DNA from: Microbacterium sp. SSM24
GTDB lineage: Bacteria > Actinomycetota > Actinomycetes > Actinomycetales > Microbacteriaceae
DNA length: 64,000 nucleotides
Assembly (NCBI RefSeq): GCF_025989145.1
Contig: NZ_JAPDNQ010000002.1
Coordinates: 62,001 to 126,000 of the forward strand
Reading direction: 5' to 3'
The translations under genes and the position numbers were made by a program. The notes under the pieces are model-generated. The model ran no database searches, was not told the origin of the DNA, and saw only the letters and a list, made by a program, of their open reading frames with translations. The first letter of the stretch is position 1. Every line of letters begins with the position of its first letter. This document shows positions 1 through 64,000 of this stretch, one piece after another.

Positions 1-191
1 AGCTGGTCTCCCGTGACCTTCTGGCGGGCCCGGATGCCGCCTCCCGCCACGTCTACGAGGCCACCGGCGATTCCGCCGACGACTTCCTGCGACTCGCGCA
101 CCGCCTGATGGGGCGCGAGGTGACCGACGTCCGTCTCGTGCAGACCGGCGCGATAGACCTTCCCACCCGAACTGAGGAGCACCCTCGATGA
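1..191 (+). CDS. murI: Glutamate racemase, C-terminal fragment
   Basis: The window opens inside this gene; 62 codons remain, read from base 3. The end of the protein ([20 protein letters not shown], then a GREV turn) matches the C-terminus of glutamate racemases, which convert L- to D-glutamate for peptidoglycan in the cytoplasm. The stop codon overlaps the rph start by 4 nt (ATGA), so the two are translationally coupled. The order murI-rph-rdgB is common in actinobacteria and supports the name. The active-site cysteines lie upstream of the window, so the call rests on the tail and the context. Confidence 0.7.
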
Positions 192-940
192 CCGAACTCG
201 TCCGCGCAGACGGCCGATCCGCCGACCAGCTGCGTCCCGTCACCATCGAGCGGGGGTGGAGCAGCCAGGCCGAGGGCTCGGCGCTCATCTCGTTCGGCGG
301 CACCAAGGTGCTGTGCACGGCATCGTTCACCAACGGCGTGCCGCGCTGGCTCACCGGCAAGGGCAAGGGCTGGGTCACCGCGGAGTACGCGATGCTGCCG
401 CGTGCGACCAACAGCCGCAACGACCGCGAGAGCATCAAGGGCCGCGTCGGCGGACGCACGCACGAGATCTCGCGGCTCATCGGCCGCGCGCTGCGCGCGG
501 TCGTGGACACCAAGGCCCTCGGCGAGAACACCATCGTGATCGACTGCGACGTGCTCCAGGCCGACGGCGGCACGCGCACCGCGGCGATCACCGGCGCCTA
601 CGTCGCCCTCGCGGACGCGATCGAGTGGGGCAGGGAGAAGAAGTTCATCGCCCAGCGGTCGCAGGTGCTGCTCGACTCCGTGGCCGCGATCTCGGTCGGT
701 ATCGTCGACGGCGAGCCGCTGCTCGATCTCGCCTACGTCGAGGACGTGCGCGCCGAGACCGACATGAATGTCGTCGTCACCGGACGCGGCCTGTTCGTCG
801 AGGTGCAGGGAACCGCCGAGGGGGCTCCGTTCGACAAGCGGGAGCTCGATGCTCTGCTCGAGCTCGGTGTCGCCGGCTGCGCTTCGCTGCGCGCCGCGCA
901 GCTCGCCGTGCTCGCCCCCGCGGAAGTGCCCGCTCCGTGA
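188..940 (+). CDS. rph: Ribonuclease PH
   Basis: This 250-aa protein has the full length and motifs of RNase PH, a phosphorolytic 3'-5' exoribonuclease that trims tRNA 3' ends in the cytoplasm. Visible family motifs include the early R-P-V-T-I-E-R-G segment, [16 protein letters not shown] near residues 35-50, the R-rich [18 protein letters not shown] stretch, and [20 protein letters not shown], which forms the phosphate/active site. It starts on ATG overlapping the murI stop by 4 nt and ends in a 4-nt overlap (GTGA) with rdgB, so all three genes probably form one transcript. No unusual feature was seen. Confidence 0.97.
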
Positions 941-1551
941 CGGACGCGCTGCGCAAGATCGTCCTGGCGACTCACAATCCGCACAAGGTCGAGGAGTTCC
1001 AGGCGATCGTCGCTGAGACCCGGCCCGACCTTCAGGTGGTGGCGTACGACGGACCCGAGCCCGTCGAGGACGGCGTGACCTTCGCGGAGAACGCGCTCAT
1101 CAAGGCGCGCGCTGCCGCCGCGCACACGGGGCTCCCTGCTCTCGCCGACGACTCCGGCATCTGCGTCGACGTGCTCGGCGGAGCGCCGGGGGTGTTCTCG
1201 GCCTATTGGGCGGGCCACGCGAAGGATGCCGCGGCCAACCTGACCCTCCTCCTCGATCAGCTGTCCGACGTCCGCGATCCGCATCGCACCGCCCAGTTCG
1301 TCTCCACGATCGCGCTGGTCGTCCCCGGCGACGCATCGCGGGAGAGCGTCGTGGAGGGTGTGTGGCCGGGGCGGCTCGCTGCCGCCGCGTCCGGCGGCGG
1401 CGGCTTCGGCTACGACCCGATCTTCGTCCCCGACGGTCAGGAGCCCGACGCGGAGCGCACCGTGGGGGAGTGGACGGCGCACGAGAAGAACGCGGCATCC
1501 CACCGTTCCCGGGCGTTCCGCTCGCTCGTGCCGCTGCTCGAGACGCTCTAG
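937..1551 (+). CDS. rdgB: dITP/XTP pyrophosphatase (non-canonical purine NTPase)
   Basis: This 204-aa protein belongs to the Ham1/RdgB family, which hydrolyses dITP, ITP and XTP to monophosphates and so cleans the nucleotide pool. The N-terminal [14 protein letters not shown] (SHNxxK-type substrate motif), [34 protein letters not shown] and [11 protein letters not shown] are all diagnostic and in order. I chose the GTG at 937 because it overlaps the rph stop by 4 nt and places the family N-terminus right after MTDALRK; an open frame extends further upstream but there it shadows rph. It is the last gene of the murI-rph-rdgB operon. Confidence 0.96.
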
Positions 1552-1587
1552 CCCTCGTCGCCTCTCGTCGCCGCGGCCACCCGGGCA

Positions 1588-1608
1588 ACTGAGAATCAGA
1601 CTCATTCC
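1588..1608. promoter_or_regulatory. Possible Zur/Fur-type operator before the CDF exporter
   Basis: TGAGAATCAGACTCATT (1590-1606) loosely resembles the imperfect AT-rich TGA-AAT...TCATT boxes bound by actinobacterial Zur. It stands out from its GC-rich surroundings and sits about 43 nt upstream of the exporter's -10 box. The match is by eye and imperfect. Confidence 0.3.
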
Positions 1609-1648
1609 CGACTAGCGGGATAGAAGACCTCAGCCGGGAATCCGGGCC

Positions 1649-1654
1649 TAGCCT
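1649..1654 (+). promoter_or_regulatory. -10 box of a leaderless promoter
   Basis: TAGCCT lies exactly 6 nt before the ATG at 1661 and no Shine-Dalgarno sequence precedes that start. Transcription would begin at or next to the A of the ATG. Confidence 0.6.
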
Positions 1655-1660
1655 GGGCTC

Positions 1661-2575
1661 ATGCACGACCACGCGCCCGCTGGCGGCATTCGCGGAGCGA
1701 GCAGCCGACGGCTGCTCGCGATCTCGCTCGCGATCACGAGTGTCGTGATGATCGTGCAGGTCGTCGGGGCGCTCCTGTCGGGGTCGCTCGCGCTCCTCGC
1801 GGACGCGGTGCACATGTTCACGGATGCCGCGGGCCTGGTCATCGCGCTCATCGCTGCCGCCGTCGCCGCCCGGCCGGCGAACGACCGCCGCACCTTCGGC
1901 TACCAGCGCGCCGAGGTGTTCGGGGCGCTGGTGAACGGTGTCATCCTCATCGCGCTCTCCGTGTGGATCGCGATCGAAGGCGTGCAGCGGCTGCTGAATC
2001 CCGGCGAGGTCGAGGTGGCGGGCGGGCTCATGCTCGTGGTCGCCGTGGTCGGGCTGGTGGCGAACGGCGCGGCGATGTGGCTGCTGAGCTCGGCGCAGCG
2101 CCGCAGCATGAATGTCCGGGGCGCCTACCTGGAGGTCCTGGGAGACCTGATCGGATCGGCGGCCGTGATCGTGGCGGCCATCGTGATCGTGACGACGGGC
2201 TGGGTGCAGGCCGACGCGGTCGCCTCGCTGCTGATCGCAGCCATGATCGTGCCACGCGCCGTCGGGCTGCTGCGCGAAGTGGTGTCGGTCCTGTCCGAGT
2301 CGGTCCCGGTCGGCACGCACGTTCACGACATCCGCGAGCACATCCTGCAGACTCCCGGCGTCGTCGACGTGCACGACATCCATGTCTGGCAGCTCACGCG
2401 CGGAGCGCCCGTCTTCACCGCCCATGTCGTGGTGGATGGAGCAGCGATGGCGGACGGGCGGGCGAGCAGCATCCTGAGCCAGCTCCAGTCGTGCCTCTCG
2501 CAGCATTTCGACGTCGAGCACTCGACCTTCCAGCTCGAGCCGGCGGGTCACGTCGAGCACGACGCACACGCCTAG
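1661..2575 (+). CDS. Cation diffusion facilitator family metal exporter (CzcD/ZitB-like)
   Basis: The 304-aa protein has six predicted membrane helices and a cytoplasmic C-terminal domain, the layout of CDF transporters that export Zn2+, Cd2+ or Co2+ in exchange for protons. TM2 carries the metal-site motif LADAVHMFTDAAG (HxxxD). In TM5 the usual HxxxD is ExxxD (LEVLGDLIGS), so one histidine ligand is replaced by glutamate. The C-terminal domain contains VDVHDIHVWQLTRG, typical of the dimerisation domain. Both ends are His-rich (MHDHA and HVEHDAHA). It appears leaderless. Metal specificity cannot be read from the sequence. Confidence 0.93.
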   Translation: MHDHAPAGGIRGASSRRLLAISLAITSVVMIVQVVGALLSGSLALLADAVHMFTDAAGLVIALIAAAVAARPANDRRTFGYQRAEVFGALVNGVILIALSVWIAIEGVQRLLNPGEVEVAGGLMLVVAVVGLVANGAAMWLLSSAQRRSMNVRGAYLEVLGDLIGSAAVIVAAIVIVTTGWVQADAVASLLIAAMIVPRAVGLLREVVSVLSESVPVGTHVHDIREHILQTPGVVDVHDIHVWQLTRGAPVFTAHVVVDGAAMADGRASSILSQLQSCLSQHFDVEHSTFQLEPAGHVEHDAHA

Positions 2576-2581
2576 CGCGGG

Positions 2582-5155
2582 TCAGTCCTCGCGCTGCACC
2601 TCGGCAGGGCTCTTGTCGGGGCGCAGTCCCCGCCAGCGCGGATGGCGGAGGATCCCGCCGGGTGTGAACTCGCCGTACTCGACCTCGCCGACGAGTTCGG
2701 GCCGCACCCACAGGGCGTCGCGCGCATCGAGCGCGGGAACGCCGACGAGGGGGTTCTCATCGATGCGCAAGGGGGTCAGCGTGCGCAGGAGCGACGCGAG
2801 AGTCTTGTCGCTGAAGCCGCTGCCGACGCGGCCGGCGTACTGCAGCCCATCGTTCGTCGGGATGCCGAGGAGCAGCGACCCGAACGTATCGCTGCGCCCG
2901 CCTTTGCCGGGACGGATGCCGGCGATCACGACTTCCTGCGTGCGTGTGTGCTTCACCTTCAGCCAGGACTCCGAGCGGGCGCCGCGCACGTAGCGCGATG
3001 CCGGATCCTTCACGACGACGCCCTCGAGCCGCAGCTTCTCGCTCGCGTCGAGTGCGGCATCGACGTCGTCGAAGACCGGCGGAACCGAGATCGGCGCGAT
3101 CGCATCGCAGGCAACCGTCTCCAGGATGCTGCGCCGCTCGCTCAGCGGCAGACCGGCCACGTCGCGGCCGCCGTGGGAGATGATGTCGAACAGGTAGTAC
3201 CGCACGGGGATGCGGCGTGCTTCGCGGGCGATCTCGCCCGGCTTCTCGAGGTTCATGCGGCTCTGGAGGAGCGGGAAGCTCGGACGCCCGTCCGGCTCGA
3301 GCGCGACCAGCTCGCCGTCCACGACCGCGGGTTCGGGGCCGAGGCCGGCGTCGATGCCGGTGAGCTCCGGGTAGCGATGCGTGATGTCGTTGCCGCTGCG
3401 CGCGTACAGGCGCAGGCGCGCGCCGTCCCACACGCCGACGGCCCGGATGCCGTCCCACTTGCCTTCGACCCAGGGTGTGCGCCACCGTGCCGCGGCCTGG
3501 CGTGCGAGTGCCGGGGTCGCCGTCGTCGAGAGCATGGGGCGGAGGTCGTGCACGTCGCCGGTCGCCGCCTGCGCAGTGCCGTCCGATCTCTCGTGTGAAT
3601 ACGCGCTCACACGACCCTGGCGTGGTGCGGCGCTGCTGTGTGAGCCCGAACTCACATGCGCTTTCGGCGAGGGATCGAGCTCGGACGCGTCACGAGCCGG
3701 CTCACGATCGGCCTGCGGACTCGGCTCGACGGGGTCTCCGTCGGGCTGCGGCCGGCCCGCGGCATCCGTCTTCATGCGATGGAGGAGCCACGACGACTTC
3801 TCGCCCTCGCCCTCGGTGCGGATCAGCGCGAGGCGCACGCGCCCGAGCGGACCGCCGGGCCGGCCTTCGAGGGTCGCGATGATCTCGTCGTCCCGCCACT
3901 TCTCGAGGTCGTAGCGGCCGTCGTCCCAGATCGTGACCGTGCCGCCGCCATACTCGGCGGCGGGGATCGTGCCCTCGAAGGAGGCGTACTCCATCGGATG
4001 GTCCTCGGTCATCACCGCGAGATTGTTGCGCGTGTAGCTGTGCGGGACGCCGCGAGGGACGGCCCAGCTCACGAGCACGCCGTCCCGTTCGAGGCGGAAG
4101 TCCCAGTGCAGCCGGCTGGCGTGATGCTCCTGGATGACGAACGTCGGACGTTCGCCGTGCGGCTGCGCCCCGAGCGGGTTCGCGGGTACGGGCTCGGGGG
4201 TCTTCGACGCGGTGCGCTTGGCGATGTACGCCGAGAGCGGGCCGGCTTCCGCGTCGCGTCCGCCGGCATGGAATCCGAGCGGCGCCATCGGGTCGCCGAG
4301 CTGCTCCGCTCGCTCCAGCACCTCGTCGAATCGCAGATGCCGCAGGTCCGGATCGTCGAGCTCGTCCCAGTCCCTGGGTGCGGCCACGGTCGGCTGCATC
4401 CGGCCGCGCAGCGAGTAGGGCGCGATCGTCGTCTTCGCGCCGTTGTTCTGGCTCCAGTCGATGAGCACTCTGCCGTGTCGCTCGGCCTTCTTCATGCTGC
4501 TGACGACGAGATCCGGGTGATCGGCTTCGATGGCGCGCGCCAGCTCCTTCGCGATCGCCGACGCCTGCTCGGTCGTCTGCCCGTCCGGAAGCGCCGTGTA
4601 GAGGTGGATGCCCTTGCTCCCGCTGGTCACGGGGAACGGTTCGAGCCCCATGTCGGTCAGCAGGGTCCGCGCCCATCCGGCGACGACGGCGCACTCGGCC
4701 AGGCCGGCGCCCGGTCCGGGATCGAGATCGAGCACCAGACGATCGGCGAATCCGCGCTCTCCCGCCGGCGTGAAGCGCCATTGCGGCACGTGCAGCTCGA
4801 GGCTGGCGACCTGCGCCAGGTAGACGAGGGTGGGGATGTCGCCCACCAGCGGATACTCCTTGGTGCCGGTCGAGTGCGGGATCGGCATCCGCTTCACCCA
4901 CGACGGAGCGCCGCGCTCGAGATCCTTCGCGAAGAACACCATGCCGGGGTCGTCGTCGGTGCCGACGCCCTCGGGCCAGCGCTTGCGTGTCACGGGCCGG
5001 CCGATGACATGCGGGATCAGCAGCGGCGCGATGCGCGTGTAGTAGTCGATCACCTCGCCCTTCGTGGTCCCCGTCTCGGGGTACAGCACCTTGTCGAGGT
5101 TGGTGATGCGCAGACGCCGGCCGCCGACGCTCACCATGCTGGGGCCGCCGGACAT
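2582..5155 (-). CDS. ligD: Multifunctional NHEJ DNA ligase D (polymerase-phosphoesterase-ligase)
   Basis: This 857-aa protein joins three enzymes of bacterial non-homologous end joining. Residues about 1-300 are the AEP-type polymerase/primase, with metal-binding Asp in LDLDPG (143 and 145) and LIDW (233). Residues about 335-465 are the 3'-phosphoesterase, with HHASRLHWDFRLE (His 344 and 350, Asp 352). Residues about 540-857 are the ATP-dependent ligase, with catalytic Lys566 in EGKWDGIR and an OB-fold end in VEYGEFTPGGILRHPRW. The Pol-PE-Lig order is the mycobacterial type. A linker of about 75 residues before the ligase is low in complexity and contains two DNA palindromes. The gene is divergent from ku, with only 46 bp between the starts. 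Confidence 0.96.
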   Translation of the reverse strand: MSGGPSMVSVGGRRLRITNLDKVLYPETGTTKGEVIDYYTRIAPLLIPHVIGRPVTRKRWPEGVGTDDDPGMVFFAKDLERGAPSWVKRMPIPHSTGTKEYPLVGDIPTLVYLAQVASLELHVPQWRFTPAGERGFADRLVLDLDPGPGAGLAECAVVAGWARTLLTDMGLEPFPVTSGSKGIHLYTALPDGQTTEQASAIAKELARAIEADHPDLVVSSMKKAERHGRVLIDWSQNNGAKTTIAPYSLRGRMQPTVAAPRDWDELDDPDLRHLRFDEVLERAEQLGDPMAPLGFHAGGRDAEAGPLSAYIAKRTASKTPEPVPANPLGAQPHGERPTFVIQEHHASRLHWDFRLERDGVLVSWAVPRGVPHSYTRNNLAVMTEDHPMEYASFEGTIPAAEYGGGTVTIWDDGRYDLEKWRDDEIIATLEGRPGGPLGRVRLALIRTEGEGEKSSWLLHRMKTDAAGRPQPDGDPVEPSPQADREPARDASELDPSPKAHVSSGSHSSAAPRQGRVSAYSHERSDGTAQAATGDVHDLRPMLSTTATPALARQAAARWRTPWVEGKWDGIRAVGVWDGARLRLYARSGNDITHRYPELTGIDAGLGPEPAVVDGELVALEPDGRPSFPLLQSRMNLEKPGEIAREARRIPVRYYLFDIISHGGRDVAGLPLSERRSILETVACDAIAPISVPPVFDDVDAALDASEKLRLEGVVVKDPASRYVRGARSESWLKVKHTRTQEVVIAGIRPGKGGRSDTFGSLLLGIPTNDGLQYAGRVGSGFSDKTLASLLRTLTPLRIDENPLVGVPALDARDALWVRPELVGEVEYGEFTPGGILRHPRWRGLRPDKSPAEVQRED
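3591..3656. repeat. Two TGTGA/TCACA palindromes inside the ligD linker
   Basis: Positions 3591-3614 are TCGTGTGA-N8-TCACACGA with perfect 8-bp arms; 3639-3656 are TGTGAG-N6-CTCACA with perfect 6-bp arms. They lie 24 bp apart in the part of ligD that encodes the non-conserved linker before the ligase domain. They could form two adjacent hairpins. Confidence 0.7.
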
Positions 5156-5161
5156 GGGTTC

Positions 5162-5197
5162 AGGCTAGCCGTGACGGGCGTGGCCGGTGTGTACTGG
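5162..5197. promoter_or_regulatory. Divergent ligD/ku promoter region
   Basis: On the minus strand TAGCCT (5162-5167) is 6 nt before the ligD ATG, a clear leaderless spacing. On the plus strand a weaker TGTACT/TACTGG element (5190-5197) lies 4-6 nt before the ku ATG. The two starts are 46 bp apart, so the promoters must share control sequence, which would keep the two NHEJ partners co-regulated. Confidence 0.5.
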
Positions 5198-5201
5198 TGT
5201 G

Positions 5202-6146
5202 ATGAGAGCGATCTGGAAGGGTGCGCTGACCTTCGGACTGGTCAACGTGCCGGTCAAGGTGTATTCGGCGACCGAGGACCATGACGTGTCGCTGCACCAG
5301 GTGCACGCCGCGGACGGTGGGCGCATCCGGTATCAGCGCATCTGCGAGATCGACGGCGAGGTCGTGCCCTTCCAGGACATCGACAAGGCGTACGACGACG
5401 GTGACAAGACCGTCGTGCTGACGAAGGAGGACCTCGCGTCCCTGCCGTCGGAGAAGAGCCGCGAGATCGACGTCGTGGAGTTCGTGCCCAGCGAGCAGGT
5501 CGACCTGCTCACGCTCGACAAGGCCTACTACCTCGAACCGGACTCGGCCTCGCCGAAGGCCTACGTGCTGCTGCGCAAGACCCTCGAGCAGACCGATCGC
5601 ACCGCGATCGTCCGGTTCTCGCTGCGCCAGAAGACGCGCCTCGCCGCCCTGCGCGTGCGCGGGGACGTGCTCGTGCTGCAGACGCTGCTGTGGGCCGACG
5701 AGGTGCGAGAAGCCGCGTTCCCGTCGCTGGATGAGACGGTGCGGATCTCGGCGAAGGAGCTCGAGCTGTCGGCATCCCTCGTCGAGAGCTTCGCGAGCGA
5801 CTTCGACCCGACCGAGTTCGCCGACGAGTACCAGGAGGAGCTGCGCATCCTCATCGACGCGAAGCTCGAGAAGGGCGACGCCCTCGACACCTCCGAGACG
5901 TTCGGCGATCGCGAGGAGGAGGAGTCCGGCGGCGAGGTCATCGACCTCATGGCCGCGCTCCGGGCGAGTGTCGAGCGCTCGCGCGCCGCGCGCGAGGGCA
6001 AGGGGACGGATGCTGCGCCCGCCGACAAGCCGGCGGCGAAGAAATCCGCCGCGACGTCATCGGGCGCGAGCGCGGCAAAGAAGCCCGCTGCGAAGAAGCC
6101 GGCCGCGAAGAAGCCCGCGGCCAAGAAGACCGCGAAGGCCTCCTGA
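5202..6146 (+). CDS. ku: NHEJ end-binding protein Ku
   Basis: The 314-aa protein begins MRAIWKGALTFGLVNVPVK, the standard N-terminus of bacterial Ku, and continues with HQVHAADGGRIRYQRICEID and YYLEPD motifs of the Ku core (residues 1 to about 255). Ku forms a ring dimer on double-strand ends and recruits LigD, encoded divergently next door. After residue about 285 comes a lysine/alanine/proline tail with repeated AAKKPAAKK units, a basic extension like those of mycobacterial and streptomycete Ku, likely a non-specific DNA-binding arm. I chose the ATG at 5202 over a near-upstream in-frame ATG because the conserved N-terminus starts there. Confidence 0.96.
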   Translation: MRAIWKGALTFGLVNVPVKVYSATEDHDVSLHQVHAADGGRIRYQRICEIDGEVVPFQDIDKAYDDGDKTVVLTKEDLASLPSEKSREIDVVEFVPSEQVDLLTLDKAYYLEPDSASPKAYVLLRKTLEQTDRTAIVRFSLRQKTRLAALRVRGDVLVLQTLLWADEVREAAFPSLDETVRISAKELELSASLVESFASDFDPTEFADEYQEELRILIDAKLEKGDALDTSETFGDREEEESGGEVIDLMAALRASVERSRAAREGKGTDAAPADKPAAKKSAATSSGASAAKKPAAKKPAAKKPAAKKTAKAS

Positions 6147-6155
6147 CGCGGTCGG

Positions 6156-6926
6156 TCAGACGCGGGGCGCGTCGCCCTCGTGGTGACCGTGCTCCGGGCC
6201 GCGGTCGAACACGTCGGCATCGAGCACGAGGGCTTCGGCCTCCTGGTGGTCGGTGACGACGTCCTTGCCCGCTGCGGCGGCCTTCTTGGCCTTGCTGCGC
6301 TCGCGGAGGTAGTGCCACAGCGTGACGAGGGCGGTGCCGCCGACGGCGACCAGCAGGATCAGGTCGATATAGTTCTCGACGAAGTGGGCGACCGGCGGGA
6401 TGAATCCGAGCAGGTAGCCGAACATCGTGAGTCCGAAGCCCCACAGCACGGCGCCGATGAAGTTGTAGAGCGTGTACTTCCACTTGTTCATGTGACCGAC
6501 CCCGGCGGCGACGGGGGCGAACGTGCGCACGATCGGGACGAAGCGGGCGAGGATGATCGTCAGGCCGCCGAAGCGCTCGAAGAACGCGTTCGTGCGCTCG
6601 ACGTTCTTGACGCTGAAGACGCCGGATTCCTTCTTCTCGAAGACGGACGGGCCGCCCTTGTGGCCGATGTAGTACCCGACCTCGCCGCCGATGAAGGCCG
6701 AGAGCCCGATCAGCAGCGAGACCAGCCAGATGTTGACGCCGAAGATGTTGCTGGTGTGCGTCAGCAGCCCAGAGATGACGAGCAGGGTGTCGCCGGGGAG
6801 CAGGAAGCCGACCAGCAGCCCGGTCTCGGCGAACACGATGAAGCACACCACCAGGAGTGCCCAGGGACCGGCCCATTCGATGATCGCGGCAGGGTCGAGC
6901 CAGGGGATGAGGGCGATGGAGTGCAA
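6156..6926 (-). CDS. DedA family membrane protein
   Basis: About 256 aa, with several hydrophobic segments and the DedA core: FAETGLLVGFLLPGDTLLVI, then GGEVGYYIGHKGG, and FVPIVRTFAPVAAGVGHM with its conserved arginine. DedA proteins are lipid-linked half-transporters; several recycle undecaprenyl or other phospholipids across the membrane, though this member's substrate is unknown. The cytoplasmic C-terminus is charged and His-rich. I place the start at TTG 6926 (MHSIALIPWLDP in the protein) because the upstream frame runs into the tRNA-Leu gene. No strong Shine-Dalgarno decides it, so the start is uncertain. It is probably co-transcribed with the tRNA. Confidence 0.88.
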   Translation of the reverse strand: MHSIALIPWLDPAAIIEWAGPWALLVVCFIVFAETGLLVGFLLPGDTLLVISGLLTHTSNIFGVNIWLVSLLIGLSAFIGGEVGYYIGHKGGPSVFEKKESGVFSVKNVERTNAFFERFGGLTIILARFVPIVRTFAPVAAGVGHMNKWKYTLYNFIGAVLWGFGLTMFGYLLGFIPPVAHFVENYIDLILLVAVGGTALVTLWHYLRERSKAKKAAAAGKDVVTDHQEAEALVLDADVFDRGPEHGHHEGDAPRV

Positions 6927-6983
6927 GGGGTCGTTCCCGTCGGTCGGAGCGGTCGGCGAGGAGTCAGCGCGATGGATGCCTCG

Positions 6984-7065
6984 TGCGGAAGGTGGGACTT
7001 GAACCCACACGCCCGGAGGCACAGGAACCTAAATCCTGCGTGTCTGCCAGTTTCACCACTCCCGC
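6984..7065 (-). tRNA. tRNA-Leu (anticodon TAG)
   Basis: Read on the minus strand, the gene starts GCGGGAGTGG and closes with CTTCCGC, forming the 7-bp acceptor stem with one G-U pair. The anticodon arm CAGGA-TTTAGGT-TCCTG gives anticodon TAG, which reads CUN leucine codons. A class II variable arm (GCCTCCGGGC region) and a T-arm with GGTTCAAGTCC are present. The 3' CCA is not encoded (ACGA follows), so it must be added after transcription. DedA follows 57 nt downstream on the same strand. Confidence 0.95.
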
Positions 7066-7118
7066 GGGTGGGTTCAGTCTACTGACGGGTCTGGGCGGTC
7101 GCTGTGGGGCTGACCCGG

Positions 7119-7334
7119 TCAGCGGCGGATGCCGAAGAGGAAGTAGCTGGCCGGTCCGACCCAGTTGACGAGGATCGCCGGGATCCACACCGGCTTCGGT
7201 CCGCGCACCTCGTCGGGGTCGCGGTGGGCGAGATCCCAGAACGCGAGGAAGGCGAACGCGACCTGCACGAGGCCGATCAGTCCGAACACCGCCTTGCCCG
7301 CCGCGGGAAGTTCCTTCTTGTCGCCTGCCATCAT
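7119..7334 (-). CDS. Small PLDc_N domain membrane protein
   Basis: The 71-aa protein has two membrane segments (residues about 15-33 and 49-68) around a polar loop WDLAHRDPDEVRGPK. This matches the PLDc_N domain (phospholipase D nuclease N-terminal), a two-helix module also found alone in many Gram-positive bacteria. The function of the free-standing form is not known. A second ATG follows the first, so the start may be one codon later. It is divergent from the Tad operon, with 113 bp between them. Confidence 0.75.
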   Translation of the reverse strand: MMAGDKKELPAAGKAVFGLIGLVQVAFAFLAFWDLAHRDPDEVRGPKPVWIPAILVNWVGPASYFLFGIRR

Positions 7335-7447
7335 GCCTCCGCGCTCGTTGGTGTCAGCTGCTCCTCCCCATCCTGCCTCGCACGGGAGCCTTCCGCACCT
7401 GTGGATAACTTCGGGATGACGCTTGCCCGACTTGCGAGGATGCTTGC

Positions 7448-8590
7448 GTGTCCGGTTCCACCGCCCCCGTCGCTCTCGTCGCAGAGCGCGTGCGGGAGCG
7501 CCTGCGGGCCGAACGTGCCGATCCGGCCCGCGATCCGGAGTTCGCCGCCCATATCGCCCGGACCGAGGTTCGTCGTCACAACGACTTCGCGCTCGCCCGC
7601 GGTCTCACGCCGGTCGACGACGAGGCGGCGTGCGTGCGCGAGGTGCTGGCGTCTGTCGCGGGCTACGGTCCGCTCCAGCCGTATCTCGACGATCCCACGG
7701 TCGAGGAGCTGTGGATCAACGCGCCCGATCGCATCTTCGTGGCGCGCGGCGGGGTACCCGAGCGCACGCCGCTCACCCTGTCGGACTCGGCCGTGCGCGA
7801 CCTCGTCGAGCGGATGCTGCAGTCCACGGGGCGGCGCGTCGATCTGAGTCAGCCCTTCGTCGACGCATCGCTGCCGGACGGCTCGCGACTGCACGTCGTG
7901 ATCCCCGACATCACACGGCGGCACTGGGCGGTCAACGTCCGGAAGTTCCTGCCGGCGTTCCGCGACCTCGAACGGCTCGTCGCGGTGGGTTCGCTCACGC
8001 GCGGTGCCGCCGAGCTCCTCCGCGAGGCGATGGCGCACGGCGCGTCGGTACTCGTGTCCGGTGCGACCCACGCCGGGAAGACCACGCTGCTCGGCGCGCT
8101 CATCGCGGCCTGCCCGCCCGACCACCGCATCGTCACGGTCGAGGAGACGTTCGAGCTCGCCGTCGAGTCGACGGATATCGTCTCTCTGCAAGGCCGCCAG
8201 CCCAGCCTCGAGGGCACCGGCGAGGTGACGCTGCGACGGCTCGTGAAAGAGGCTCTCCGCATGCGTCCCGACCGGCTCGTGGTGGGGGAGGTGCGCGATG
8301 CCGAGGCGCTCGATCTCGTCCTGGCGCTGAACACCGGGGTGCCCGGTGCCGGCACGATCCACGCGAACTCCGCGCGGGAGGCATTGGGCAAGCTCGCGGC
8401 GCTTCCGCTCCTCGCCGGGCGCAACATCGATGCGGCGTTCGTGCTGCCGGCGGTCGCGGCATCCGTCGACCTCGTCGTGCACTGCGAACGCGATGCCTCC
8501 GGGGCGCGCCGCGTCGCCGAGATCGTCGCCCCCACCGGCGTCGAGAACGGCGTGATCACCGCACGCACCCTGTCTGGGGGCACGGCGTGA
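7448..8590 (+). CDS. tadA: Tad pilus assembly ATPase (TadA/CpaF family)
   Basis: The 380-aa protein is a type II/IV secretion ATPase that powers assembly of Flp pili from the cytoplasmic face of the membrane. The Walker A motif is GATHAGKT (residues 205-212), the Walker B region is RLVVGEVRDAEALD (276-289), and the His-box segment is TGVPGAGTIHANSAREAL. The N-terminal GYGPLQPYLDDPTVEELWIN is typical of the CpaF subfamily. The start is GTG 7448, preceded by a GAGGA Shine-Dalgarno. The stop overlaps the next gene by 4 nt. No TadZ/Ssd-like partner gene precedes it, unlike in many actinobacterial tad loci. Confidence 0.94.
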   Translation: MSGSTAPVALVAERVRERLRAERADPARDPEFAAHIARTEVRRHNDFALARGLTPVDDEAACVREVLASVAGYGPLQPYLDDPTVEELWINAPDRIFVARGGVPERTPLTLSDSAVRDLVERMLQSTGRRVDLSQPFVDASLPDGSRLHVVIPDITRRHWAVNVRKFLPAFRDLERLVAVGSLTRGAAELLREAMAHGASVLVSGATHAGKTTLLGALIAACPPDHRIVTVEETFELAVESTDIVSLQGRQPSLEGTGEVTLRRLVKEALRMRPDRLVVGEVRDAEALDLVLALNTGVPGAGTIHANSAREALGKLAALPLLAGRNIDAAFVLPAVAASVDLVVHCERDASGARRVAEIVAPTGVENGVITARTLSGGTA

Positions 8591-9444
8591 CGTTCGTGTG
8601 GGGAGCGGTGCTCGCCGCGGGGATCCTGCTCGCCATCTCGCCGTGGGTGTGGCCGCCGCGACCGTCCGCACGCCGCGCGGAGGAGCCCGGCCGCCTCGCA
8701 CGCCTCCTCGAGGCTGCCGGGCTGGCCAGGCTCTCACCGGGCTCCGTCGTGATCGTCGCCCTCTGCTGCGCGCTGGTCGCCGCCGCGACTGCGTGGCTCG
8801 TGGCGCAGGTCGCCGCGCTGAGCCTCGTTGCGGCGGTAGCGGGCGCGTCGGTGCCGTTCGTGTGGCTGCGCGCGCGGCGCTCACGCCTCCTCCGTACGCG
8901 TCGCGCACTGTGGCCCGACGTGTGCGACCTGTTGATCGCTTCGGTGCGGGCGGGGATGTCGCTCCCCGACGCCGTGGCGAGTCTCTCCGAGTCCGCGCCC
9001 GCCGATCTGCGCCCGGCCTTCTCCGCGTTCGCACGCGACTTCGCGGCATCCGGTCACTTCGATTCGAGCTCGAAGCGGTTGAAGATCGCTCTCTCCGATC
9101 CGGTGGCGGATCGGATCGTCGAGACACTGCGCATGGCGCGGCAGGTCGGGGGCACAGAGCTCACGCCGGTGCTGCGGGCGCTCGCGGCGTCGGTGCGGGC
9201 GGATGCCGCGCTGCGCGCCGAAGTGGAGTCCCGGCAGTCGTGGATCCGCGGTGCCGCTGTGCTGGGGGTCGCGGCACCGTGGGTGATCCTCGCTCTGCTC
9301 GCCATGCGGCCCGAAGGCGCCAGCGCGTACGGCAGCCCGGAGGGCATCGTGCTGATCCTCGCGGGCGCGATCGTCTCGTTCGTCGCCTTCCGCATCATGC
9401 TGCGACTGGGTCGGCTGCCGGAGCCTCGGCGGTGGTTCGGGTGA
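8587..9444 (+). CDS. tadB: Tad pilus inner-membrane platform protein, TadB-like
   Basis: The 285-aa protein has hydrophobic helices at both ends and a central T2SSF (GspF) domain: LWPDVCDLLIASVRAGMSLP with a downstream ETLRMARQVGG. TadB and TadC form the membrane platform on which the TadA ATPase acts. The GTG start at 8587 overlaps the tadA stop by 4 nt, and the C-terminal stop overlaps the next gene by 4 nt, showing strict translational coupling. Assigning TadB rather than TadC rests on gene order. Confidence 0.87.
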   Translation: MTFVWGAVLAAGILLAISPWVWPPRPSARRAEEPGRLARLLEAAGLARLSPGSVVIVALCCALVAAATAWLVAQVAALSLVAAVAGASVPFVWLRARRSRLLRTRRALWPDVCDLLIASVRAGMSLPDAVASLSESAPADLRPAFSAFARDFAASGHFDSSSKRLKIALSDPVADRIVETLRMARQVGGTELTPVLRALAASVRADAALRAEVESRQSWIRGAAVLGVAAPWVILALLAMRPEGASAYGSPEGIVLILAGAIVSFVAFRIMLRLGRLPEPRRWFG

Positions 9445-10373
9445 TCCCGGTCCGTCTCGACGACGTCGCGTCCGCGGTCGTGCTCGGCTGCGCCCTCGGC
9501 GGCGGTGTGTGCCTCGCGTTGTCGACGGCGCCGCGCTGGGGTGCGCCGTCGCTCGCTCGGCGCATCGCGCCGTACATCCGTGACGTCACCGATCCGCGGG
9601 GGACCGGCCTCATGCCGACGGTCGCGCCGCACGACGTCTCGCTGGTGTGGCACGCCGCGCAGCGCCGCTTCGCCGGCCTGCTGGGCGGCGACGAATCCCT
9701 CCGGCGGCGATTGCGTCAAGCGGGGTCGCGGAGGGACGCGGCGGCCTTCCGAGGGCGCCAGCTCGCGGGAGGAATCGCCGGTCTCGCCGTCGGCGGGCTC
9801 GTCGTCGTCGCCGCCGTGCTGCTCGGCCGCGGCTCGACCGCCCTCGCGCTTCTTCCGCCGCTGTTCGCGGTGGTCGCCACGCTGATGCAGGACGCCTGGC
9901 TGACGCACCGGGCGCGGGCGCGGGTCGCGCGCATCCAGGACGAGCTGCCCACGGTGCTCGAATTCCTCGCACTGTGCCTTTCGGCGGGTGAGGGCATCCT
10001 CGATTCCCTGCGGCGGGTGAGCGATATCGGGGCGGGCGAGCTCACGGCCGAGCTGGGTGAAGTGGTCGTCGCCGTCGGCACCGGGTCCCCGTTGCCCGAG
10101 GCGCTGGCGAAGCTCTCCGACCGGCTGCACATCCCCGCGCTCTCCCGTACCGTCGACCAGCTCGTGGCTGCGATCGATCGGGGGGCTCCACTCGCCCATG
10201 TGCTGCACGCGCAGGCGCTGGACGCGCGGGAGGAAGCCAAGCGCACGCTCATCGAGCGCGCCGGCCGCAAGGAGATCTACATGCTCGTGCCGCTCGTGTT
10301 CCTCATCCTCCCGCTGAGCGTGCTCTTCGCCGTGTTCCCGGGAATCTTCATGCTCAGACTCGGCCTCGGCTGA
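9441..10373 (+). CDS. tadC: Tad pilus inner-membrane platform protein, TadC-like
   Basis: The 310-aa protein contains a second T2SSF domain (RIQDELPTVLEFLALCLSAG and AIDRGAPLAHVLHAQALDAR) and ends with a hydrophobic helix (MLVPLVFLILPLSVLFAVFP). This fits TadC, the partner of TadB in the pilus platform. The GTG start at 9441 overlaps the tadB stop by 4 nt. The spacing to the pilin-like gene is 22 nt and that gene has its own strong Shine-Dalgarno, suggesting higher translation of the pilin than of the machinery. Confidence 0.88.
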   Translation: MIPVRLDDVASAVVLGCALGGGVCLALSTAPRWGAPSLARRIAPYIRDVTDPRGTGLMPTVAPHDVSLVWHAAQRRFAGLLGGDESLRRRLRQAGSRRDAAAFRGRQLAGGIAGLAVGGLVVVAAVLLGRGSTALALLPPLFAVVATLMQDAWLTHRARARVARIQDELPTVLEFLALCLSAGEGILDSLRRVSDIGAGELTAELGEVVVAVGTGSPLPEALAKLSDRLHIPALSRTVDQLVAAIDRGAPLAHVLHAQALDAREEAKRTLIERAGRKEIYMLVPLVFLILPLSVLFAVFPGIFMLRLGLG

Positions 10374-10395
10374 GCGCATCCCTGAAGGAGAGAAA

Positions 10396-10599
10396 ATGAT
10401 CCGTCGACACCTCGATCGCACCGTGGCCCGACTGCGCCACGTCGGCCGCGCCCTTCACGACGACGAGCGCGGAGACGTCCCCGGCTGGGTTCTCATCACG
10501 CTCATGACGGCCGGCCTGGTGGTGGTCATCTGGGCGCTCGCCGGGCCTGCGCTCACGACGCTGTTCGAGCAGGCCATCGCGCGGGTGTCCGGCTTCTAG
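10396..10599 (+). CDS. Flp-type pilin-like small protein
   Basis: The 67-aa protein has a charged N-terminus (HDDERGDVPGW) followed by one hydrophobic segment (VLITLMTAGLVVVIWALAG). Its size, place after tadC and strong AAGGAGAGAAA ribosome site suggest the Flp major pilin or a closely related TadE-like minor pilin. The position where a prepilin peptidase would cut (ERGDVPGW, just before the hydrophobic helix) differs from the classic G|xxxxEY site of Flp pilins: no Glu-Tyr pair is visible. It may therefore be processed differently, or not at all. Confidence 0.7.
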   Translation: MIRRHLDRTVARLRHVGRALHDDERGDVPGWVLITLMTAGLVVVIWALAGPALTTLFEQAIARVSGF

Positions 10600-10602
10600 G
10601 CC

Positions 10603-11013
10603 GTGCTCGGCATGCGGTCGTTCCTGAGGCAGGCCCTCGCTGACGACGAAGGCTCGAGTCCGGTCGAGTTCGTTCTCGTCGGAGCCCTCCTCACCGTCCT
10701 CACTCTGGGCGTACTGCAACTCGGCCTCGCGGTCTATGTCAGAAACGTGGTCCACGATGCGGCGGTCGAGGGCGCGTACCACGCGGCTCTCGCCGACACG
10801 TCGCTCGCGGACGGCGCCGAACGCACGAAGGAGATCGTGGCGCGAACCGTCGGCGCCGGCTATGCCGTGGAGGTCGAGGTGCGCGAGTCCGACCGCCTGG
10901 GGCATCCGGTCGTCGAGGTCAGCGTGCAGACCGTGCTTCCGCTCGTCGGGCTCCTGGGCGCGCCCCGGACGCTGGAGGTGACGGCCCATGCACCCGTGGA
11001 ATCGTTCGACTGA
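10603..11013 (+). CDS. TadE-family minor pilin-like protein
   Basis: The 136-aa protein has the TadE signature: a short cytoplasmic N-terminus with DDEGSSPVEFVLV, a single hydrophobic helix (VLVGALLTVLTLGVLQLGLA) and an extracellular domain with VRNVVHDAAVEGA. TadE-like pseudopilins are thought to prime or cap Flp pili. It starts with GTG three bases after the pilin-like gene; an ATG three codons further in is an alternative start. Its end overlaps the next gene by 26 nt. Confidence 0.8.
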   Translation: MLGMRSFLRQALADDEGSSPVEFVLVGALLTVLTLGVLQLGLAVYVRNVVHDAAVEGAYHAALADTSLADGAERTKEIVARTVGAGYAVEVEVRESDRLGHPVVEVSVQTVLPLVGLLGAPRTLEVTAHAPVESFD

Positions 11014-11476
11014 GATCTCGACCGGGGATCCCGAAGCCGTGTGCGCAGGAGAGCGCGGCTCGGCGGCACTCGAGTTCATCGTGGTCGGCCTGCTGATGCT
11101 CGTGCCGATCCTGTACCTGATCGCCGCGCTCGCCTCGATCCAGGGCCAGTCGCTCGGCGCCGAGGCGGGCGCGCGGCACATCGCGCGGGCGATCGTCACG
11201 GCAGACGACGTCGACCACGCCGAGGAGCGGGCCGAGGCCGTGCTCGCCTCGATCGCGGAGGAGTACGGCCTCGACCGCGACGAGGTCGCCGTCTCGCTGA
11301 CCTGCCGTCCGGCGAGCGCCGGGTGCCCGGCCGCAGGGGCGACGCTCACCGTGACGCTGCGCACGGCCGTCACGCTGCCGCTCGTCCCACCGGTCCTCGG
11401 CCTCGACCGCGCCGCGCGCATCCCGATCGAAGCGACGGCCGTGCAGAAGGTGTCCCGCGTGTGGGGACTCGGATGA
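10988..11476 (+). CDS. TadE/TadF-like minor pilin protein
   Basis: The 162-aa protein carries another ERGSAALEFIVVGLLML segment (TadE-type N-terminal helix with the conserved Glu) at residues about 22-40, followed by an extracellular domain with GAEAGARHIARA and two cysteines (C109 and C117 region) that could form a disulphide. The ATG at 10988 overlaps the previous gene by 26 nt; an in-frame GTG at 11039 would remove most of the overlap and is a real alternative. Its stop overlaps the next ATG by 4 nt. Confidence 0.78.
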   Translation: MHPWNRSTEISTGDPEAVCAGERGSAALEFIVVGLLMLVPILYLIAALASIQGQSLGAEAGARHIARAIVTADDVDHAEERAEAVLASIAEEYGLDRDEVAVSLTCRPASAGCPAAGATLTVTLRTAVTLPLVPPVLGLDRAARIPIEATAVQKVSRVWGLG

Positions 11477-11898
11477 TCCGTCGAGCGCGGCGCGCCGTCG
11501 ACGATGAGGGCAGCGTCCTCATCCTGACGCTCGGCTACGCCGTGCTCGCGCTCGCCGCCGTGTTCGTGTGCGTGGATGCGACCAGCCTGTACCTTGCGCA
11601 GAAACGTCTGGATTCCGTGGCGGATGCTGCGGCGCTCGCCGCCGCGGACGGCTTCGAGTTCGATGTCGACGCCGGTGAGGCGGTGATCGTGCTCACCGAC
11701 GCGGGGGTGCGGGCGCAGGCCGAGGCGATCGTGGCCGACGTCGGGGGAGACGCCGCGCTCGTGTCCGCGGCGACGCCGGACGGCGTATCCGCGCGCGTGA
11801 CGGTGGCGGGGTCGTGGCATCCGCCCGTCTTCGCATTCTTCGTGCCCGACGGCGTCGCACTCGAGGCCACGGCCACGAGCCGCACCGCCCTGAGATAG
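11473..11898 (+). CDS. TadG-like pilus-associated protein (Tad-like N-terminal helix)
   Basis: The 141-aa protein has DDEGSVLILTLGYAVLALAA as a membrane helix followed by LYLAQKRLDSVADAAALAAA, the pattern of the Flp pilus-assembly TadE/G-like N-terminal region. TadG proteins usually have a long C-terminal von Willebrand-like domain; here only about 90 residues follow, so this is a short form. It is the last gene of the seven-gene Tad operon and overlaps its neighbour by 4 nt. No prepilin peptidase gene is present nearby. Confidence 0.78.
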   Translation: MIRRARRAVDDEGSVLILTLGYAVLALAAVFVCVDATSLYLAQKRLDSVADAAALAAADGFEFDVDAGEAVIVLTDAGVRAQAEAIVADVGGDAALVSAATPDGVSARVTVAGSWHPPVFAFFVPDGVALEATATSRTALR

Positions 11899-11993
11899 GC
11901 GGATCAGGTTCCTCCACCCGCCGGGGAGCGCCCGGATCCGTCGCGGGTTATCTACGAGCCGGGAGTCATTCATGAAGGTATCGGCGAGTTCCC

Positions 11994-12443
11994 ATGACCA
12001 ATTCTTCTAGCGACCCGCAGAACGGTTCGCCTCAACAGCTGAGAGATCTCGCTCGAACGGGCGATGAGCACGATCGCTGGTTGCTCGCGGGGCGCGACGA
12101 CGTCGACAGCGACCTGTTCATCCTCCTAGCCGAAATCGGGGAGGAGGATGTGCTCGTCATGCTCGCACGCAACACTGCGACCCCGGGGCCGGTGCTCGAG
12201 CTGCTTTCCGAGCGTGGTGGAGTGCTGGCAGACGAAGCGCGACTCAACACCAACGCCCCCGCGGACCTCAAGGACGACTCGCCGATTGGCTCTCACAGCG
12301 CACACTCCATCGGGCTCTATCTCGACGAACGACAGGCAACGCCATCGCAGCGTCGGGCACTGAACAGGGAGTATGAGCGATCGGCCCACCCTGGTGGGAG
12401 ACGACTGGGAGAGGTGTGGGAACAGGTGCGATCGCGAGTCTGA
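11994..12443 (+). CDS. Hypothetical protein with leucine-rich-variant-like repeats
   Basis: The 149-aa protein has no signal peptide or membrane helix. Its middle (LVMLARNTATPGPVLELLSE, then LADEARLNTNAPADL) resembles the LRV repeat pattern in which each unit reads roughly A-x-N-x-x-T-P-x-x-L-L. The second half is rich in charged residues and ends without further recognisable motif. Codon choice is visibly less GC-biased than in the Tad genes before it (TCT, CAA, AGA and TTG codons appear), which hints at transfer. No clear Shine-Dalgarno precedes the ATG. Function unknown. Confidence 0.62.
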   Translation: MTNSSSDPQNGSPQQLRDLARTGDEHDRWLLAGRDDVDSDLFILLAEIGEEDVLVMLARNTATPGPVLELLSERGGVLADEARLNTNAPADLKDDSPIGSHSAHSIGLYLDERQATPSQRRALNREYERSAHPGGRRLGEVWEQVRSRV

Positions 12444-12509
12444 AGCTCGTTCCGGCCCGGTGCGTGGCGCGCCGGCGATGCCGGAATGAATCACGCCCCC
12501 AAACGGGAA

Positions 12510-12539
12510 GGGTCCCGCCGCTGAAGAGCGGCGGGACCC
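12510..12539. terminator. Bidirectional hairpin terminator
   Basis: A perfect 13-bp stem (GGGTCCCGCCGCT / AGCGGCGGGACCC) closes on a 4-nt loop GAAG between two convergent genes. It lacks a long T run on either side, as is usual for high-GC actinobacteria. It can serve the LRV-like gene from the left and the subtilase from the right. Confidence 0.85.
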
Positions 12540-12556
12540 TCCCCGGGTTCGTCAGG

Positions 12557-15500
12557 TCAGCGTCGGACGCCCTTCGCGGGGGTCGCCTGGAACGCCTTCT
12601 CGATCGTCTGCGAGAACGTGTTGCCCGCGGCATCCTTCGCGGTCACGCGCAGGTCGACCCAGCCGCCCTTGTCCGACACCGGGATCTGCGCCGAGAAGCC
12701 GCGGACCCACGCACGGGACGGGACGAAGATGTCGCCGGAGCCATCGACGGCGCCGGTGGGGGCATCCGTCTTCGCGTTCTTCAGGCTGATCTTCTTCCAG
12801 TGACCGCCGGCGGTGCGCGCTTCGAGCGTCGCCGTCGTGATCGCGCCGGCCGGTACCGTACCGGCGACGTGACCCACTTCCAGACCCAGCGTGATGCCGG
12901 AGCCCTTCTTTCGGCCCTCGCCCACCTTGTTCTGCGCGTTGACGTCGACGTCGTAGTACGCGGTCATCATCGGCAGCAGCCGGGGGGACCAGTCTCCGAG
13001 CTTTCCGGACGAGCGGAACGTCCAGTCGGTGACGGTCTTCGTCGACCCCGCGAGGTGCGAGCCGTCGTGGGTCGCGGTGCTCACCACGCGCCACAGCTGG
13101 TTCTCGCCGTCGGGCAGCTCGTACACGTTCGCGCCCTGGTGCTCACGCTGCGCGATCAGCTTTCCGTCGATGTAGATGTCGGTCAGCTGCTTCACAGTCG
13201 ACGGCTCGCCCCACGTCTCGAACGTGCCGGTGCGGTCGCCGTTGCCGCCGTCCGCCCAGCTCGGCACGTTGATCTGCGCGTAGTCCGACTGGCGGTAGGG
13301 CACCCAGAAGCCGACGCCGAGGTTCGGGCGCACGATGCCGCCGAAGTACTCCGCGCTCGTGCGCTTGCCCGCCTTGTAGGTGCGCAGCTTGTCGCGCATC
13401 TCCCACATCACCGAGCTCACGCCCACCCACTGGTTCCAGCGGATGCCGTCGGTGTTGATCCACTCCTCGCGGTCCATGCCGCGCTGGGTGCGGAACGGGA
13501 TGCCGTTGCCATAGGTCGCGCCCGGGACGAAGTCATACCGGAACTCGCCGAGCTCCTCCTTCTGACCGTGGAACCGCGTGTCGATGCGCGCGAGGTCCTT
13601 CGGCTTGAAAGCGAGGACGGCCGGGATCTTCCCGTCCGCGTACTCGGCGATGTCGTACAGCACGTCGCTGTTGGCCGTGCCCACCGCCGTGATCGTCACC
13701 TTCGTGCGTGCGAGGTCGGCGAGGAGCTTCTTGCCCTGCACCCCGCTGATGCCGGCGACCGGGATCGGCGCAGGCTTCTCGTAGTCCGCGGAGCCGACCC
13801 ACTCGTTGAACTCGCCGTCGGCGTCGTTCACCACGATGAGGAGCTTCGCACCGGCGGCGACCGCGTTGGCCGTGCGCTCGGATGCCGGCACCTCGGCGGA
13901 TCGGGTCACCACGGCGACCTTGCCCTTGACGTTCACCTTCGCGAAGTCGGCCGCGCTGCCGAGCCCGGCGACGACTGCCGCAGAATTCAGCTTCAGGTCC
14001 GTGAACGTGCCGCCGATCTGCTCGATGAGGTCGAGCGGGTTCTTGCCGGCGGTCACCGCGAGGAGCGGCTTCTGCAGGCGCCAGCGCGCGGTGAAGCCGA
14101 AGTCGGCGTCGTCGACGACCATCGGCACGGCCCACATCTCGTCGTTCCACACCGGGGCGATGACGCTCGAGAAGAAGTCGTCCACCTTCACGTCCATGCG
14201 GGTGAACGCCGACGTGAGTCCCCTGCGCTTCACGTCGACCGTGACCTGCTTCGCCTTGCTCGCGTCGAGCGTGACGGTGCGGTTCTGGTCGAGGGTGATC
14301 GTCGGCTCACCGGTGAGCACGGTGGCGATCGTGTCGGGGGTGCGGTTGAGCTCCATGTAGGACATGACTGTGTAGTCGCCCTTCATGAGGCGCAGCGTCG
14401 TCTCGCCGTCGACGTAGACGGGCTCGGCGAACTGGGCGGCAGGGTTCCACAGCACCGCGTAGGTGGAGGTGGGGCTGCCCGTGAAGTCCTTCGCTGCGAT
14501 CGTGAGGTCGTAGCGCTCGGCCTCGGCGATCGTGCCGAGGGCCGTGCGCGTGACCGCCGTGCCGTCGACCGAGCCGACCAGCATGCCCGACAGCTGCGTG
14601 CCGGCGGGGACCTTCGAGGGGTCGACCGTCATCGTGACCGACGCCGTGGCTCCGGCGGCGATCGTCAGCGAGTCCGCGTCGAGGGTGAGCGCATCGAACG
14701 CGATGCCGGCCGACATCGGTCCCGCGCCGCCCGCGCCCGGCGTGGTGTCAAGGAGGGTTGCCTCCAGTGCCACGGTGATCTCGGCATCCGTCCGGTTGGT
14801 GAACGCGACCGCGCGCTCGACCGGGGTCGGCTCCTCGCCCCACGTCAGCATGCCGAAATCACCGGAGCCGTCGGCCACGACGGGTGCCTCGAGGGCCGCG
14901 TCGACGTCGATGACGCCGGTGCCGCCCTGATAAGCGGTGTAGCCCACGTCGGTCGCCGTGCTGGCGAGGGCGGCCTTCAGCTGGTCGGTCGTGTAGTCGG
15001 GGTTCGCCCCGAGGAGGATCGCGGCGGCTCCGGCGACGTGCGGCGTCGCCATCGACGTGCCGCTCATCGAGACGTAGGCGCCTTCGCCGCCGCTGTCGGA
15101 CGAGCGTGCGGCGGTGACGTCCATGCCGGGTCCGGTGACGTCGGGCTTGAGCGCGCCCGAACGCGACAGCGGTCCCTGGCTGGTGAAGTACGACAGCTCG
15201 CCGGACGGGTCGTCGACAGAGCCGACGGTGAACGCCTCGACGGCCGAGCCGGGAGCTCCGATCGTCTCGGGGGCGCCGTTGTTGCCGGCGGCGACGACGA
15301 AGAGCGCGCCGGTCTCCTCGGCGATCGCGTTGAGCGACTCCGCCATCAGGTCCTTGCCGTCGGAGGCTTCCATGGAGCCGAGGCTCATGGACACGATCGG
15401 GGCGTTCTGGCCCGCCCACTCCATCGCCTCGATGATCCACGAGTCCTGGCCGGAGCCGTCGGCGCCGAGCACCTTGCCGACGAGCAGCTGCGCGCCGTCG

Positions 15501-16393
15501 GCGACGCCGCGGTGGGTGCCGCCGCTCGCGGCGCCCGTGCCGGCGATGGTGGACGCGACGTGCGTTCCGTGGCCGTTCGCGTCGACGTCGACCTCTTCGT
15601 CGGGCACGAAGCTCTTGGAGCTTGCGAGCACGCGGCCCTGCAGGTCGGGGTGGGTGTCGTCATAGCCGGTGTCGAGGACGGCGACGGTGACGCCCTCACC
15701 GGTGTAGCCGTCGGCCCAGGCCTCGGGGGCGTCGATGTAGTCGGTGCTCGAATCGAGCGTCGCGCGCACCTTGCCGTCGAGGTGGATGGCTTCGATGCCG
15801 CCCGCGAGGCTCGGGGTCGCCGAGAAGGTGCTCGCGCCCTGCGCGGTGAGCGACTGCCACGCCGAGGCGGCGTCGTCGTGCCCGAGAGTCGCGGCGGCCG
15901 CGTCGATGCTCTCGAGCTCGGTCTGCACATCGAGGCCGGGCACCGGTGCGGAGAATGTCTGCGCCGAGGACTGCTCGACGATGATCGGCGTGGCGTCGAC
16001 GGATGCGTCGTCGTAGCCGTACTCGATGAGGCGCGAGACGTTGAAGAGGTCCTGGTCGAGGACCCCGGCCGCAAGGAACGGCATCGCCGCGTCGGGGATC
16101 ACGCGCAGCTCGTCACCGAACTCGTAGGTGCGCACACCGGCTCCGGCGACGGCGGTGTCGACCTGGACGGTGTGCACCCCCTCGGGGAGGTCGCTGACCG
16201 TGACGCGATCGCCGGTGATCAGGGTGACGGTGTGAGAACTGCCGGCAGCCGCGCGAGGGGCGGGGGGACCGTCGACGGACTGTGCGGCCGCCGGCAGGGT
16301 GGTGAGGCCGATACCGGCGATTCCGATCGCCAGACCGCTTGTGGCGGCGACGACCGAACGCAGGCGGTGACCTGTGGAGTGGGGACGGGGCAT
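12557..16393 (-). CDS. Secreted subtilisin-family (S8) serine protease
   Basis: The 1278-aa protein starts with a Sec signal peptide (basic N-terminus, hydrophobic core, cut near LPAAAQS) and a prodomain. The catalytic triad is clear: Asp in VTVAVLDTGYDDTHPDL, His in NGHGTHVAST and Ser in SGTSMATPHVAGAAA. A PA-type insert (AGAKLLIVVNDADGEF) lies in the second half, followed by a long beta-rich C-terminal region without a cell-wall anchor. Such streptomycete-type subtilases are released to digest extracellular protein. It is transcribed away from a two-HTH regulator, with an inverted repeat in the shared promoter that suggests direct control by that regulator. Confidence 0.95.
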   Translation of the reverse strand: MPRPHSTGHRLRSVVAATSGLAIGIAGIGLTTLPAAAQSVDGPPAPRAAAGSSHTVTLITGDRVTVSDLPEGVHTVQVDTAVAGAGVRTYEFGDELRVIPDAAMPFLAAGVLDQDLFNVSRLIEYGYDDASVDATPIIVEQSSAQTFSAPVPGLDVQTELESIDAAAATLGHDDAASAWQSLTAQGASTFSATPSLAGGIEAIHLDGKVRATLDSSTDYIDAPEAWADGYTGEGVTVAVLDTGYDDTHPDLQGRVLASSKSFVPDEEVDVDANGHGTHVASTIAGTGAASGGTHRGVADGAQLLVGKVLGADGSGQDSWIIEAMEWAGQNAPIVSMSLGSMEASDGKDLMAESLNAIAEETGALFVVAAGNNGAPETIGAPGSAVEAFTVGSVDDPSGELSYFTSQGPLSRSGALKPDVTGPGMDVTAARSSDSGGEGAYVSMSGTSMATPHVAGAAAILLGANPDYTTDQLKAALASTATDVGYTAYQGGTGVIDVDAALEAPVVADGSGDFGMLTWGEEPTPVERAVAFTNRTDAEITVALEATLLDTTPGAGGAGPMSAGIAFDALTLDADSLTIAAGATASVTMTVDPSKVPAGTQLSGMLVGSVDGTAVTRTALGTIAEAERYDLTIAAKDFTGSPTSTYAVLWNPAAQFAEPVYVDGETTLRLMKGDYTVMSYMELNRTPDTIATVLTGEPTITLDQNRTVTLDASKAKQVTVDVKRRGLTSAFTRMDVKVDDFFSSVIAPVWNDEMWAVPMVVDDADFGFTARWRLQKPLLAVTAGKNPLDLIEQIGGTFTDLKLNSAAVVAGLGSAADFAKVNVKGKVAVVTRSAEVPASERTANAVAAGAKLLIVVNDADGEFNEWVGSADYEKPAPIPVAGISGVQGKKLLADLARTKVTITAVGTANSDVLYDIAEYADGKIPAVLAFKPKDLARIDTRFHGQKEELGEFRYDFVPGATYGNGIPFRTQRGMDREEWINTDGIRWNQWVGVSSVMWEMRDKLRTYKAGKRTSAEYFGGIVRPNLGVGFWVPYRQSDYAQINVPSWADGGNGDRTGTFETWGEPSTVKQLTDIYIDGKLIAQREHQGANVYELPDGENQLWRVVSTATHDGSHLAGSTKTVTDWTFRSSGKLGDWSPRLLPMMTAYYDVDVNAQNKVGEGRKKGSGITLGLEVGHVAGTVPAGAITTATLEARTAGGHWKKISLKNAKTDAPTGAVDGSGDIFVPSRAWVRGFSAQIPVSDKGGWVDLRVTAKDAAGNTFSQTIEKAFQATPAKGVRR

Positions 16394-16411
16394 GGCTGAA
16401 CCTCTCGGGGG

Positions 16412-16451
16412 TAGGGGATCCGCTTGGAAGCCTCACACGGCGAATCCCCTA
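16412..16451. promoter_or_regulatory. Inverted repeat in the protease/regulator promoter region
   Basis: TAGGGGAT (16412-16419) and ATCCCCTA (16444-16451) are perfect inverted copies 24 bp apart, and the flanking CCG/CG bases extend the match. The right arm overlaps a candidate -10 box TAGAGT (16450-16455) for the regulator gene. The arrangement looks like an operator or a stem formed in one of the divergent leaders. Confidence 0.55.
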
Positions 16452-16500
16452 GAGTGATGGCGGAGAAGTGACATGGCCACCATCCGCCAGAAAGGCCGTC

Positions 16501-17460
16501 ATGCTCGACGCACTCGGACTCGATGACGCGCACACCGCGGTGTACCGGTGCGTTGTGCAGCAGACGTCGGCGTCGGTCCCCGAGCTCGCGGCCGCGCTCA
16601 GCATGTCGGCCCCGCGTGTGCGGCCCATCGTGGCCGAGCTCGAGCGCCTCGGCCTCCTTGCGCGCCAGGCCGCCAGCAGCGACCGGTTCGTGGCCTCACC
16701 GCCGTCGGTGGCACTGCGACCGCTTCTCCTCGAGCGCGAGCGCGGTCTCACGCGTGCGCACGAGGCTCTCGTCGAGCTGAACGACCTCTATCGGCACTCG
16801 GCGGAGCAGCGCAGCGTCGCCGACGTGGTGGAGGTCGTGCTCGGCGACGACGCCGTGCGACAGCGCGTCGCGCAGCTGCAGGCGGCAGCCAACCAGCAGG
16901 TGCGGGTCCTCGTGCTGAACGAGATCGCGCTCCTCAGCGGCGAGGAGAACGTCGAGGAGGATCGTGCGCTCGAACGGGGCGTGCGGTACCGGGTGATCGT
17001 GGAGAGCGCGGTGCTCGAGCGCCCCGGCTTCCTCGCCGCGGCGCGCGAGATGTCGGAGATCGGCGAGGAGGTGCGCGTGCTCCCCACGCTCCCCACTCGC
17101 ATGTTCGTCGCCGACGATCAGATGGCGCTCGTCCCGATGCGGGCCCACTCCGAGGACGAGGGGTTCGGCGCCCTGCTCATCCACCCGAGCGGCCTGCTCG
17201 ATCTGGTGATCTCGATCTTCGAGGAGTACTGGCGCTCCGCGACGGAGTTCCTTCCGATCGCCGCCGTCCACACCACCGAGGACGTCGACCGCGACCTCCT
17301 GCGCCTGCTCCTGCTGGGTGTGACGGATGCCGCGGCGGCGACCCAGCTCGGAATCTCGCTGCGCACCGTCCAGCGCCGCGTCGCCGACCTCATGGAGGTC
17401 GCAGGCGTCACGACCCGCATGCAGCTCGGTGCGGAGGCCGTGCGGCGCGCCTGGGTCTGA
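16501..17460 (+). CDS. Transcriptional regulator with TrmB-like N-terminal and LuxR-like C-terminal HTH
   Basis: The 319-aa protein has an N-terminal winged helix (ELAAALSMSAPRVRPIVAEL, residues about 25-45) of the TrmB/MarR type, a central sensor-like domain, and a C-terminal HTH (AAATQLGISLRTVQRRVADL) like that of LuxR/sigma region 4. Streptomycetes carry many such regulators next to secreted hydrolases. The ATG at 16501 follows an AGAAAGG ribosome site; a GTG 33 nt upstream is possible but less well placed. Its divergent position suggests control of the subtilase gene. The ligand is unknown. Confidence 0.85.
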   Translation: MLDALGLDDAHTAVYRCVVQQTSASVPELAAALSMSAPRVRPIVAELERLGLLARQAASSDRFVASPPSVALRPLLLERERGLTRAHEALVELNDLYRHSAEQRSVADVVEVVLGDDAVRQRVAQLQAAANQQVRVLVLNEIALLSGEENVEEDRALERGVRYRVIVESAVLERPGFLAAAREMSEIGEEVRVLPTLPTRMFVADDQMALVPMRAHSEDEGFGALLIHPSGLLDLVISIFEEYWRSATEFLPIAAVHTTEDVDRDLLRLLLLGVTDAAAATQLGISLRTVQRRVADLMEVAGVTTRMQLGAEAVRRAWV

Positions 17461-17512
17461 CGCGGCGCGTCCACGATCCGGATGCCGCGCGAGGCCGGCG
17501 TCGGAGTGCCGC

Positions 17513-17743
17513 TCACCCGGCGGTGTTGAACCAGTTCCGGCGCTGGGCCGCTTCGTGCTCCGTCTCGCCGGGGTCGGAAGTGTCGTGGTCGGCGAGGTTC
17601 CCGGCCTCGAGCGGGACGAACCGGAGGCATCGCACGCACAGGCCGCGGCCGTGCGGGTAGCCGTTAGGGGAGGGGGCCGCGGGTTGTGCCGGGGATCCGG
17701 ATCCGGCGCAGCGGGGCGGGTCGGCCGCGGCATCCGTCCACAT
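17513..17743 (-). CDS. Small CxxC protein, hypothetical
   Basis: The 76-aa reading frame has no membrane segment. It contains LCVRCLRFVPLEAGNLADHD (a CxxC pair at residues 36-39) and ends RRNWFNTAG. The two cysteines plus His/Asp suggest a small metal-binding or redox module, but only half of a zinc site is visible. From memory, similar short Microbacteriaceae proteins end in WFNT, which supports a real gene. It lies 92 bp downstream of the MFS gene on the same strand and could be its last cistron. The long overlapping frames here look like shadows. Function unknown. Confidence 0.55.
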   Translation of the reverse strand: MWTDAAADPPRCAGSGSPAQPAAPSPNGYPHGRGLCVRCLRFVPLEAGNLADHDTSDPGETEHEAAQRRNWFNTAG

Positions 17744-17835
17744 GATGGTCCGCTGGCGATGCAGACCGGGGTGGTCGAGCGGTCTCGTGCACCGACGCCC
17801 GTGACTCCTGCTGCGGCAGAACCGGAGCGGCTCGG

Positions 17836-19149
17836 TCACGGCCGGGCCCGTGGCACGAACCGGGGGACCCACCGGACGAAGGCGACAGCGCCGAGAAGGC
17901 CGATGGCGCCCATGGCCCCCGTTGCAAGCGAGAGGGTCGACACGGCGGCGATGCCCGAGACGAGAAGCGGCGACACTGCGCCGCCCGCGTCGGTGAGGGT
18001 GCGCCACGAGCCGAGGAAGGGTGCGGGGTCGGACTTCGGTGCGACGTCGGCTCCGAGGGTGAGGAGGATGCCGCTGGAGAGCCCGTTGCCGACGCCGAGC
18101 ACGGCGGCGAACATCGCGAACCACATCGCGTTCTGTGCGGAGTCGTGCGTGAAGGCGAGCGCGATGAATCCCGCCCCCATGAGGACCATTGCGGGCAGGG
18201 CGGCCCAGAGCCGGCCGAAGCGGTCCATGACCTGACCGCTCGCGTAGAAGAGCGCGAAGTCGATGGCTCCCGAGATGCCCACGACGAGCGCGATGGTCTG
18301 CGCGTCGAGACCGATCGAGACTCCCCACAGCGGGAGGACGACCTGCCGTGCCGAGCGGACTGCCGCGAGGGATGCCGCGGCGACGCCGAGTCTCGACAGC
18401 ACCCGGCGAAAGTGCCACATCGTGCGGAAGACGCCGGCGCGCTGTCCGTCGACTGCGGGTGCGACGCGCAGGGATGCGGTGATCGCCTCACCCGTGTCTT
18501 CGATCAGGCCGATGCCGCTCCCGCGGACGGTGTCTGCGCCGGGAGCGGGCATCGCGGACTCCGGATCCGGTCCGAGCAGCACCAGCAGGATCGTCGCGAC
18601 GAGGCATGCGGCGAAGAACCAGATGGCGGCGTGGGCGTCGCCGAAGAGGGCGAGCAGGCCCGCGGCGACGAACGGTCCGACGAACATCCCCAGGCGGAAG
18701 GTTCCGCCCAGCAGTGACAGCGCCCGTGCGCGGAACGCGATCGGCACGCGGGTCGTCATGAAGGAGTGCCGGGCGAGACCGAACGCGGCGGCACAGAAGC
18801 CGATGAGGAAGATGGATGCCGCGAACACGCCGAGCGAGGGTGCGAAGGCGAGGGCGACGGCACCCCCGAGCGAGAGGAGACCGGCGATCGCCATCGTCAA
18901 GCGCTCGCCGATGCGGGCAACCGCCCACCCTGCCGGGATGTTGCCGCACAATTGACCCACGACGAGCGCGGAGGCCACGAAGGCGGCCGTGGCGACATCG
19001 GCACCCAGCTGCGCCGCGATGACGGGGATCAGCGGGATGACCGCGCCCTCGCCGAGGGCGAACAGCACGGTCGGTCCGTAGATCATCGGCGCGAACCGCC
19101 ACAGCACCTCCCGGACGGGCGGGGAATCCGGGCGTTCGCTCACGTCCAT
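17836..19149 (-). CDS. Major facilitator superfamily transporter
   Basis: The 437-aa protein has about 12 hydrophobic segments and MFS motifs: WAVARIGERLTMAIAGLLSL (motif A-like) after TM2 and GQVMDRFGRLWAALPAM in the second half. It resembles drug-type exporters of the MFS_1 group. A soluble loop of about 50 residues separates the two six-helix halves. Substrate cannot be inferred. It is divergent from prfB, with 20 bp between the starts, so its promoter must overlap the prfB promoter. Confidence 0.88.
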   Translation of the reverse strand: MDVSERPDSPPVREVLWRFAPMIYGPTVLFALGEGAVIPLIPVIAAQLGADVATAAFVASALVVGQLCGNIPAGWAVARIGERLTMAIAGLLSLGGAVALAFAPSLGVFAASIFLIGFCAAAFGLARHSFMTTRVPIAFRARALSLLGGTFRLGMFVGPFVAAGLLALFGDAHAAIWFFAACLVATILLVLLGPDPESAMPAPGADTVRGSGIGLIEDTGEAITASLRVAPAVDGQRAGVFRTMWHFRRVLSRLGVAAASLAAVRSARQVVLPLWGVSIGLDAQTIALVVGISGAIDFALFYASGQVMDRFGRLWAALPAMVLMGAGFIALAFTHDSAQNAMWFAMFAAVLGVGNGLSSGILLTLGADVAPKSDPAPFLGSWRTLTDAGGAVSPLLVSGIAAVSTLSLATGAMGAIGLLGAVAFVRWVPRFVPRARP

Positions 19150-19155
19150 CCACGT

Positions 19156-19161
19156 TAGTCT
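19156..19161 (+). promoter_or_regulatory. -10 box for prfB
   Basis: TAGTCT lies 8 nt before the prfB ATG with no Shine-Dalgarno between, consistent with a leaderless or near-leaderless transcript. Confidence 0.5.
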
Positions 19162-19169
19162 GGAGTGTC

Positions 19170-20279
19170 ATGCTCGAGCTCGATCTGTCCGCCGATATCC
19201 AGGCCCTGCGCTCCACGTTCGCCGACATCAAGGCGGTCGTGGACGTCGAGGCGCTCACCAGCGAGATCGCGCGACTCAGCGAGGAGGCCGGCGCCCCCGA
19301 TCTGTGGGACGACGTCGAGAAGGCGCAGAAGGTCACGAGCGCGCTCAGTCACCGGCAGTCGTCGCTCAAGCGTCTCACCGACATCGAGCGCCGTCTCGAC
19401 GATCTCGACGTGCTCGTCGAGCTCGCGAACGAGATGGAGGACGAGGACTCCGCCGAGGAGGCTCGTCGCGAACTCGCCGAGCTCGAAGACATCGTCAGCC
19501 AGCTCGAAGTGCAGACGCTTCTCGACGGCGAGTACGACGATCGGTCGGCGGTCGTCACGATCCGCTCCGGCGCGGGCGGCGATGACGCGACCGATTTCGC
19601 GGAGATGCTCATGCGGATGTATCTGCGCTGGGCGGAGCGCCATAAATACCCCGTGAAGGTCATGGACACGTCGTACGCCGAGGGGGCGGGCATCAAGTCC
19701 GCCACCTTCGAGATCGATGCACCCTATGCCTACGGCACGCTGTCGGTCGAGGCGGGCACTCACCGTCTGGCGCGGATCAGCCCGTTCGGCTCGGCCGACA
19801 AGCGGCAGACCTCGTTCGCCGCGGTCGAAGTCATCCCCGTGATGGAGGAGGCTGTCGAAGTCGAGATCCCCGAGGGCGACATCCGTGTCGACGTCTTCCG
19901 TTCCTCCGGGCCCGGAGGACAGTCGGTCAACACGACCGATTCGGCCGTTCGACTCACGCACCTTCCCTCGGGCATCGTCGTGTCGATGCAGAACGAGAAG
20001 TCGCAGATCCAGAACCGCGCGGCCGCGATGCGCGTGCTGCAGACGCGTCTCATGCTGCTCCAGCGCGAAGAAGAGGCCGCGAAGAAGAAGGAGCTCGCCG
20101 GGGTCATCACGGCGAGCTGGGGCGATCAGATGCGCTCGTACTTCCTCTATGGTCAGCAGCTCGTGAAGGACCTGCGCACCGGGCACGAGGTCGGCAACCC
20201 GGCCGTCGTGTTCGATGGCGACCTCGACGGGTTCATCTCTGCGGGCATCCGCTGGCGCAAGCGCAAAGACGACGACTGA
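19170..20279 (+). CDS. prfB: Peptide chain release factor 2
   Basis: The 369-aa protein releases finished peptides at UGA and UAA codons. The stop-codon recognition tripeptide SPF (residues 204-206) marks it as RF2 rather than RF1, and the catalytic GGQ is at 249-251 (SSGPGGQSVNTTDSAVRLTH). The frame is continuous from the ATG: the in-frame UGA and +1 shift site that regulates RF2 in Escherichia coli is absent. It heads the block prfB-ftsE-ftsX-smpB, a conserved actinobacterial order. Confidence 0.97.
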   Translation: MLELDLSADIQALRSTFADIKAVVDVEALTSEIARLSEEAGAPDLWDDVEKAQKVTSALSHRQSSLKRLTDIERRLDDLDVLVELANEMEDEDSAEEARRELAELEDIVSQLEVQTLLDGEYDDRSAVVTIRSGAGGDDATDFAEMLMRMYLRWAERHKYPVKVMDTSYAEGAGIKSATFEIDAPYAYGTLSVEAGTHRLARISPFGSADKRQTSFAAVEVIPVMEEAVEVEIPEGDIRVDVFRSSGPGGQSVNTTDSAVRLTHLPSGIVVSMQNEKSQIQNRAAAMRVLQTRLMLLQREEEAAKKKELAGVITASWGDQMRSYFLYGQQLVKDLRTGHEVGNPAVVFDGDLDGFISAGIRWRKRKDDD

Positions 20280-20342
20280 CCTGCCGGTGAATCCACCGCG
20301 GTCTCTCCGGGTGTCGCAGGGGCCCTGGCGAAGTCGCCCGCT

Positions 20343-20348
20343 TAGGCT
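20343..20348 (+). promoter_or_regulatory. -10 box for ftsE
   Basis: TAGGCT lies 9 nt before the ftsE ATG, with no clear ribosome site between. This suggests a separate short-leader promoter for ftsEX in addition to read-through from prfB. Confidence 0.4.
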
Positions 20349-20357
20349 CGTTAGGCC

Positions 20358-21635
20358 ATGATCCGGTTCGAGAACGTCACGAAGCGCTACAAGGGCACCT
20401 CCCGGCCTGCCCTGAACAACGTCGATTTCGAGGTGCTGCGTGGGGAGTTCGTCTTCCTCGTCGGTGCCTCCGGATCGGGGAAGTCGTCGTGTCTGCGCAT
20501 GGTCCTGCGCGAGGAGACGCCCTCCGACGGGCGCGTCGTCGTGCTCGGGCGCGACCTGCGCACCCTGTCCAACCGCAAGGTGCCGTACTTCCGGCGTCAC
20601 ATCGGCGCCGTGTTCCAGGACTTCCGGCTGCTGCCGAGCAAGACCGTCTTCCAGAACGTGGCCTTCACGCTGCAGGTGACCGGGTCCTTCCGCGGGTACA
20701 TCCAGCAGACGGTTCCGGAAGTGCTCGCGCTCGTCGGTCTCGATGGCAAGGAGAAGCGACTGCCGCACGAGCTCTCCGGCGGTGAGCAGCAGCGCGTGGC
20801 GATCGCCCGCGCTCTCGTGAACCGGCCGCAGGTGCTTCTCGCCGACGAGCCGACCGGAAACCTCGACCCCGCGACCTCGGTCGACATCATGCAGCTGCTG
20901 GCCCGGATCAACGGCGGCGGCACCACGGTGGTCATGGCCACGCACGAGGCCGGCTTCGTGGACCAGATGCAGCGACGTGTGATCGAGCTGCGGCATGGCG
21001 AGATCGTGCGCGACGAGCGCCACGGCGGCTACGGCGACACCTCCGGCCTGCCGAGCCTCGCTCCCGAGGAGGAGCGCGGCGCCGCCGCCGTCGCTGCTCT
21101 CACGGCCGTCCTCCAGGTGCAGCGGGAAGCGGCCGCCGCCGCCGAAGCGGGGCTCGATCCGACGCTCGTCGTCGACGAAGAGCCGACGGATGCCGCACCT
21201 CGCGCGAGCGCGGAGGCAGCAGCATCCGTCCCCGCGGGCCACGAGTCGGACGCGGGCCGGGGCGGCGCTGCCGCGCCCGGCACCGACCCTGCCGCCCTGA
21301 CGTCCGAACCGGCGCCGCCGACCGAGCCGAAGGCGCACCCCGAGCCGGCGTCCGAGGCTCCGGCCGAAGCGACACCGCAGCCGGCCGCGACACCGCAGCC
21401 GGCGCTCACTCCCGCACCCGTGCCCGAGCCGCACAGCGCACCCACTCCGGCAGTCGCGCCTCCGCCGGCGGCCGCGCCTCAGCCCGCGCCCGCACAGCAC
21501 GCGCCGAAGCCGGTCACGCAGACTCAGCCGATCCCGGTTGCCGACATTCCCGAGGTCGACGTGGCGGAACTCGGTCTCGCCGATCGCCTCGGTCTCGATA
21601 CGGGCGATGAGGAAGAAGTGGGGCCGACGTCATGA
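20358..21635 (+). CDS. ftsE: Cell-division ABC ATPase FtsE with long disordered tail
   Basis: Residues 1 to about 225 are a complete FtsE: Walker A GASGSGKS (36-43), Q-loop VFQDFRLLP, signature [10 protein letters not shown] (139-148), Walker B LLADEP (160-165) and H-loop His196. FtsE with FtsX couples ATP use at the septum to cell-wall hydrolase activation. The protein then continues for about 200 residues of low-complexity Ala/Pro/Glu sequence ([19 protein letters not shown] region) ending in [14 protein letters not shown]. Typical FtsE proteins end near 229 residues, so this nearly doubles the length. The last codons overlap ftsX by 4 nt. Confidence 0.95.
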
Positions 21636-22546
21636 GGGTGGGGCTGATTCTCGGCGAGGCCTTCACCGGTCTGCGTCGCAACGCCTCGATGGTCATCTCG
21701 GTCGTCCTCGTGACGTTCGTGTCGCTCACGTTCGTCGGTGCGGCCATCCTGATGCAGATGCAGATCGGCACGATGAAGGACTTCTGGGTCGATCGCGCCC
21801 AGGTGGCGGTGTACATGTGCACCGCGATCTCGCAGGCTCCGACATGCACTGGGGGAGTAGCGACCGAGGAGCAGCTCGCCGCCGTGCAGGAGAAGCTCGA
21901 CGGGCCCGCACTCTCGCCTCTCATCCGCGATGTGCGCTTCGAGGACAGCGAAGAGGCCTACCAGAACGTCATCGAACTGCTCGGCGAGGACTACGCCAGC
22001 GTCATCACGCCCGACCAGCTCAACGAGACCTACTGGATCAACCTGGTCGATCAGAACCAGTCCGACGTCATCATCGAGGCGTTCGCCGGGACCGACGGTG
22101 TCGAGGAGGTGCAGGACCAGCTCCAGTACCTCGAGCCGCTGTTCTCGGCGCTGACCGTGGCGACCTATATCGCCGTCGGGATCGCCGTGCTGATGCTCAT
22201 CGCGGCGGTGCTCCTGATCGCGACCACGATCAGGCTCTCGGCCTTCGCGCGACGGCGAGAGCTCGGCATCATGCGCCTGGTGGGAGCATCCAATCGCTTC
22301 ATCCAGACGCCGTTCGTCCTGGAGGGTGTGTTCGCTGCGCTCATCGGTTCGCTGCTCGCCAGCGCGGCCGTGATCGCGGGCGTGCACTTCGGCGTCGACC
22401 AGTACCTCCGCGGCCGCGTCGAGTTCGTCACCACCTGGGTCGACCTGGCGGACGCGTGGATCGTCGTCCCGGTGCTGATCCTGATCGGCGTGGTGCTGGC
22501 GGGACTCTCGGCGAGCTTCGCGATCCGGCGCTGGCTGAGAGCCTGA
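21632..22546 (+). CDS. ftsX: Cell-division membrane protein FtsX
   Basis: The 304-aa protein has the FtsX layout: TM1 near residues 20-42, an extracellular loop (about 43-165) with two cysteines ([15 protein letters not shown]) that may pair, then three more helices in an FtsX/MacB-type domain. The intracellular [20 protein letters not shown] motif links to FtsE. FtsX relays ATPase movement to peptidoglycan hydrolases outside the membrane. The ATG at 21632 overlaps the ftsE stop by 4 nt, so the partners are made together. Confidence 0.95.
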
Positions 22547-22550
22547 TCCG

Positions 22551-22569
22551 GCCCGGCTGCACGCCGGGC
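22551..22569 (+). terminator. Hairpin after ftsX
   Basis: GCCCGGC and GCCGGGC form a perfect 7-bp stem around TGCAC, 5 nt after the ftsX stop. No T run follows, so termination may be weak. A new -10 box (TAGACT, 22583-22588) for smpB follows within 15 bp. Confidence 0.45.
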
Positions 22570-22648
22570 GTGTCGTCGGGGGTAGACTGAACGGCTGCCG
22601 TGCGCCCGCGCGGCGCGCAACAAGCTCAGCAACCGGAGGGGAGCGGTC

Positions 22649-23125
22649 ATGCCCAGGGAACGCGGGGAGAAGGTCGTCGCGACCAATCGTCGCGCGCGCC
22701 ACGAGTACGAGATCGAGAAGACGTACGAGGCGGGCCTGGTGCTGACCGGAACCGAGGTGAAGTCGCTGCGACAGGGTCGCGCGAACATCTCGGACGGCTA
22801 CGCGTACATCGCGAACGGCGAGGCGTTCCTCGACGCCGTGCACATCCCGGAGTACTCGCAGGGTCACTGGACGAATCATGCGTCCAAGCGCATCCGCAAG
22901 CTCCTGCTGCACAAGGACGAGATCGTGAAGCTCTCGCACGCCGTCTCGGCGGGCGGCTACACGCTCGTCCCGCTCAGGCTGTACTTCAACGACGGCCGGG
23001 CGAAGGTCGAGATCGCGGTCGCGAAGGGCAAGCGCGAGTACGAGAAGCGCCAGACGATCCGCGAGCGCGAGGACAAGCGCGAGGCGGAGCGTGCGATGCG
23101 CGCCCGCAACCGACTGGGCGAATAG
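22649..23125 (+). CDS. smpB: SsrA-binding protein SmpB
   Basis: The 158-aa protein has the SmpB core: [40 protein letters not shown] and HDxxRKRKLLLH-like [12 protein letters not shown], plus the basic C-terminal tail [20 protein letters not shown] that enters the ribosomal decoding site. SmpB delivers tmRNA to stalled ribosomes. A GGAGGGGAG ribosome site precedes the ATG. The tmRNA gene lies 6 kb downstream on the same strand, with an exopolysaccharide locus between. Confidence 0.97.
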
Positions 23126-23158
23126 AGCGGATGCCGCGTCCCGGCCGTCCGACGGGGC

Positions 23159-23833
23159 TCAGCGGGCGGTGAACCGGGCCTCCACGGCCGCCGTGATCAC
23201 GATGTCCTCCGGTTGCAGCTGCACCGCAGGGCCCCCGCCGCTGTCGGCGGCGAACTGCGCCTTGGCCATCAGCATCCGGGGCGCCGGCGCGGACTCGGGG
23301 GAGTCATTGCGCGTGAGGAGGCCGACGTCGGCGATCTCGAGCGGCGTCACCGTCGAGAGGCCGATGGCGCCGGCATAGGCGTTCGCACGTGCGACGGCCA
23401 CGGCGACCGCGCCCGCGGCGACATCCCGCTCGACCGACGCGCGCGCGCCCGGCGTCAGCTGCCAGTCGATCCAGCCGAGCTGCACGCCGTCGCGCTCGGC
23501 GACCTCGCCGGCCCACCACGACAGCACGGCGAAGTCGGTGAAGCTGGCGGTGAAGTCGACGGTGGCGTAGTGCACCGGCGCCAGGCGCTTGCCCTCAGGG
23601 CTCCACGGGCGCTCCGACCACACCGAAACGCGCTGACTGCTCCACTCGGTCACCGTTCCCGCCGCCTTGCGGCTCGCGAGATCGTCGCGCACGGGCTCGC
23701 TGTAGGCGGCCATGCGCTCGACGACGGCGCCCCGCTCGGGACCTTCGGCGCGGATCGTGAGGTGCGCGACGGCGCGCTCGGGCACGATCCGCGTCTCGTG
23801 CTCGCCTCGGACGGTGATGACGACTTCGCTCAT
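23159..23833 (-). CDS. SIMPL domain (DUF541) protein
   Basis: The 224-aa protein matches the SIMPL/DUF541 family: it begins VVITVRGEHETRIVPERAVA, has a central beta-rich region and ends with an ARANAYAGAIGL helix followed by a GLLTRNDSPESAPAPRMLMA strand. Family members are mostly secreted or periplasmic, but no signal peptide is visible here, so this copy appears cytoplasmic. The function of the family is poorly defined; some members interact with signalling kinases or affect oxidative stress. It is convergent with smpB and divergent from the exopolysaccharide genes. Confidence 0.82.
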   Translation of the reverse strand: MSEVVITVRGEHETRIVPERAVAHLTIRAEGPERGAVVERMAAYSEPVRDDLASRKAAGTVTEWSSQRVSVWSERPWSPEGKRLAPVHYATVDFTASFTDFAVLSWWAGEVAERDGVQLGWIDWQLTPGARASVERDVAAGAVAVAVARANAYAGAIGLSTVTPLEIADVGLLTRNDSPESAPAPRMLMAKAQFAADSGGGPAVQLQPEDIVITAAVEARFTAR

Positions 23834-24127
23834 GTCGCCGACTCTACGGTGCGAAATGCGTTACCTGCACGCCGCGGGAGTGTGACGATCACGTAAACCG
23901 AACCTGGGAGGCCGCGACGCGGCCGACGCGCGGGGTCTGCAACTTTCGGGCCTCCGACCAGGGATTGATCGACAGCGTGTCCGCCAGAAGGCCGACAGAG
24001 CGCGCCCGTAAACGTTGCATGACAGTGCGGGCGTGTCGATTGCGAGGAGCGCCCCGATCGGCGTGGACTCGGAACAACGAACGGCCCCCGACGTGGTGGG
24101 TTCCCCCCACCACCCGGAAGGACCGCC
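23834..24127 (+). promoter_or_regulatory. Leader/promoter region of the exopolysaccharide operon
   Basis: This 294-bp gap holds no credible gene. A perfect 8-bp hairpin (GTGGTGGG / CCCACCAC, 24093-24113) sits 2 nt before the GGAAGGA ribosome site of the glycosyltransferase, where it could hinder ribosome entry. Further upstream GGAGGCC and GGCCTCC (about 23908 and 23949) are inverted copies that could form a larger stem. I do not recognise a known riboswitch class. Confidence 0.4.
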
Positions 24128-25696
24128 GTGTTCATCTTCCTGCTACAGGTCCGCCACATGCTCGGCGGCTATCCGGAGCTCTACCTGTTCGCCGTGTACT
24201 CGCTCCTGATCTGGGGCATGTGGCTGCTCAAGGTGCTTGTGAGCATGCGGTACCGGCCCTACACCGAGGCGCATCGCGCAGGGACCAGCGTCATCATCCC
24301 CGTCGTCGACGAGCCGCTCGATCTCTTCCGCGACGTGCTGCGCCGGATCACCGAGCAGCGGCCCGACGAGATCATCGTCGTCATCAACGGGGCGCGCAAC
24401 TTCGACCTCGAGGAGGTGTGCGCCGAGTTCGCGCCGGCCGTGCGCTGGGTGCACACGCCGATCGCCGGCAAACGCAACGCCGTCAAGGTCGGCGTGGAGA
24501 TGTCGCGCTACGAGATCTCGGTGCTGGTCGACTCCGACACGATCTGGATGCCGGACGCGCTCGACGAGCTCATCAAGCCGTTCAAGGACGAGCGCGTCGG
24601 AGGAGTCACCACTCGCCAGCGGATCCTCGAGCCGGAGCGCAGCTGGATCACGCGATGGGCGGACTGGCTCGAGAACACCCGCTCGCTCTACTCGATGCCT
24701 GCGCAGAGCGTCGTCGGCCAGGTGGGATGTCTCCCGGGGCGCACGATCGCGTTCCGCCGCAGCATCCTCGTCAGCGTCATGGACAAGTTCATGACTCAGA
24801 AGTTCATGGGCGTGTTCCTCGAGATCTCGGACGACCGCACCCTCACCAACCTCACCCTTCAGGAGGGCTATCGCACCGTCTATCAACACACGAGCCTCGT
24901 GTACACCGATGCGCCGCTGCAGCTCAAGAAGCTGTACAAGCAGCAGCTGCGCTGGGCGCGCGGCAGCCAGTACAACACGCTGCGGATGATGCCCTGGATG
25001 CTGGGTCATGCGCCGATGCTCGCGCTGTTCATGGTCATGGACATCGTGCTCCCCTTCCTCCTCGCCGGTGTGCTGCTCGGCTGGATCTACCGTGCGACCA
25101 TCGGTGCGGGCGAGAACTTCTACGCGGCGATCCTCCAGGAGTTCGGGATGGGTTCCGGCATCGCGTGGGTCATCGCCCTCATCGTCGTCTCGTCGGTGCT
25201 GAGCATGGCGATCCGTCAGCTGCGGCATCTCTCCGAGAAGCCGAGCGACTTCCTGCGGCTGCCCGTCTTCATCATCACCTCCACGATGTTCCTCATGCCG
25301 ATCCGGCTCATCGGGTTCTTCCGGATGGGGCACGCGAGCGGATGGGGAACCCGATCAGGCGCGTATGCGGGCGGGGACGCGCCGACCTCTGACGAGCAGC
25401 TGGAGCGAGGCGCCGCAGATCCCGAAAGCGAGCAGATGCACCGCGAGCTCGAAGACGCCCCCCGATTCGAGCCCGTCGATCGGATCTTCGACGAGGTGCC
25501 TCCGGCTGCGGATGCCGCGCCCAGTCGCATCGCCGTCGCCACCGCGACGTCGGTTCAGACGAGAGTGCAACGCCGGCAGCACGTCGCTGCGCATGCCCCC
25601 GATCGCCCGCAGCGCCGGCGGCTGAACCCGAAGGCGGCGTGGCCCTACGTCATCGGCGCCGCGATCATCGCCCTGGAGGTCTGGATCATTGTCTGA
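24128..25696 (+). CDS. Processive GT2 glycosyltransferase, hyaluronan-synthase-like
   Basis: The 522-aa membrane protein has an N-terminal helix (residues about 17-40), a GT2 domain (55-300), and three or four C-terminal helices (about 295-410). Substrate/metal motifs are in order: VDSDT (134-138), SDDRTLTN (234-241) with a following GYRTVYQHTSLVYTDAP, and KQQLRWARGS (271-280; QxxRW). The SDDRxLTN...TVYQ...TD.P...KQQ.RW run closely resembles class I hyaluronan synthases, so it probably makes and exports a beta-linked polysaccharide from UDP-sugars. The last about 110 residues are a cytoplasmic tail ending in a further helix. The start is GTG after GGAAGGA. Confidence 0.9.
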   Translation: MFIFLLQVRHMLGGYPELYLFAVYSLLIWGMWLLKVLVSMRYRPYTEAHRAGTSVIIPVVDEPLDLFRDVLRRITEQRPDEIIVVINGARNFDLEEVCAEFAPAVRWVHTPIAGKRNAVKVGVEMSRYEISVLVDSDTIWMPDALDELIKPFKDERVGGVTTRQRILEPERSWITRWADWLENTRSLYSMPAQSVVGQVGCLPGRTIAFRRSILVSVMDKFMTQKFMGVFLEISDDRTLTNLTLQEGYRTVYQHTSLVYTDAPLQLKKLYKQQLRWARGSQYNTLRMMPWMLGHAPMLALFMVMDIVLPFLLAGVLLGWIYRATIGAGENFYAAILQEFGMGSGIAWVIALIVVSSVLSMAIRQLRHLSEKPSDFLRLPVFIITSTMFLMPIRLIGFFRMGHASGWGTRSGAYAGGDAPTSDEQLERGAADPESEQMHRELEDAPRFEPVDRIFDEVPPAADAAPSRIAVATATSVQTRVQRRQHVAAHAPDRPQRRRLNPKAAWPYVIGAAIIALEVWIIV

Positions 25697-27104
25697 CGTC
25701 ACCCCCCGCACCTGGTGGGCCGCCAGCGGCCGCGCTTCGAAGCTGACCGCCCTCGGTGGAATCGTGCTCACGGTCGCCCTCGTCGCGACGAGTGCCGTCG
25801 TATGGGCATCACCCGGCGGTTTCACTCCCGGCCCGAGCGCCGAGGACCAGCTCGCCGCGGCCCTCGCGGAGAACAAGGCGCTGAAGGAAGACCTCGACGC
25901 CGCCGAGAGAGCGGGCGCTGCCCCGACGCCGACGCCGACGCGCACGCCCACCCCGACGCCTACGCCGAAGCCGACGCCGACACCGGGCGCGAAGACTGCT
26001 CCCGCACCCGAGCCGGGAACCAGGATCGTGACGGTCTACCGGTCGTCGCCCGAGGGTGGAGGCGAGCAAGCCGTCGATCCCGCTCCTGCGCCTTCGACGC
26101 CGCCGACATCGCCGGCGGTGACGGCACCCCCGATCGCGTCGATCGTCGCGCCGACGCAGCGCTACTTCGGGATGTACACCGCGCAGGCGCCCTTCAACTT
26201 CGCAACGTTCGACGACGCGGCGGTGAAGAGCGGCAGCCGGCAGTCGCTCGTCGGCTACTTCGGCGGGTGGGATCAGGCGTTCCGCGGCGACGCGGTGGTG
26301 CGCTCGTGGGAACGCGGCCTCCTGCCGATGCTCACGTGGGAGTCACGTCCGATCGCGGCGGCCAACGACGTGCCCGAGGATCCGGTCTACGCACTTCCCC
26401 GCATCCTCGACGGCGCCTTCGACGACTACCTGCGCACGTACGCGCGAGACATCGTCGCGACAGGCCTGCCTCTGGCGATCCGCCTCAACCACGAGATGAA
26501 CGGCACCTGGTATCCGTGGAACGAGCAGAAGACCAACGGATCGTCCAACAACGGCAACAGGACCGGCGACTACGTCGCCGTGTGGCGGCACGTGCACGAC
26601 ATCTTCGAGGCCGAAGGCGCGAACGCGTTCGTGATCTGGACGTGGGCGCCCAACATCATCAACAATCTGCCCGATCGTCACCAGACCCTCGAGTATCTGC
26701 GCTCGCTCTACCCGGGCGACGAGTACGTCGACCTCGTGGGTGTGTCGGGGTATCTTCGCCAGCCGTTCGTCGCGGCGAACGACTTCACTTTCGACTACAC
26801 ATTCGGAGCCACCCTCGACCAGTTGCGGGCTCTGACCGACAAACCGATCCTCTTGGCCGAGATCGCCGCGACCGAGAACGGTGGCAAGAAGGTCGCGTGG
26901 CTGAACAGCGTGTTCGCATCGCTCGGCGAGCCGGAGAACGCCGACATCATCGGCCTCGCCTGGTTCAACATCGCCGTCACCACCGTCAGCCAGGGTCAGC
27001 TCGTGACGAACGACTGGCGCATCGACTCGCGCGGCGCATCGCTCGCTGCCTTCCGTGCGGGTCTCGCATCGCCCGCAGCCAACTTCCGTTTCCTAGCTTA
27101 TTGA
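25689..27104 (+). CDS. Membrane-anchored glycoside hydrolase, GH26-like
   Basis: The 471-aa protein has one helix (residues about 20-41) that anchors it or acts as a signal, a short coiled coil (51-75), a threonine-proline spacer (PTPTPT repeats, 80-100), and a catalytic domain from about 155. RLNHEMNGTWYPW (265-277) with Glu269 is the acid/base motif of GH26, and ILLAEIAA with Glu391 fits the nucleophile strand. GH26 enzymes cut beta-mannans or related beta-glycans. It starts on TTG and overlaps the synthase gene by 8 nt, so it probably trims or releases the polymer made by that synthase, in the manner of other synthase-linked hydrolases. Confidence 0.85.
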   Translation: MSDVTPRTWWAASGRASKLTALGGIVLTVALVATSAVVWASPGGFTPGPSAEDQLAAALAENKALKEDLDAAERAGAAPTPTPTRTPTPTPTPKPTPTPGAKTAPAPEPGTRIVTVYRSSPEGGGEQAVDPAPAPSTPPTSPAVTAPPIASIVAPTQRYFGMYTAQAPFNFATFDDAAVKSGSRQSLVGYFGGWDQAFRGDAVVRSWERGLLPMLTWESRPIAAANDVPEDPVYALPRILDGAFDDYLRTYARDIVATGLPLAIRLNHEMNGTWYPWNEQKTNGSSNNGNRTGDYVAVWRHVHDIFEAEGANAFVIWTWAPNIINNLPDRHQTLEYLRSLYPGDEYVDLVGVSGYLRQPFVAANDFTFDYTFGATLDQLRALTDKPILLAEIAATENGGKKVAWLNSVFASLGEPENADIIGLAWFNIAVTTVSQGQLVTNDWRIDSRGASLAAFRAGLASPAANFRFLAY

Positions 27105-27139
27105 TTCGCCCCGCTCGGCCTTCAGAAGGAGAGAACCAC

Positions 27140-28549
27140 ATGTCCCCTCACCTGCGACCCGCTCCAGTCTCCACCGATGACGCCGCCCCGCTGCGTGTCA
27201 GCGTCATCGGCACCGGCTACCTCGGTGCCACCCATGCCGCCGCCGTCGCCGAGATGGGCTTCACCGTCATCGGCGTCGACCACGACCCCGCGAAGATCGC
27301 TGCCCTCGAGAAGGGCGAGGTGCCGTTCTTCGAACCGGGTCTCCCCGAGCTCATCCGCAGCCACGTCGAGACCGGCCGCCTGACCTTCACAACTGACCTC
27401 GCGGCGGCGGTCGCCGCATCGGACGTGCATTTCGTCTGCGTCGGCACGCCGCAGCAGGCATCCAGCCACGCCGCCGACCTGTCGTTCGTGGAAGGAGCGA
27501 CGCGCGCGGTTGCGGCGGCACTCACGCACGACGGGCTCATCGTCGGCAAGTCGACCGTCCCTGTGGGGACGGCTGCGCGGCTGAGGGAGATGGTGGATGC
27601 CGCCGCGCCGCCGCACGTTCACGTCGAACTGGTCTGGAACCCGGAGTTCCTGCGCGAAGGCTATGCGGTGGACGACACACTTCACCCCGACCGGATCGTC
27701 ATCGGGGGAGCTTCTGCGTGGGCAGAAGAGCAGCTTCGCACGCTTTACGGGCCCGCTGTCGCCGGCGGCGCGCCAGTTGTGACCTGTGACCTGCCGACGG
27801 CCGAGCTCGTCAAGGTGAGCGCGAACGCCTTCCTCGCGACGAAGATCTCGTTCATCAATGCGATCGCCGAGGTATGCGAGAAAGCGGGCGCGGACGTCTC
27901 TGTCCTCGCGGACGCGATCGGCTACGACGAGCGGATCGGTCGCCGCTTCCTCAACGCGGGGCTCGGGTTCGGTGGTGGGTGCCTTCCGAAGGACATTCGC
28001 GCCCTGACGCACCGTGCGGGCGAGCTGGGAGCCCTGCACGCCGTCGGTCTCATGCAGCAGGTCGATGAGATCAACATGTCTCAGCGGCAGCGTGTCGTCG
28101 AGCTGGCGATGTCGACCTGCCCCGTCAACATCCTCAACGCTCGCGTCGCTGTGCTCGGTGTCGCCTTCAAGCCCGACACCGACGATGTGCGCGACTCGCC
28201 CGCACTCAACGTGGCCGCTGCACTGCACCTTCGCGGTGCACTCGTGTCGGTCTACGACCCCGAGGCGAACTCCACGGCGAAGAGGTCCTTCCCGACCTTG
28301 ACGTACGCAGAGAGCCTCGACGCCGCCGTCACAGGTGCCGATCTCGTGCTGGTCCTGACCGAGTGGCCCGAGATCGCCGCCGCGGATCCCGTCTCGGTCG
28401 GGCGCCTCGTCGCACACCGGGCCGTCATCGACGCGCGTCGGTGCCTCGACGCGGATGCCTGGCGGGATGCCGGATGGCGATGTGTCACGCTCGGCAGCGC
28501 TGAGGGCGAGCAGCCCGTCTCGCCCGCACGTGCGAGGGCTGCAGCGTAG
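27140..28549 (+). CDS. ugd: UDP-glucose 6-dehydrogenase
   Basis: The 469-aa protein oxidises UDP-glucose twice to UDP-glucuronate using NAD+. An N-terminal Rossmann fold starts RVSVIGTGYLGATHAAAVAEMG. The central domain has VWNPEFLREGYAVDD, and the catalytic cysteine lies in LGFGGGCLPKDIRAL. The C-terminal NAD/UDP domain contains VAVLGVAFKPDTDDVRDSPA. I chose the ATG at 27140 because a strong AGAAGGAGAG site precedes it; the open frame further upstream shadows the GH26 gene. As third gene of the locus it supplies the uronic-acid donor, which matches a hyaluronan-like synthase. Confidence 0.95.
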   Translation: MSPHLRPAPVSTDDAAPLRVSVIGTGYLGATHAAAVAEMGFTVIGVDHDPAKIAALEKGEVPFFEPGLPELIRSHVETGRLTFTTDLAAAVAASDVHFVCVGTPQQASSHAADLSFVEGATRAVAAALTHDGLIVGKSTVPVGTAARLREMVDAAAPPHVHVELVWNPEFLREGYAVDDTLHPDRIVIGGASAWAEEQLRTLYGPAVAGGAPVVTCDLPTAELVKVSANAFLATKISFINAIAEVCEKAGADVSVLADAIGYDERIGRRFLNAGLGFGGGCLPKDIRALTHRAGELGALHAVGLMQQVDEINMSQRQRVVELAMSTCPVNILNARVAVLGVAFKPDTDDVRDSPALNVAAALHLRGALVSVYDPEANSTAKRSFPTLTYAESLDAAVTGADLVLVLTEWPEIAAADPVSVGRLVAHRAVIDARRCLDADAWRDAGWRCVTLGSAEGEQPVSPARARAAA

Positions 28550-28598
28550 ATCGCTCAGCCGTTGCGCGCACGCGTCGATCCCCGGGAGGATGCTCAGC

Positions 28599-29072
28599 GT
28601 GAGCGAATCCTCGACGGCCGGCAGCGCGCGGATCCCGCCGCGATGGGTGATCCGCACCGCCTGGGTCGTGCACCGCGCCCTCTACCGCGTGAGTGGGGGC
28701 CGGTTCGGGCTGCGGCGTCCCACGGCCACCGTCTACGGGATGATGCGGCTGCACACGATCGGCCGCCGCAGCGGCAAGGAGCGCGTCGCGATCGTCGCGT
28801 ACTTCGAAGACGGTCCCGATCTCATCACGATGGCGATGAACGGCTGGGACGAGCCGTCGCCCGCGTGGTGGATCAACCTGCGTGCGACGCCGGAGGCCAC
28901 CGTCGACCTGCCCGGTTCGCAGCGCCGGGTCCGCGCCCGCGAGGCGACCGGCGCCGAGCGCGAACGCCTGTGGGGTGTGTTCCGCGGACTGGAGGAGGGG
29001 TCGGACCTCGACGCGCTCGCGCGACTGCGCACCCGCGAGACGCCGATCGTCGTCCTCGAGCCGGTCGCCTGA
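28599..29072 (+). CDS. Deazaflavin-dependent nitroreductase-family protein (DUF385)
   Basis: The 157-aa protein fits the F420/deazaflavin-dependent nitroreductase (Ddn-like) family: LHTIGRRSGKERVAIVAYFE, then MAMNGWDEPSPAWWINLRA and VDLPGSQRRVRAREATGAER are characteristic. Members reduce quinones or other substrates with F420H2, or bind other flavin-like cofactors. The GTG at 28599 lies 8 nt after GGGAGGA, which favours it over the ATG inside that ribosome site. It lies 49 bp behind the exopolysaccharide locus and is probably unrelated to it. Confidence 0.82.
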   Translation: MSESSTAGSARIPPRWVIRTAWVVHRALYRVSGGRFGLRRPTATVYGMMRLHTIGRRSGKERVAIVAYFEDGPDLITMAMNGWDEPSPAWWINLRATPEATVDLPGSQRRVRAREATGAERERLWGVFRGLEEGSDLDALARLRTRETPIVVLEPVA

Positions 29073-29198
29073 GCCCGATCGAGCTCCGCGGAATGGCGGG
29101 GGCGCGGCATCCGTTGTATCCTGATGTGCTCGGTTGCTTCGGCTCCGGGTGTTGGAAACTCCACAGTGTGACAGCGGCCCTTCGCAAGAAGGTTCCAT

Positions 29199-29566
29199 GG
29201 GGATGATCGGTTTCGACATCGCCTGCGAATCTGCGAGAAGCGGGCCGAGGATGCAGGGTTATCTCGTAAACGCTCTCTGCAAACCAATAAGTGCCGAACC
29301 TAAGCGCACTGAACTCGCCCTCGCTGCCTAAGCGAGCCTGAGTTCCGTCAGACCGTAGGCGTTCCCGCTACGGATCCTGGCGTCATCTAGGGGACTTGCT
29401 GCGTGACGGCGTCTGGACGTCACGCGGGACTCTTTCCAGGCTGGGCTCGTCGACTTAGGTGTCTGTGACAAAGGTCGGAGCCGAGTAGAACGCTTTCATA
29501 GACTGCGCCCGGAGAAGACGCAGTATCCCAGCGATGGACGGGGGTTCGATTCCCCCCATCTCCACA
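29199..29566 (+). ncRNA. ssrA: Transfer-messenger RNA (tmRNA)
   Basis: The gene starts GGGGATGATCGGTTTCGACA, the universal tmRNA 5' end, and closes with GGGTTCGATTCCCCCCATCTCC, whose CATCTCC pairs with GGGGATG as the tRNA-like acceptor. The 3' end reads ACAA, so CCA is not fully encoded. The tag reading frame ends ISAEPKRTELALAA and stops at TAA 29329-29331; LALAA is the usual degradation signal. The resume codon is not certain; an Ala codon (GCT) a few codons upstream of CKPIS is the best candidate. A -10-like TATCCT occurs near 29116, implying a 5' precursor of about 70 nt. Confidence 0.93.
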
Positions 29567-29583
29567 ATCCGCTGTCACGGAAC

Positions 29584-29625
29584 AAGGCCTCGAGAACTGC
29601 GTGAATACGCGGATCTCGGGGCCTT
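29584..29625 (+). terminator. tmRNA terminator hairpin
   Basis: AAGGCCTCGAGA and TCTCGGGGCCTT form a 12-bp stem with one wobble pair around an 18-nt loop, starting 17 nt after the tmRNA end and followed by CGTTCGTTTG. The rest of the gap to 29807 shows no gene. Confidence 0.7.
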
Positions 29626-29807
29626 CGTTCGTTTGTCGCAATGGCGTCGAGTGCGTGCTCGCGTGTCCGTCGCGGAAGCCGTTTTCGTGATCGCACAGCA
29701 CTGACGCCGGCAGCACATCCGCGGACGGTGCCGACCATCTACACTGTTGCCCACATCTTCATCGTCTCGATGATCATCGGGCGTGGTCGGTACCGGCGGG
29801 AGCGAAT

Positions 29808-30080
29808 ATGAGCGGCGAGTGGCAGCGTAAGCACCTCGGAGACGACGTGCCGGAGCAGGCCCCGGGCGAGGAGACGCTGCTGGGAGCCGCGGGCGACGAG
29901 GTGCCTCCCGGGGGAGTCGTCGCAGGCTCGTTCAGTGACGAGTTCCCCGTAGCCGACCCGTACGCGGGCATTCCGGCCGACGAGGTCGGCCTCCCGCCCC
30001 TGAGCGAGGCCGAGCAGGAGGCCGTGGCGCGCGAGGCGGACAGGCTCGCCGACGACCCGGACGCACGCCGCAACCTCTGA
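29808..30080 (+). CDS. Small acidic hypothetical protein
   Basis: The 90-aa protein is rich in Glu, Asp, Gly and Pro, with no membrane segment or signal peptide. Its C-terminus (LSEAEQEAVAREADRLADDP) is a probable amphipathic helix; the rest looks disordered. The GC-rich third positions support coding on this strand. A complementary frame on the other strand (to 30104) is considered a shadow. No homologous family is recognised. It is convergent with the SulP gene, with 49 bp between. Confidence 0.58.
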   Translation: MSGEWQRKHLGDDVPEQAPGEETLLGAAGDEVPPGGVVAGSFSDEFPVADPYAGIPADEVGLPPLSEAEQEAVAREADRLADDPDARRNL

Positions 30081-30129
30081 GTGAAGGACCTCTGAGCGCA
30101 CCACGCTCCGGTCTCGACGTCGGATCTCC

Positions 30130-31878
30130 TCAGTTGCTGCTCATCGTGACGTGAGAGTCGGGAGTCGTCGGGTCGTCGCTCGCGCGATCACGCCGGAGCT
30201 TGTGCTTGACCCGGTCGAACCAGTGCTCGGGCGCGGTGAGCGCGGTGACGGCGTCACGGTTCGTCGGGTACACCGACGCGCCGTCGTCGATGATGCCGAA
30301 CCGTCGGAGACGCGGCATCGCGCCCGACCTCACGCGGCTGAAGGCGATCTCGATCTTGTGCTGCGTGAGCCACGTGCGCAGGCCGTCGAAGGCTTCGGAC
30401 GCCGTGACGTCGACATCCGTGACCGCCTCCATGTCGATGACGACGTGATGCACGGTGCCCTCACCCGCCGAGGTCACCGCCTTGCGCACCGCCTCGGCGA
30501 AGACCGTGCCGTTAGCGAAGAAGAGCGGCGCCGCCATGCGCACCACGATCACGCCGGGCGCCGTCACCTCGCCTGCGGGTGCGGGGTCCAGCAGCGACGC
30601 GGTCGGGTTGTCGTTGCGGGCGAGCACATCGATCGCGGGACTGGACGCGCGCTTGGCGAGATTGACCAGCGCCAGCACGAAGGCGACGAGGATGCCCGGG
30701 ATCGACCCGATGAGCAACGTGACGAGGAAGCAGACGGCGCCGATCCAGAACTCGAACCGGTCGAGGCGCCACAGATCGATGAAGTCGCGGATGCCGAGAA
30801 GCGGCAGGATCGCGACGGCGACGATCGCGCCGATGGCGGGCGAGGGGATGTCGGCGAGCAGCGCAGTGCCGAACACCAGGAGAAGGAGCGAGCCGGCGGC
30901 GAGCACGAGCGAGGGCAGCTGGGTGCGGGAGCCCGCCTGGTCCATCGCCGCCGTCCGGCTGGTCGAGGATCCGACCGCGAAGCTCGCGGAGGCGCCGGCT
31001 GCCACGTTCGCGATCCCGAAGGCGAAGAGGTCGCGGTTCGGGCTCGTCGAGTACCGCCTCTTCTCGGCGTACGACCGCGCGACCAGGAGGCCCTCGGCGA
31101 CGGTGACCAAGGTGAGCGCGATCGCCGAGGGCACCAGTGCGAGCCATTCGGTCCACGAGATGACCGGCCAGGTCAGCGCGGGCGGGCCCGCGGGCACGTC
31201 GCCGAGGACGTCCACGCCGGCCTCGTCGGCGCCGGTGAAGACGACGACGACCGTCGCGAGGACGAGGACGACGAGAGCCCACGGCACGACCGGAAGGAAT
31301 CTCCTCCCGACGAGAAGGACAGTGACGGATGCCGAGGCGATCAGCATCGACCACGGGTTCGTCGTGCCCAGCCCCAGGATCAGCTGCGAGGACTTCTCGA
31401 CGAACTCCGCGCCGCTGTCGATCTTCACGCCGAGCATCTTGGCGATCTGCGAGACGAGGATGCCGAGCGCGAGCCCGCCGACGAATCCGACGAGTATCGG
31501 CTTGGAGAGGAAGTTGGCGAGGAACCCGAGCTTGAACACGGCGAGGAGCATGAACAGGATGCCGCTGATCACCGCCTGCGCCATCGCCAGCGTCGCGTAG
31601 TCTGCCGAGCCCGCCACCGCCAGGCCGCCGATCGACGACGCGACCAGGGCGGCGGCCGCGGCATCCGGAGACGCGACGAGCTGGCGAGAGGACACGACGA
31701 GCGCGTACAGCACGGTCGGGAGGATCAACGCGTACAAGCCGGCGGTCGCCGGAAGGCCGGCGATCTGCGCGTAGCCGATGTTCAGCGGGATCGCGATGGC
31801 CAGCAGCGTCACACCCGCGAGAAGCTCGCGGCCGACGTTTCGGCGAGTCAGACCGGCAAGGGGCTTCTGCACGTCCAC
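30130..31878 (-). CDS. SulP family anion transporter with STAS domain
   Basis: The 582-aa protein has 10-12 membrane helices (residues about 15-405) with SulP signatures: IAIPLNIGYAQIAGLPATAG near the N-terminus and AVGSSTSRTAAMDQAGSRTQ in the core. A cytoplasmic STAS domain follows (about 430-545; VVIDMEAVTDVDVTASEAFD). SulP proteins carry sulfate, bicarbonate or other anions; the substrate here is open. I chose GTG 31878 because the family N-terminus begins there and ACGGGA precedes it; a GTG two codons later is possible. The much longer upstream frame shadows other genes. Confidence 0.9.
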   Translation of the reverse strand: MDVQKPLAGLTRRNVGRELLAGVTLLAIAIPLNIGYAQIAGLPATAGLYALILPTVLYALVVSSRQLVASPDAAAAALVASSIGGLAVAGSADYATLAMAQAVISGILFMLLAVFKLGFLANFLSKPILVGFVGGLALGILVSQIAKMLGVKIDSGAEFVEKSSQLILGLGTTNPWSMLIASASVTVLLVGRRFLPVVPWALVVLVLATVVVVFTGADEAGVDVLGDVPAGPPALTWPVISWTEWLALVPSAIALTLVTVAEGLLVARSYAEKRRYSTSPNRDLFAFGIANVAAGASASFAVGSSTSRTAAMDQAGSRTQLPSLVLAAGSLLLLVFGTALLADIPSPAIGAIVAVAILPLLGIRDFIDLWRLDRFEFWIGAVCFLVTLLIGSIPGILVAFVLALVNLAKRASSPAIDVLARNDNPTASLLDPAPAGEVTAPGVIVVRMAAPLFFANGTVFAEAVRKAVTSAGEGTVHHVVIDMEAVTDVDVTASEAFDGLRTWLTQHKIEIAFSRVRSGAMPRLRRFGIIDDGASVYPTNRDAVTALTAPEHWFDRVKHKLRRDRASDDPTTPDSHVTMSSN

Positions 31879-31979
31879 TCCCGTCGAGTCGGCGTCGCAG
31901 GGCGGCGACGCCTCCACGCTAGCGGGGCGCGACTCGCGCGCGGCGCTTCCTCGATCGTGTCGCGGGATCGCCAGGCGTG

Positions 31980-32207
31980 TCAGAGAGCGACGCGCACCCG
32001 GCGTCCGTCGAAGCCGACGACGTCGCCGATCTGCAACTGGCGTCCGCGGCGACGATCGACCTCGCCGTTCACCGTCACGAGGCCGTCGATGATCGCCTCC
32101 TTCACGTCGCCGCCGGAGTCGAGGACACCGGCGAACTTCAGGAACTGGCCGAGGCGGATGCCGTCGCCGCCGATCGAGACGTCGTCGATCGGGGCGGGCT
32201 TCGTCAT
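31980..32207 (-). CDS. S4-domain RNA-binding protein (YbcJ-like)
   Basis: The 75-aa protein is a free-standing S4 fold: IRLGQFLKFAGVLDSGGDVK, then IIDGLVTVNGEVDRRRGRQL and a final strand VVGFDGRRVRV. Such small proteins bind structured RNA, probably rRNA or tRNA; the exact target is unknown. The start codon lies 6 nt after TAGCAT (32214-32219, minus strand), a leaderless -10 whose first three bases are also the stop codon of the upstream amine oxidase gene. Confidence 0.87.
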   Translation of the reverse strand: MTKPAPIDDVSIGGDGIRLGQFLKFAGVLDSGGDVKEAIIDGLVTVNGEVDRRRGRQLQIGDVVGFDGRRVRVAL

Positions 32208-32216
32208 GTATCGATG

Positions 32217-33554
32217 CTAGCCGCGCGCGAGCCCGGCCCAGGCATCCTCGATCGGCACATCCTGTCCGAGGACGTTGACCGCGGCGCGGTGGCCCGAGAA
32301 CATCGCTGCGGGCACCGTCGCCGGGTCGTCCGTCCACGTCGCCTCGCCGGCGAGGTGGAGCACCCCGCCGATCGGAGTGGCAAGGGTGTCGTGGTCCTCG
32401 GTCCGCGACCCCACGGTCATATAGGCGTAGGAGCCGTGCGAGAACGGGTCGTCCTGCCAGTCGGTGACGTGCACGTGCGTCGGCTTCGGCACGCGGTCCC
32501 CGTACAGGCGTCGCAGCTGCTCCAGCACCGACTCGACGATGCGCTCCTCCGACCAGTGGAGGGTCTCGACGGCAGCTGGACCGGCGGCGAACGTGAGCAG
32601 CGTGGGTTCGTCGTGCAGGGCGGTCAGGTCGTACCACGAGTGCCACCACCGCCCCTCGGGACCCTGCTGACGGATGACGTACACGTCCTCGTCCCAGAAC
32701 TTCGTGGAGAAGCGCAGGAAGACCTTCTCGAACGCGTTCATCGTGAAGCCCGCGAGCGCCCCGGCCACGGGCTCGGGAAGCGACGGTTCGATCAGGAAGT
32801 CGTCCGACTGCAGCACCCCCACCGGGACCGTCACGATCGCGGTATCGGCGCCGAACGAGCCGAAGTCGGTGTCGACGACGACACCCTCCGGCGACCACCG
32901 CACGCGCGACACCTCGTGCGTGAGCCGGATGTCGAGCCCTTCCGCCAGGCGCCGAGGGAGGATGTCGTATCCGTCGGGGAAGACGACCTCGTCGCCGTCG
33001 ATGGAGTCGTCGTCGAGGCCGTGCGCGGCGAGGTCGTCGATCCAGGCGCCGTACTGCTCCTCGGAGCGATGCTCGAGGTACTCCCGCACGCGCTGCGTCC
33101 GCTCCTCGTCCCACCCCTGCGCGGCCAGCGCCTCCTCGGTGACGTCGCGGTAGGAGGCATCCGGAGCAGACTCTGCCACCACGTCGCGAAGCGTCGCGTC
33201 GACCGTGTGGATGTCGGCGACATACCTCGCGGCCGCCTCGGCCGAGAGTCGCACGCCGTCCGGGCCGTAGTGAGCGATCGGGCGGCTGTCGGGCTGATAG
33301 CCCCCGACGGTGAACTCGATCGTGCGCATGCCCAACGCCTCCGCAGCCGCGGCGACCGGTGAATCGGTGACACCGTGGATCCACGACGCGCCCATGTCGG
33401 TCGCCCGTCCGAGCCTGTGGTCGGTCGAGACGCGTCCGCCGACGCGATCCCTCGCCTCGAGCACGAGAACCCTGCGCCCGTGTCTGGTCAGCAGCCGGGC
33501 GGCGGTGAGGCCGGAGACGCCGGCGCCCACCACGATCGTGTCGAATCTCTCCAT
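32217..33554 (-). CDS. Flavin monoamine oxidase family protein
   Basis: The 445-aa protein starts with a Rossmann FAD-binding motif (IVVGAGVSGLTAARLLTRHG) and the GG doublet RDRVGGRVSTD. The C-terminal FAD-contact motif is GGVLHLAGEATWTDDPATVP. This is the amine oxidase/polyamine oxidase layout, which oxidises amines to imines with release of H2O2. The substrate is not evident. The ATG at 33554 follows a GGAGG site; upstream extension shadows the next region. It precedes the S4 gene by 9 nt. Confidence 0.9.
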   Translation of the reverse strand: MERFDTIVVGAGVSGLTAARLLTRHGRRVLVLEARDRVGGRVSTDHRLGRATDMGASWIHGVTDSPVAAAAEALGMRTIEFTVGGYQPDSRPIAHYGPDGVRLSAEAAARYVADIHTVDATLRDVVAESAPDASYRDVTEEALAAQGWDEERTQRVREYLEHRSEEQYGAWIDDLAAHGLDDDSIDGDEVVFPDGYDILPRRLAEGLDIRLTHEVSRVRWSPEGVVVDTDFGSFGADTAIVTVPVGVLQSDDFLIEPSLPEPVAGALAGFTMNAFEKVFLRFSTKFWDEDVYVIRQQGPEGRWWHSWYDLTALHDEPTLLTFAAGPAAVETLHWSEERIVESVLEQLRRLYGDRVPKPTHVHVTDWQDDPFSHGSYAYMTVGSRTEDHDTLATPIGGVLHLAGEATWTDDPATVPAAMFSGHRAAVNVLGQDVPIEDAWAGLARG

Positions 33555-33610
33555 CGCCGACCTCCGATGCTCGGACGCGCCGTTCGGCGCTCTTCCGACC
33601 ATACCCAGCC

Positions 33611-34474
33611 TCAGCGGGCGGATCCGACCTCCTGCGTGCCGATGACGGAGAGCAGCTGCAGCTTCTCGTAGCTCTCGGTGCCGGGCGTCGCCGTCAGCAC
33701 GAGCAGCGTCTGCCCCTGTTCGGGGTCGAGGAGGATCTGGCACTGCATGTCCATCACACCGACCTCCGGATGCTGCAGCCGCTTCTCGCGCGGATGCGTC
33801 GAACGCACCTCGTGCGCCTCCCACAGCTCGCCGAACTCGGGACTCTCATCGAGAAGGGCCCGCACCATCTGGCCTGCGCGCGAGCGCGGGCCGTGCTTGG
33901 CGTAGACGGTGCGGATGTCCGCGGTGAACGACCGCGAGTGCATCGGGTGATCATCGACCGGATACACGTCGCGCGTGCCGGGCTCGAGGAACCAGCGGTA
34001 CCCGACACTGCGTCGGAACCCCTCGAAGCGCGTCTCGTCGCCGAAGAGCGCTCGTGCGGGCGGCGTCTGGGCGAGCGTCTCACCGAGCTCGGTCATCACC
34101 TGGGCGGGGGTGTCGGCGAGCCGATCGAGCACGCGCATGAGTCCGGGGGAGACATGCTCGCTGCGGAGCGCGCGAGCCGGAGCGGTGTGCCCCGCCAGGC
34201 GGAAGAGGTGATCCCGCTCCTCGAGGGTCAGCCGCAGCCCGCGAGCGATGGCGGCGAGCATCTGCTCCGACGGCTGCGGGCCGCGGCTCTGCTCGAGGCG
34301 GCTGTAGTAGTCCGTCGACATGTCGCTGAGAGCGGCGACCTCTTCACGGCGAAGTCCTTCGGTGCGCCGTCGTGGCCCCCGCCGCAGGCCGACGTCCTCC
34401 GGCTGGAGGGTCGCGCGGCGGCGACGGAGGAAATCCGCCAGCTGTGCTCTGTCCACGCTTCGAGTCTGCGTCAT
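33611..34474 (-). CDS. XRE-family regulator with MmyB-like ligand-binding domain
   Basis: The 287-aa protein has an N-terminal HTH (residues about 12-85; RREEVAALSDMSTDYYSRLE and PQPSEQMLAAIARGLRL) and a C-terminal MmyB-like domain, recognised by RWFLEPGTRDVYP and DESPEFGELWEAHEVR. These actinobacterial regulators often control a neighbouring short-chain dehydrogenase and may sense fatty acids. The SDR gene lies immediately upstream on the same strand (40-bp gap), so the two may form an operon. Confidence 0.9.
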   Translation of the reverse strand: MTQTRSVDRAQLADFLRRRRATLQPEDVGLRRGPRRRTEGLRREEVAALSDMSTDYYSRLEQSRGPQPSEQMLAAIARGLRLTLEERDHLFRLAGHTAPARALRSEHVSPGLMRVLDRLADTPAQVMTELGETLAQTPPARALFGDETRFEGFRRSVGYRWFLEPGTRDVYPVDDHPMHSRSFTADIRTVYAKHGPRSRAGQMVRALLDESPEFGELWEAHEVRSTHPREKRLQHPEVGVMDMQCQILLDPEQGQTLLVLTATPGTESYEKLQLLSVIGTQEVGSAR

Positions 34475-34514
34475 GGCGGGCCCGCTAGCCAGGGACCGAG
34501 GATCCGCCTCTGCC

Positions 34515-35453
34515 TCAGACGGCGACGCGCACGCCGGTGAGGCGCTCCGACAGCTCCCATGCGCGCTGCGCCTCGGACTCGCTGCGGAGCCGCGTGTACA
34601 GCGCCTGCTCCGCGGGGAGCCCGCTCAGGTGCCGGAAGCCCTTCGGGCCGTAGAGGCGACCGCCTCGCGCGTCGGGGCTGGTCGCGGCATGCACGGCGGA
34701 GAGAGCGGCCGACTGCGGCGTGCCGAACAAGAGCCCGCGCCGGGACATCGCGCGGATGAATCGGACCGCCGCGGTGTCGTCCGGCCGGCCCATTCCGGGC
34801 TGAGCGGCGAGGAGGTTGGTGGGCGTCACGCCGGGGTGGGAGAGGTTGCTACGCAGACCCCAGGACGCGGCATCCGAACGCCTCTGCAGCTCTGCCGCGA
34901 AGAGGCCGAACATGATCTTCGATGAGCTGTACGCCTTCATGGCGTCGTAGCCCCGTTCCCAGTCGGGGTCATCCCAGTTGATCGCTCCCTGATCTGCCGC
35001 GACGCTGACCTGGCTCGTCACGTGCGCGCGGCCGGCGATCAGCAGGGGGAGCAGGTGCGCGACGAGCGCGAAGTGGCCCAGATGGTTGGTCGCGAGCTGG
35101 AGCTCATGACCGTCGGCGGAGGCCCGCCGGGTCGGCGGTGTCATCACGCCGGCGTTCGCGATGAGGATGTCGATCGGGCGACCGACGTCGAGCGCCTCCC
35201 TCGAGAAGCGGGCGACCGATTCCCGTGACGCGAGGTCAAGCGAGCGGATCCGGATGTCGGCATCCGGTGTCCGCTCTCGGATGCGGTCCGCTGCTGTGTC
35301 GCCCTTCGCGCGGTTGCGCACGGGAAGGACGAGGTCGGCGCCGCTGCGTGCGAGGCGCGCGGCGATCTCGAAGCCGACGCCGTCGCTCGCTCCGGTGACG
35401 ACGGCGAGTCGCCCGGAGAGGTCGGGGACGGAGATGTCGAGGATCTTCGGCAT
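34515..35453 (-). CDS. Short-chain dehydrogenase/reductase
   Basis: The 312-aa protein has the SDR cofactor motif [20 protein letters not shown] (TGxxxGxG), NAGVM, and the active-site YxxxK in [20 protein letters not shown]. Its length and [19 protein letters not shown] resemble the retinol dehydrogenase/oxidoreductase subgroup that uses NADP. The substrate is unknown. I chose the ATG at 35453 because the conserved fold starts about 15 residues later and the upstream frame is unlike protein. It is likely co-transcribed with the XRE/MmyB regulator. Confidence 0.88.
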
Positions 35454-35664
35454 GGGGTTCCTGTCTGTCGGTGGGATGATCCCAGCGTCGGGGAACGGCG
35501 CCGGCGGATTCAGGGCGGGTTCACCCTGGGATCGCCGATCCCTGTCTCGCCCATGGCCGAGTACGAGGCGCTTCTCGAGCACACCGTCGGCACCCGCGCA
35601 AGCGGCTGCGCCGCGGCATCCGTCGCTCGTACCGTCGGAGCAGATCACGGGGAGGGCGAAACGG

Positions 35665-36168
35665 ATGTCACGGAACACCAGGATGCTGCGCTGCACGCCG
35701 GAGGACGTGTTCCGCGTTCTCGCGGACGGCTGGCTCTACCCGTCGTGGGTCGTCGGAGCGTCGCGTATGCGCAAGGTCGACGAGACGTGGCCGGCGGAGG
35801 GATCGCAGCTGCACCATTCCTTCGGTGTCTGGCCGGCGCTCATCGACGACCGCACCGTGGTGGAGGCGAGCGAGTCTCCTCACCACCTCGTCATGCTGGC
35901 GCGTGGGTGGCCCGTCGGCGAGGCGCGCGTGACGATCAACGTGAAGAAGCGCGGCGACGGGTGCGTCGTACGCATCCAGGAGGAGGCCGTCGCCGGGCCC
36001 GGGCGGTTCGTGCCCGAGCCGATCATGGACCTGCTGTTGCACTGGCGGAACACCGAGACACTGCACCGACTGGCGTACCTTGCTGAAGGGACGGCTCCGC
36101 GCTCGCAAGGCGCGACGACCGCGGAGGACGAACTGACCCGCAGCGGAGAGGACGCGAACACGACGTGA
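35665..36168 (+). CDS. SRPBCC (START-like) family protein
   Basis: The 167-aa protein matches the polyketide-cyclase/dehydrase-type SRPBCC fold: [20 protein letters not shown] at the start, a central run of strands, and a C-terminal helix with [17 protein letters not shown]. Such proteins bind hydrophobic ligands. The start is ATG after GGGGAGGGCG. Its stop overlaps the next GTG by 4 nt, so it is coupled with a phytoene-desaturase-like oxidoreductase, a pairing that is common in actinobacteria. Confidence 0.82.
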
Positions 36169-37625
36169 GCGACAGCGATCTCGACGCCGTGGTCGTCGGT
36201 GCCGGGCCGAACGGTCTGGCGGCGGCGGTCGTGCTCGCGCGCGCAGGACTCCGCGTTCGCGTGTACGAGCGAGCCGACCAGGCCGGTGGGGGAGCGGCGA
36301 CGCGTGAACTCACGCTCCCGGGCTTTCGGCACGACGTGTGCTCGGCGGTGCATCCGCTCGCGTTCGAATCCCGGTTCTTCCGCGAGTTCGGTCTGCGTGA
36401 CCGCGTCGAGTTCGTCACCCCCGACCTGTCGTACGCGCACCCGCTCGACGGCGGACGGGCGGGCATCGCGTACCGCGACCTCGCACGCACCCTCGACGAG
36501 CTCGGCCGTGACGGCCCCGCCTACGAGAGGCTCATGGCGCCCCTCGTGCGCCACGCGACCCGCGTCGCCGAGTTCACGGGCTCACCGCTCCTTCGCGTGC
36601 CGAGCGACCCGGTGACCGCGGTGACTTTCGGGGTTCGCGCCCTCGAGCAGGGTAGTCCGGCCTGGAACCTCCGGTTCCGTGAGGATGCCGCGCCGGCGCT
36701 GCTGACGGGTGTCGCGGCCCACACGATCCTGTCGCAGCCGAGCATCGCGGCTGCGGGGGCCGGCCTCGCTCTCGGCGCATACGCGCACGCACGGGGGTGG
36801 CCCATCCCCGTCGGCGGCAGTCAGGCGATCGTCGATGCGCTGGTCGACGATCTGCGCGTGCACGGCGGCGAAATCGTCCTCGACCACGACATCACGTCGC
36901 TCGCGCAGCTGCCGCCCGCGAGGGTGAAGCTGCTCGACGTCACGCCGCGTGCCCTGCTCCGACTCGCCGGGACCGACGTGCCGCCGCGGTACCGGCGTGC
37001 GCTCGAGGGATTCCGCTACGGCGGCGCGGTCGCCAAGGTCGACTTCGCACTCAGCGAGCCGGTGCCGTGGACTCATGCAGCGGTCCGCGCCGCCGGCACC
37101 GTCCACGTCGGCGGCACCAGGGCGGAAGTCGCCGCGGCCGAGAACGAGGTCAACCGCGGCCGGCTGCCGGGGCGGCCCTACGTGCTCGTGTCCCAGCCGT
37201 CCGTGTTCGACGCGACCCGCGCGCCCGCCGGGAAGCACGTGCTCTGGACGTACACGCATGTGCCGACGGGCAGCGACGTCGATCGCCGCGAGGCCGTGAT
37301 CGCGCAGATCGAGAGGTTCGCGCCGGGCTTCCGCGACACGATCCTCGCGACGAGTTCACGCACCGCCGTCGACGTCGAGCTGCACAACCCGAACTATCCC
37401 GGAGGCGACATCGCCGCCGGAGCCCCGACGCTTCGCCAGATGGTGCGCCGGCCCGTTCTCAGCGCCGATCCGTGGCGGACCCCCCTTCCGGGCGTCTATC
37501 TGGCCTCGGCATCCGCCCCTCCCGGCCCCGGCGTGCACGGCCTCGTGGGATGGTTCGCCGCGCGCAGCGCGCTGCGCCACGAATTCGGGCGACGCGCGAT
37601 CCCCGACCTCTCGCCGCGGGACTGA
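36165..37625 (+). CDS. FAD-dependent phytoene-desaturase-like oxidoreductase
   Basis: The 486-aa protein begins with [20 protein letters not shown], the FAD/NAD Rossmann motif of the carotenoid-desaturase (CrtI/BBP) superfamily, followed by the second Gly-rich stretch [17 protein letters not shown]. Near the C-terminus [20 protein letters not shown] closes the FAD site. It resembles the branch of CrtI-like dehydrogenases not tied to carotenoid clusters; no carotenoid gene is nearby, so its substrate is unknown. It overlaps the SRPBCC gene by 4 nt. Confidence 0.87.
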
Positions 37626-37651
37626 CCGATCGGCGAGGATCTGAGATCAGG

Positions 37652-38236
37652 TCAGGGCTTCGGCCACTCGATGAGCAGGATGCCCTGCTTCGTGTCGGCG
37701 AACTTCACCCATCCGTCGCCGAAGAGATAGGTCATGCCGTAGCCGTCGTCGTCGACGACGATCGCCGTGCCCTTCGGCGTGGTGATGTAGACACCGGAAT
37801 CGGAATCCTCGCGGATCCAGCCCTGGGAGACGAGCCACGCCTGCGATTCGGATGCGTCATCGGCCGAGATCCTGCCCCAGCCGAACATCTGAAGATGGTC
37901 GCCCGCCGGCCCCTCGAAGTCCGCCCACACGCACTGCAGGCCCTCGTCGAGCATCCGATCCCCGATGTAGAGCTCCTCCGCCTGCGAGGTCCAGCCGACG
38001 CTCTCGAAGTCGGCGACGATCTCGGGCCCGATCAGGGTTTCGCACGTCGGGTCCTCGGCGGCGGCATCCTGGGTCGGCGTCGCCGACGGCTCCGGCGCGG
38101 ACGCGGTGGGAGTGCCAGCCGTGGTCTCAGTGACCTGCGGCGCGGGTGCCGGCTGCGCGGCACAGGCCGTCACGCCTGCGCCGGCGAAGAGTGCGAGGAC
38201 GAGCGCGGCGCCGAGTCGGTGTCGTGGGGGGAACAT
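37652..38236 (-). CDS. Putative lipoprotein
   Basis: The 194-aa protein has a lipoprotein signal peptide: basic start, hydrophobic core and lipobox GVTAC with the acylated Cys at residue 25. A Pro/Thr/Ala-rich linker (26-60) leads to a folded domain with two cysteines (CETLIGPEIV and LQCVWADFEG) that may pair. No family is recognised. It would sit on the outer face of the membrane. The distance to hisN upstream is 39 bp, so co-transcription is possible. Confidence 0.75.
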   Translation of the reverse strand: MFPPRHRLGAALVLALFAGAGVTACAAQPAPAPQVTETTAGTPTASAPEPSATPTQDAAAEDPTCETLIGPEIVADFESVGWTSQAEELYIGDRMLDEGLQCVWADFEGPAGDHLQMFGWGRISADDASESQAWLVSQGWIREDSDSGVYITTPKGTAIVVDDDGYGMTYLFGDGWVKFADTKQGILLIEWPKP

Positions 38237-38275
38237 CGAGCGGTCTCCGGAGGGGGGTGAGAAGGCAGGGGTGAG

Positions 38276-39103
38276 TCACTGGGCGCGGAGCAGGTCGAGA
38301 TACGCGTCGTGAAGCACGCGATTGGTGGCGAGGGACGATCGCTCGGAGAGCGAGTCATTGCCGGCGTACGAGGTGAACCGGCCTCCCGCCTCGGTCACGA
38401 TGGGCACAAGTGCCGCGATGTCGTACTCCTTCACGCCGAACTCGGCGACGAACTCGAGCCGACCCTCCGCGAGGAGCATGTACGGCCACGCGTCGCCGTA
38501 CCCGCGATCCCGCCACACGGCCGACGTCAGACGCTCGAGGGCGTCGAGCTCACCGGCGTCCCGCCACTGGCCGATGCTCTGGAAGCTCACGCTCGACTCG
38601 GCGATCGTCGCGACCGACGACACGGCGAGTCGACGAGGCGCTCCCGATGTCGTGTTGGTCCAGGCTCCGAGTCCCGTGGCGGCCCACCAGCGGCGGCCGA
38701 TCGCGGGCTGGCTCGCGACACCCACCCGGGGGATCCCGTCGATCGCCAGCGCGATCAGCGTCGTCCACATCGGAATGCCCTTGAGGTAGTTGGCGGTGCC
38801 GTCGATCGGATCGATGATCCACTGGCGCTGCGCGTCGCCGCTGACCCCGTACTCCTCGCCGAAGACGCCGTCACCCGGACGCTCGACCTCGAGGATCGCG
38901 CGGATGGCGCGCTCCGTCGCGAGATCAGCCTCGGTCACGTGCGTCGCGTCAGCCTTCGTCGACACCTCCAGATCAGCGGCGTCGAAACGGCTCATGGATG
39001 CTGTGTCCGCTGCGTCTGCGAGCCGCAGCGCCAGCTCCAACTCGGCGCCGAGATCACCCTCGTACGGCGCATCGAAGGGCGTCGCAGCGGAGGAGGAAGT
39101 CAC
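38276..39103 (-). CDS. hisN: Inositol-phosphatase-family histidinol-phosphatase
   Basis: The 275-aa protein has the metal-dependent phosphatase motifs of the inositol monophosphatase family: THVTEADLATERAIR, GEEYG, WIIDPIDGTANYLKG and, near the C-terminus, YGDAWPYMLLAEG. In actinobacteria this subgroup serves as histidinol-phosphate phosphatase (HisN), the penultimate histidine step, but inositol-phosphate activity cannot be excluded from sequence. The GTG start lies 7 nt after TATCCT (39111-39116, minus), suggesting a leaderless transcript. Confidence 0.85.
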   Translation of the reverse strand: MTSSSAATPFDAPYEGDLGAELELALRLADAADTASMSRFDAADLEVSTKADATHVTEADLATERAIRAILEVERPGDGVFGEEYGVSGDAQRQWIIDPIDGTANYLKGIPMWTTLIALAIDGIPRVGVASQPAIGRRWWAATGLGAWTNTTSGAPRRLAVSSVATIAESSVSFQSIGQWRDAGELDALERLTSAVWRDRGYGDAWPYMLLAEGRLEFVAEFGVKEYDIAALVPIVTEAGGRFTSYAGNDSLSERSSLATNRVLHDAYLDLLRAQ

Positions 39104-39197
39104 GCGATCCAGGATATCCGGAGGGACGTGGCCTCGATTTCCGGTGACGCAATCGTGATGCTAATGTTGACCCTCGGTTCGCCTCGTCGCGGATCAC

Positions 39198-39273
39198 GCA
39201 CCTCTAGCTCAATCGGCAGAGCAACTGACTCTTAATCAGTGGGTTCTGGGTTCAAGTCCCAGGGGGTGCACCA
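39198..39273 (+). tRNA. tRNA-Lys (anticodon CTT)
   Basis: The acceptor stem is GCACCTC paired with GGGGTGC. The anticodon arm ACTGA-CTCTTAA-TCAGT gives CTT for lysine AAG, and the T-arm contains GGGTTCAAGTCCC. The CCA end is encoded, unlike in the tRNA-Leu gene of this window. Two lower-GC genes follow directly, a typical setting for tRNA-targeted integration, but I found no duplicate of the tRNA 3' end downstream. Confidence 0.97.
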
Positions 39274-39277
39274 CCAG

Positions 39278-39307
39278 AGAAGAGCGGTCCTTCGGGGCCG
39301 CTCTTCT
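39278..39307 (+). terminator. tRNA-Lys terminator
   Basis: AGAAGAGCGGTCC and GGGCCGCTCTTCT form a 13-bp stem with one wobble pair and a stable TTCG tetraloop, followed by GCGTTT. It lies 4 nt after the tRNA. Confidence 0.85.
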
Positions 39308-39346
39308 GCGTTTCCGGGGTGTGGTTTCGGGGCGCCAGCCAGGAGA

Positions 39347-39380
39347 GCCCGGAATCTCTGAGGTAAATCAGAGTCCGGGC
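39347..39380 (+). other. Second hairpin before the accessory genes
   Basis: GCCCGGA...CTCTGA and TCAGAGTCCGGGC form a 13-bp stem with a 2-nt bulge around GGTAAA, about 40 bp after the tRNA terminator. It could be a second terminator that insulates the downstream accessory genes. Confidence 0.45.
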
Positions 39381-39473
39381 CTTCCGCCATTTCCGGCCGG
39401 ATCGGGCAACAGCGCGGAAACAGCGCGTGTGTCTCAGCGGATCTGTGTCGGGCGGCTCAGCCAGAATGTAGCC

Positions 39474-40331
39474 ATGGCTTGGGTACCAATGGGGATGTCG
39501 CCAGAACAGCACGCAGAGCTGGTTGACGGGATACAGCCGTGGATGCGCGAGGACATGAAGGGTTGGCTTGCCCGCGCGATCAGCATGAATACGACGAGCG
39601 GCCCGACTGTTGACCATGACCTCATTCGCGAGTTTGACCGGCGCGCGCGATCGGCCGATCCGATCGCGGAATACTTGCAGCGCGGGGGCGGCTCGGCTTT
39701 TGAGTACCACCTCTACAACGACAGCGCGCTATACATTCGCTTTGTCGACTTCCTTGTCTGGAAGCGTTCGCAGGAGCCTCAGTCCGAAAGAAGTGCTGGA
39801 ATTCTTGCGCTGCTCAACGCAATCCTGGAAGCGGGCGGGTCACGCTGGAAGGTCGGTGATCGGCGCGGAGTCCCAGGCTTGGAGTTGCGAGTACCGGAAG
39901 GCGTGCAGCAGGCCGCTGAGACCGCGATGTCAACACCGGGTCATGCCGGGACGCTGCTTTCGGAGGCTTGGCACGCGGTCTTCGGTGTGAATCCGATGCC
40001 TGAGACGGGCTACCGCCAGGCGGTTCTCGCCGTTGAAGCCGCCGCCATCCCAGTCGTGATCCCGACCGACCCAAGCGCCACCCTGGGCAAGGTATTCACA
40101 GTGATGCGGGACCAAAAGGACTGGGCTCTCGACATCAAGAAGCAGCACAAGGACTACCCGACGACAGCGGTGCTGCTGAGCATGATTCAGATGCTCTGGG
40201 CTGGTCAGGGTCGTCACGCGGGTCAGCCGGACTGGGCGCCCAACACGCAAGCGGAGGCCGAGGTCGCGGTAATGCTGGCGGTTCCGCTGGTTCAGTGGTT
40301 CTCCTCGGGCGCTATCGCTCGTCGCCCGTAA
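39474..40331 (+). CDS. Conserved hypothetical, possible abortive-infection/HEPN-type protein
   Basis: The 285-aa protein has no signal or membrane segment. Its second half contains LSEAWHAVFGVNPMPETGYR, a helix AVLAVEAAAIPVV, and LWAGQGRHAGQ (241-251), followed by a helix ending in QWFSSGAI. I recall a similar helical pattern, including the W-x-GQ-x-RH turn, in actinobacterial proteins often labelled Abi-like. That recall is not a search result. I chose ATG 39474 because CAGAAT sits 6 nt before it, like other leaderless starts here. Codon use is less GC-biased than in flanking genes. It is followed at 24 bp by another accessory gene. Confidence 0.68.
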   Translation: MAWVPMGMSPEQHAELVDGIQPWMREDMKGWLARAISMNTTSGPTVDHDLIREFDRRARSADPIAEYLQRGGGSAFEYHLYNDSALYIRFVDFLVWKRSQEPQSERSAGILALLNAILEAGGSRWKVGDRRGVPGLELRVPEGVQQAAETAMSTPGHAGTLLSEAWHAVFGVNPMPETGYRQAVLAVEAAAIPVVIPTDPSATLGKVFTVMRDQKDWALDIKKQHKDYPTTAVLLSMIQMLWAGQGRHAGQPDWAPNTQAEAEVAVMLAVPLVQWFSSGAIARRP

Positions 40332-40355
40332 CGCCGAGTGTCGGAAGGTGTATGA

Positions 40356-41237
40356 GTGACCGCGCGCCGTTACCCCGTCTTGATGACGTCTCTCAATCCG
40401 GGAGAGAGCATCAAGGGAGAGCACTCGTTTGTCACGGTATGCGCGTCGCAAGCTCAGATCGCCCTGATTCACTTGCACCGCATATGGGCGCGAGAGGGCG
40501 AGCCGCCAGACCTGGAGGTGTGGAGAAACGTTCACGACCCTCTGGAGGTCTGGGCCGACTTGCAGGGTGCGCTGACGGCAGGCATCGTGCTGTCGCGTTT
40601 GCTCAAGCCCGCGGGTATTCGAGCGCGTGGGGACTTGAATCAGAAGCAAGCGCGAGCGAATTCAAACGCAAGAGGCGAGCGGCTTCGGGCTCTGCTTGAT
40701 GTCCGCGAGGACTCCGTGCTGCTCACCATCAGCGATGTGCGCGACCCGGTTGAGCACATTGACGAACGGCTCGACCAGGCAGTCGAGGACAACGACATCT
40801 ATTCCACGAGCGACCTATACATTGCCGACATCGTGTATCAGGCCGACCGACTCAGCGAGCCAACGCGGGCGAGTGGTCCGTTGCATGCCAACATGCGCAC
40901 GTTCCTGCCGATGTCCGGCGAGGTCGTCTACGGCGCAGTCCGATTCGATCTCTTCCGATATGAGGCAGCACTGCTCGAACTCCTGCGTGCGGTCCCGGCT
41001 GCTAGAACGACCATCGATCGCGACCGGCCACGCAGCGGGCAGCGAAGCATAGGGTCCTCTCATCCAGTAATGAGCGATCCTGCCCTCATTCGAGAGCGCA
41101 GAAGTGGACTCGCGAACATGCGCAAAGCACGATCGGCGCAAGGATTGCGGGAATCGAGAGTGGTCGATCCGCAGTCCGTGGTGATGGTCATCACGCCGTC
41201 AAGCGACGGGGCCACCGGCTCTAACCCAGACGTCTAA
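40356..41237 (+). CDS. Accessory protein with a HEPN-like RX4H motif
   Basis: The 293-aa protein is predicted mostly helical. Residues 128-138 read VRDPVEHIDER; Arg129 and His134 form an RX4H pair, the catalytic signature of HEPN ribonucleases, and the following D-E-R is a context seen in several helical HEPN-like families. The C-terminal about 80 residues are basic and probably disordered. The GTG start follows GGAAGG by 7 nt. With the upstream gene it forms a two-gene unit with lower GC than its surroundings, just downstream of tRNA-Lys. A role in phage defence or as a toxin is plausible but unproven. Confidence 0.65.
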   Translation: MTARRYPVLMTSLNPGESIKGEHSFVTVCASQAQIALIHLHRIWAREGEPPDLEVWRNVHDPLEVWADLQGALTAGIVLSRLLKPAGIRARGDLNQKQARANSNARGERLRALLDVREDSVLLTISDVRDPVEHIDERLDQAVEDNDIYSTSDLYIADIVYQADRLSEPTRASGPLHANMRTFLPMSGEVVYGAVRFDLFRYEAALLELLRAVPAARTTIDRDRPRSGQRSIGSSHPVMSDPALIRERRSGLANMRKARSAQGLRESRVVDPQSVVMVITPSSDGATGSNPDV

Positions 41238-41512
41238 TCGCTCACGCTTAATCCTCCTCGTTGACACCTCGGGCTGGCACAGACGGCTCAGCGTGGGGGT
41301 GAAGGGTTGCAGTCCGAGATTTCCAGCCTGGTGGCGCGTGGCGGGTGGCTCCCGTCGCTCGGTCCTCATCTGGCCTGGGACTTGCTGCTGGGGTGACGGG
41401 TCTACTCCTCCACAGGTTGGGTGCTTTCGGGTTGTCCACAGGTTTCGTTTCGGTCGTTGATCTGGGGGTTTCCAGGGCCTCGGATGTCGGAGGTGGGCGG
41501 CAGACTGTGGGT
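41238..41512. other. Intergenic region before the DUF222-HNH gene
   Basis: This 275-bp stretch has no credible gene. It holds two copies of TCCACAGGTT about 28 bp apart (around 41409 and 41436) and a candidate -10 box CAGACT (41501-41506) that lies 6 nt before the next ATG. No attachment-site duplicate of the tRNA-Lys end was found. Confidence 0.5.
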
Positions 41513-42967
41513 ATGGACGCCCTCGCCGACACCCTGCAGCAGGTGGAACGCCTGCTCGGCGACGCGGCCACCGGGGTGTTCGACGGTGCCGGGTTGCGCG
41601 CAGCGGACGATCCTGAGTTGTTGGGGTTGTTGGCGCAGGTCGCCGCGGTCTCACGGCTGGTCGACGCGGTGCTGGTCGGGGTGGTCGCGGAGGTGGGGGA
41701 GCGGGCGGATGCTGCGCCGCACGCGGAGCGGATCACCACCGTGCACGGCTGCCGGTCGGTGAGAGAACTGGTGCAGCGGGTCACCCGGCAGTCATCACGG
41801 ACAGTCGGGGAGGTGCTGCGGGGGGCGCGGGCGGTGGCCCGGCCGGTCGCCGTCACCACCGGGGAACTCCTGCCGGCGGCCTATCCCGCGATGCGCGACG
41901 CACTCGCCTCCGGCGCGGTCGGAGTGGACGGCCTGGTCGCGGTGGTGGCTGCGTTGGACGGGGCGGGGTGTGCGGCCCAGGCGCGCCGGGCGGCCGACGA
42001 GGAACTGGGTGCGGCGGCCCGGGGTGCCGGGTGCGATGGGGCACCGGCTCCGGGCGCGGATGAGTTGCGGGTGCAGGCGCAGGTGTGGGCGATGTTCCTG
42101 GACCAAGACGGCGCCGAGCCCCGCGAGACCCGGGCGCTGCGCAAACGAGGGCTGACCCTCGGGGTGTGCCGGGATGGGCTGGTCCCCATCCGGGGGCAGC
42201 TGCTCCCCGAAGTCGCCGGGCAACTCGAGACCCTGTTCCACAGCATTCTCAACCCCAAGACCGGGGGACCCGCGGCGCCTGCCGGACCGCACTTCACCGT
42301 CGTCGACGCTGCCGTCGATGACCGGGAGGTGCCGTTCCAGGATCAGGCCGACCCGCGCACCCGCGTGCAGCGGCAGCACGACGCGTTCGCGACCGTCCTC
42401 TCGGTCGCCGCCCGCTCCGCCGAAGTGCCGACGATCGGGGGCGCCGCCCCCACTCTCGTGGTCTCTGTGATCGAGGGCGATCTGCGGTCCGGGACCGGGC
42501 ACGCCCACCTGGACGGCTGCGACGAACCCGTCTCCCTCACCGTGGCCCGGCACGTTGCCTGCACCGGCACGATCCAACGCGTCACCAGCGACCAGACCGG
42601 CCGGATCCGGGCGATCCACACCATCGACCGGGTCTTCGGGCCGCACCAGCGCAAAGCCATCACCCTCCGCGACGGCGGCTGCATCATCCCCGGCTGCCAC
42701 GTCCCGGCCGCATGGTGCGAGATCCACCACGTCCACGAACACGCCCACGGCGGACCCACCCACACCGACAACGGTGTCCTGTTGTGTTGGCACCACCACC
42801 GCACCCTCGACACCAGCGGCTGGACCATCCGCATGCGAAACGGCATCCCCGAAGTCCGCGGCCCCTCCTGGTGGGACACCGCCGGCCGATGGCGACCCAC
42901 CACCACCTCACCCACCCGCCTCCGACAACACCACACCACCCGAACCGCAACTAGCGGAGGGCCATGA
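41513..42967 (+). CDS. DUF222 domain HNH endonuclease-like protein (13E12 type)
   Basis: The 484-aa protein has an N-terminal DUF222 region (residues about 10-320) and a C-terminal HNH nuclease: CIIPGCHVPAAWCEIHHVHE, then DNGVLLCWHHHRTLD, giving the paired Cys and the His-Asn-His metal site. It ends with WRPTTTSPTRLRQHHTTRT, a basic tail. Genes of this type are present in many scattered copies in mycobacteria and Microbacteriaceae and may be mobile or selfish; their role is unknown. The ATG was chosen because CAGACT lies 6 nt before it; the longer open frame lacks domain similarity. Confidence 0.88.
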   Translation: MDALADTLQQVERLLGDAATGVFDGAGLRAADDPELLGLLAQVAAVSRLVDAVLVGVVAEVGERADAAPHAERITTVHGCRSVRELVQRVTRQSSRTVGEVLRGARAVARPVAVTTGELLPAAYPAMRDALASGAVGVDGLVAVVAALDGAGCAAQARRAADEELGAAARGAGCDGAPAPGADELRVQAQVWAMFLDQDGAEPRETRALRKRGLTLGVCRDGLVPIRGQLLPEVAGQLETLFHSILNPKTGGPAAPAGPHFTVVDAAVDDREVPFQDQADPRTRVQRQHDAFATVLSVAARSAEVPTIGGAAPTLVVSVIEGDLRSGTGHAHLDGCDEPVSLTVARHVACTGTIQRVTSDQTGRIRAIHTIDRVFGPHQRKAITLRDGGCIIPGCHVPAAWCEIHHVHEHAHGGPTHTDNGVLLCWHHHRTLDTSGWTIRMRNGIPEVRGPSWWDTAGRWRPTTTSPTRLRQHHTTRTATSGGP

Positions 42968-43165
42968 ACACGCGGCCACACCATGCACCACACCACCCGC
43001 ACCGCAACCGGTGGGCGGACATGAGAGCGCGCGCCCAGGACCGGAACATGAACGCGTCCGTGAGGGTGGAAGCAGACAGCGGGTGCGACACTGATCATGC
43101 ATTCGCCTCTCACGGCTGCGGGACGCATCCATCCGTCGTGGATCCGAATGAGAGCGGAGGAACCT

Positions 43166-43921
43166 GTGACGTCTGACAACGATCTCGCCGGTCGGCGTGC
43201 GCTCGTGACCGGCGGTGGGAGCGGCATCGGGCTGGCCTGCGTGCACGAGTTCGCGAAGCGCGGAGCGCACGTGATCGTCGCGGATCTGAACGAGGAAGCC
43301 GCGACCACCGCCGCAGACGAGGTGGGCGGCGAAGCCTGGATCATGGACCTGTCCGACACTGCGGCGCTCGACGATCTTCAGCTGGACATCGACATCCTCG
43401 TCAACAACGCGGGCATCCAGCGGGTGAGCCCCATCACAGAGTTCGATCCCGACACGTTCCGCCTCCTGCTGCGGTTGATGCTCGAGTCGCCGTTCCTGCT
43501 CATCCGCGCCGCACTGCCGCGGATGTACGAACGGGGGTGGGGACGCGTCATCAACATCTCGAGCGCGCACGGTCTGCGCGCGAGCCCCTTCAAATCCGCC
43601 TACGTCGCAGCCAAGCACGGCCTCGAAGGACTCTCGAAGGTCACGGCGCTGGAAGGTGGATCGCACGGCGTGACGAGCAACTGCATCAACCCCGCGTACG
43701 TCCGCACACCGTTGGTCGAGAAGCAGATCGCCGACCAGGCCAAGGTGCACGGCATTCCGGAGAGCGAAGTCGTGGAGAAGGTCATGCTCACCGAGACCGC
43801 GGTCAAGCGCCTCGTCGAGGCCGAGGAGGTCGCGTCGCTCGCGGGCTGGCTCGTGTCCGAAAACGCCGGCATGGTCACGGGCGCGTCCTACACGATCGAC
43901 GGCGGCTGGACGGCCCGCTGA
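43166..43921 (+). CDS. Short-chain dehydrogenase, probable 3-hydroxybutyrate dehydrogenase
   Basis: The 251-aa SDR has RALVTGGGSGIGLACVHEFA (cofactor), NNAGIQRVSPI and the active-site Tyr/Lys in SAYVAAKHGLEGLSKVTALE, followed by NCINPAYVRTPLVEKQIADQ. The last motif and the NNAGIQ...FK.AYVAAKHG context are typical of (R)-3-hydroxybutyrate dehydrogenases, which oxidise 3-hydroxybutyrate to acetoacetate with NAD+. The neighbouring CoA-transferase and thiolase genes support that. The start is GTG after GCGGAGG. It overlaps the hydrolase start by one base (TGATG). Confidence 0.85.
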   Translation: MTSDNDLAGRRALVTGGGSGIGLACVHEFAKRGAHVIVADLNEEAATTAADEVGGEAWIMDLSDTAALDDLQLDIDILVNNAGIQRVSPITEFDPDTFRLLLRLMLESPFLLIRAALPRMYERGWGRVINISSAHGLRASPFKSAYVAAKHGLEGLSKVTALEGGSHGVTSNCINPAYVRTPLVEKQIADQAKVHGIPESEVVEKVMLTETAVKRLVEAEEVASLAGWLVSENAGMVTGASYTIDGGWTAR

Positions 43922-44835
43922 TGTCGGCGGGCTCGACGCACCACCGCTCTCGCACGCTCGACGTCCCCGTGGCAGACGGCGACCTGCGCGTCGCGGTGTG
44001 GGATCCCGACTCGCAGGTCCCGGATGCCTCCGACGTGCTCCTGATCCACGGGGTGACGGCATCCCACCTCGCGTGGCCCTTCGTGGTCGACCGGCTGCCC
44101 GGCATCCGCGCAATCGCGCCCGATCTGCGCGGACGTGGCGCGAGCAACGGGCTCGTCGGCTCATCCGGCATGCGCGCACACGCGGACGACATGGCGGCAG
44201 CACTCGACGCACTCGGCATCGAGCGCGCGCTCGTCGCCGGTCACTCGATGGGCGGATTCGTGGCCGTTGTGTTCGCGCACCTGTATCCCGAGCGCGTGTC
44301 CCGGCTCGTGCTCGTCGACGGCGGGCTGCCCCTCGACGTGCCGCCGGGCGTCGACGCGGACGCCCTCGTCGCCGGCATACTCGGACCGACGGCGGCACGC
44401 CTGTCGATGCGATTCTCCGGCGCGGAGGAGTATCTCGACTTCTGGCGTGCGCACCCGGCATTCGGCGATGACTGGACGCCCGAACTCGAGGCGTACCTGA
44501 CGTACGACCTCGTCGACGCCGGCGACGGCTCCTACCGCCCCGCCACGAGCTACCGCACCACCGCCGACGACACCGCTGACATGATCACCGGAACCGCCCT
44601 GACAGACGCGCTGGCCGGGCTGCGGCATCCGACGCGCATGATCACGGTGCCTCGCGGCCTCCAGAACGAGGAGCCGGGACTGTACGCTCCCGCGCACCTC
44701 GATCGTGTGCTCGCAGCGAACCCGTCCGTGCGGCACGAACGCGTCGAAGGCGTCAATCACTACACGATCGTCATGTCGCCCGCCGGGGCGGATGCTGTCG
44801 CCCGGGTCATCCGCGAGGAGCTCAGCGCGACGTGA
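43921..44835 (+). CDS. Alpha/beta-fold hydrolase
   Basis: The 304-aa protein has the alpha/beta hydrolase core: oxyanion strand DVLLIHGVTASHLAW, nucleophile elbow VAGHSMGGFVAVVF (Ser in GHSMG), and a C-terminal His in GVNHYTIV. A cap domain lies between about residues 130 and 230. The substrate is unknown; a role in hydrolysing a 3-hydroxybutyrate ester or oligomer would fit the neighbours but is inference. Start and stop overlap with the dehydrogenase gene (TGATG) show coupling. Confidence 0.85.
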   Translation: MSAGSTHHRSRTLDVPVADGDLRVAVWDPDSQVPDASDVLLIHGVTASHLAWPFVVDRLPGIRAIAPDLRGRGASNGLVGSSGMRAHADDMAAALDALGIERALVAGHSMGGFVAVVFAHLYPERVSRLVLVDGGLPLDVPPGVDADALVAGILGPTAARLSMRFSGAEEYLDFWRAHPAFGDDWTPELEAYLTYDLVDAGDGSYRPATSYRTTADDTADMITGTALTDALAGLRHPTRMITVPRGLQNEEPGLYAPAHLDRVLAANPSVRHERVEGVNHYTIVMSPAGADAVARVIREELSAT

Positions 44836-44852
44836 CTCCCGCGCGATAGGAC

Positions 44853-44884
44853 CCATCACGACGTAGCCCCATCACGACGTAGCC
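44853..44884. repeat. Two-copy 16-bp tandem repeat
   Basis: CCATCACGACGTAGCC occurs twice in direct succession, then diverges, in the gap between the convergent hydrolase and IclR genes. It looks like a recent local duplication. Confidence 0.8.
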
Positions 44885-44974
44885 CCAGCGCGAGTCGCCG
44901 AGGCGCGACGGCGACCTGCGGGCAGCCCCGCCCACGAGGCGCTTCCCGACCCGCACGGCCCGGGAACGACACGT

Positions 44975-45769
44975 TCAGCGTGCGGCGGCGATCCGCGTCG
45001 TGAGCTGATGCGCGTGCGCCAGCAGGGTGCGGCCGAGCTCGGGCAGCCGGTCCGGACCGAAGCGGAACTCCACGCCGGTGAGACTGAGCGCCCACTGCGG
45101 ATGCCCCTCGCGACTGAACACCGCGGCACCCACGCCGTACGACCCCTCGACGATCAGCCCGGAGTTGACCGCGTACCCGCGCTCCTGCGTGTCCCGGAGT
45201 CTGCCCCGCAGCCGCGTCTCGCTGTGCGGAGCGCCCCACTCATCCGCGAGTCCCGGATGCCGCTCGAAGTACGCGTCCACATCGTGGGGAGGCAGGAACG
45301 CCAGGATCGCAAGCCCGGCGGACGCGACTCCGAGAGGAAAGCGCACGCCCTCCGACAGCACGAACGACCGGATCGGGAAGCTTCCTTCCTCGCGCAGGAG
45401 GCATACGGTCTCGTCCCCCCGCCGCACCGACAGGAACGCACTCTCCTCGGTGCGGACCGCGAGCGATCGGACGATGTCGCGGGCGATGCCGGTGATGTCG
45501 TACCGGGATGCCGCCACCGACCCCATGAGGAAGAGCTCAGGTCCGGGCATCCACAGACCCGAGCGATCGTCCTGATCGACGAGCCCCTCGTGCTGGAGCG
45601 CCGTCAGAAGCCGATGGGTCGTGGGCCGCGTGAGTTCGGCCCGTCGCGCGAGCTCGGCCACGGGCACCCCGTCGTCGCCCGCGGAGGTCACGAGGCGCAG
45701 CAGACGCGCAGCGCGCGCCACCGACTGCGCACCCGGCACGCTTCGCCGCTTCGATCCCTGGTTGTCCAC
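44975..45769 (-). CDS. IclR-family transcriptional regulator
   Basis: The 264-aa protein has an N-terminal winged HTH (VPVAELARRAELTRPTTHRL, residues about 37-56) and the IclR effector domain (DETVCLLREEGSF and FPLGVASAGLAILAFLPPHD). IclR proteins sense small organic acids and control nearby catabolic genes. It is divergent from the CoA-transferase genes. The GTG start lies 7 nt after TAGTGT (45777-45782, minus), and a perfect palindrome covers both elements, which suggests autorepression. Confidence 0.9.
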   Translation of the reverse strand: MDNQGSKRRSVPGAQSVARAARLLRLVTSAGDDGVPVAELARRAELTRPTTHRLLTALQHEGLVDQDDRSGLWMPGPELFLMGSVAASRYDITGIARDIVRSLAVRTEESAFLSVRRGDETVCLLREEGSFPIRSFVLSEGVRFPLGVASAGLAILAFLPPHDVDAYFERHPGLADEWGAPHSETRLRGRLRDTQERGYAVNSGLIVEGSYGVGAAVFSREGHPQWALSLTGVEFRFGPDRLPELGRTLLAHAHQLTTRIAAAR

Positions 45770-45779
45770 GATGTGGACA
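45763..45779. promoter_or_regulatory. IclR-type operator palindrome
   Basis: TGTCCAC-GAT-GTGGACA is a perfect palindrome with 7-bp arms. It overlaps the start codon and -10 box of the IclR gene and lies about 95 bp before the CoA-transferase A start. It is the best candidate binding site for the regulator it overlaps. Confidence 0.6.
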
Positions 45780-45872
45780 CTACGCGCGCCCTCCTCCACA
45801 TGGCAAACACGGCGATGCGCCGGCGGGGGAACGGGCGCAGGATGGAGGCATCCGCGAGCGAAGGAGCAGCAC

Positions 45873-46646
45873 GTGATCGACAAGACGTGGGGGTCGGCCG
45901 CCGAAGCCGTCGCCGACATCCCGGACGGAGCCTCTCTCGCCGTCGGCGGCTTCGGGCTCTCGGGCAATCCCATCGCCCTCATCGATGCCCTCCTCGCGCA
46001 GGGGACGGGCGACCTGAGCATCGTGAGCAACAACTGCGGCGTGGATGACTGGGGTCTCGGCGTCCTGCTGAACGCCAAGCGCATCCGCAAGATGACGTCG
46101 TCGTACGTCGGCGAGAACAAGGAGTTCGAACGCCAGTTCCTCTCCGGCGAACTCGAACTGGAGCTCACGCCGCAGGGCACGCTCGCCGAGAAGCTGCGCG
46201 CCGGCGGGTCGGGCATCGCGGCGTTCTACACGCAGACCGGTGTCGGCACGCAGGTGGCGGAGGGCGGCCTGCCGCGCCGCTACGACGGCGACGGCGGCAT
46301 CGCGGTGGCATCGCCGGTCAAGGACGTCCGCACCTTCGACGTCTCCGGACAGCCCCGTGAATACGTGCTCGAGGAGGCCATCGTCACCGACTTCGCGCTC
46401 GTCCATGCGCTCAAGGGCGATCGCCACGGCAACCTGATCTTCAACAAGTCCGCGCGCAACTTCAACCCTCTCGCCGCCATGGCGGGTCGCGTCTGCATCG
46501 CGCAGGTGGAGGAGCTGGTCGAGCCCGGCGAGCTCGACCCCGACGGCATCCACCTTCCCGGCATCTACGTGCACCGCATCGTGGAGGTCGGCTCCGATAT
46601 CGAGAAGCGCATCGAACGGCGCACCGTCCGAGAGGCAGGCCGCTGA
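45873..46646 (+). CDS. scoA: 3-oxoacid CoA-transferase subunit A
   Basis: The 257-aa protein is the alpha subunit of a succinyl-CoA:3-ketoacid CoA-transferase type enzyme: [35 protein letters not shown], and [20 protein letters not shown] followed by [10 protein letters not shown] are family motifs. With subunit B it moves CoA between succinyl-CoA and acetoacetate or another 3-oxoacid such as 3-oxoadipate (PcaI). The GTG start follows AAGGAGCA. The bdh-like gene nearby favours acetoacetate as substrate. One base separates it from the subunit B gene. Confidence 0.9.
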
Positions 46647-46647
46647 C

Positions 46648-47301
46648 ATGGCGCTCACCCGTACTCAGATGGCGGCGCGCGCCGCCCGCGAGCTCGCCGA
46701 CGGCGCCTACGTCAACCTCGGCATCGGCCTGCCCACGCTGGTCCCCAACTTCGTTCCCGACGGCGTCACAGTGGTGCTGCAGTCAGAGAACGGCATCCTC
46801 GGGGTCGGTCCCTACCCGGCCGACGAGCACGTGGACCCCGACCTCATCAACGCCGGCAAGGAGACCGTCACCACGCTCGCGGGCGCCGCGTTCTTCGACT
46901 CGGCGACGAGCTTCGGCATGATCCGCGGCGGCAAGATCGACGCCGCCATCCTCGGTGCGATGCAGGTGTCGGCCACGGGCGACCTCGCGAACTGGATGAT
47001 CCCGGGGAAGATGGTCAAGGGCCCCGGCGGCGCGATGGACCTCGTTCACGGCGCCGCGCGCGTGATCGTGCTGATGGAGCACGTCGCGAAGGACGGCACC
47101 CCCAAGATCGTCGTCGACTGCTCGCTGCCGCTCACCGGCCGAGGCGTGGTCGACCGCATCATCACCGACCTCGCCGTCATCGACGTGACCTCCGACGGGC
47201 TCGTGCTCGTGGAGGTCGCCCCCGGCGTCACCGTCGAAGAGGTCATCGCCGCGACGGAGCCCCCGCTCATCGTCGCCGCCGCACTCCAGGAGGAATCATG
47301 A
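46648..47301 (+). CDS. scoB: 3-oxoacid CoA-transferase subunit B
   Basis: The 217-aa beta subunit has [16 protein letters not shown] and the catalytic motif [15 protein letters not shown], where the Glu of SENG forms the CoA thioester intermediate. [19 protein letters not shown] follows and is equally typical. It starts one base after the subunit A stop and overlaps the thiolase gene by 4 nt (ATGA), so the three genes are co-translated. Confusion with 3-oxoadipate transferase (PcaJ) is possible because the families are close. Confidence 0.91.
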
Positions 47302-48482
47302 ACCACGACGACGTCGTCATCATCGCTGCCGCACGCACGCCGCAAGGGCGCCTCAAGGGCCAGCTGGCACCGCTCACCGCGGTGCAGCTCGGCAGTGCGG
47401 CGATCCGCGGAGCGCTCGCACAGGGCGGCATCCCGGCCGAGGCGGTCGACGCCGTGCTCGTCGGGCAGGTGCTCCCCGCGGGTGCCGGTCAGAACCCCGC
47501 ACGCCAGGCCGCGATCGGTGCCGGCATCGGGTGGGATGTGCACGCCGGATCCATCAACAAGGTGTGCCTCTCCGGTCTCACGGCCATCATCGACGGCGCG
47601 CGCATGCTCGCCGTGGGCGACGCGACCGTGGTGGTCGCGGCGGGCATGGAATCGATGACCCGCGCGCCGCACCTGCTCATGGGCTCCCGCGACGGCTGGA
47701 CGTACGGCTCGGTCGAAGTCCTCGACCACATGGCCGTCGACGGGCTCACCGACGCCTACGATCGCGAGAGCATGGGCGCATCGACCGAGCGTCACAACGA
47801 CCGCTTCGACGTCACGCGCGAAGCGCAGGACGCGGTCGCGGCACGCTCGCACCAGCGCGCCGCCCAGGCGCAGGCCGACGGGCGCTTCGACGCCGAGATC
47901 GTGCCCGTCGAGATCCCGCAGCGCAAGGGCGACCTGGTCGTCGTCACGAAGGACGAGGGCGTGCGGCCCGAGACGACGGTCGACACGCTCGCCGGACTGC
48001 GACCCGCGTTCGCGCAGGGAGGCTCGATCACCGCGGGCAACTCTTCGCAGATCTCCGACGGCGCCTCGGCCGTCGTGCTCACGCGCCGCTCGCACGCCGA
48101 CGAGAACGGCTGGCCCGTCCTTGCCGTCGTCGGCGCATCGGGACAGGTCGCCGGACCCGACAACTCGCTGCACGCGCAGCCCGCCCGTGCGATCGAGAAG
48201 GCCGTGGCCAAGCAGGGCATCGCGGTGTCCGACCTCGACCTCGTCGAGATCAACGAGGCGTTCGGCGCCGTCGTCGCGCGCTCGCAGGCCGAGCTCGGAC
48301 TCTCGGACGACGTCGTCAACCCGCACGGAGGCGGCATCGCGATCGGCCACCCGATCGGAGCATCCGGGAACCGGCTGGTCGTGCACGCGGTGCACGAGCT
48401 CGTCCGTCGCGGAGGTGGCACCGCAGCGGTGGCGCTGTGCGGCGGCGGCGGTCAGGGCGACGCCCTCATCCTCACGCGCTGA
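47298..48482 (+). CDS. Acetyl-CoA C-acetyltransferase (thiolase)
   Basis: The 394-aa thiolase has the acyl-binding cysteine in [12 protein letters not shown], the [12 protein letters not shown] motif, the catalytic His in [17 protein letters not shown] and the final cysteine in [13 protein letters not shown]. It would cleave acetoacetyl-CoA to two acetyl-CoA, completing 3-hydroxybutyrate breakdown, although 3-oxoadipyl-CoA thiolase (PcaF) is a close relative. Its length and motifs are standard. It overlaps scoB by 4 nt. Confidence 0.92.
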
Positions 48483-48558
48483 ACGACGGCATCCGCTTCT
48501 CGCCCACCGGTGCGCGCGCCGGGTGGCACCGGCGAGCGCGCCGGGATACCGTCGCGAC

Positions 48559-48999
48559 ATGACGACCATCACCCCGATCACGGCGGACGACCGTCCGGCC
48601 TGGGACGCCCTGTGGCAGGCGTACCTCACTTTCTACGAGTCCGAGATCCCCGACGACGTCACAGATTCGACGTTCCGGCGGATCCTCGCGGACGAGCAGC
48701 TCCACGGGGTTCTGGCGAGGGATGCCGACGGCCGGCCGATCGGACTGGTGCACTGGCTCACGCACCCCAGCACGTGGACCACCGCGGTGTACTGCTATCT
48801 GGAGGACCTCTACGTCGATCCGGCGGCGCGAGGCGCGGGCGCCGGCGCCGCCCTCATCGATCACGTCCGCGACTGGGCGGTCCTGTTCGGCGCGGAGAAG
48901 GTGTACTGGCTCACGAAGCACGACAACGCGACCGCACGGTCGCTGTACGACCGGGTCGCCACGTCGACCGGGTTCGTGCACTACGAGATCGAGCTCTAG
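48559..48999 (+). CDS. GNAT-family N-acetyltransferase
   Basis: The 146-aa protein has the GNAT acetyl-CoA motif A in YLEDLYVDPAARGAGAGAAL (R-G-x-G-x-G/A) and motif B in WLTKHDNATARSLYDRV. Such enzymes acetylate small amines or protein N-termini; the substrate is unknown. The ATG lies 6 nt after TACCGT (48547-48552) without a ribosome site, a leaderless pattern. Its last codons overlap the end of the convergent small membrane gene by 4 nt. Confidence 0.88.
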   Translation: MTTITPITADDRPAWDALWQAYLTFYESEIPDDVTDSTFRRILADEQLHGVLARDADGRPIGLVHWLTHPSTWTTAVYCYLEDLYVDPAARGAGAGAALIDHVRDWAVLFGAEKVYWLTKHDNATARSLYDRVATSTGFVHYEIEL

Positions 49000-49259
49000 A
49001 CGCGGTGCCGGCGCGCGCGCTCGCGCACCAGCTTCTTCTCCTGGCCGTGCACGGGGGAGTCTTCGTCGATGACGTGACCCGTCGATGCGCGGCGCACGTC
49101 GATGATCGCGCCGACCACGAGCGCGACCGAGATCGCCCAGCTCAGCCACCCCAGCGCGCTGCGCCACGTGAAGGGCGCGTCCTCGCGCATCCCGCGCAGC
49201 AGGGTCAGCCCTCCGGTGATGGCGGTCAGCAGGCCGGTGCCGAAGAGGTACTTTCGCAT
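48996..49259 (-). CDS. Small two-helix membrane protein, hypothetical
   Basis: The 87-aa protein has two hydrophobic segments (residues about 4-20 and 35-52) and a basic cytoplasmic tail (EKKLVRERARRHRV). No family is recognised. It overlaps the GNAT gene tail-to-tail by 4 nt. GC-rich third positions support coding. Confidence 0.65.
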   Translation of the reverse strand: MRKYLFGTGLLTAITGGLTLLRGMREDAPFTWRSALGWLSWAISVALVVGAIIDVRRASTGHVIDEDSPVHGQEKKLVRERARRHRV

Positions 49260-49396
49260 GCGCCCACGCTAGCGCGCGGCATCCGTCATCGTCTGCCCTT
49301 GACAGGCAAGACCGCCCGCGTCAAGGCGACGGAGCGGGCTCGCAGGCCGCGATAGCCTGGGGATGCCTCGTCCCCCAGCCACCGTCAGGAGCCCGA

Positions 49397-50839
49397 GTGA
49401 CCCAGGCAGAGCTCGTCGTCGTTGCGAACCGTCTTCCCGTGGACCGCGTGGTCGACGGTTCCGGAGAGCCCTCATGGCGGCGCTCGCCCGGAGGCCTCGT
49501 GACGGCGCTCGAGCCCGTGATGCGCCGGGCCGACGGCGCGTGGGTCGGTTGGCCCGGCCAGCCCGACATCGACGTCGATCCCTTCGAGTTCGAGGGCACG
49601 CACCTCGTGCCGGTGCGCCTCAGCGCCGACGACGTCGAGAAGTACTACGAAGGCATGTCGAACGACACGTTCTGGCCGCTCTACCACGATGTCATCGCCG
49701 AGCCGCGCTACCGCCGCGTGTGGTGGGACGCGTACGTGCGGGTCAATCGCCGGTTCGCCGAGGCCGCGGCCGCTGCCGCCGCCGACGGCGCCGAGGTCTG
49801 GGTGCAGGACTACCAGCTGCAGCTGGTGCCGCGGATGCTGCGCGAGATGCGTCCCGACCTCACGATCGGCTACTTCCACCACATTCCCTTCCCGGCATAC
49901 GGCCTGTACTCGCAGCTGCCGTGGAGACGCCAGGTGCTGGAAGGACTTCTCGGCGCCGACGTCATCGGCTTCCAGCGCGTCGCCGATGCCGGGAACTTCG
50001 CCCGCGCCGTGCGCCGCGTGCTGCGCTTCGATACGAAGGCCTCGGGTATCAGCGTCCCGAACCCGGACGGCACGACGCGCACCGCTCTCGCCAAGGCGTT
50101 CCCGATCTCGATCGACGCCCAGTCGTGCGTCGAGCTGGCGCAGCATCCCGAGATCCAGGCACGCGCGGCCGAGATCCGGGCCGAGCTCGGCAACCCGAAG
50201 AAGATCCTGCTCGGTGTCGATCGCCTCGACTACACGAAGGGGATCCGCCACCGGCTGAAGGCGTTCGGCGAACTGCTCTCGGACGGCCGGCTCTCCGTCG
50301 AGGACGTCACCCTCGTGCAGGTCGCGAGCCCGAGCCGCGAGCGCGTCCAGGCGTACATGCAGCTGCGCGACGAGATCGAGCTGACGGTCGGCCGGGTCAA
50401 CGGCGACTTCGACACGACGGGGCATACCGCGATCCGCTACCTGCACCAGGCGTACCCGCGCGAGGAGATGGTGGCGCTGTTCCTCGCCGCCGACGTGATG
50501 CTCGTGACCGCCCTGCGCGACGGCATGAACCTCGTGGCGAAGGAGTACGTGGCCGCGCGCGTCGACAACCGCGGTGTGCTCGTGCTCAGCGAGTTCGCGG
50601 GTGCGGCCGACGAGCTGCCGAGCGCCGTGCGCATCAACCCCCACGACATCGACGGGATGAAGGATGCCGTCATGCGGGCGATCGAGATGCCCCCGGCCGA
50701 GCAGGGCCGCCGCATGCGGGCGCTGCGCAAGCGGGTCATCGAGCACGACGTCGCCCGGTGGTCCCAGTCCTTCCTCGCCGCGTTGGACGATGCCAAGGCG
50801 GCGAAGCGCCGCAACGACGCGAGAAGGAGCCGCGCGTGA
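49397..50839 (+). CDS. otsA: Trehalose-6-phosphate synthase
   Basis: The 480-aa GT20 enzyme joins UDP- or GDP-glucose and glucose-6-phosphate to trehalose-6-phosphate. Family motifs: VVANRLPVDR at the start, the glucose-6-phosphate site WPLYHD, VWVQDYQLQLVPRMLRE, YFHHIPFPAYG, and LLGVDRLDYTKGIRHRLKAF for the nucleotide sugar. RDGMNLVAKEYVAAR closes the active site. The GTG start follows AGGAGC. A -10 box TAGCCT (49350 region) implies a leader of about 35 nt. It overlaps otsB by 4 nt. Confidence 0.96.
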   Translation: MTQAELVVVANRLPVDRVVDGSGEPSWRRSPGGLVTALEPVMRRADGAWVGWPGQPDIDVDPFEFEGTHLVPVRLSADDVEKYYEGMSNDTFWPLYHDVIAEPRYRRVWWDAYVRVNRRFAEAAAAAAADGAEVWVQDYQLQLVPRMLREMRPDLTIGYFHHIPFPAYGLYSQLPWRRQVLEGLLGADVIGFQRVADAGNFARAVRRVLRFDTKASGISVPNPDGTTRTALAKAFPISIDAQSCVELAQHPEIQARAAEIRAELGNPKKILLGVDRLDYTKGIRHRLKAFGELLSDGRLSVEDVTLVQVASPSRERVQAYMQLRDEIELTVGRVNGDFDTTGHTAIRYLHQAYPREEMVALFLAADVMLVTALRDGMNLVAKEYVAARVDNRGVLVLSEFAGAADELPSAVRINPHDIDGMKDAVMRAIEMPPAEQGRRMRALRKRVIEHDVARWSQSFLAALDDAKAAKRRNDARRSRA

Positions 50840-51630
50840 GTACCGAACCCGGACAGACGATCCGCAGCGCGATCGCGCGCATCGCGGCATCCGATCGCCT
50901 TCTCGTGGCCCTGGACTTCGACGGCACGCTGTCGCCGCTCGAGGACGAGCCGATGGATGCCCGCATGCTGCCCGCCGCGCGTGCGGCGCTCGACGCGCTG
51001 TTCGCGGAGCCCGAGACTCTGGTGGCGCTCGTGTCGGGCCGCAGCCTGTCCGACCTTCGGATCATCGCCGAGCACGACGACGAGTCGCCGCTGCTGCTCG
51101 CGGGATCGCACGGCGCCGAGTTCTGGATCCCGGGCGAGGGCGCCGTGACGCACGACGACGACCCTGCCGACGCCGCGCTGCGCGATGAGCTGCGTGCGCA
51201 CGCCGAGCAGGCCACGGCGCACATCGAGGGCGTCTGGATCGAGCCCAAGCGCTTCGGGTTCGGCGTGCACACGCGCAGGTCCTCGCCCGCCGGGGCCACC
51301 GAGGCCAACAGGCTCGTCGACGCGCTCGTCGCGGCCGAGGCACCCCAGTGGCGCCGCCGCACCGGGCACAACATCATCGAGTACGCGTTCCGCCACGAGG
51401 GCAAGGACTCGGCGATCGCCGAGCTGCGGGAGCGGACGGATGCCTCCGCCGTCCTCTTCGCGGGCGACGACGTGACCGACGAGGATGCGCTCGCGAGCCT
51501 GGGCGAGGGCGACCTCGGCGTGCACGTCGGCAACCGTCCGACCGCCGCGACGATCTGCGTGCCCGACATCCCCGCGATGGCCGAGCTGCTCGCCGTCATC
51601 GCGGCCGAGCGGTCCGCCGCCCGGGAATAG
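50836..51630 (+). CDS. otsB: Trehalose-6-phosphate phosphatase
   Basis: The 264-aa HAD phosphatase removes phosphate from trehalose-6-phosphate. HAD motif I is LVALDFDGTLSPLEDEP, motif II includes LVSGRS, and motif IV is VLFAGDDVTDEDAL. GAEFWIPGEG and the cap domain fit the OtsB family. It starts on GTG overlapping the otsA stop by 4 nt, so the two trehalose enzymes are made in a fixed ratio. Trehalose is a stress protectant and, in some actinobacteria, a cell-envelope precursor. Confidence 0.95.
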   Translation: MSTEPGQTIRSAIARIAASDRLLVALDFDGTLSPLEDEPMDARMLPAARAALDALFAEPETLVALVSGRSLSDLRIIAEHDDESPLLLAGSHGAEFWIPGEGAVTHDDDPADAALRDELRAHAEQATAHIEGVWIEPKRFGFGVHTRRSSPAGATEANRLVDALVAAEAPQWRRRTGHNIIEYAFRHEGKDSAIAELRERTDASAVLFAGDDVTDEDALASLGEGDLGVHVGNRPTAATICVPDIPAMAELLAVIAAERSAARE

Positions 51631-51633
51631 AAT
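51628..51633 (+). promoter_or_regulatory. -10 box of a leaderless ilvD promoter
   Basis: TAGAAT lies 6 nt before the ilvD ATG at 51640, and its first three bases are also the otsB stop codon. There is no room for a leader peptide, so attenuation control of ilvD is unlikely. Confidence 0.65.
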
Positions 51634-51639
51634 GCGAGC

Positions 51640-53346
51640 ATGCCCCAGCCTGACAACTCCATCGACATCAAGCCCCGCAGCAGGGTCGTCACCGACGGCA
51701 TCGAGGCGACGACATCGCGCGGCATGCTCCGCGCCGTCGGCATGGGCGACGAGGACTGGGACAAGCCGCAGATCGGCATCGCGTCCAGCTGGAACGAGAT
51801 CACGCCCTGCAACCTGAGCCTCGACCGGCTCGCGCAGGGCGCGAAGGAGGGCGTGCACGCCGGCGGCGGGTACCCGCTGCAGTTCGGCACCATCTCGGTC
51901 TCGGACGGCATCTCGATGGGCCACGAGGGCATGCACTTCTCGCTGGTCTCGCGCGAGGTGATCGCCGACTCCGTCGAGACCGTCATCATGGCCGAGCGCC
52001 TCGACGGCTCCGTGCTCCTCGCCGGCTGCGACAAGTCGATCCCCGGCATGCTGATGGCCTCCGCACGGCTCGACCTCTCGAGCGTCTTCCTCTACGCGGG
52101 TTCGATCGCGCCCGGCTGGGTCAAGCTCTCGGACGGCACCGAGAAGGACGTCACGATCATCGACTCCTTCGAGGCGGTCGGCGCGTGCCTCGCCGGCAAG
52201 ATGAGCGAGGCCGACCTCAAGCGCATCGAGTGCGCGATCGCCCCCGGCGAAGGCGCGTGCGGCGGCATGTACACCGCGAACACGATGGCGTCGGTGGCTG
52301 AGGCGCTGGGTCTCAGCCTGCCGGGATCCGCCGCTCCGCCGTCGGCCGACCGTCGTCGCGACTACTTCGCGCACCGCTCGGGCGAGGCCGTCGTGAACCT
52401 GCTGCGCCAGGGGATCACGACCCGCGACATCCTCACCAAGGAGGCGTTCGAGAACGCCATCGCGCTCGCGATGGCTCTCGGCGGCTCGACCAACGTCGTG
52501 CTCCACCTGCTCGCCATCGCGCGCGAGGCCGACGTCGAGCTGAGCCTCCACGACTTCAACCGCATCGGCGACAAGACCCCGCATGTGGCCGACATGAAGC
52601 CGTTCGGCCAGTTCGTCATGAACGACGTCGACCGCCACGGCGGCATCCCGGTCATCATGAAGGCGATGCTCGACGAGGGTCTCCTCCACGGTGACGCGCT
52701 CACCGTCACCGGCAAGACGCTCGCCGAGAACCTCGCCGACCTGAACCCCGACCCGGTCGACGGCACCGTGATCCACACGTTCGACGACCCGATCCACGCC
52801 CAGGGCGGCATCACGATCCTGCACGGGTCGATCGCACCGGAGGGCGCGGTCGTGAAGTCCGCGGGCTTCGACGGCAACGTCTTCGAGGGCCCCGCTCGGG
52901 TGTTCGAGCGCGAGCGTGCGGCGATGGACGCCCTCGAGGCCGGTCAGATCGCCGCCGGTGACGTCGTCGTGATCCGCTACGAAGGCCCCAAGGGCGGCCC
53001 GGGCATGCGCGAGATGCTCGCGATCACCGCCGCCATCAAGGGCGCGGGCCTCGGAAAAGATGTACTACTCTTGACGGACGGCAGATTCTCAGGCGGCACA
53101 ACCGGCCTGTGCATCGGCCACATAGCACCCGAAGCGGTGGACGCTGGTCCCATCGCCTTCGTGCGCGATGGTGATCTGATACGGGTCGATATCGCGGCTC
53201 GCACGCTCGACCTACTCGTCGATGATGCAGAGCTCGACTCCCGCCGCTCTGGCTGGGAGCCGCTTCCCCCGCGCTATACCCGTGGCGTCCTTGCCAAGTA
53301 CTCCCGACTCGTGCGCTCCGCTGCGGAGGGCGCGACCACCGGTTGA
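51640..53346 (+). CDS. ilvD: Dihydroxy-acid dehydratase
   Basis: The 568-aa enzyme converts 2,3-dihydroxy-isovalerate and -methylvalerate to the 2-oxo acids in valine and isoleucine synthesis. Iron-sulfur ligands are visible as [14 protein letters not shown] and [17 protein letters not shown]. The C-terminus has the family motif [20 protein letters not shown]. From base about 53053 (that motif onward) the codons change abruptly to AT-ending ones (GTA, CTA, TTG, AGA, ATA, CTT), unlike the rest of the gene, which suggests that the 3' end came from a different genome by recombination. The protein motifs remain intact. Confidence 0.96.
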
Positions 53347-53359
53347 CCGCTGGTCATCC

Positions 53360-53394
53360 GGTGGTTGAGCAGCCGCGAAGCCGCGTATCGAAAC
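53360..53394. repeat. Dispersed actinobacterial palindromic repeat
   Basis: The segment begins GGTGGTTGAGCAGCC and ends CGTATCGAAACC, a pattern I recognise from many actinobacterial intergenic regions, where it occurs in numerous copies with an internal palindrome (here CGCG-AAGC-CGCG). It lies between ilvD and ilvB, 13 bp after the ilvD stop. Copy number elsewhere in this genome cannot be seen. Confidence 0.75.
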
Positions 53395-53418
53395 CCCGAC
53401 CGATCGAGGATCATCACC

Positions 53419-55221
53419 ATGCCTGCCGAAACTGCTGCGGCCCTTCCACGGCCACCCGCTCGCACCGCCACCGCGCCCGTGCTCACGGGCGCGCAGGCGG
53501 TCGTCCGCTCGCTCGAGCTGCTCGGCGTCACCGACGTCTTCGGGCTGCCGGGCGGAGCCATCCTCCCGGTGTACGACCCGCTCATGGACTCGAGCGACCT
53601 GCGCCACATCCTCGTGCGGCATGAGCAGGGCGCCGGCCACGCGGCGGAGGGGTACGCCGCGGCATCGAACAAGATCGGCGTCGCCATCGCGACGTCGGGT
53701 CCCGGTGCGACGAACCTCGTCACGGCGATCGCCGATGCGTACATGGACTCCGTGCCCATCGTCTGCATCACCGGGCAGGTCTTCTCGAACCTCATGGGAA
53801 CGGATGCCTTCCAGGAGGCCGACATCGTCGGCATCACGATGCCGATCACGAAGCACTCGTTCCTGGTGAAGGACGCCTCGGAGATCCCCGGCGCGATCGC
53901 CGCCGCGTTCGAGATCGCCGGCACCGGCCGCCCGGGACCGGTCCTGGTCGACATCACCAAGGACGCGCAGCAGGCCGAGGCGCCGTTCGTGTGGCCGCCG
54001 AAGATCGACCTGCCGGGCTACCGTCCGGTGACGAAGGCGCACGGCAAGCAGATCCAGGCGGCGGCGCAGCTCATCGCCGAGGCGAAGAAGCCGGTGCTCT
54101 ACGTCGGCGGTGGCGTGATCCGCGCGAAGGCGTCGGAGGAGCTCCTCACCCTCGCGGAGTCGACGGGCGCGCCCGTCGTGACGACCCTCATGGCGCGCGG
54201 CGCGTTCCCCGACTCCCACGAGCAGCACCTGGGCATGCCCGGCATGCACGGCACGGTGCCCGCGGTGCTCGCCCTGCAGGAGGCCGACCTGCTCGTCTCG
54301 CTCGGTGCGCGGTTCGACGACCGCGTGACGGGCAAGGCGGCGCTGTTCGCCCCCAACGCGAAGGTCGTGCACGTCGACATCGATCCCGCGGAGATCTCGA
54401 AGATCCGCACTGCGGACGTGCCGATCGTCGGCGACCTCAAGGAGGTGCTGGTCGATCTCGACGTGGCCTTCCGCCAGACGTCGGCGGAATCCACGCCCGA
54501 CATCGCCGAGTGGTGGTCCTTCCTCGACGGTCTGCGCGACGAGTTCCCGCTCGGCTACACGCAGCCCAGCGACGGCCTCATGTCGCCGCAGTACGTGATC
54601 CAGCGCATCGGCGCGCTCACCGGGCCCGAGGGCATCTACGCCGCCGGCGTCGGACAGCACCAGATGTGGGCGGCGCAGTTCATCAAGTACGAGCGTCCCA
54701 ACGCGTGGCTCAACTCCGGCGGCGCCGGCACGATGGGCTACTCGGTTCCCGCCGCGATGGGCGCGAAGGTCGCCGAGCCCGATCGTCACGTGTGGGCGAT
54801 CGATGGCGACGGATGCTTCCAGATGACCAATCAGGAGCTCGCCACCTGCGCGATCAACAACATCCCGATCAAGGTCGCGATCATCAACAACTCGTCCCTG
54901 GGCATGGTGCGCCAGTGGCAGACCCTCTTCTACGACGGCCGCTACTCGCACACCAACCTCAACACGGGTCACGGCACGGTGCGCATTCCCGACTTCGTGA
55001 AGCTCGCCGAGGCGTACGGCTGCCTCGCGATCCGCGTCGAGAAGGAAGAGGACGTGGATGCCGCCATCAAGACGGCTCTCGAGACCAACGACCGGCCGGT
55101 CGTCATCGACTTCGTGGTGAGCGCCGACGCGATGGTGTGGCCGATGGTGCCGCAGGGCGTCAGCAACAGCTACGTCCAGTACGCGCGCGACCACGCACCG
55201 GCATTCGAGCAGGAGGACTGA
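53419..55221 (+). CDS. ilvB: Acetolactate synthase large subunit
   Basis: The 600-aa thiamine-diphosphate enzyme makes acetolactate or acetohydroxybutyrate from pyruvate. The catalytic Glu lies in [16 protein letters not shown]; the central FAD region has [20 protein letters not shown]; and the ThDP motif is [20 protein letters not shown] followed by [21 protein letters not shown] chose ATG 53419 (GAGGA 8 nt before) because the upstream part of the frame lies in the dispersed repeat. It is followed closely by ilvN and ilvC. Regulation is probably by valine through IlvN. Confidence 0.96.
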
Positions 55222-55226
55222 GCGAC

Positions 55227-55736
55227 ATGACCACTCACGTGCTGAGCCTCCTCGTCGAGGACAAGCCGGGCCTCCTGACCCGTGTCGCGGGCCTGTTCGC
55301 GCGCCGCGGCTTCAACATCGAATCGCTCGCGGTGGGGGTGACCGAGGTCCCCGGCCTCTCGCGCATCACCGTCGTCGTCGACGTCGACGAGCTTCCTCTC
55401 GAGCAGGTGACCAAGCAGCTCAACAAGCTCGTCAACGTCATCAAGATCGTGGAACTCGACCCCGTCGCATCCGTCCAGCGCGAGCACGTGCTGATCAAGG
55501 TGCGCGCAGACAACCAGACCCGCTCGAACGTGCTGGAGGTCGTGAACCTCTTCCGCGCGTCGGTCGTGGACTACGCCACCGACGCGATCGTCGTCGAGGT
55601 CACCGGCGACAAGGGCAAGGTCGAGGCCTTCCTGCGCGCCCTGGAGCCCTTCGGGATCAAGGAGCTCGCCCAGTCGGGCCTGCTCGCGATCGGCCGCGGC
55701 GGCAAGAGCATCACCGAACGCGTCCTGCGCGGCTGA
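55227..55736 (+). CDS. ilvN: Acetolactate synthase small (regulatory) subunit
   Basis: The 169-aa protein has an N-terminal ACT domain (HVLSLLVEDKPGLLTRVAGL, then RRGFNIESLAVG) that binds valine, and a C-terminal domain that activates IlvB (VLEVVNLFRASVVDYATDAI). It starts 5 bases after ilvB with GGAGGACTG as ribosome site. The ACT residues for feedback inhibition are present, so valine sensitivity is expected. Confidence 0.95.
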   Translation: MTTHVLSLLVEDKPGLLTRVAGLFARRGFNIESLAVGVTEVPGLSRITVVVDVDELPLEQVTKQLNKLVNVIKIVELDPVASVQREHVLIKVRADNQTRSNVLEVVNLFRASVVDYATDAIVVEVTGDKGKVEAFLRALEPFGIKELAQSGLLAIGRGGKSITERVLRG

Positions 55737-56792
<1,056 letters not shown>

Positions 56793-56833
56793 CCTCTCGC
56801 TGAGCCAGTCGTGCCCACCGGAACGGCTATCCA

Positions 56834-56878
56834 GACCCGCAGCGGACCGCCCTCGACCAGGGCTGTTCGCTGCGGGTC
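56834..56878 (+). terminator. ilvC terminator hairpin
   Basis: GACCCGCAGCG and CGCTGCGGGTC form a perfect 11-bp stem with an inner CCCT/AGGG stem, followed by GCTTCTTTCG. It lies 42 bp after the ilvC stop. Confidence 0.85.
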
Positions 56879-56961
56879 GCTTCTTTCGCGGTGCGCGTCG
56901 TCAGGAGCAGATCGGACTCGGGGAGGGGGAGCGGGACGTCCGGCGGGGACGGGCGCCCCGC

Positions 56962-56967
56962 TACGCT
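56962..56967 (+). promoter_or_regulatory. -10 box of a leaderless promoter
   Basis: TACGCT lies 6 nt before a GTG start at 56974 with no ribosome site between, so the GTG is probably the first transcribed codon. Confidence 0.5.
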
Positions 56968-56973
56968 GAGGGA

Positions 56974-57516
56974 GTGCCGACCGGACGCGATGACGAGGCC
57001 CTGAGCTGGGGTGACGACGACCCGACGCTCGACGTCGGGTCACGTGCCGAGGACGCCGTCGAGACGGCGCCGTCGGAGCCCGCCGCGCCCGCCGAGACCG
57101 TCGTGCTTCCGGAGGGGTACACGGCGGTCGGCAGAGGCAGCGAGTCGCTGTCGGACGACGGTGCGCCCCGGGCGCTCGACGAGCAGGACGACTCCGATGC
57201 GCGGGACGACGATTCCCCGGCGATGGGCAACGCCGAGCTGATCTCGCTCGGCGTGCTCGGCGGCTTCTCGGTGCTCTACGCCGTCGGCTGGCTCATCGGA
57301 GGCCTGCGCCTGCAGGGCACGGCCGAGTTCCTCGTCGCCCCCCTCGCCTACCAGGTCAGCCTCTGGCTCGCCGTCCTCGCGCCCCTCGTGTGGTTCGCCA
57401 CCGTCCTCGTCCTCACGCGCGGCCGGCGCCTGTGGGTGCGCTTCGCGTGGCTCGTCGGGGGAGTGGTGCTCCTCGTCCCGTGGCCGTTCATCATGGTGGG
57501 GGCGATCGGGCGATGA
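56974..57516 (+). CDS. Hypothetical membrane protein with acidic N-terminal domain
   Basis: The 180-aa protein has a disordered acidic N-terminal half (residues 1-90, many Asp/Glu) and three hydrophobic segments (about 92-112, 122-145 and 155-176). I did not recognise its family. The GTG start at 56974 was chosen because of the leaderless -10 box. Its stop overlaps the next ATG by 4 nt, so the two membrane genes are coupled. Confidence 0.72.
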   Translation: MPTGRDDEALSWGDDDPTLDVGSRAEDAVETAPSEPAAPAETVVLPEGYTAVGRGSESLSDDGAPRALDEQDDSDARDDDSPAMGNAELISLGVLGGFSVLYAVGWLIGGLRLQGTAEFLVAPLAYQVSLWLAVLAPLVWFATVLVLTRGRRLWVRFAWLVGGVVLLVPWPFIMVGAIGR

Positions 57517-57878
57517 GCGATGCGACCACGGATGCCGCGGCATCCGCCCCCGCCGGACGCCGGGCCACCCCCACCGGGGTCGTCGTGGCCATCTCGGTGC
57601 TCTTCGGCCTGTTCTACGCGTACGCGCTGTGGAACGCCCTCGCGTTCCTCATCGCGCAGGCGACCGGCCCGCTCGGCCTCAACGCCTACGGGTGGTTCGT
57701 GCTGCTGCTGGCCGTCGTGTTCCCCCTCATCGCCTTCGCCGTCGCCTTCGCGGTCGGCTGGCGCCGCGCGTGGTGGCAGTTCGCCCTGGTCCTCTTCGCG
57801 GGGCTGTGCGTCGTCGCGGTCTTCTGGCTCAACGTCGTCGCGTACGCGGCCGTGTACGGCGCATCGCTCCTCGGCTGA
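57513..57878 (+). CDS. Hypothetical membrane protein
   Basis: The 121-aa protein has an Ala/Pro-rich N-terminus and three hydrophobic segments (residues about 22-47, 58-80 and 88-118). No family is recognised. The ATG overlaps the preceding gene by 4 nt, which suggests the two proteins work together in the membrane. A -10-like TAGGCT (57922-57927) lies about 45 bp after its stop and probably belongs to serA. Confidence 0.7.
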
Positions 57879-58010
57879 CCAGCAGCGTCACACGGTCGAG
57901 GACATCCGTCGGCCCCGGGTAGGCTGAGAGCGGCCTCGCCCCCTCTGGCGTGCGGCGCGGCATCCGCTCTGCACCGCGCCTTCGCGCACCGCCCCTCGAA
58001 GGAATATCCC

Positions 58011-59615
58011 GTGACGAAGCCTGTCGTGCTGATCGCCGAAGAACTCTCTCCCGCCACGATCGACGCCCTCGGTCCCGACTTCGACGTGCGCAACGTCGAC
58101 GGCACCGACCGTCCGGCCCTGCTGTCGGCACTCGCCGACGCCCACGCCGTCCTGATCCGGTCGGCCACGAAGATCGACGCGGAGGCGATCCAGGCGGCGC
58201 CGCTGCTGAAGGTGGTCGCGCGCGCCGGCGTCGGACTCGACAACGTCGACATCAAGACCGCGACGACGGCCGGCGTGATGGTCGTGAACGCGCCGACGTC
58301 GAACATCATCTCTGCGGCCGAGCTCACGGTCGGGCACATCCTGAGCCTCGCGCGCCGCATCCCGGCCGCTCACGCGTCGCTCGCGCAGGGCCAGTGGAAG
58401 CGCAGCTCGTACACCGGAACCGAGCTGTTCGAGAAGACGGTCGGCATCATCGGACTCGGCCGCATCGGCGCGCTCATCGCCGCCCGCCTGCAGGGCTTCG
58501 ACATGCGCGTCGTCGCCTACGACCCGTACGTGACGAGCGCCCGCGCTCAGCAGCTCGGCGTGCAGCTGCTCAGCCTCGACGAGCTGCTCGAGCAGAGCGA
58601 CTTCGTCACCATCCACATGCCCAAGACGCCCGAGACCACGGGCATGATCGGCGCCGAGCAGTTCAAGATCATGAAGCCCTCGGCGTTCGTGGTGAACGTC
58701 GCCCGCGGCGGACTCATCGACGAGGCGGCGCTCCACACCGCGCTCACCGCGGGAGAGATCGCCGGTGCCGGGCTCGACGTCTTCACGAGCGAGCCCCCCG
58801 TCGAGGGTGGCACGGCTCGCGCGCTCCTCGATCTGCCCAACGTCGTCGTCACGCCGCACCTCGGCGCGTCGACCGAGGAGGCCCAGGAGAAGGCCGGCGT
58901 CTCCGTCGCCCGCTCCGTGCGCCTCGCGCTCGGCGGCGAGCTCGTCCCCGACGCCGTCAACGTCGCCGGCGGTGTCATCGACCCGTACGTGCGCCCCGGG
59001 ATCCCGCTGGTCGAGAAGCTCGGCCAGATCTTCGCCGCGCTCGCGCACTCCCCGCTCACGAGCCTCGACGTCGAGGTGCACGGCGAGCTGAACGCCTACG
59101 ACGTGAGCGTGCTCAAGCTCGCCGCGCTCAAGGGCGTCTTCACGAACATCGTCAGCGAGACGGTGTCGTACGTGAACGCGCCCCTGCTCGCCGAGCAGCG
59201 CGGAGTCGAGGTGCGTCTCCTCGTCGACGACGACAGCCCCGAGTACCGCAACCTCATCACGCTGCGCGGTGCGCTGTCCGACGGCTCGCAGCTGTCGGTG
59301 TCGGGAACCCTCACGGGCACGAAGCAGATCGAGAAGCTGGTCGGCATCAACGGCTACGCCATCGAGCTGCCGATCGAGAAGCACCACGTCGTCATGGTCT
59401 ACACCGATCGGCCGGGCATCGTCGCGGTCTACGGGCAGAAGTTCGGCGACGCCGGCATCAACATCGCGGGGATGCAGATCGCGCGCCGCGAGGCCGGCGG
59501 TCAGGCGCTGTCGGTGCTGACGGTCGATTCGCCGGTCGCCGACGAGCTCCTCGACGAGGTGCGCGCCGACATCCGGGCCGACCTGTTCCGGCAGATCGAG
59601 ATCACCGAGTCCTGA
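58011..59615 (+). CDS. serA: D-3-phosphoglycerate dehydrogenase
   Basis: The 534-aa enzyme starts serine synthesis by oxidising 3-phosphoglycerate. It has the long actinobacterial form: a catalytic/NAD domain with [20 protein letters not shown] and [13 protein letters not shown], an intervening allosteric (ASB) domain from about 320 to 450, and a C-terminal ACT domain ([20 protein letters not shown]). The ACT domain implies feedback by serine. The GTG start follows AAGGAAT. It is convergent with the TetR gene, 6 bp apart. Confidence 0.96.
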
Positions 59616-59621
59616 GCCGCG

Positions 59622-60167
59622 TCAAGGGCGCGTCGAGCGCTCCACGAGCGCGACCAGGGCGTCCAGCGCGGCACCGCGGGGGACCGGGCCCGGGATCGAG
59701 CCGCCCGACAGCGCGTTGTTGAAGTACAGGCCGTCGCTCACGAGCATCACGAGGTCGAGGGCCGTCGCGTCCTTGGTGTGCGGTTCGAGCGCGGACGCCC
59801 ACTGATCACGGATGCTGCGAAGCGAGTCGCCGGCGGCGGTGTTGCCTCCCTGGGCGAGGCGTGAGGTGGCGAGGATCGCTCTGTCGATCGGGTCGTTCGA
59901 GTTCACGGAAGTGTGCAGGAAGTAGGCGATCGGTCCCTCCGGAGCGGCCTTCATCTCGGCGACGTCCTCGGCCACGAGTGCGATCAGGCGCTCGATAAGG
60001 CCGGCCTCGAGCGCGTCCTTCGAACCGAAGTGGTAGAGCAGGCCGCCCTTGGACACTCCGGCGGCACGCGCCGTGGCGTCCATGGTCGCCGCGCGTTCGC
60101 CGTCGTCGATGAGGATCTGCTCGAAGGCGTCGAGCACCTTCTCGCGGGCGAGGGGAGGGCGACTCAT
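59622..60167 (-). CDS. TetR-family transcriptional repressor
   Basis: The 181-aa protein has an N-terminal HTH (ATMDATARAAGVSKGGLLYH, residues about 27-46) and a C-terminal ligand domain. The HTH region KGGLLYHF is shared with many drug-efflux repressors. It is divergent from an MFS efflux gene, and a strong palindrome lies between them. The ATG lies 7 nt after TACCAT (60175-60180, minus), consistent with a leaderless transcript. Confidence 0.92.
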   Translation of the reverse strand: MSRPPLAREKVLDAFEQILIDDGERAATMDATARAAGVSKGGLLYHFGSKDALEAGLIERLIALVAEDVAEMKAAPEGPIAYFLHTSVNSNDPIDRAILATSRLAQGGNTAAGDSLRSIRDQWASALEPHTKDATALDLVMLVSDGLYFNNALSGGSIPGPVPRGAALDALVALVERSTRP

Positions 60168-60207
60168 GGGCTCGATGGTATCGACAGCGGCCGCGGCATC
60201 CTGATAC

Positions 60208-60227
60208 TATACCGGCTGGACGGTATA
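60208..60227. promoter_or_regulatory. TetR-type operator
   Basis: TATACCG-GCTGGA-CGGTATA has perfect 7-bp arms. It lies 3 bp before the MFS start and covers its -10 region (TATAGA), and is 40 bp from the TetR start. Its AT-rich arms stand out against the surroundings. Binding by the adjacent TetR protein is the natural reading. Confidence 0.8.
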
Positions 60228-60230
60228 GAA

Positions 60231-61772
60231 ATGATGACACTCACTCAAGAACTCTCGCTCGCCGATGCCCGAGGACAGCGGGTCGGCTGGCGCGGCTGGG
60301 CCGCGCTCATCGTCCTCATGCTGCCGGTGCTGCTCGTCTCGGTCGACAACACGGTGCTGAGCTTCGCGCTCCCGTCTATCGCGCTCGAACTCGGACCCAG
60401 CAGCGCCCAGCAGCTATGGATCATCGACGCCTATCCGCTCGTCCTCGCGGGCCTGCTCGTCACGATGGGCACGCTCGGCGATCGCTTCGGGCGACGGCGG
60501 ATGCTCCTCATCGGCGCCACCGGCTTCGCCGCCGTCTCCGTGCTCGCCGCGTTCGCGCCCAGCGCGGCGTGGCTCATCGCCGCGCGGGCTGCCATGGGCG
60601 TATTCGGCGCGATGCTGATGCCCTCGACGCTCTCGCTGCTTCGCAGCATCTTCACCGACCGCGACCAGCGGCGCCTCGCGATCGCCGTGTGGGCGGCGAT
60701 GTTCTCGGCGGGTGCGGCGCTCGGACCGATCGTCGGCGGTCTGCTGCTCGAGCACTTCTCGTGGGGCTCGGTCTTCCTCCTGTCGGTGCCGGTGCTCATC
60801 CCGCTGCTCGTGTTCGCGCCCCTCCTCGTCCCCGAGAGCCGCGACCCGAAGCCGGGCCGGATCGATCCGGTGAGCATCGTGCTGTCGATGGCCACGATGA
60901 TCCCGATCGTCTACGGCATCAAAGAGCTCGCCGTGCACGGATTCGTCATCGCAGCCTGGCTGCCGATGCTCGCGGGACTCGGCTTCGGCGTGCTCTTCGT
61001 CCGCCGGCAGCTGCGCGCGAAGACGCCGATGCTCGACATGCGCCTGTTCCGCCGAGGCACGTTCAGCGGAGCCCTGCTGGTCAACCTGCTGAGCGTGATC
61101 GCGCTGGTCGGCTTCCTGTTCTTCGTCGCACAGCACCTGCAGCTCATCGTCGGCCTCTCGCCGATGCAGGCGGGTCTCGCCCTGGTGCCGGGGCTCGCGA
61201 TGATGATCGCCGCGGGTCTGGCGGTCGTGCCGATCGCGAAGAGGTGGCCTGCTCGCGTCGTGGTCCCGTCGGCGCTGGTCTTCTCGCTCGTCGGCTACAT
61301 CGTCGTCGCCTTCTCGACCGGACCCGAGAGCATCGCAGCGCTCGTGGCCGCGTTCGTGTCGCTCGGCATCGGCATCGGCGCGGCCGAGACGGTGTCCAAC
61401 GAGCTCGTGCTCTCCAGCGCACCGCCCGCGAAGGCAGGCGCAGCCAGCGCGGTCTCCGAGACCGCCTACGAACTGGGTGCGGTGCTCGGAACGACGGTGC
61501 TCGGCGGCATCCTCACGGCCCTCTACCGTGCCAATCTCGTCGTGCCCGACGGTGTTCCGGATGCCGCGGCGGCGGCAGCCTCCGAGACGCTCGCCGGCGC
61601 GGTCCACGCCTCGGACCAGCTCGGCGGCGCGACCGGCGAGGCGCTGTTCGCGGCCGCGGCCACGGCCTTCGACGCCGGGGTCACCGTCACGGCGCTCATC
61701 GGAGCCGCCCTCGTCGTCGTCGCAGGGGTCATCGCGGCCACTACCCTGGGAGGATCCCGCCAGAAGTCGTAG
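60231..61772 (+). CDS. MFS multidrug exporter (DHA2, 14-helix type)
   Basis: The 513-aa protein has about 14 membrane helices. MFS motif A is [17 protein letters not shown], and the drug-antiporter (DHA2/EmrB) motif C-like [14 protein letters not shown] follows. The family exports quaternary amines, dyes and antiseptics with protons; the substrate here is unknown. Two ATG codons in succession (60231, 60234) are possible starts; the second would fit a leaderless transcript. The TetR operator in front suggests drug-inducible expression. Its stop is 7 nt before leuB. Confidence 0.91.
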
Positions 61773-61779
61773 GAGCACC

Positions 61780-62832
61780 ATGTCGCGTGTCGTGAAGCTT
61801 GCCGTCATCCCCGGTGACGGCATCGGTCCCGAGGTCATCGCCGAGGCCGAGAAGGTCCTCGACGCGGCGACGGCTGGCAGCGGCATCCGGTTCGACAAGA
61901 CCCGGTTCTCGCTCGGAGCCGCACGCTTCCTCGAGACGGGCGACACGCTGACGGATGCCGACCTGCAGGCGATCGCCGAGCACGACGCCATCCTGCTCGG
62001 CGCCGTCGGTGGCGTGCCCGGCGACCCGCGTCTGAAGGACGCGAACATCGAGCGGGGACTGCTGCTCCGGCTGCGTTTCGAGCTCGACCACTACGTCAAT
62101 CTGCGCCCCTCGAAGCTCTACCCCGGCGTGCCCGGACCGCTCGCCGCGCCCGGCGACATCGACTTCGTCGTCGTGCGCGAGGGGACCGAGGGTCCGTACG
62201 TGGGCAACGGAGGTTCGATCCGCCGCGGGACCCCGCACGAGGTGGCGAACGAGACGTCCGTCAACACCGCGTTCGGCGTCGAGCGCGTCGTCCGGTATGC
62301 GTTCGACCTGGCGCAGCGCCGCGGCAAGAAGGTGACGCTCGTGCACAAGACCAACGTGCTCGTGCACGCGGGCGGCATCTGGAAGCGGATCGTCGACGCG
62401 GTGGCGACGGAGCACCCCGACGTGGCCGTAGACTACCTCCACGTCGACGCGGCAACCATCTTCCTGGTCACGAACCCGGGCCGATTCGACGTGATCGTCA
62501 CCGACAACCTCTTCGGCGACATCCTTACCGACCTGGCCGGAGCCGTCACCGGTGGCATCGGCCTCGCCGCATCGGGCAACATCAACCCCGACGGCGCGTT
62601 CCCCTCGATGTTCGAGCCCGTGCACGGATCGGCGCCCGACATCGCAGGTCAGCAGAAGGCCGACCCCACGGCCGCGATCCTCTCCACCGCCCTGCTGCTC
62701 GATCACCTCGGGCTCCGGGACGAGTCCCTCGCCGTCACCCGCGCGGTCGAGGCGGACATCGCGCAGCGGGGTGCGGCATCCCGCACCACGGCGCAGATCG
62801 GCGACGCCATCGCCGATCGGCTCCGGGCGTAA
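61780..62832 (+). CDS. leuB: 3-isopropylmalate dehydrogenase
   Basis: The 350-aa enzyme oxidises and decarboxylates 3-isopropylmalate in leucine synthesis. Motifs: [40 protein letters not shown] (substrate arginines), [20 protein letters not shown] (the catalytic-Lys region), and the metal/NAD stretch [20 protein letters not shown] with [13 protein letters not shown]. The TAGGAGCACC ribosome site overlaps the MFS stop, so it may be read through from that gene. It precedes ilvE. Confidence 0.96.
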
Positions 62833-62895
62833 CCTGGAACCGGCAAGCGCCGCCACTCCAGGAGCACGCGCTCCTCACGAAAGCACAGGCCCGTC

Positions 62896-64000
62896 ATGAC
62901 GCTCATCGACACCGATCCCGACACCGGACTCGCCCCTCTCGAGTTCACCGTCAGCCGCAACCTGCAGGCGAAGTCCGCCGAGCAGCGCGCAGAGATCCTC
63001 GCCAACCCCGGCTTCGGCACCAGCTTCACCGACCATATGGTCGACGTCTGCTGGTCGGTCGGCGGCGGATGGCACCGCCCGCGCGTCCAGCCCTACGGAC
63101 CGCTCACCCTCGATCCCGCCGCCGCGGTGCTCCACTACGGTCAGGAGATCTTCGAGGGCATCAAGGCCTACCGTCACGCCGACGGCTCGATCCACACGTT
63201 CCGTCCCGACCAGAACGGACGCCGTCTGCAGCGTTCCGCGCGGCGCCTCGCGCTGCCGGAGCTGCCGGTGTCGTACTTCATCCAGTCGCTGCGCGAGCTC
63301 GTCGCGATCGACGGCGACTGGGTGCCTTCGGGTGCCGATCAGAGCCTGTACCTGCGTCCGTTCATGTTCGCCAAGGAAGCCTTCCTGGGCGTGCGTCCCG
63401 CGCACAAGGTCGGCTACTACGTCATCGCCTCGCCCGCGGGCGCCTATTTCAAGGGCGGCGTGCAGCCGGTGTCGATCTGGCTCAGCGAGGACTACGCCCG
63501 CGCCGGCAAGGGCGGCACCGGGGCGGCGAAGACCGGCGGCAACTACGCCTCGAGCCTGCTGCCGCAGGCCGAGGCCTACGAGAACGAGTGCGACCAGGTC
63601 GTGTTCCTCGACGCCCAGGGCAATGTCGAGGAGCTCGGCGGCATGAACGTCGTGTTCGTCTACAAGGACGGCACGATCGTCACGCCCGAGTCGCCGTCGA
63701 TCCTCGAGGGCATCACGCGCGACTCGATCCTGCAGCTCGCGAAGGACCGCGGCCACAAGGTCGAGGGGCGAGCGGTCTCCCTCGCGGAGTGGCGGCAGGG
63801 CGTGGCATCCGGCGACATCGTCGAGGTGTTCGCGTGCGGCACCGCCGCCGTCGTCACGCCGATCGGGCTCCTGAAGGGGCGCGACTTCTTCGACGAGCAG
63901 CCCATCGGCGAGCTCGCGCTGTCGCTGCGCGAAGAGCTCACAGACATCCAGTACGGGCGTCGTGAAGACAAGCACGGCTGGCTCCTGCGCCTCGACGCGT
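62896..64000 (+). CDS. ilvE: Branched-chain amino acid aminotransferase (end at window edge)
   Basis: 368 codons are visible, nearly the whole family length. This PLP enzyme performs the last step of leucine, isoleucine and valine synthesis. The PLP lysine lies in GTGAAKTGGNYASSLLPQ; further motifs are LHYGQEIFEGIKAYR, LYLRPFMFAKEAFLGVRP and ELGGMNVVFVYK. The final visible residues LLRLDA are followed by a single T at the last base, so the stop codon is probably cut by the window edge. No clear Shine-Dalgarno was noted. Confidence 0.95.
   Translation, partial: MTLIDTDPDTGLAPLEFTVSRNLQAKSAEQRAEILANPGFGTSFTDHMVDVCWSVGGGWHRPRVQPYGPLTLDPAAAVLHYGQEIFEGIKAYRHADGSIHTFRPDQNGRRLQRSARRLALPELPVSYFIQSLRELVAIDGDWVPSGADQSLYLRPFMFAKEAFLGVRPAHKVGYYVIASPAGAYFKGGVQPVSIWLSEDYARAGKGGTGAAKTGGNYASSLLPQAEAYENECDQVVFLDAQGNVEELGGMNVVFVYKDGTIVTPESPSILEGITRDSILQLAKDRGHKVEGRAVSLAEWRQGVASGDIVEVFACGTAAVVTPIGLLKGRDFFDEQPIGELALSLREELTDIQYGRREDKHGWLLRLDA

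Follow-up and report, generated by a model that had tools for sequence, protein, structure and literature searches.

Gene organization of the locus

The window, the whole stretch of 64,000 nucleotides analyzed here, occupies G000:C2:62001-126000 of a 3.4-Mb Microbacterium genome. Three consecutive genes on its forward strand encode a GT2 processive polysaccharide synthase (24128-25696, 522 aa), a lichenase-like, membrane-tethered GH26 glycoside hydrolase (25689-27104, 471 aa) and a UDP-glucose 6-dehydrogenase (UGD; 27140-28549, 469 aa). The start codons of all three genes are plausible: GTG for GT2, with GGAAGGA upstream; TTG for GH26, overlapping the GT2 stop; and ATG for UGD, with GAAGGAGA upstream. 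The GT2/GH26 overlap of 8 nt (25689..25696, forward strand) is exactly as originally predicted, and from the sequence the two genes are likely to be translationally coupled through it.

Upstream of the cassette are ftsX, smpB, and a divergent SIMPL-family gene. The 294-bp intergenic region between the latter and GT2 (23834..24127, forward strand) is presumed to be the promoter region. On the reverse strand, the window also encodes a 1277-aa subtilase with a PA domain (12560-16390; Pfam) and a 695-aa SulP-type sulfate permease with a STAS domain (30133-32217).

The GT2 synthase

The original prediction described the first gene product as similar to class I hyaluronan synthases (HAS), based on the motifs SDDRTLTN (residues 234-241), TVYQHT (250-255), TDAP (260-263), and KQQLRW (271-276). 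All four are present, within residues 234-276. The class I HAS catalytic and gating motifs, DxD, (G)DD, QxxRW, and WGTR, are all found in the GT2 family and are invariant in 64 aligned rows, with Ser replacing the Gly of GDD. On the forward strand, the DxD metal/UDP site is D135-S-D137 (24530..24538; 64/64 rows), aligned with D201/D203 of CvHAS. The general-base motif is S234-D-D-R237 (24827..24838), whose HAS counterpart is GDDR. It is followed by QQLRW (residues 272-276; 24941..24955), seen in the aligned family rows, and by the WGTR gating-loop motif (residues 406-409; 25343..25354), common to CvHAS W454-R457. The switch-loop equivalent, C201-L-P-G-R205 (24728..24742), is also invariant in the 64 rows and differs from C-V-G-G-P of CvHAS. 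A C-terminal transmembrane helix spans residues 502-522 (25631..25693), after a long variable linker.

The CvHAS residue numbers follow those in the portions of PMC12987647 and PMC11750622 that give them, and equal the chain index minus one. The CvHAS catalytic set (E93, K177, D201, D203, D301, D302, Q338, R341, W342, and the gating loop W454-R457) is kept in the GT2, as are C267 and G270 on the acceptor side. Eight other residues are replaced in 10/10 family rows: Y91 (V), H174 (I or V), R256 (M), P271 (R), Y299 (I or V), G300 (S), S345 (G), and R348 (Y). Among them, the HAS acceptor/substrate residues R256, S345, and R348 correspond to M190, G279, and Y282, which are invariant in the 64 rows. 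The two HAS-type rows and three NodC rows have R, S, and R at these positions. The replacement of R348 by Y282 is the least sure, as another alignment puts a gap beside Y282. The equivalents of K177 and R341 are also found in NodC, which is not known to use glucuronic acid (GlcA), so these two residues are no proof of a GlcA donor.

The only strong matches of the GT2 in the PDB profile search were HAS (Xenopus HAS1, 1.9e-20; the chlorella-virus enzyme, about 2e-18), with one weak GT2 beyond them. In the fold search with the AlphaFold model (mean pLDDT 69.6; below 50 for residues 186-203, reaching into the switch loop), HAS was at the top, tied with another GT2. In the trees, the GT2 family is a clade by itself, separate from HAS and NodC; its sister group is the synthases encoded beside right-handed beta-helix proteins (support 95/79 in the 32-row tree and 99/95 in the 27-row tree). 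The AU test rejected uniting the GT2 family with HAS, whether both HAS rows were used (p 0.00875) or only the HAS-like plasmid protein (p 0.00204). The trees contained only two HAS rows, a Xenopus fragment and this plasmid protein, and the tree program flagged a junction of long branches between the GT2 family and its sister group.

Judged by sequence, the GT2 appears to work like class I HAS, and its membership in HAS is not supported. The original prediction is thus partly supported: the motifs are present and HAS lead the profile search, and a place inside HAS is not supported, given the separate clade and the replacement of R256, S345, and R348. Several homologues (P0003, P0026, P0034, and others) are named hyaluronan synthase in the source databases (JGI, NCBI). 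As the tree does not support this label, it is probably wrong.

The sister synthases (L114-L120) have GDDGRLTW or GDDGRMTW, and WLTR, and lie beside secreted right-handed beta-helix proteins. Of five such proteins scanned, taken from four of the seven loci, four have PF13229 above its cut-off. UGD is at most about 3 kb from the synthase in two of the seven. This group is possibly another actinobacterial uronan system.

The GH26 hydrolase

The model of the GH26 protein agrees with the membrane anchor, coiled coil, and Thr-Pro stalk of the original prediction. A single predicted transmembrane helix (residues 14-40; 25728..25808) is followed by a coiled-coil-like helix (residues 51-76) and a Thr/Pro-rich linker to about residue 130 (together 25839..26078), which is of low confidence in the model. 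The catalytic domain is a (beta/alpha)8 barrel. Both catalytic glutamates are present in the alignment and in the model, the acid/base in His268-Glu269 (26490..26495) directly after beta-4 and the nucleophile Glu391 (26859..26861) on beta-7. All these features are on the forward strand.

The nearest solved GH26 by both sequence and fold is CtLic26A (Clostridium thermocellum endoglucanase H), a lichenase. They share HE, the nucleophile Glu, and the DWR segment. The beta-mannan-type specificity mentioned in the original prediction is not supported, as the enzyme is not closer to characterized mannanases than to other GH26. When candidate groove residues were compared with CtLic26A, the catalytic core was common to both enzymes, and positions 357, 353, and 448 differed. 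The cassette GH26 has Arg357 (26757..26759, forward strand; just after beta-6), Asn441, Arg448, and Ser353, where CtLic26A has Trp, a gap, Ser, and Asp. It is also distinguished from CtLic26A by its membrane anchor and stalk, and by being encoded with a synthase.

The UDP-glucose dehydrogenase

The third gene had been taken for a UDP-glucose dehydrogenase, and its domains, catalytic Cys, and nearest relatives assign it to UDP-glucose 6-dehydrogenase. It belongs to the nucleotide-sugar dehydrogenase subfamily TIGR03026 (425 bits; cut-off 190). Its nearest PDB entries are UDP-glucose dehydrogenases (327 bits, versus 190 for GDP-Man DH and 146 for UDP-ManNAcA DH). The GGGCxPKD motif is present as GGGCLPKD, with catalytic Cys281 at 27980 (forward strand). 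The match to the TuaD model, 393 bits, is below the 700-bit equivalog cut-off. A second UGD-like gene in the same genome (G000:C1:2240415-2241761) shares 55% identity, and its matched range contains one TGA; at least one UGD-type gene is found in each of the 13 comparison genomes searched. The supply of UDP-GlcA is therefore not peculiar to the cassette.

Conservation and distribution of the cassette

Species genomes were scanned with the GT2 alignment, and 181 stretches were found to encode a relative. The best 80 of the 181, chosen by the GT2 match alone, were compared. The next gene after GT2 is GH26 in 78 of these 80 loci, and the full GT2-GH26-UGD set is found in 72 of the 80, always in the same order and strand. 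In the other eight, the contig stops 0.4-2.8 kb beyond GT2. The survey proposed with the original prediction thus recovered the three-gene order, and since loci selected by GT2 share it in 72 of 80 cases and the others end early, the grouping is more than chance. Gene overlaps were counted in 77 loci with a simple start-assignment rule. In the 67 loci where the GT2/GH26 start was assignable, the overlap is 8 nt in 55 and 14 or 17 nt in 9, and a 31-nt gap is seen in 3. A 4-nt overlap between GH26 and UGD is present in 29 of 60 countable loci.

No general neighbor beyond the three genes was found among the recurrent neighbors of these loci. galU adjoins UGD in 7 of the 72 complete loci, all from Leifsonia (positions read for L036). 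glnE is upstream of the cassette in 49 of the 72, and in 46 a glnA starts downstream of UGD, at most 4 kb away; these flanks mark a chromosomal site common to many cassettes. The cassette of the window is at a different site, and a Curtobacterium cassette resides on a plasmid of 164 kb, indicating that the cassette has moved.

The cassette is common to many Microbacteriaceae and Cellulomonadaceae, and the closest named relatives of the GT2 are from Microbacterium. GH26 of the cassette type is found in 62 of 299 genomes of the family (E <= 1e-40), 50 of them with over 450 bits. GT2 matches over 200 bits were seen in only three of a 148-genome sample of relatives, the genome of the window included, and matches at E <= 1e-90 in 8 of 297 genomes of the order. 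The distribution is therefore patchy.

Arg357 and a possible history of the GH26

Ninety-three GH26 sequences were aligned: 77 beside GT2 and UGD, 6 beside GT2 at a contig end, 2 with GT2 only, and 8 orphans. The orphans, which have neither neighbor within 4 kb, were drawn from 19 such weaker GH26 places. Beside GT2 and UGD, Arg357 and Asn441 are each conserved in 77/77 and Arg448 in 75/77. Arg357 is also present in all six sequences whose contigs end before UGD. The eight orphans have Trp at this position, like CtLic26A. In G150 and G092, where GT2 is present and the 13-20 kb retrieved contains no UGD, the GH26s have Val and Tyr. In the model, position 357 directly follows strand 6 (349-356), at the catalytic end of the barrel.

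A GH26 tree was built from 29 of the aligned rows with column 357 left out. Synthase-linked GH26s cluster together, apart from the orphans (100/100), and G150 and G092 branch off before the UGD-linked set (88/87). These sequence relationships are suggestive of an older GT2-GH26 pair, later joined by UGD, whose groove acquired an arginine that might recognize a uronate. The clue is suggestive only, since the association of Arg357 with UGD is a single event on the tree, the GT2 active site is unchanged, and G092 has UGD elsewhere in its genome. The two cassettes without nearby UGD keep an identical GT2 active site, so the synthase sequence does not reveal whether UGD is linked.

Nature of the polymer

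We consider it fairly likely that the three genes constitute a self-contained, synthase-dependent exopolysaccharide cassette, whose GlcA-containing, probably mixed beta-1,3/1,4-linked polymer is trimmed by a tethered endo-hydrolase. The observations behind this reading are the gene content, the conserved order and overlap, the motifs, the tree position, the fold class, and the Arg357 signature; from them we infer the donor sugars, the linkage, the cleavage of the polymer by the GH26 of the same cassette, and the physiological role. UGD would convert UDP-glucose to UDP-glucuronic acid, and the membrane-embedded GT2 would polymerize GlcA together with another sugar, for which Glc is the most likely candidate. 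Glc is preferred because of the galU linkage in Leifsonia, the lack of a GlcNAc-pathway gene among the recurrent neighbors shown, and the loss of the HAS acceptor residues. The chain would be extruded via the transmembrane channel of the GT2 itself, and the WGTR loop would be the gate of the active site. Anchored on the outer side by its transmembrane helix, coiled-coil-like helix, and Thr/Pro stalk, the GH26 may act as an endo-acting, lichenase-like retaining hydrolase adapted to an acidic chain. It would cut the emerging polymer and so set its length or release it. BcsZ for cellulose and AlgL for alginate likewise cut the chain made by the neighboring synthase, setting its length or release. 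Two known systems, the pneumococcal type 3 capsule and hyaluronan synthase, lend plausibility to the components. The lichenase-like GH26 fits a mixed beta-1,3/beta-1,4 chain, and the polymers of both systems mix such bonds (for hyaluronan, PMC10939387).

Right-handed beta-helices are the fold of some uronan lyases and epimerases. Such proteins beside the sister synthases speak for a rival reading: a GlcA chain with another second sugar or of a single sugar, such as glucuronan, or a GH26 that remodels or degrades an unrelated external glycan. These variants are unlikely: the tight 8-nt GT2-GH26 coupling and the separation of synthase-linked from orphan GH26s argue for a cognate product.

That the polymer is hyaluronan (GlcNAc/GlcA) from a divergent HAS, with the GH26 as an unusual hyaluronan trimmer, is less probable still. 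HAS are the best PDB hits by sequence and, tied with another GT2, the top match by fold; SDDR, QxxRW, WGTR, and the G270 and C267 equivalents are kept, the UGD is a HasB-type partner, and only two HAS-type rows were in the trees. Even so, a clade with HAS was rejected, and no GlcNAc-pathway gene was seen among the recurrent neighbors shown, most of whose families are unnamed; the galU linkage in 7/72 loci also points elsewhere, though galU is usable by any UDP-GlcA polymer.

It is just as improbable that the polymer is a neutral mixed-linkage beta-glucan, with the UGD serving another polymer and the GH26 an ordinary lichenase: a lichenase is the nearest solved GH26, two related cassettes have no UGD nearby, and Deinococcus taeanensis has GH16, GT2, and GH26 without UGD, but UGD is third in 72 of the best 80 loci while the other eight end early, the UGD-linked GH26 residues differ from CtLic26A at Arg357, Asn441, and Arg448, and mixed-linkage glucan is made by another GT2 type, RiGT2, with an FxVTxK loop (PMC10374906) where the GT2 here has WGTR.

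Within the preferred reading of a GlcA-containing polymer cut by its own hydrolase, a more specific proposal is tentative, and we regard it as rather doubtful. The product would be an undescribed mixed-linkage (beta-1,3/beta-1,4) uronoglucan of Gram-positive bacteria, which would resemble cellobiuronan and be the acidic equivalent of the mixed-linkage glucan of cereals. The GH26 would be a uronate-adapted lichenase, with Arg357 reading the carboxylate, that evolved once UGD joined an older GT2-GH26 pair; members of the GT2 family that are labelled hyaluronan synthase in Microbacteriaceae and Cellulomonadaceae would belong here.

The component genes are of known kinds; the combination and the synthase clade were described in none of the papers listed by a literature search with capped lists and few subscription papers. 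If the interpretation is true, the three-gene cassette is a complete acidic-polysaccharide machine in many Microbacteriaceae and Cellulomonadaceae. Free of Wzx/Wzy components and of an outer membrane, it would be a simple model for studying how chain length or release is controlled by a cognate hydrolase. A further gain would be a GH26 specificity beyond mannanase, xylanase, and lichenase, the activities listed in a published GH26 tree, and possibly an enzyme tool for acidic glycans.

Comparison with known systems

Class I HAS operons (hasA-hasB) likewise combine a processive GT2 having DxD, DDR, QxxRW, and WGTR with an adjacent UDP-glucose dehydrogenase. In contrast to them, the GT2 here is in a separate clade, has CLPGR for the CVGGP/CISGP loop, lacks R256, S345, and R348, and ends in a transmembrane helix after a long linker, and the cassette encodes a GH26. 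In the parts of PMC3182177 that describe the Streptococcus pneumoniae type 3 capsule, ugd and wchE, the latter a single processive synthase, are the two essential genes, and the capsule polymer consists of cellobiuronic acid units (GlcA/Glc) with beta-1,3 bonds between them. Those parts mention no hydrolase, whereas the cassette has GH26.

An endo-acting enzyme is also encoded beside the synthase in the cellulose bcsZ and alginate algL operons. bcsZ is located between bcsB and bcsC, and algL encodes the cognate lyase of the alginate synthase operon. The cassette differs from both in its synthase clade, its GH family, and its Gram-positive host. In the wps-1 cluster of Actinoplanes missouriensis, another actinobacterial EPS locus, the GH26 gene wpsE is needed for normal sporangia, according to PMC13390465. 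There the system is predicted to be of the Wzx/Wzy type, with a predicted sulfated polymer, and is not synthase-dependent. This points to the importance of such enzymes for making polymers, though in another pathway.

On a plasmid of Rhizobium sp. CCGE532 (L132), the gene order is UDP-glucuronate decarboxylase, galE, GT2, UGD-type dehydrogenase, DUF995, GH26-like hydrolase, and DUF995, apparently a separate pairing of GT2, UGD, and GH26 in an alphaproteobacterium. On the plasmid of Deinococcus taeanensis (L131, 7613-9834), GT2 overlaps a lichenase-like GH26, with GH16 upstream and no UGD in the stretch; this is a candidate neutral mixed-linkage glucan locus. Plasmids of Lactococcus (L124) and Enterococcus faecium (L134) contain two-gene units of a nucleotide-sugar dehydrogenase and a HAS-like GT2, with insertion sequences nearby.
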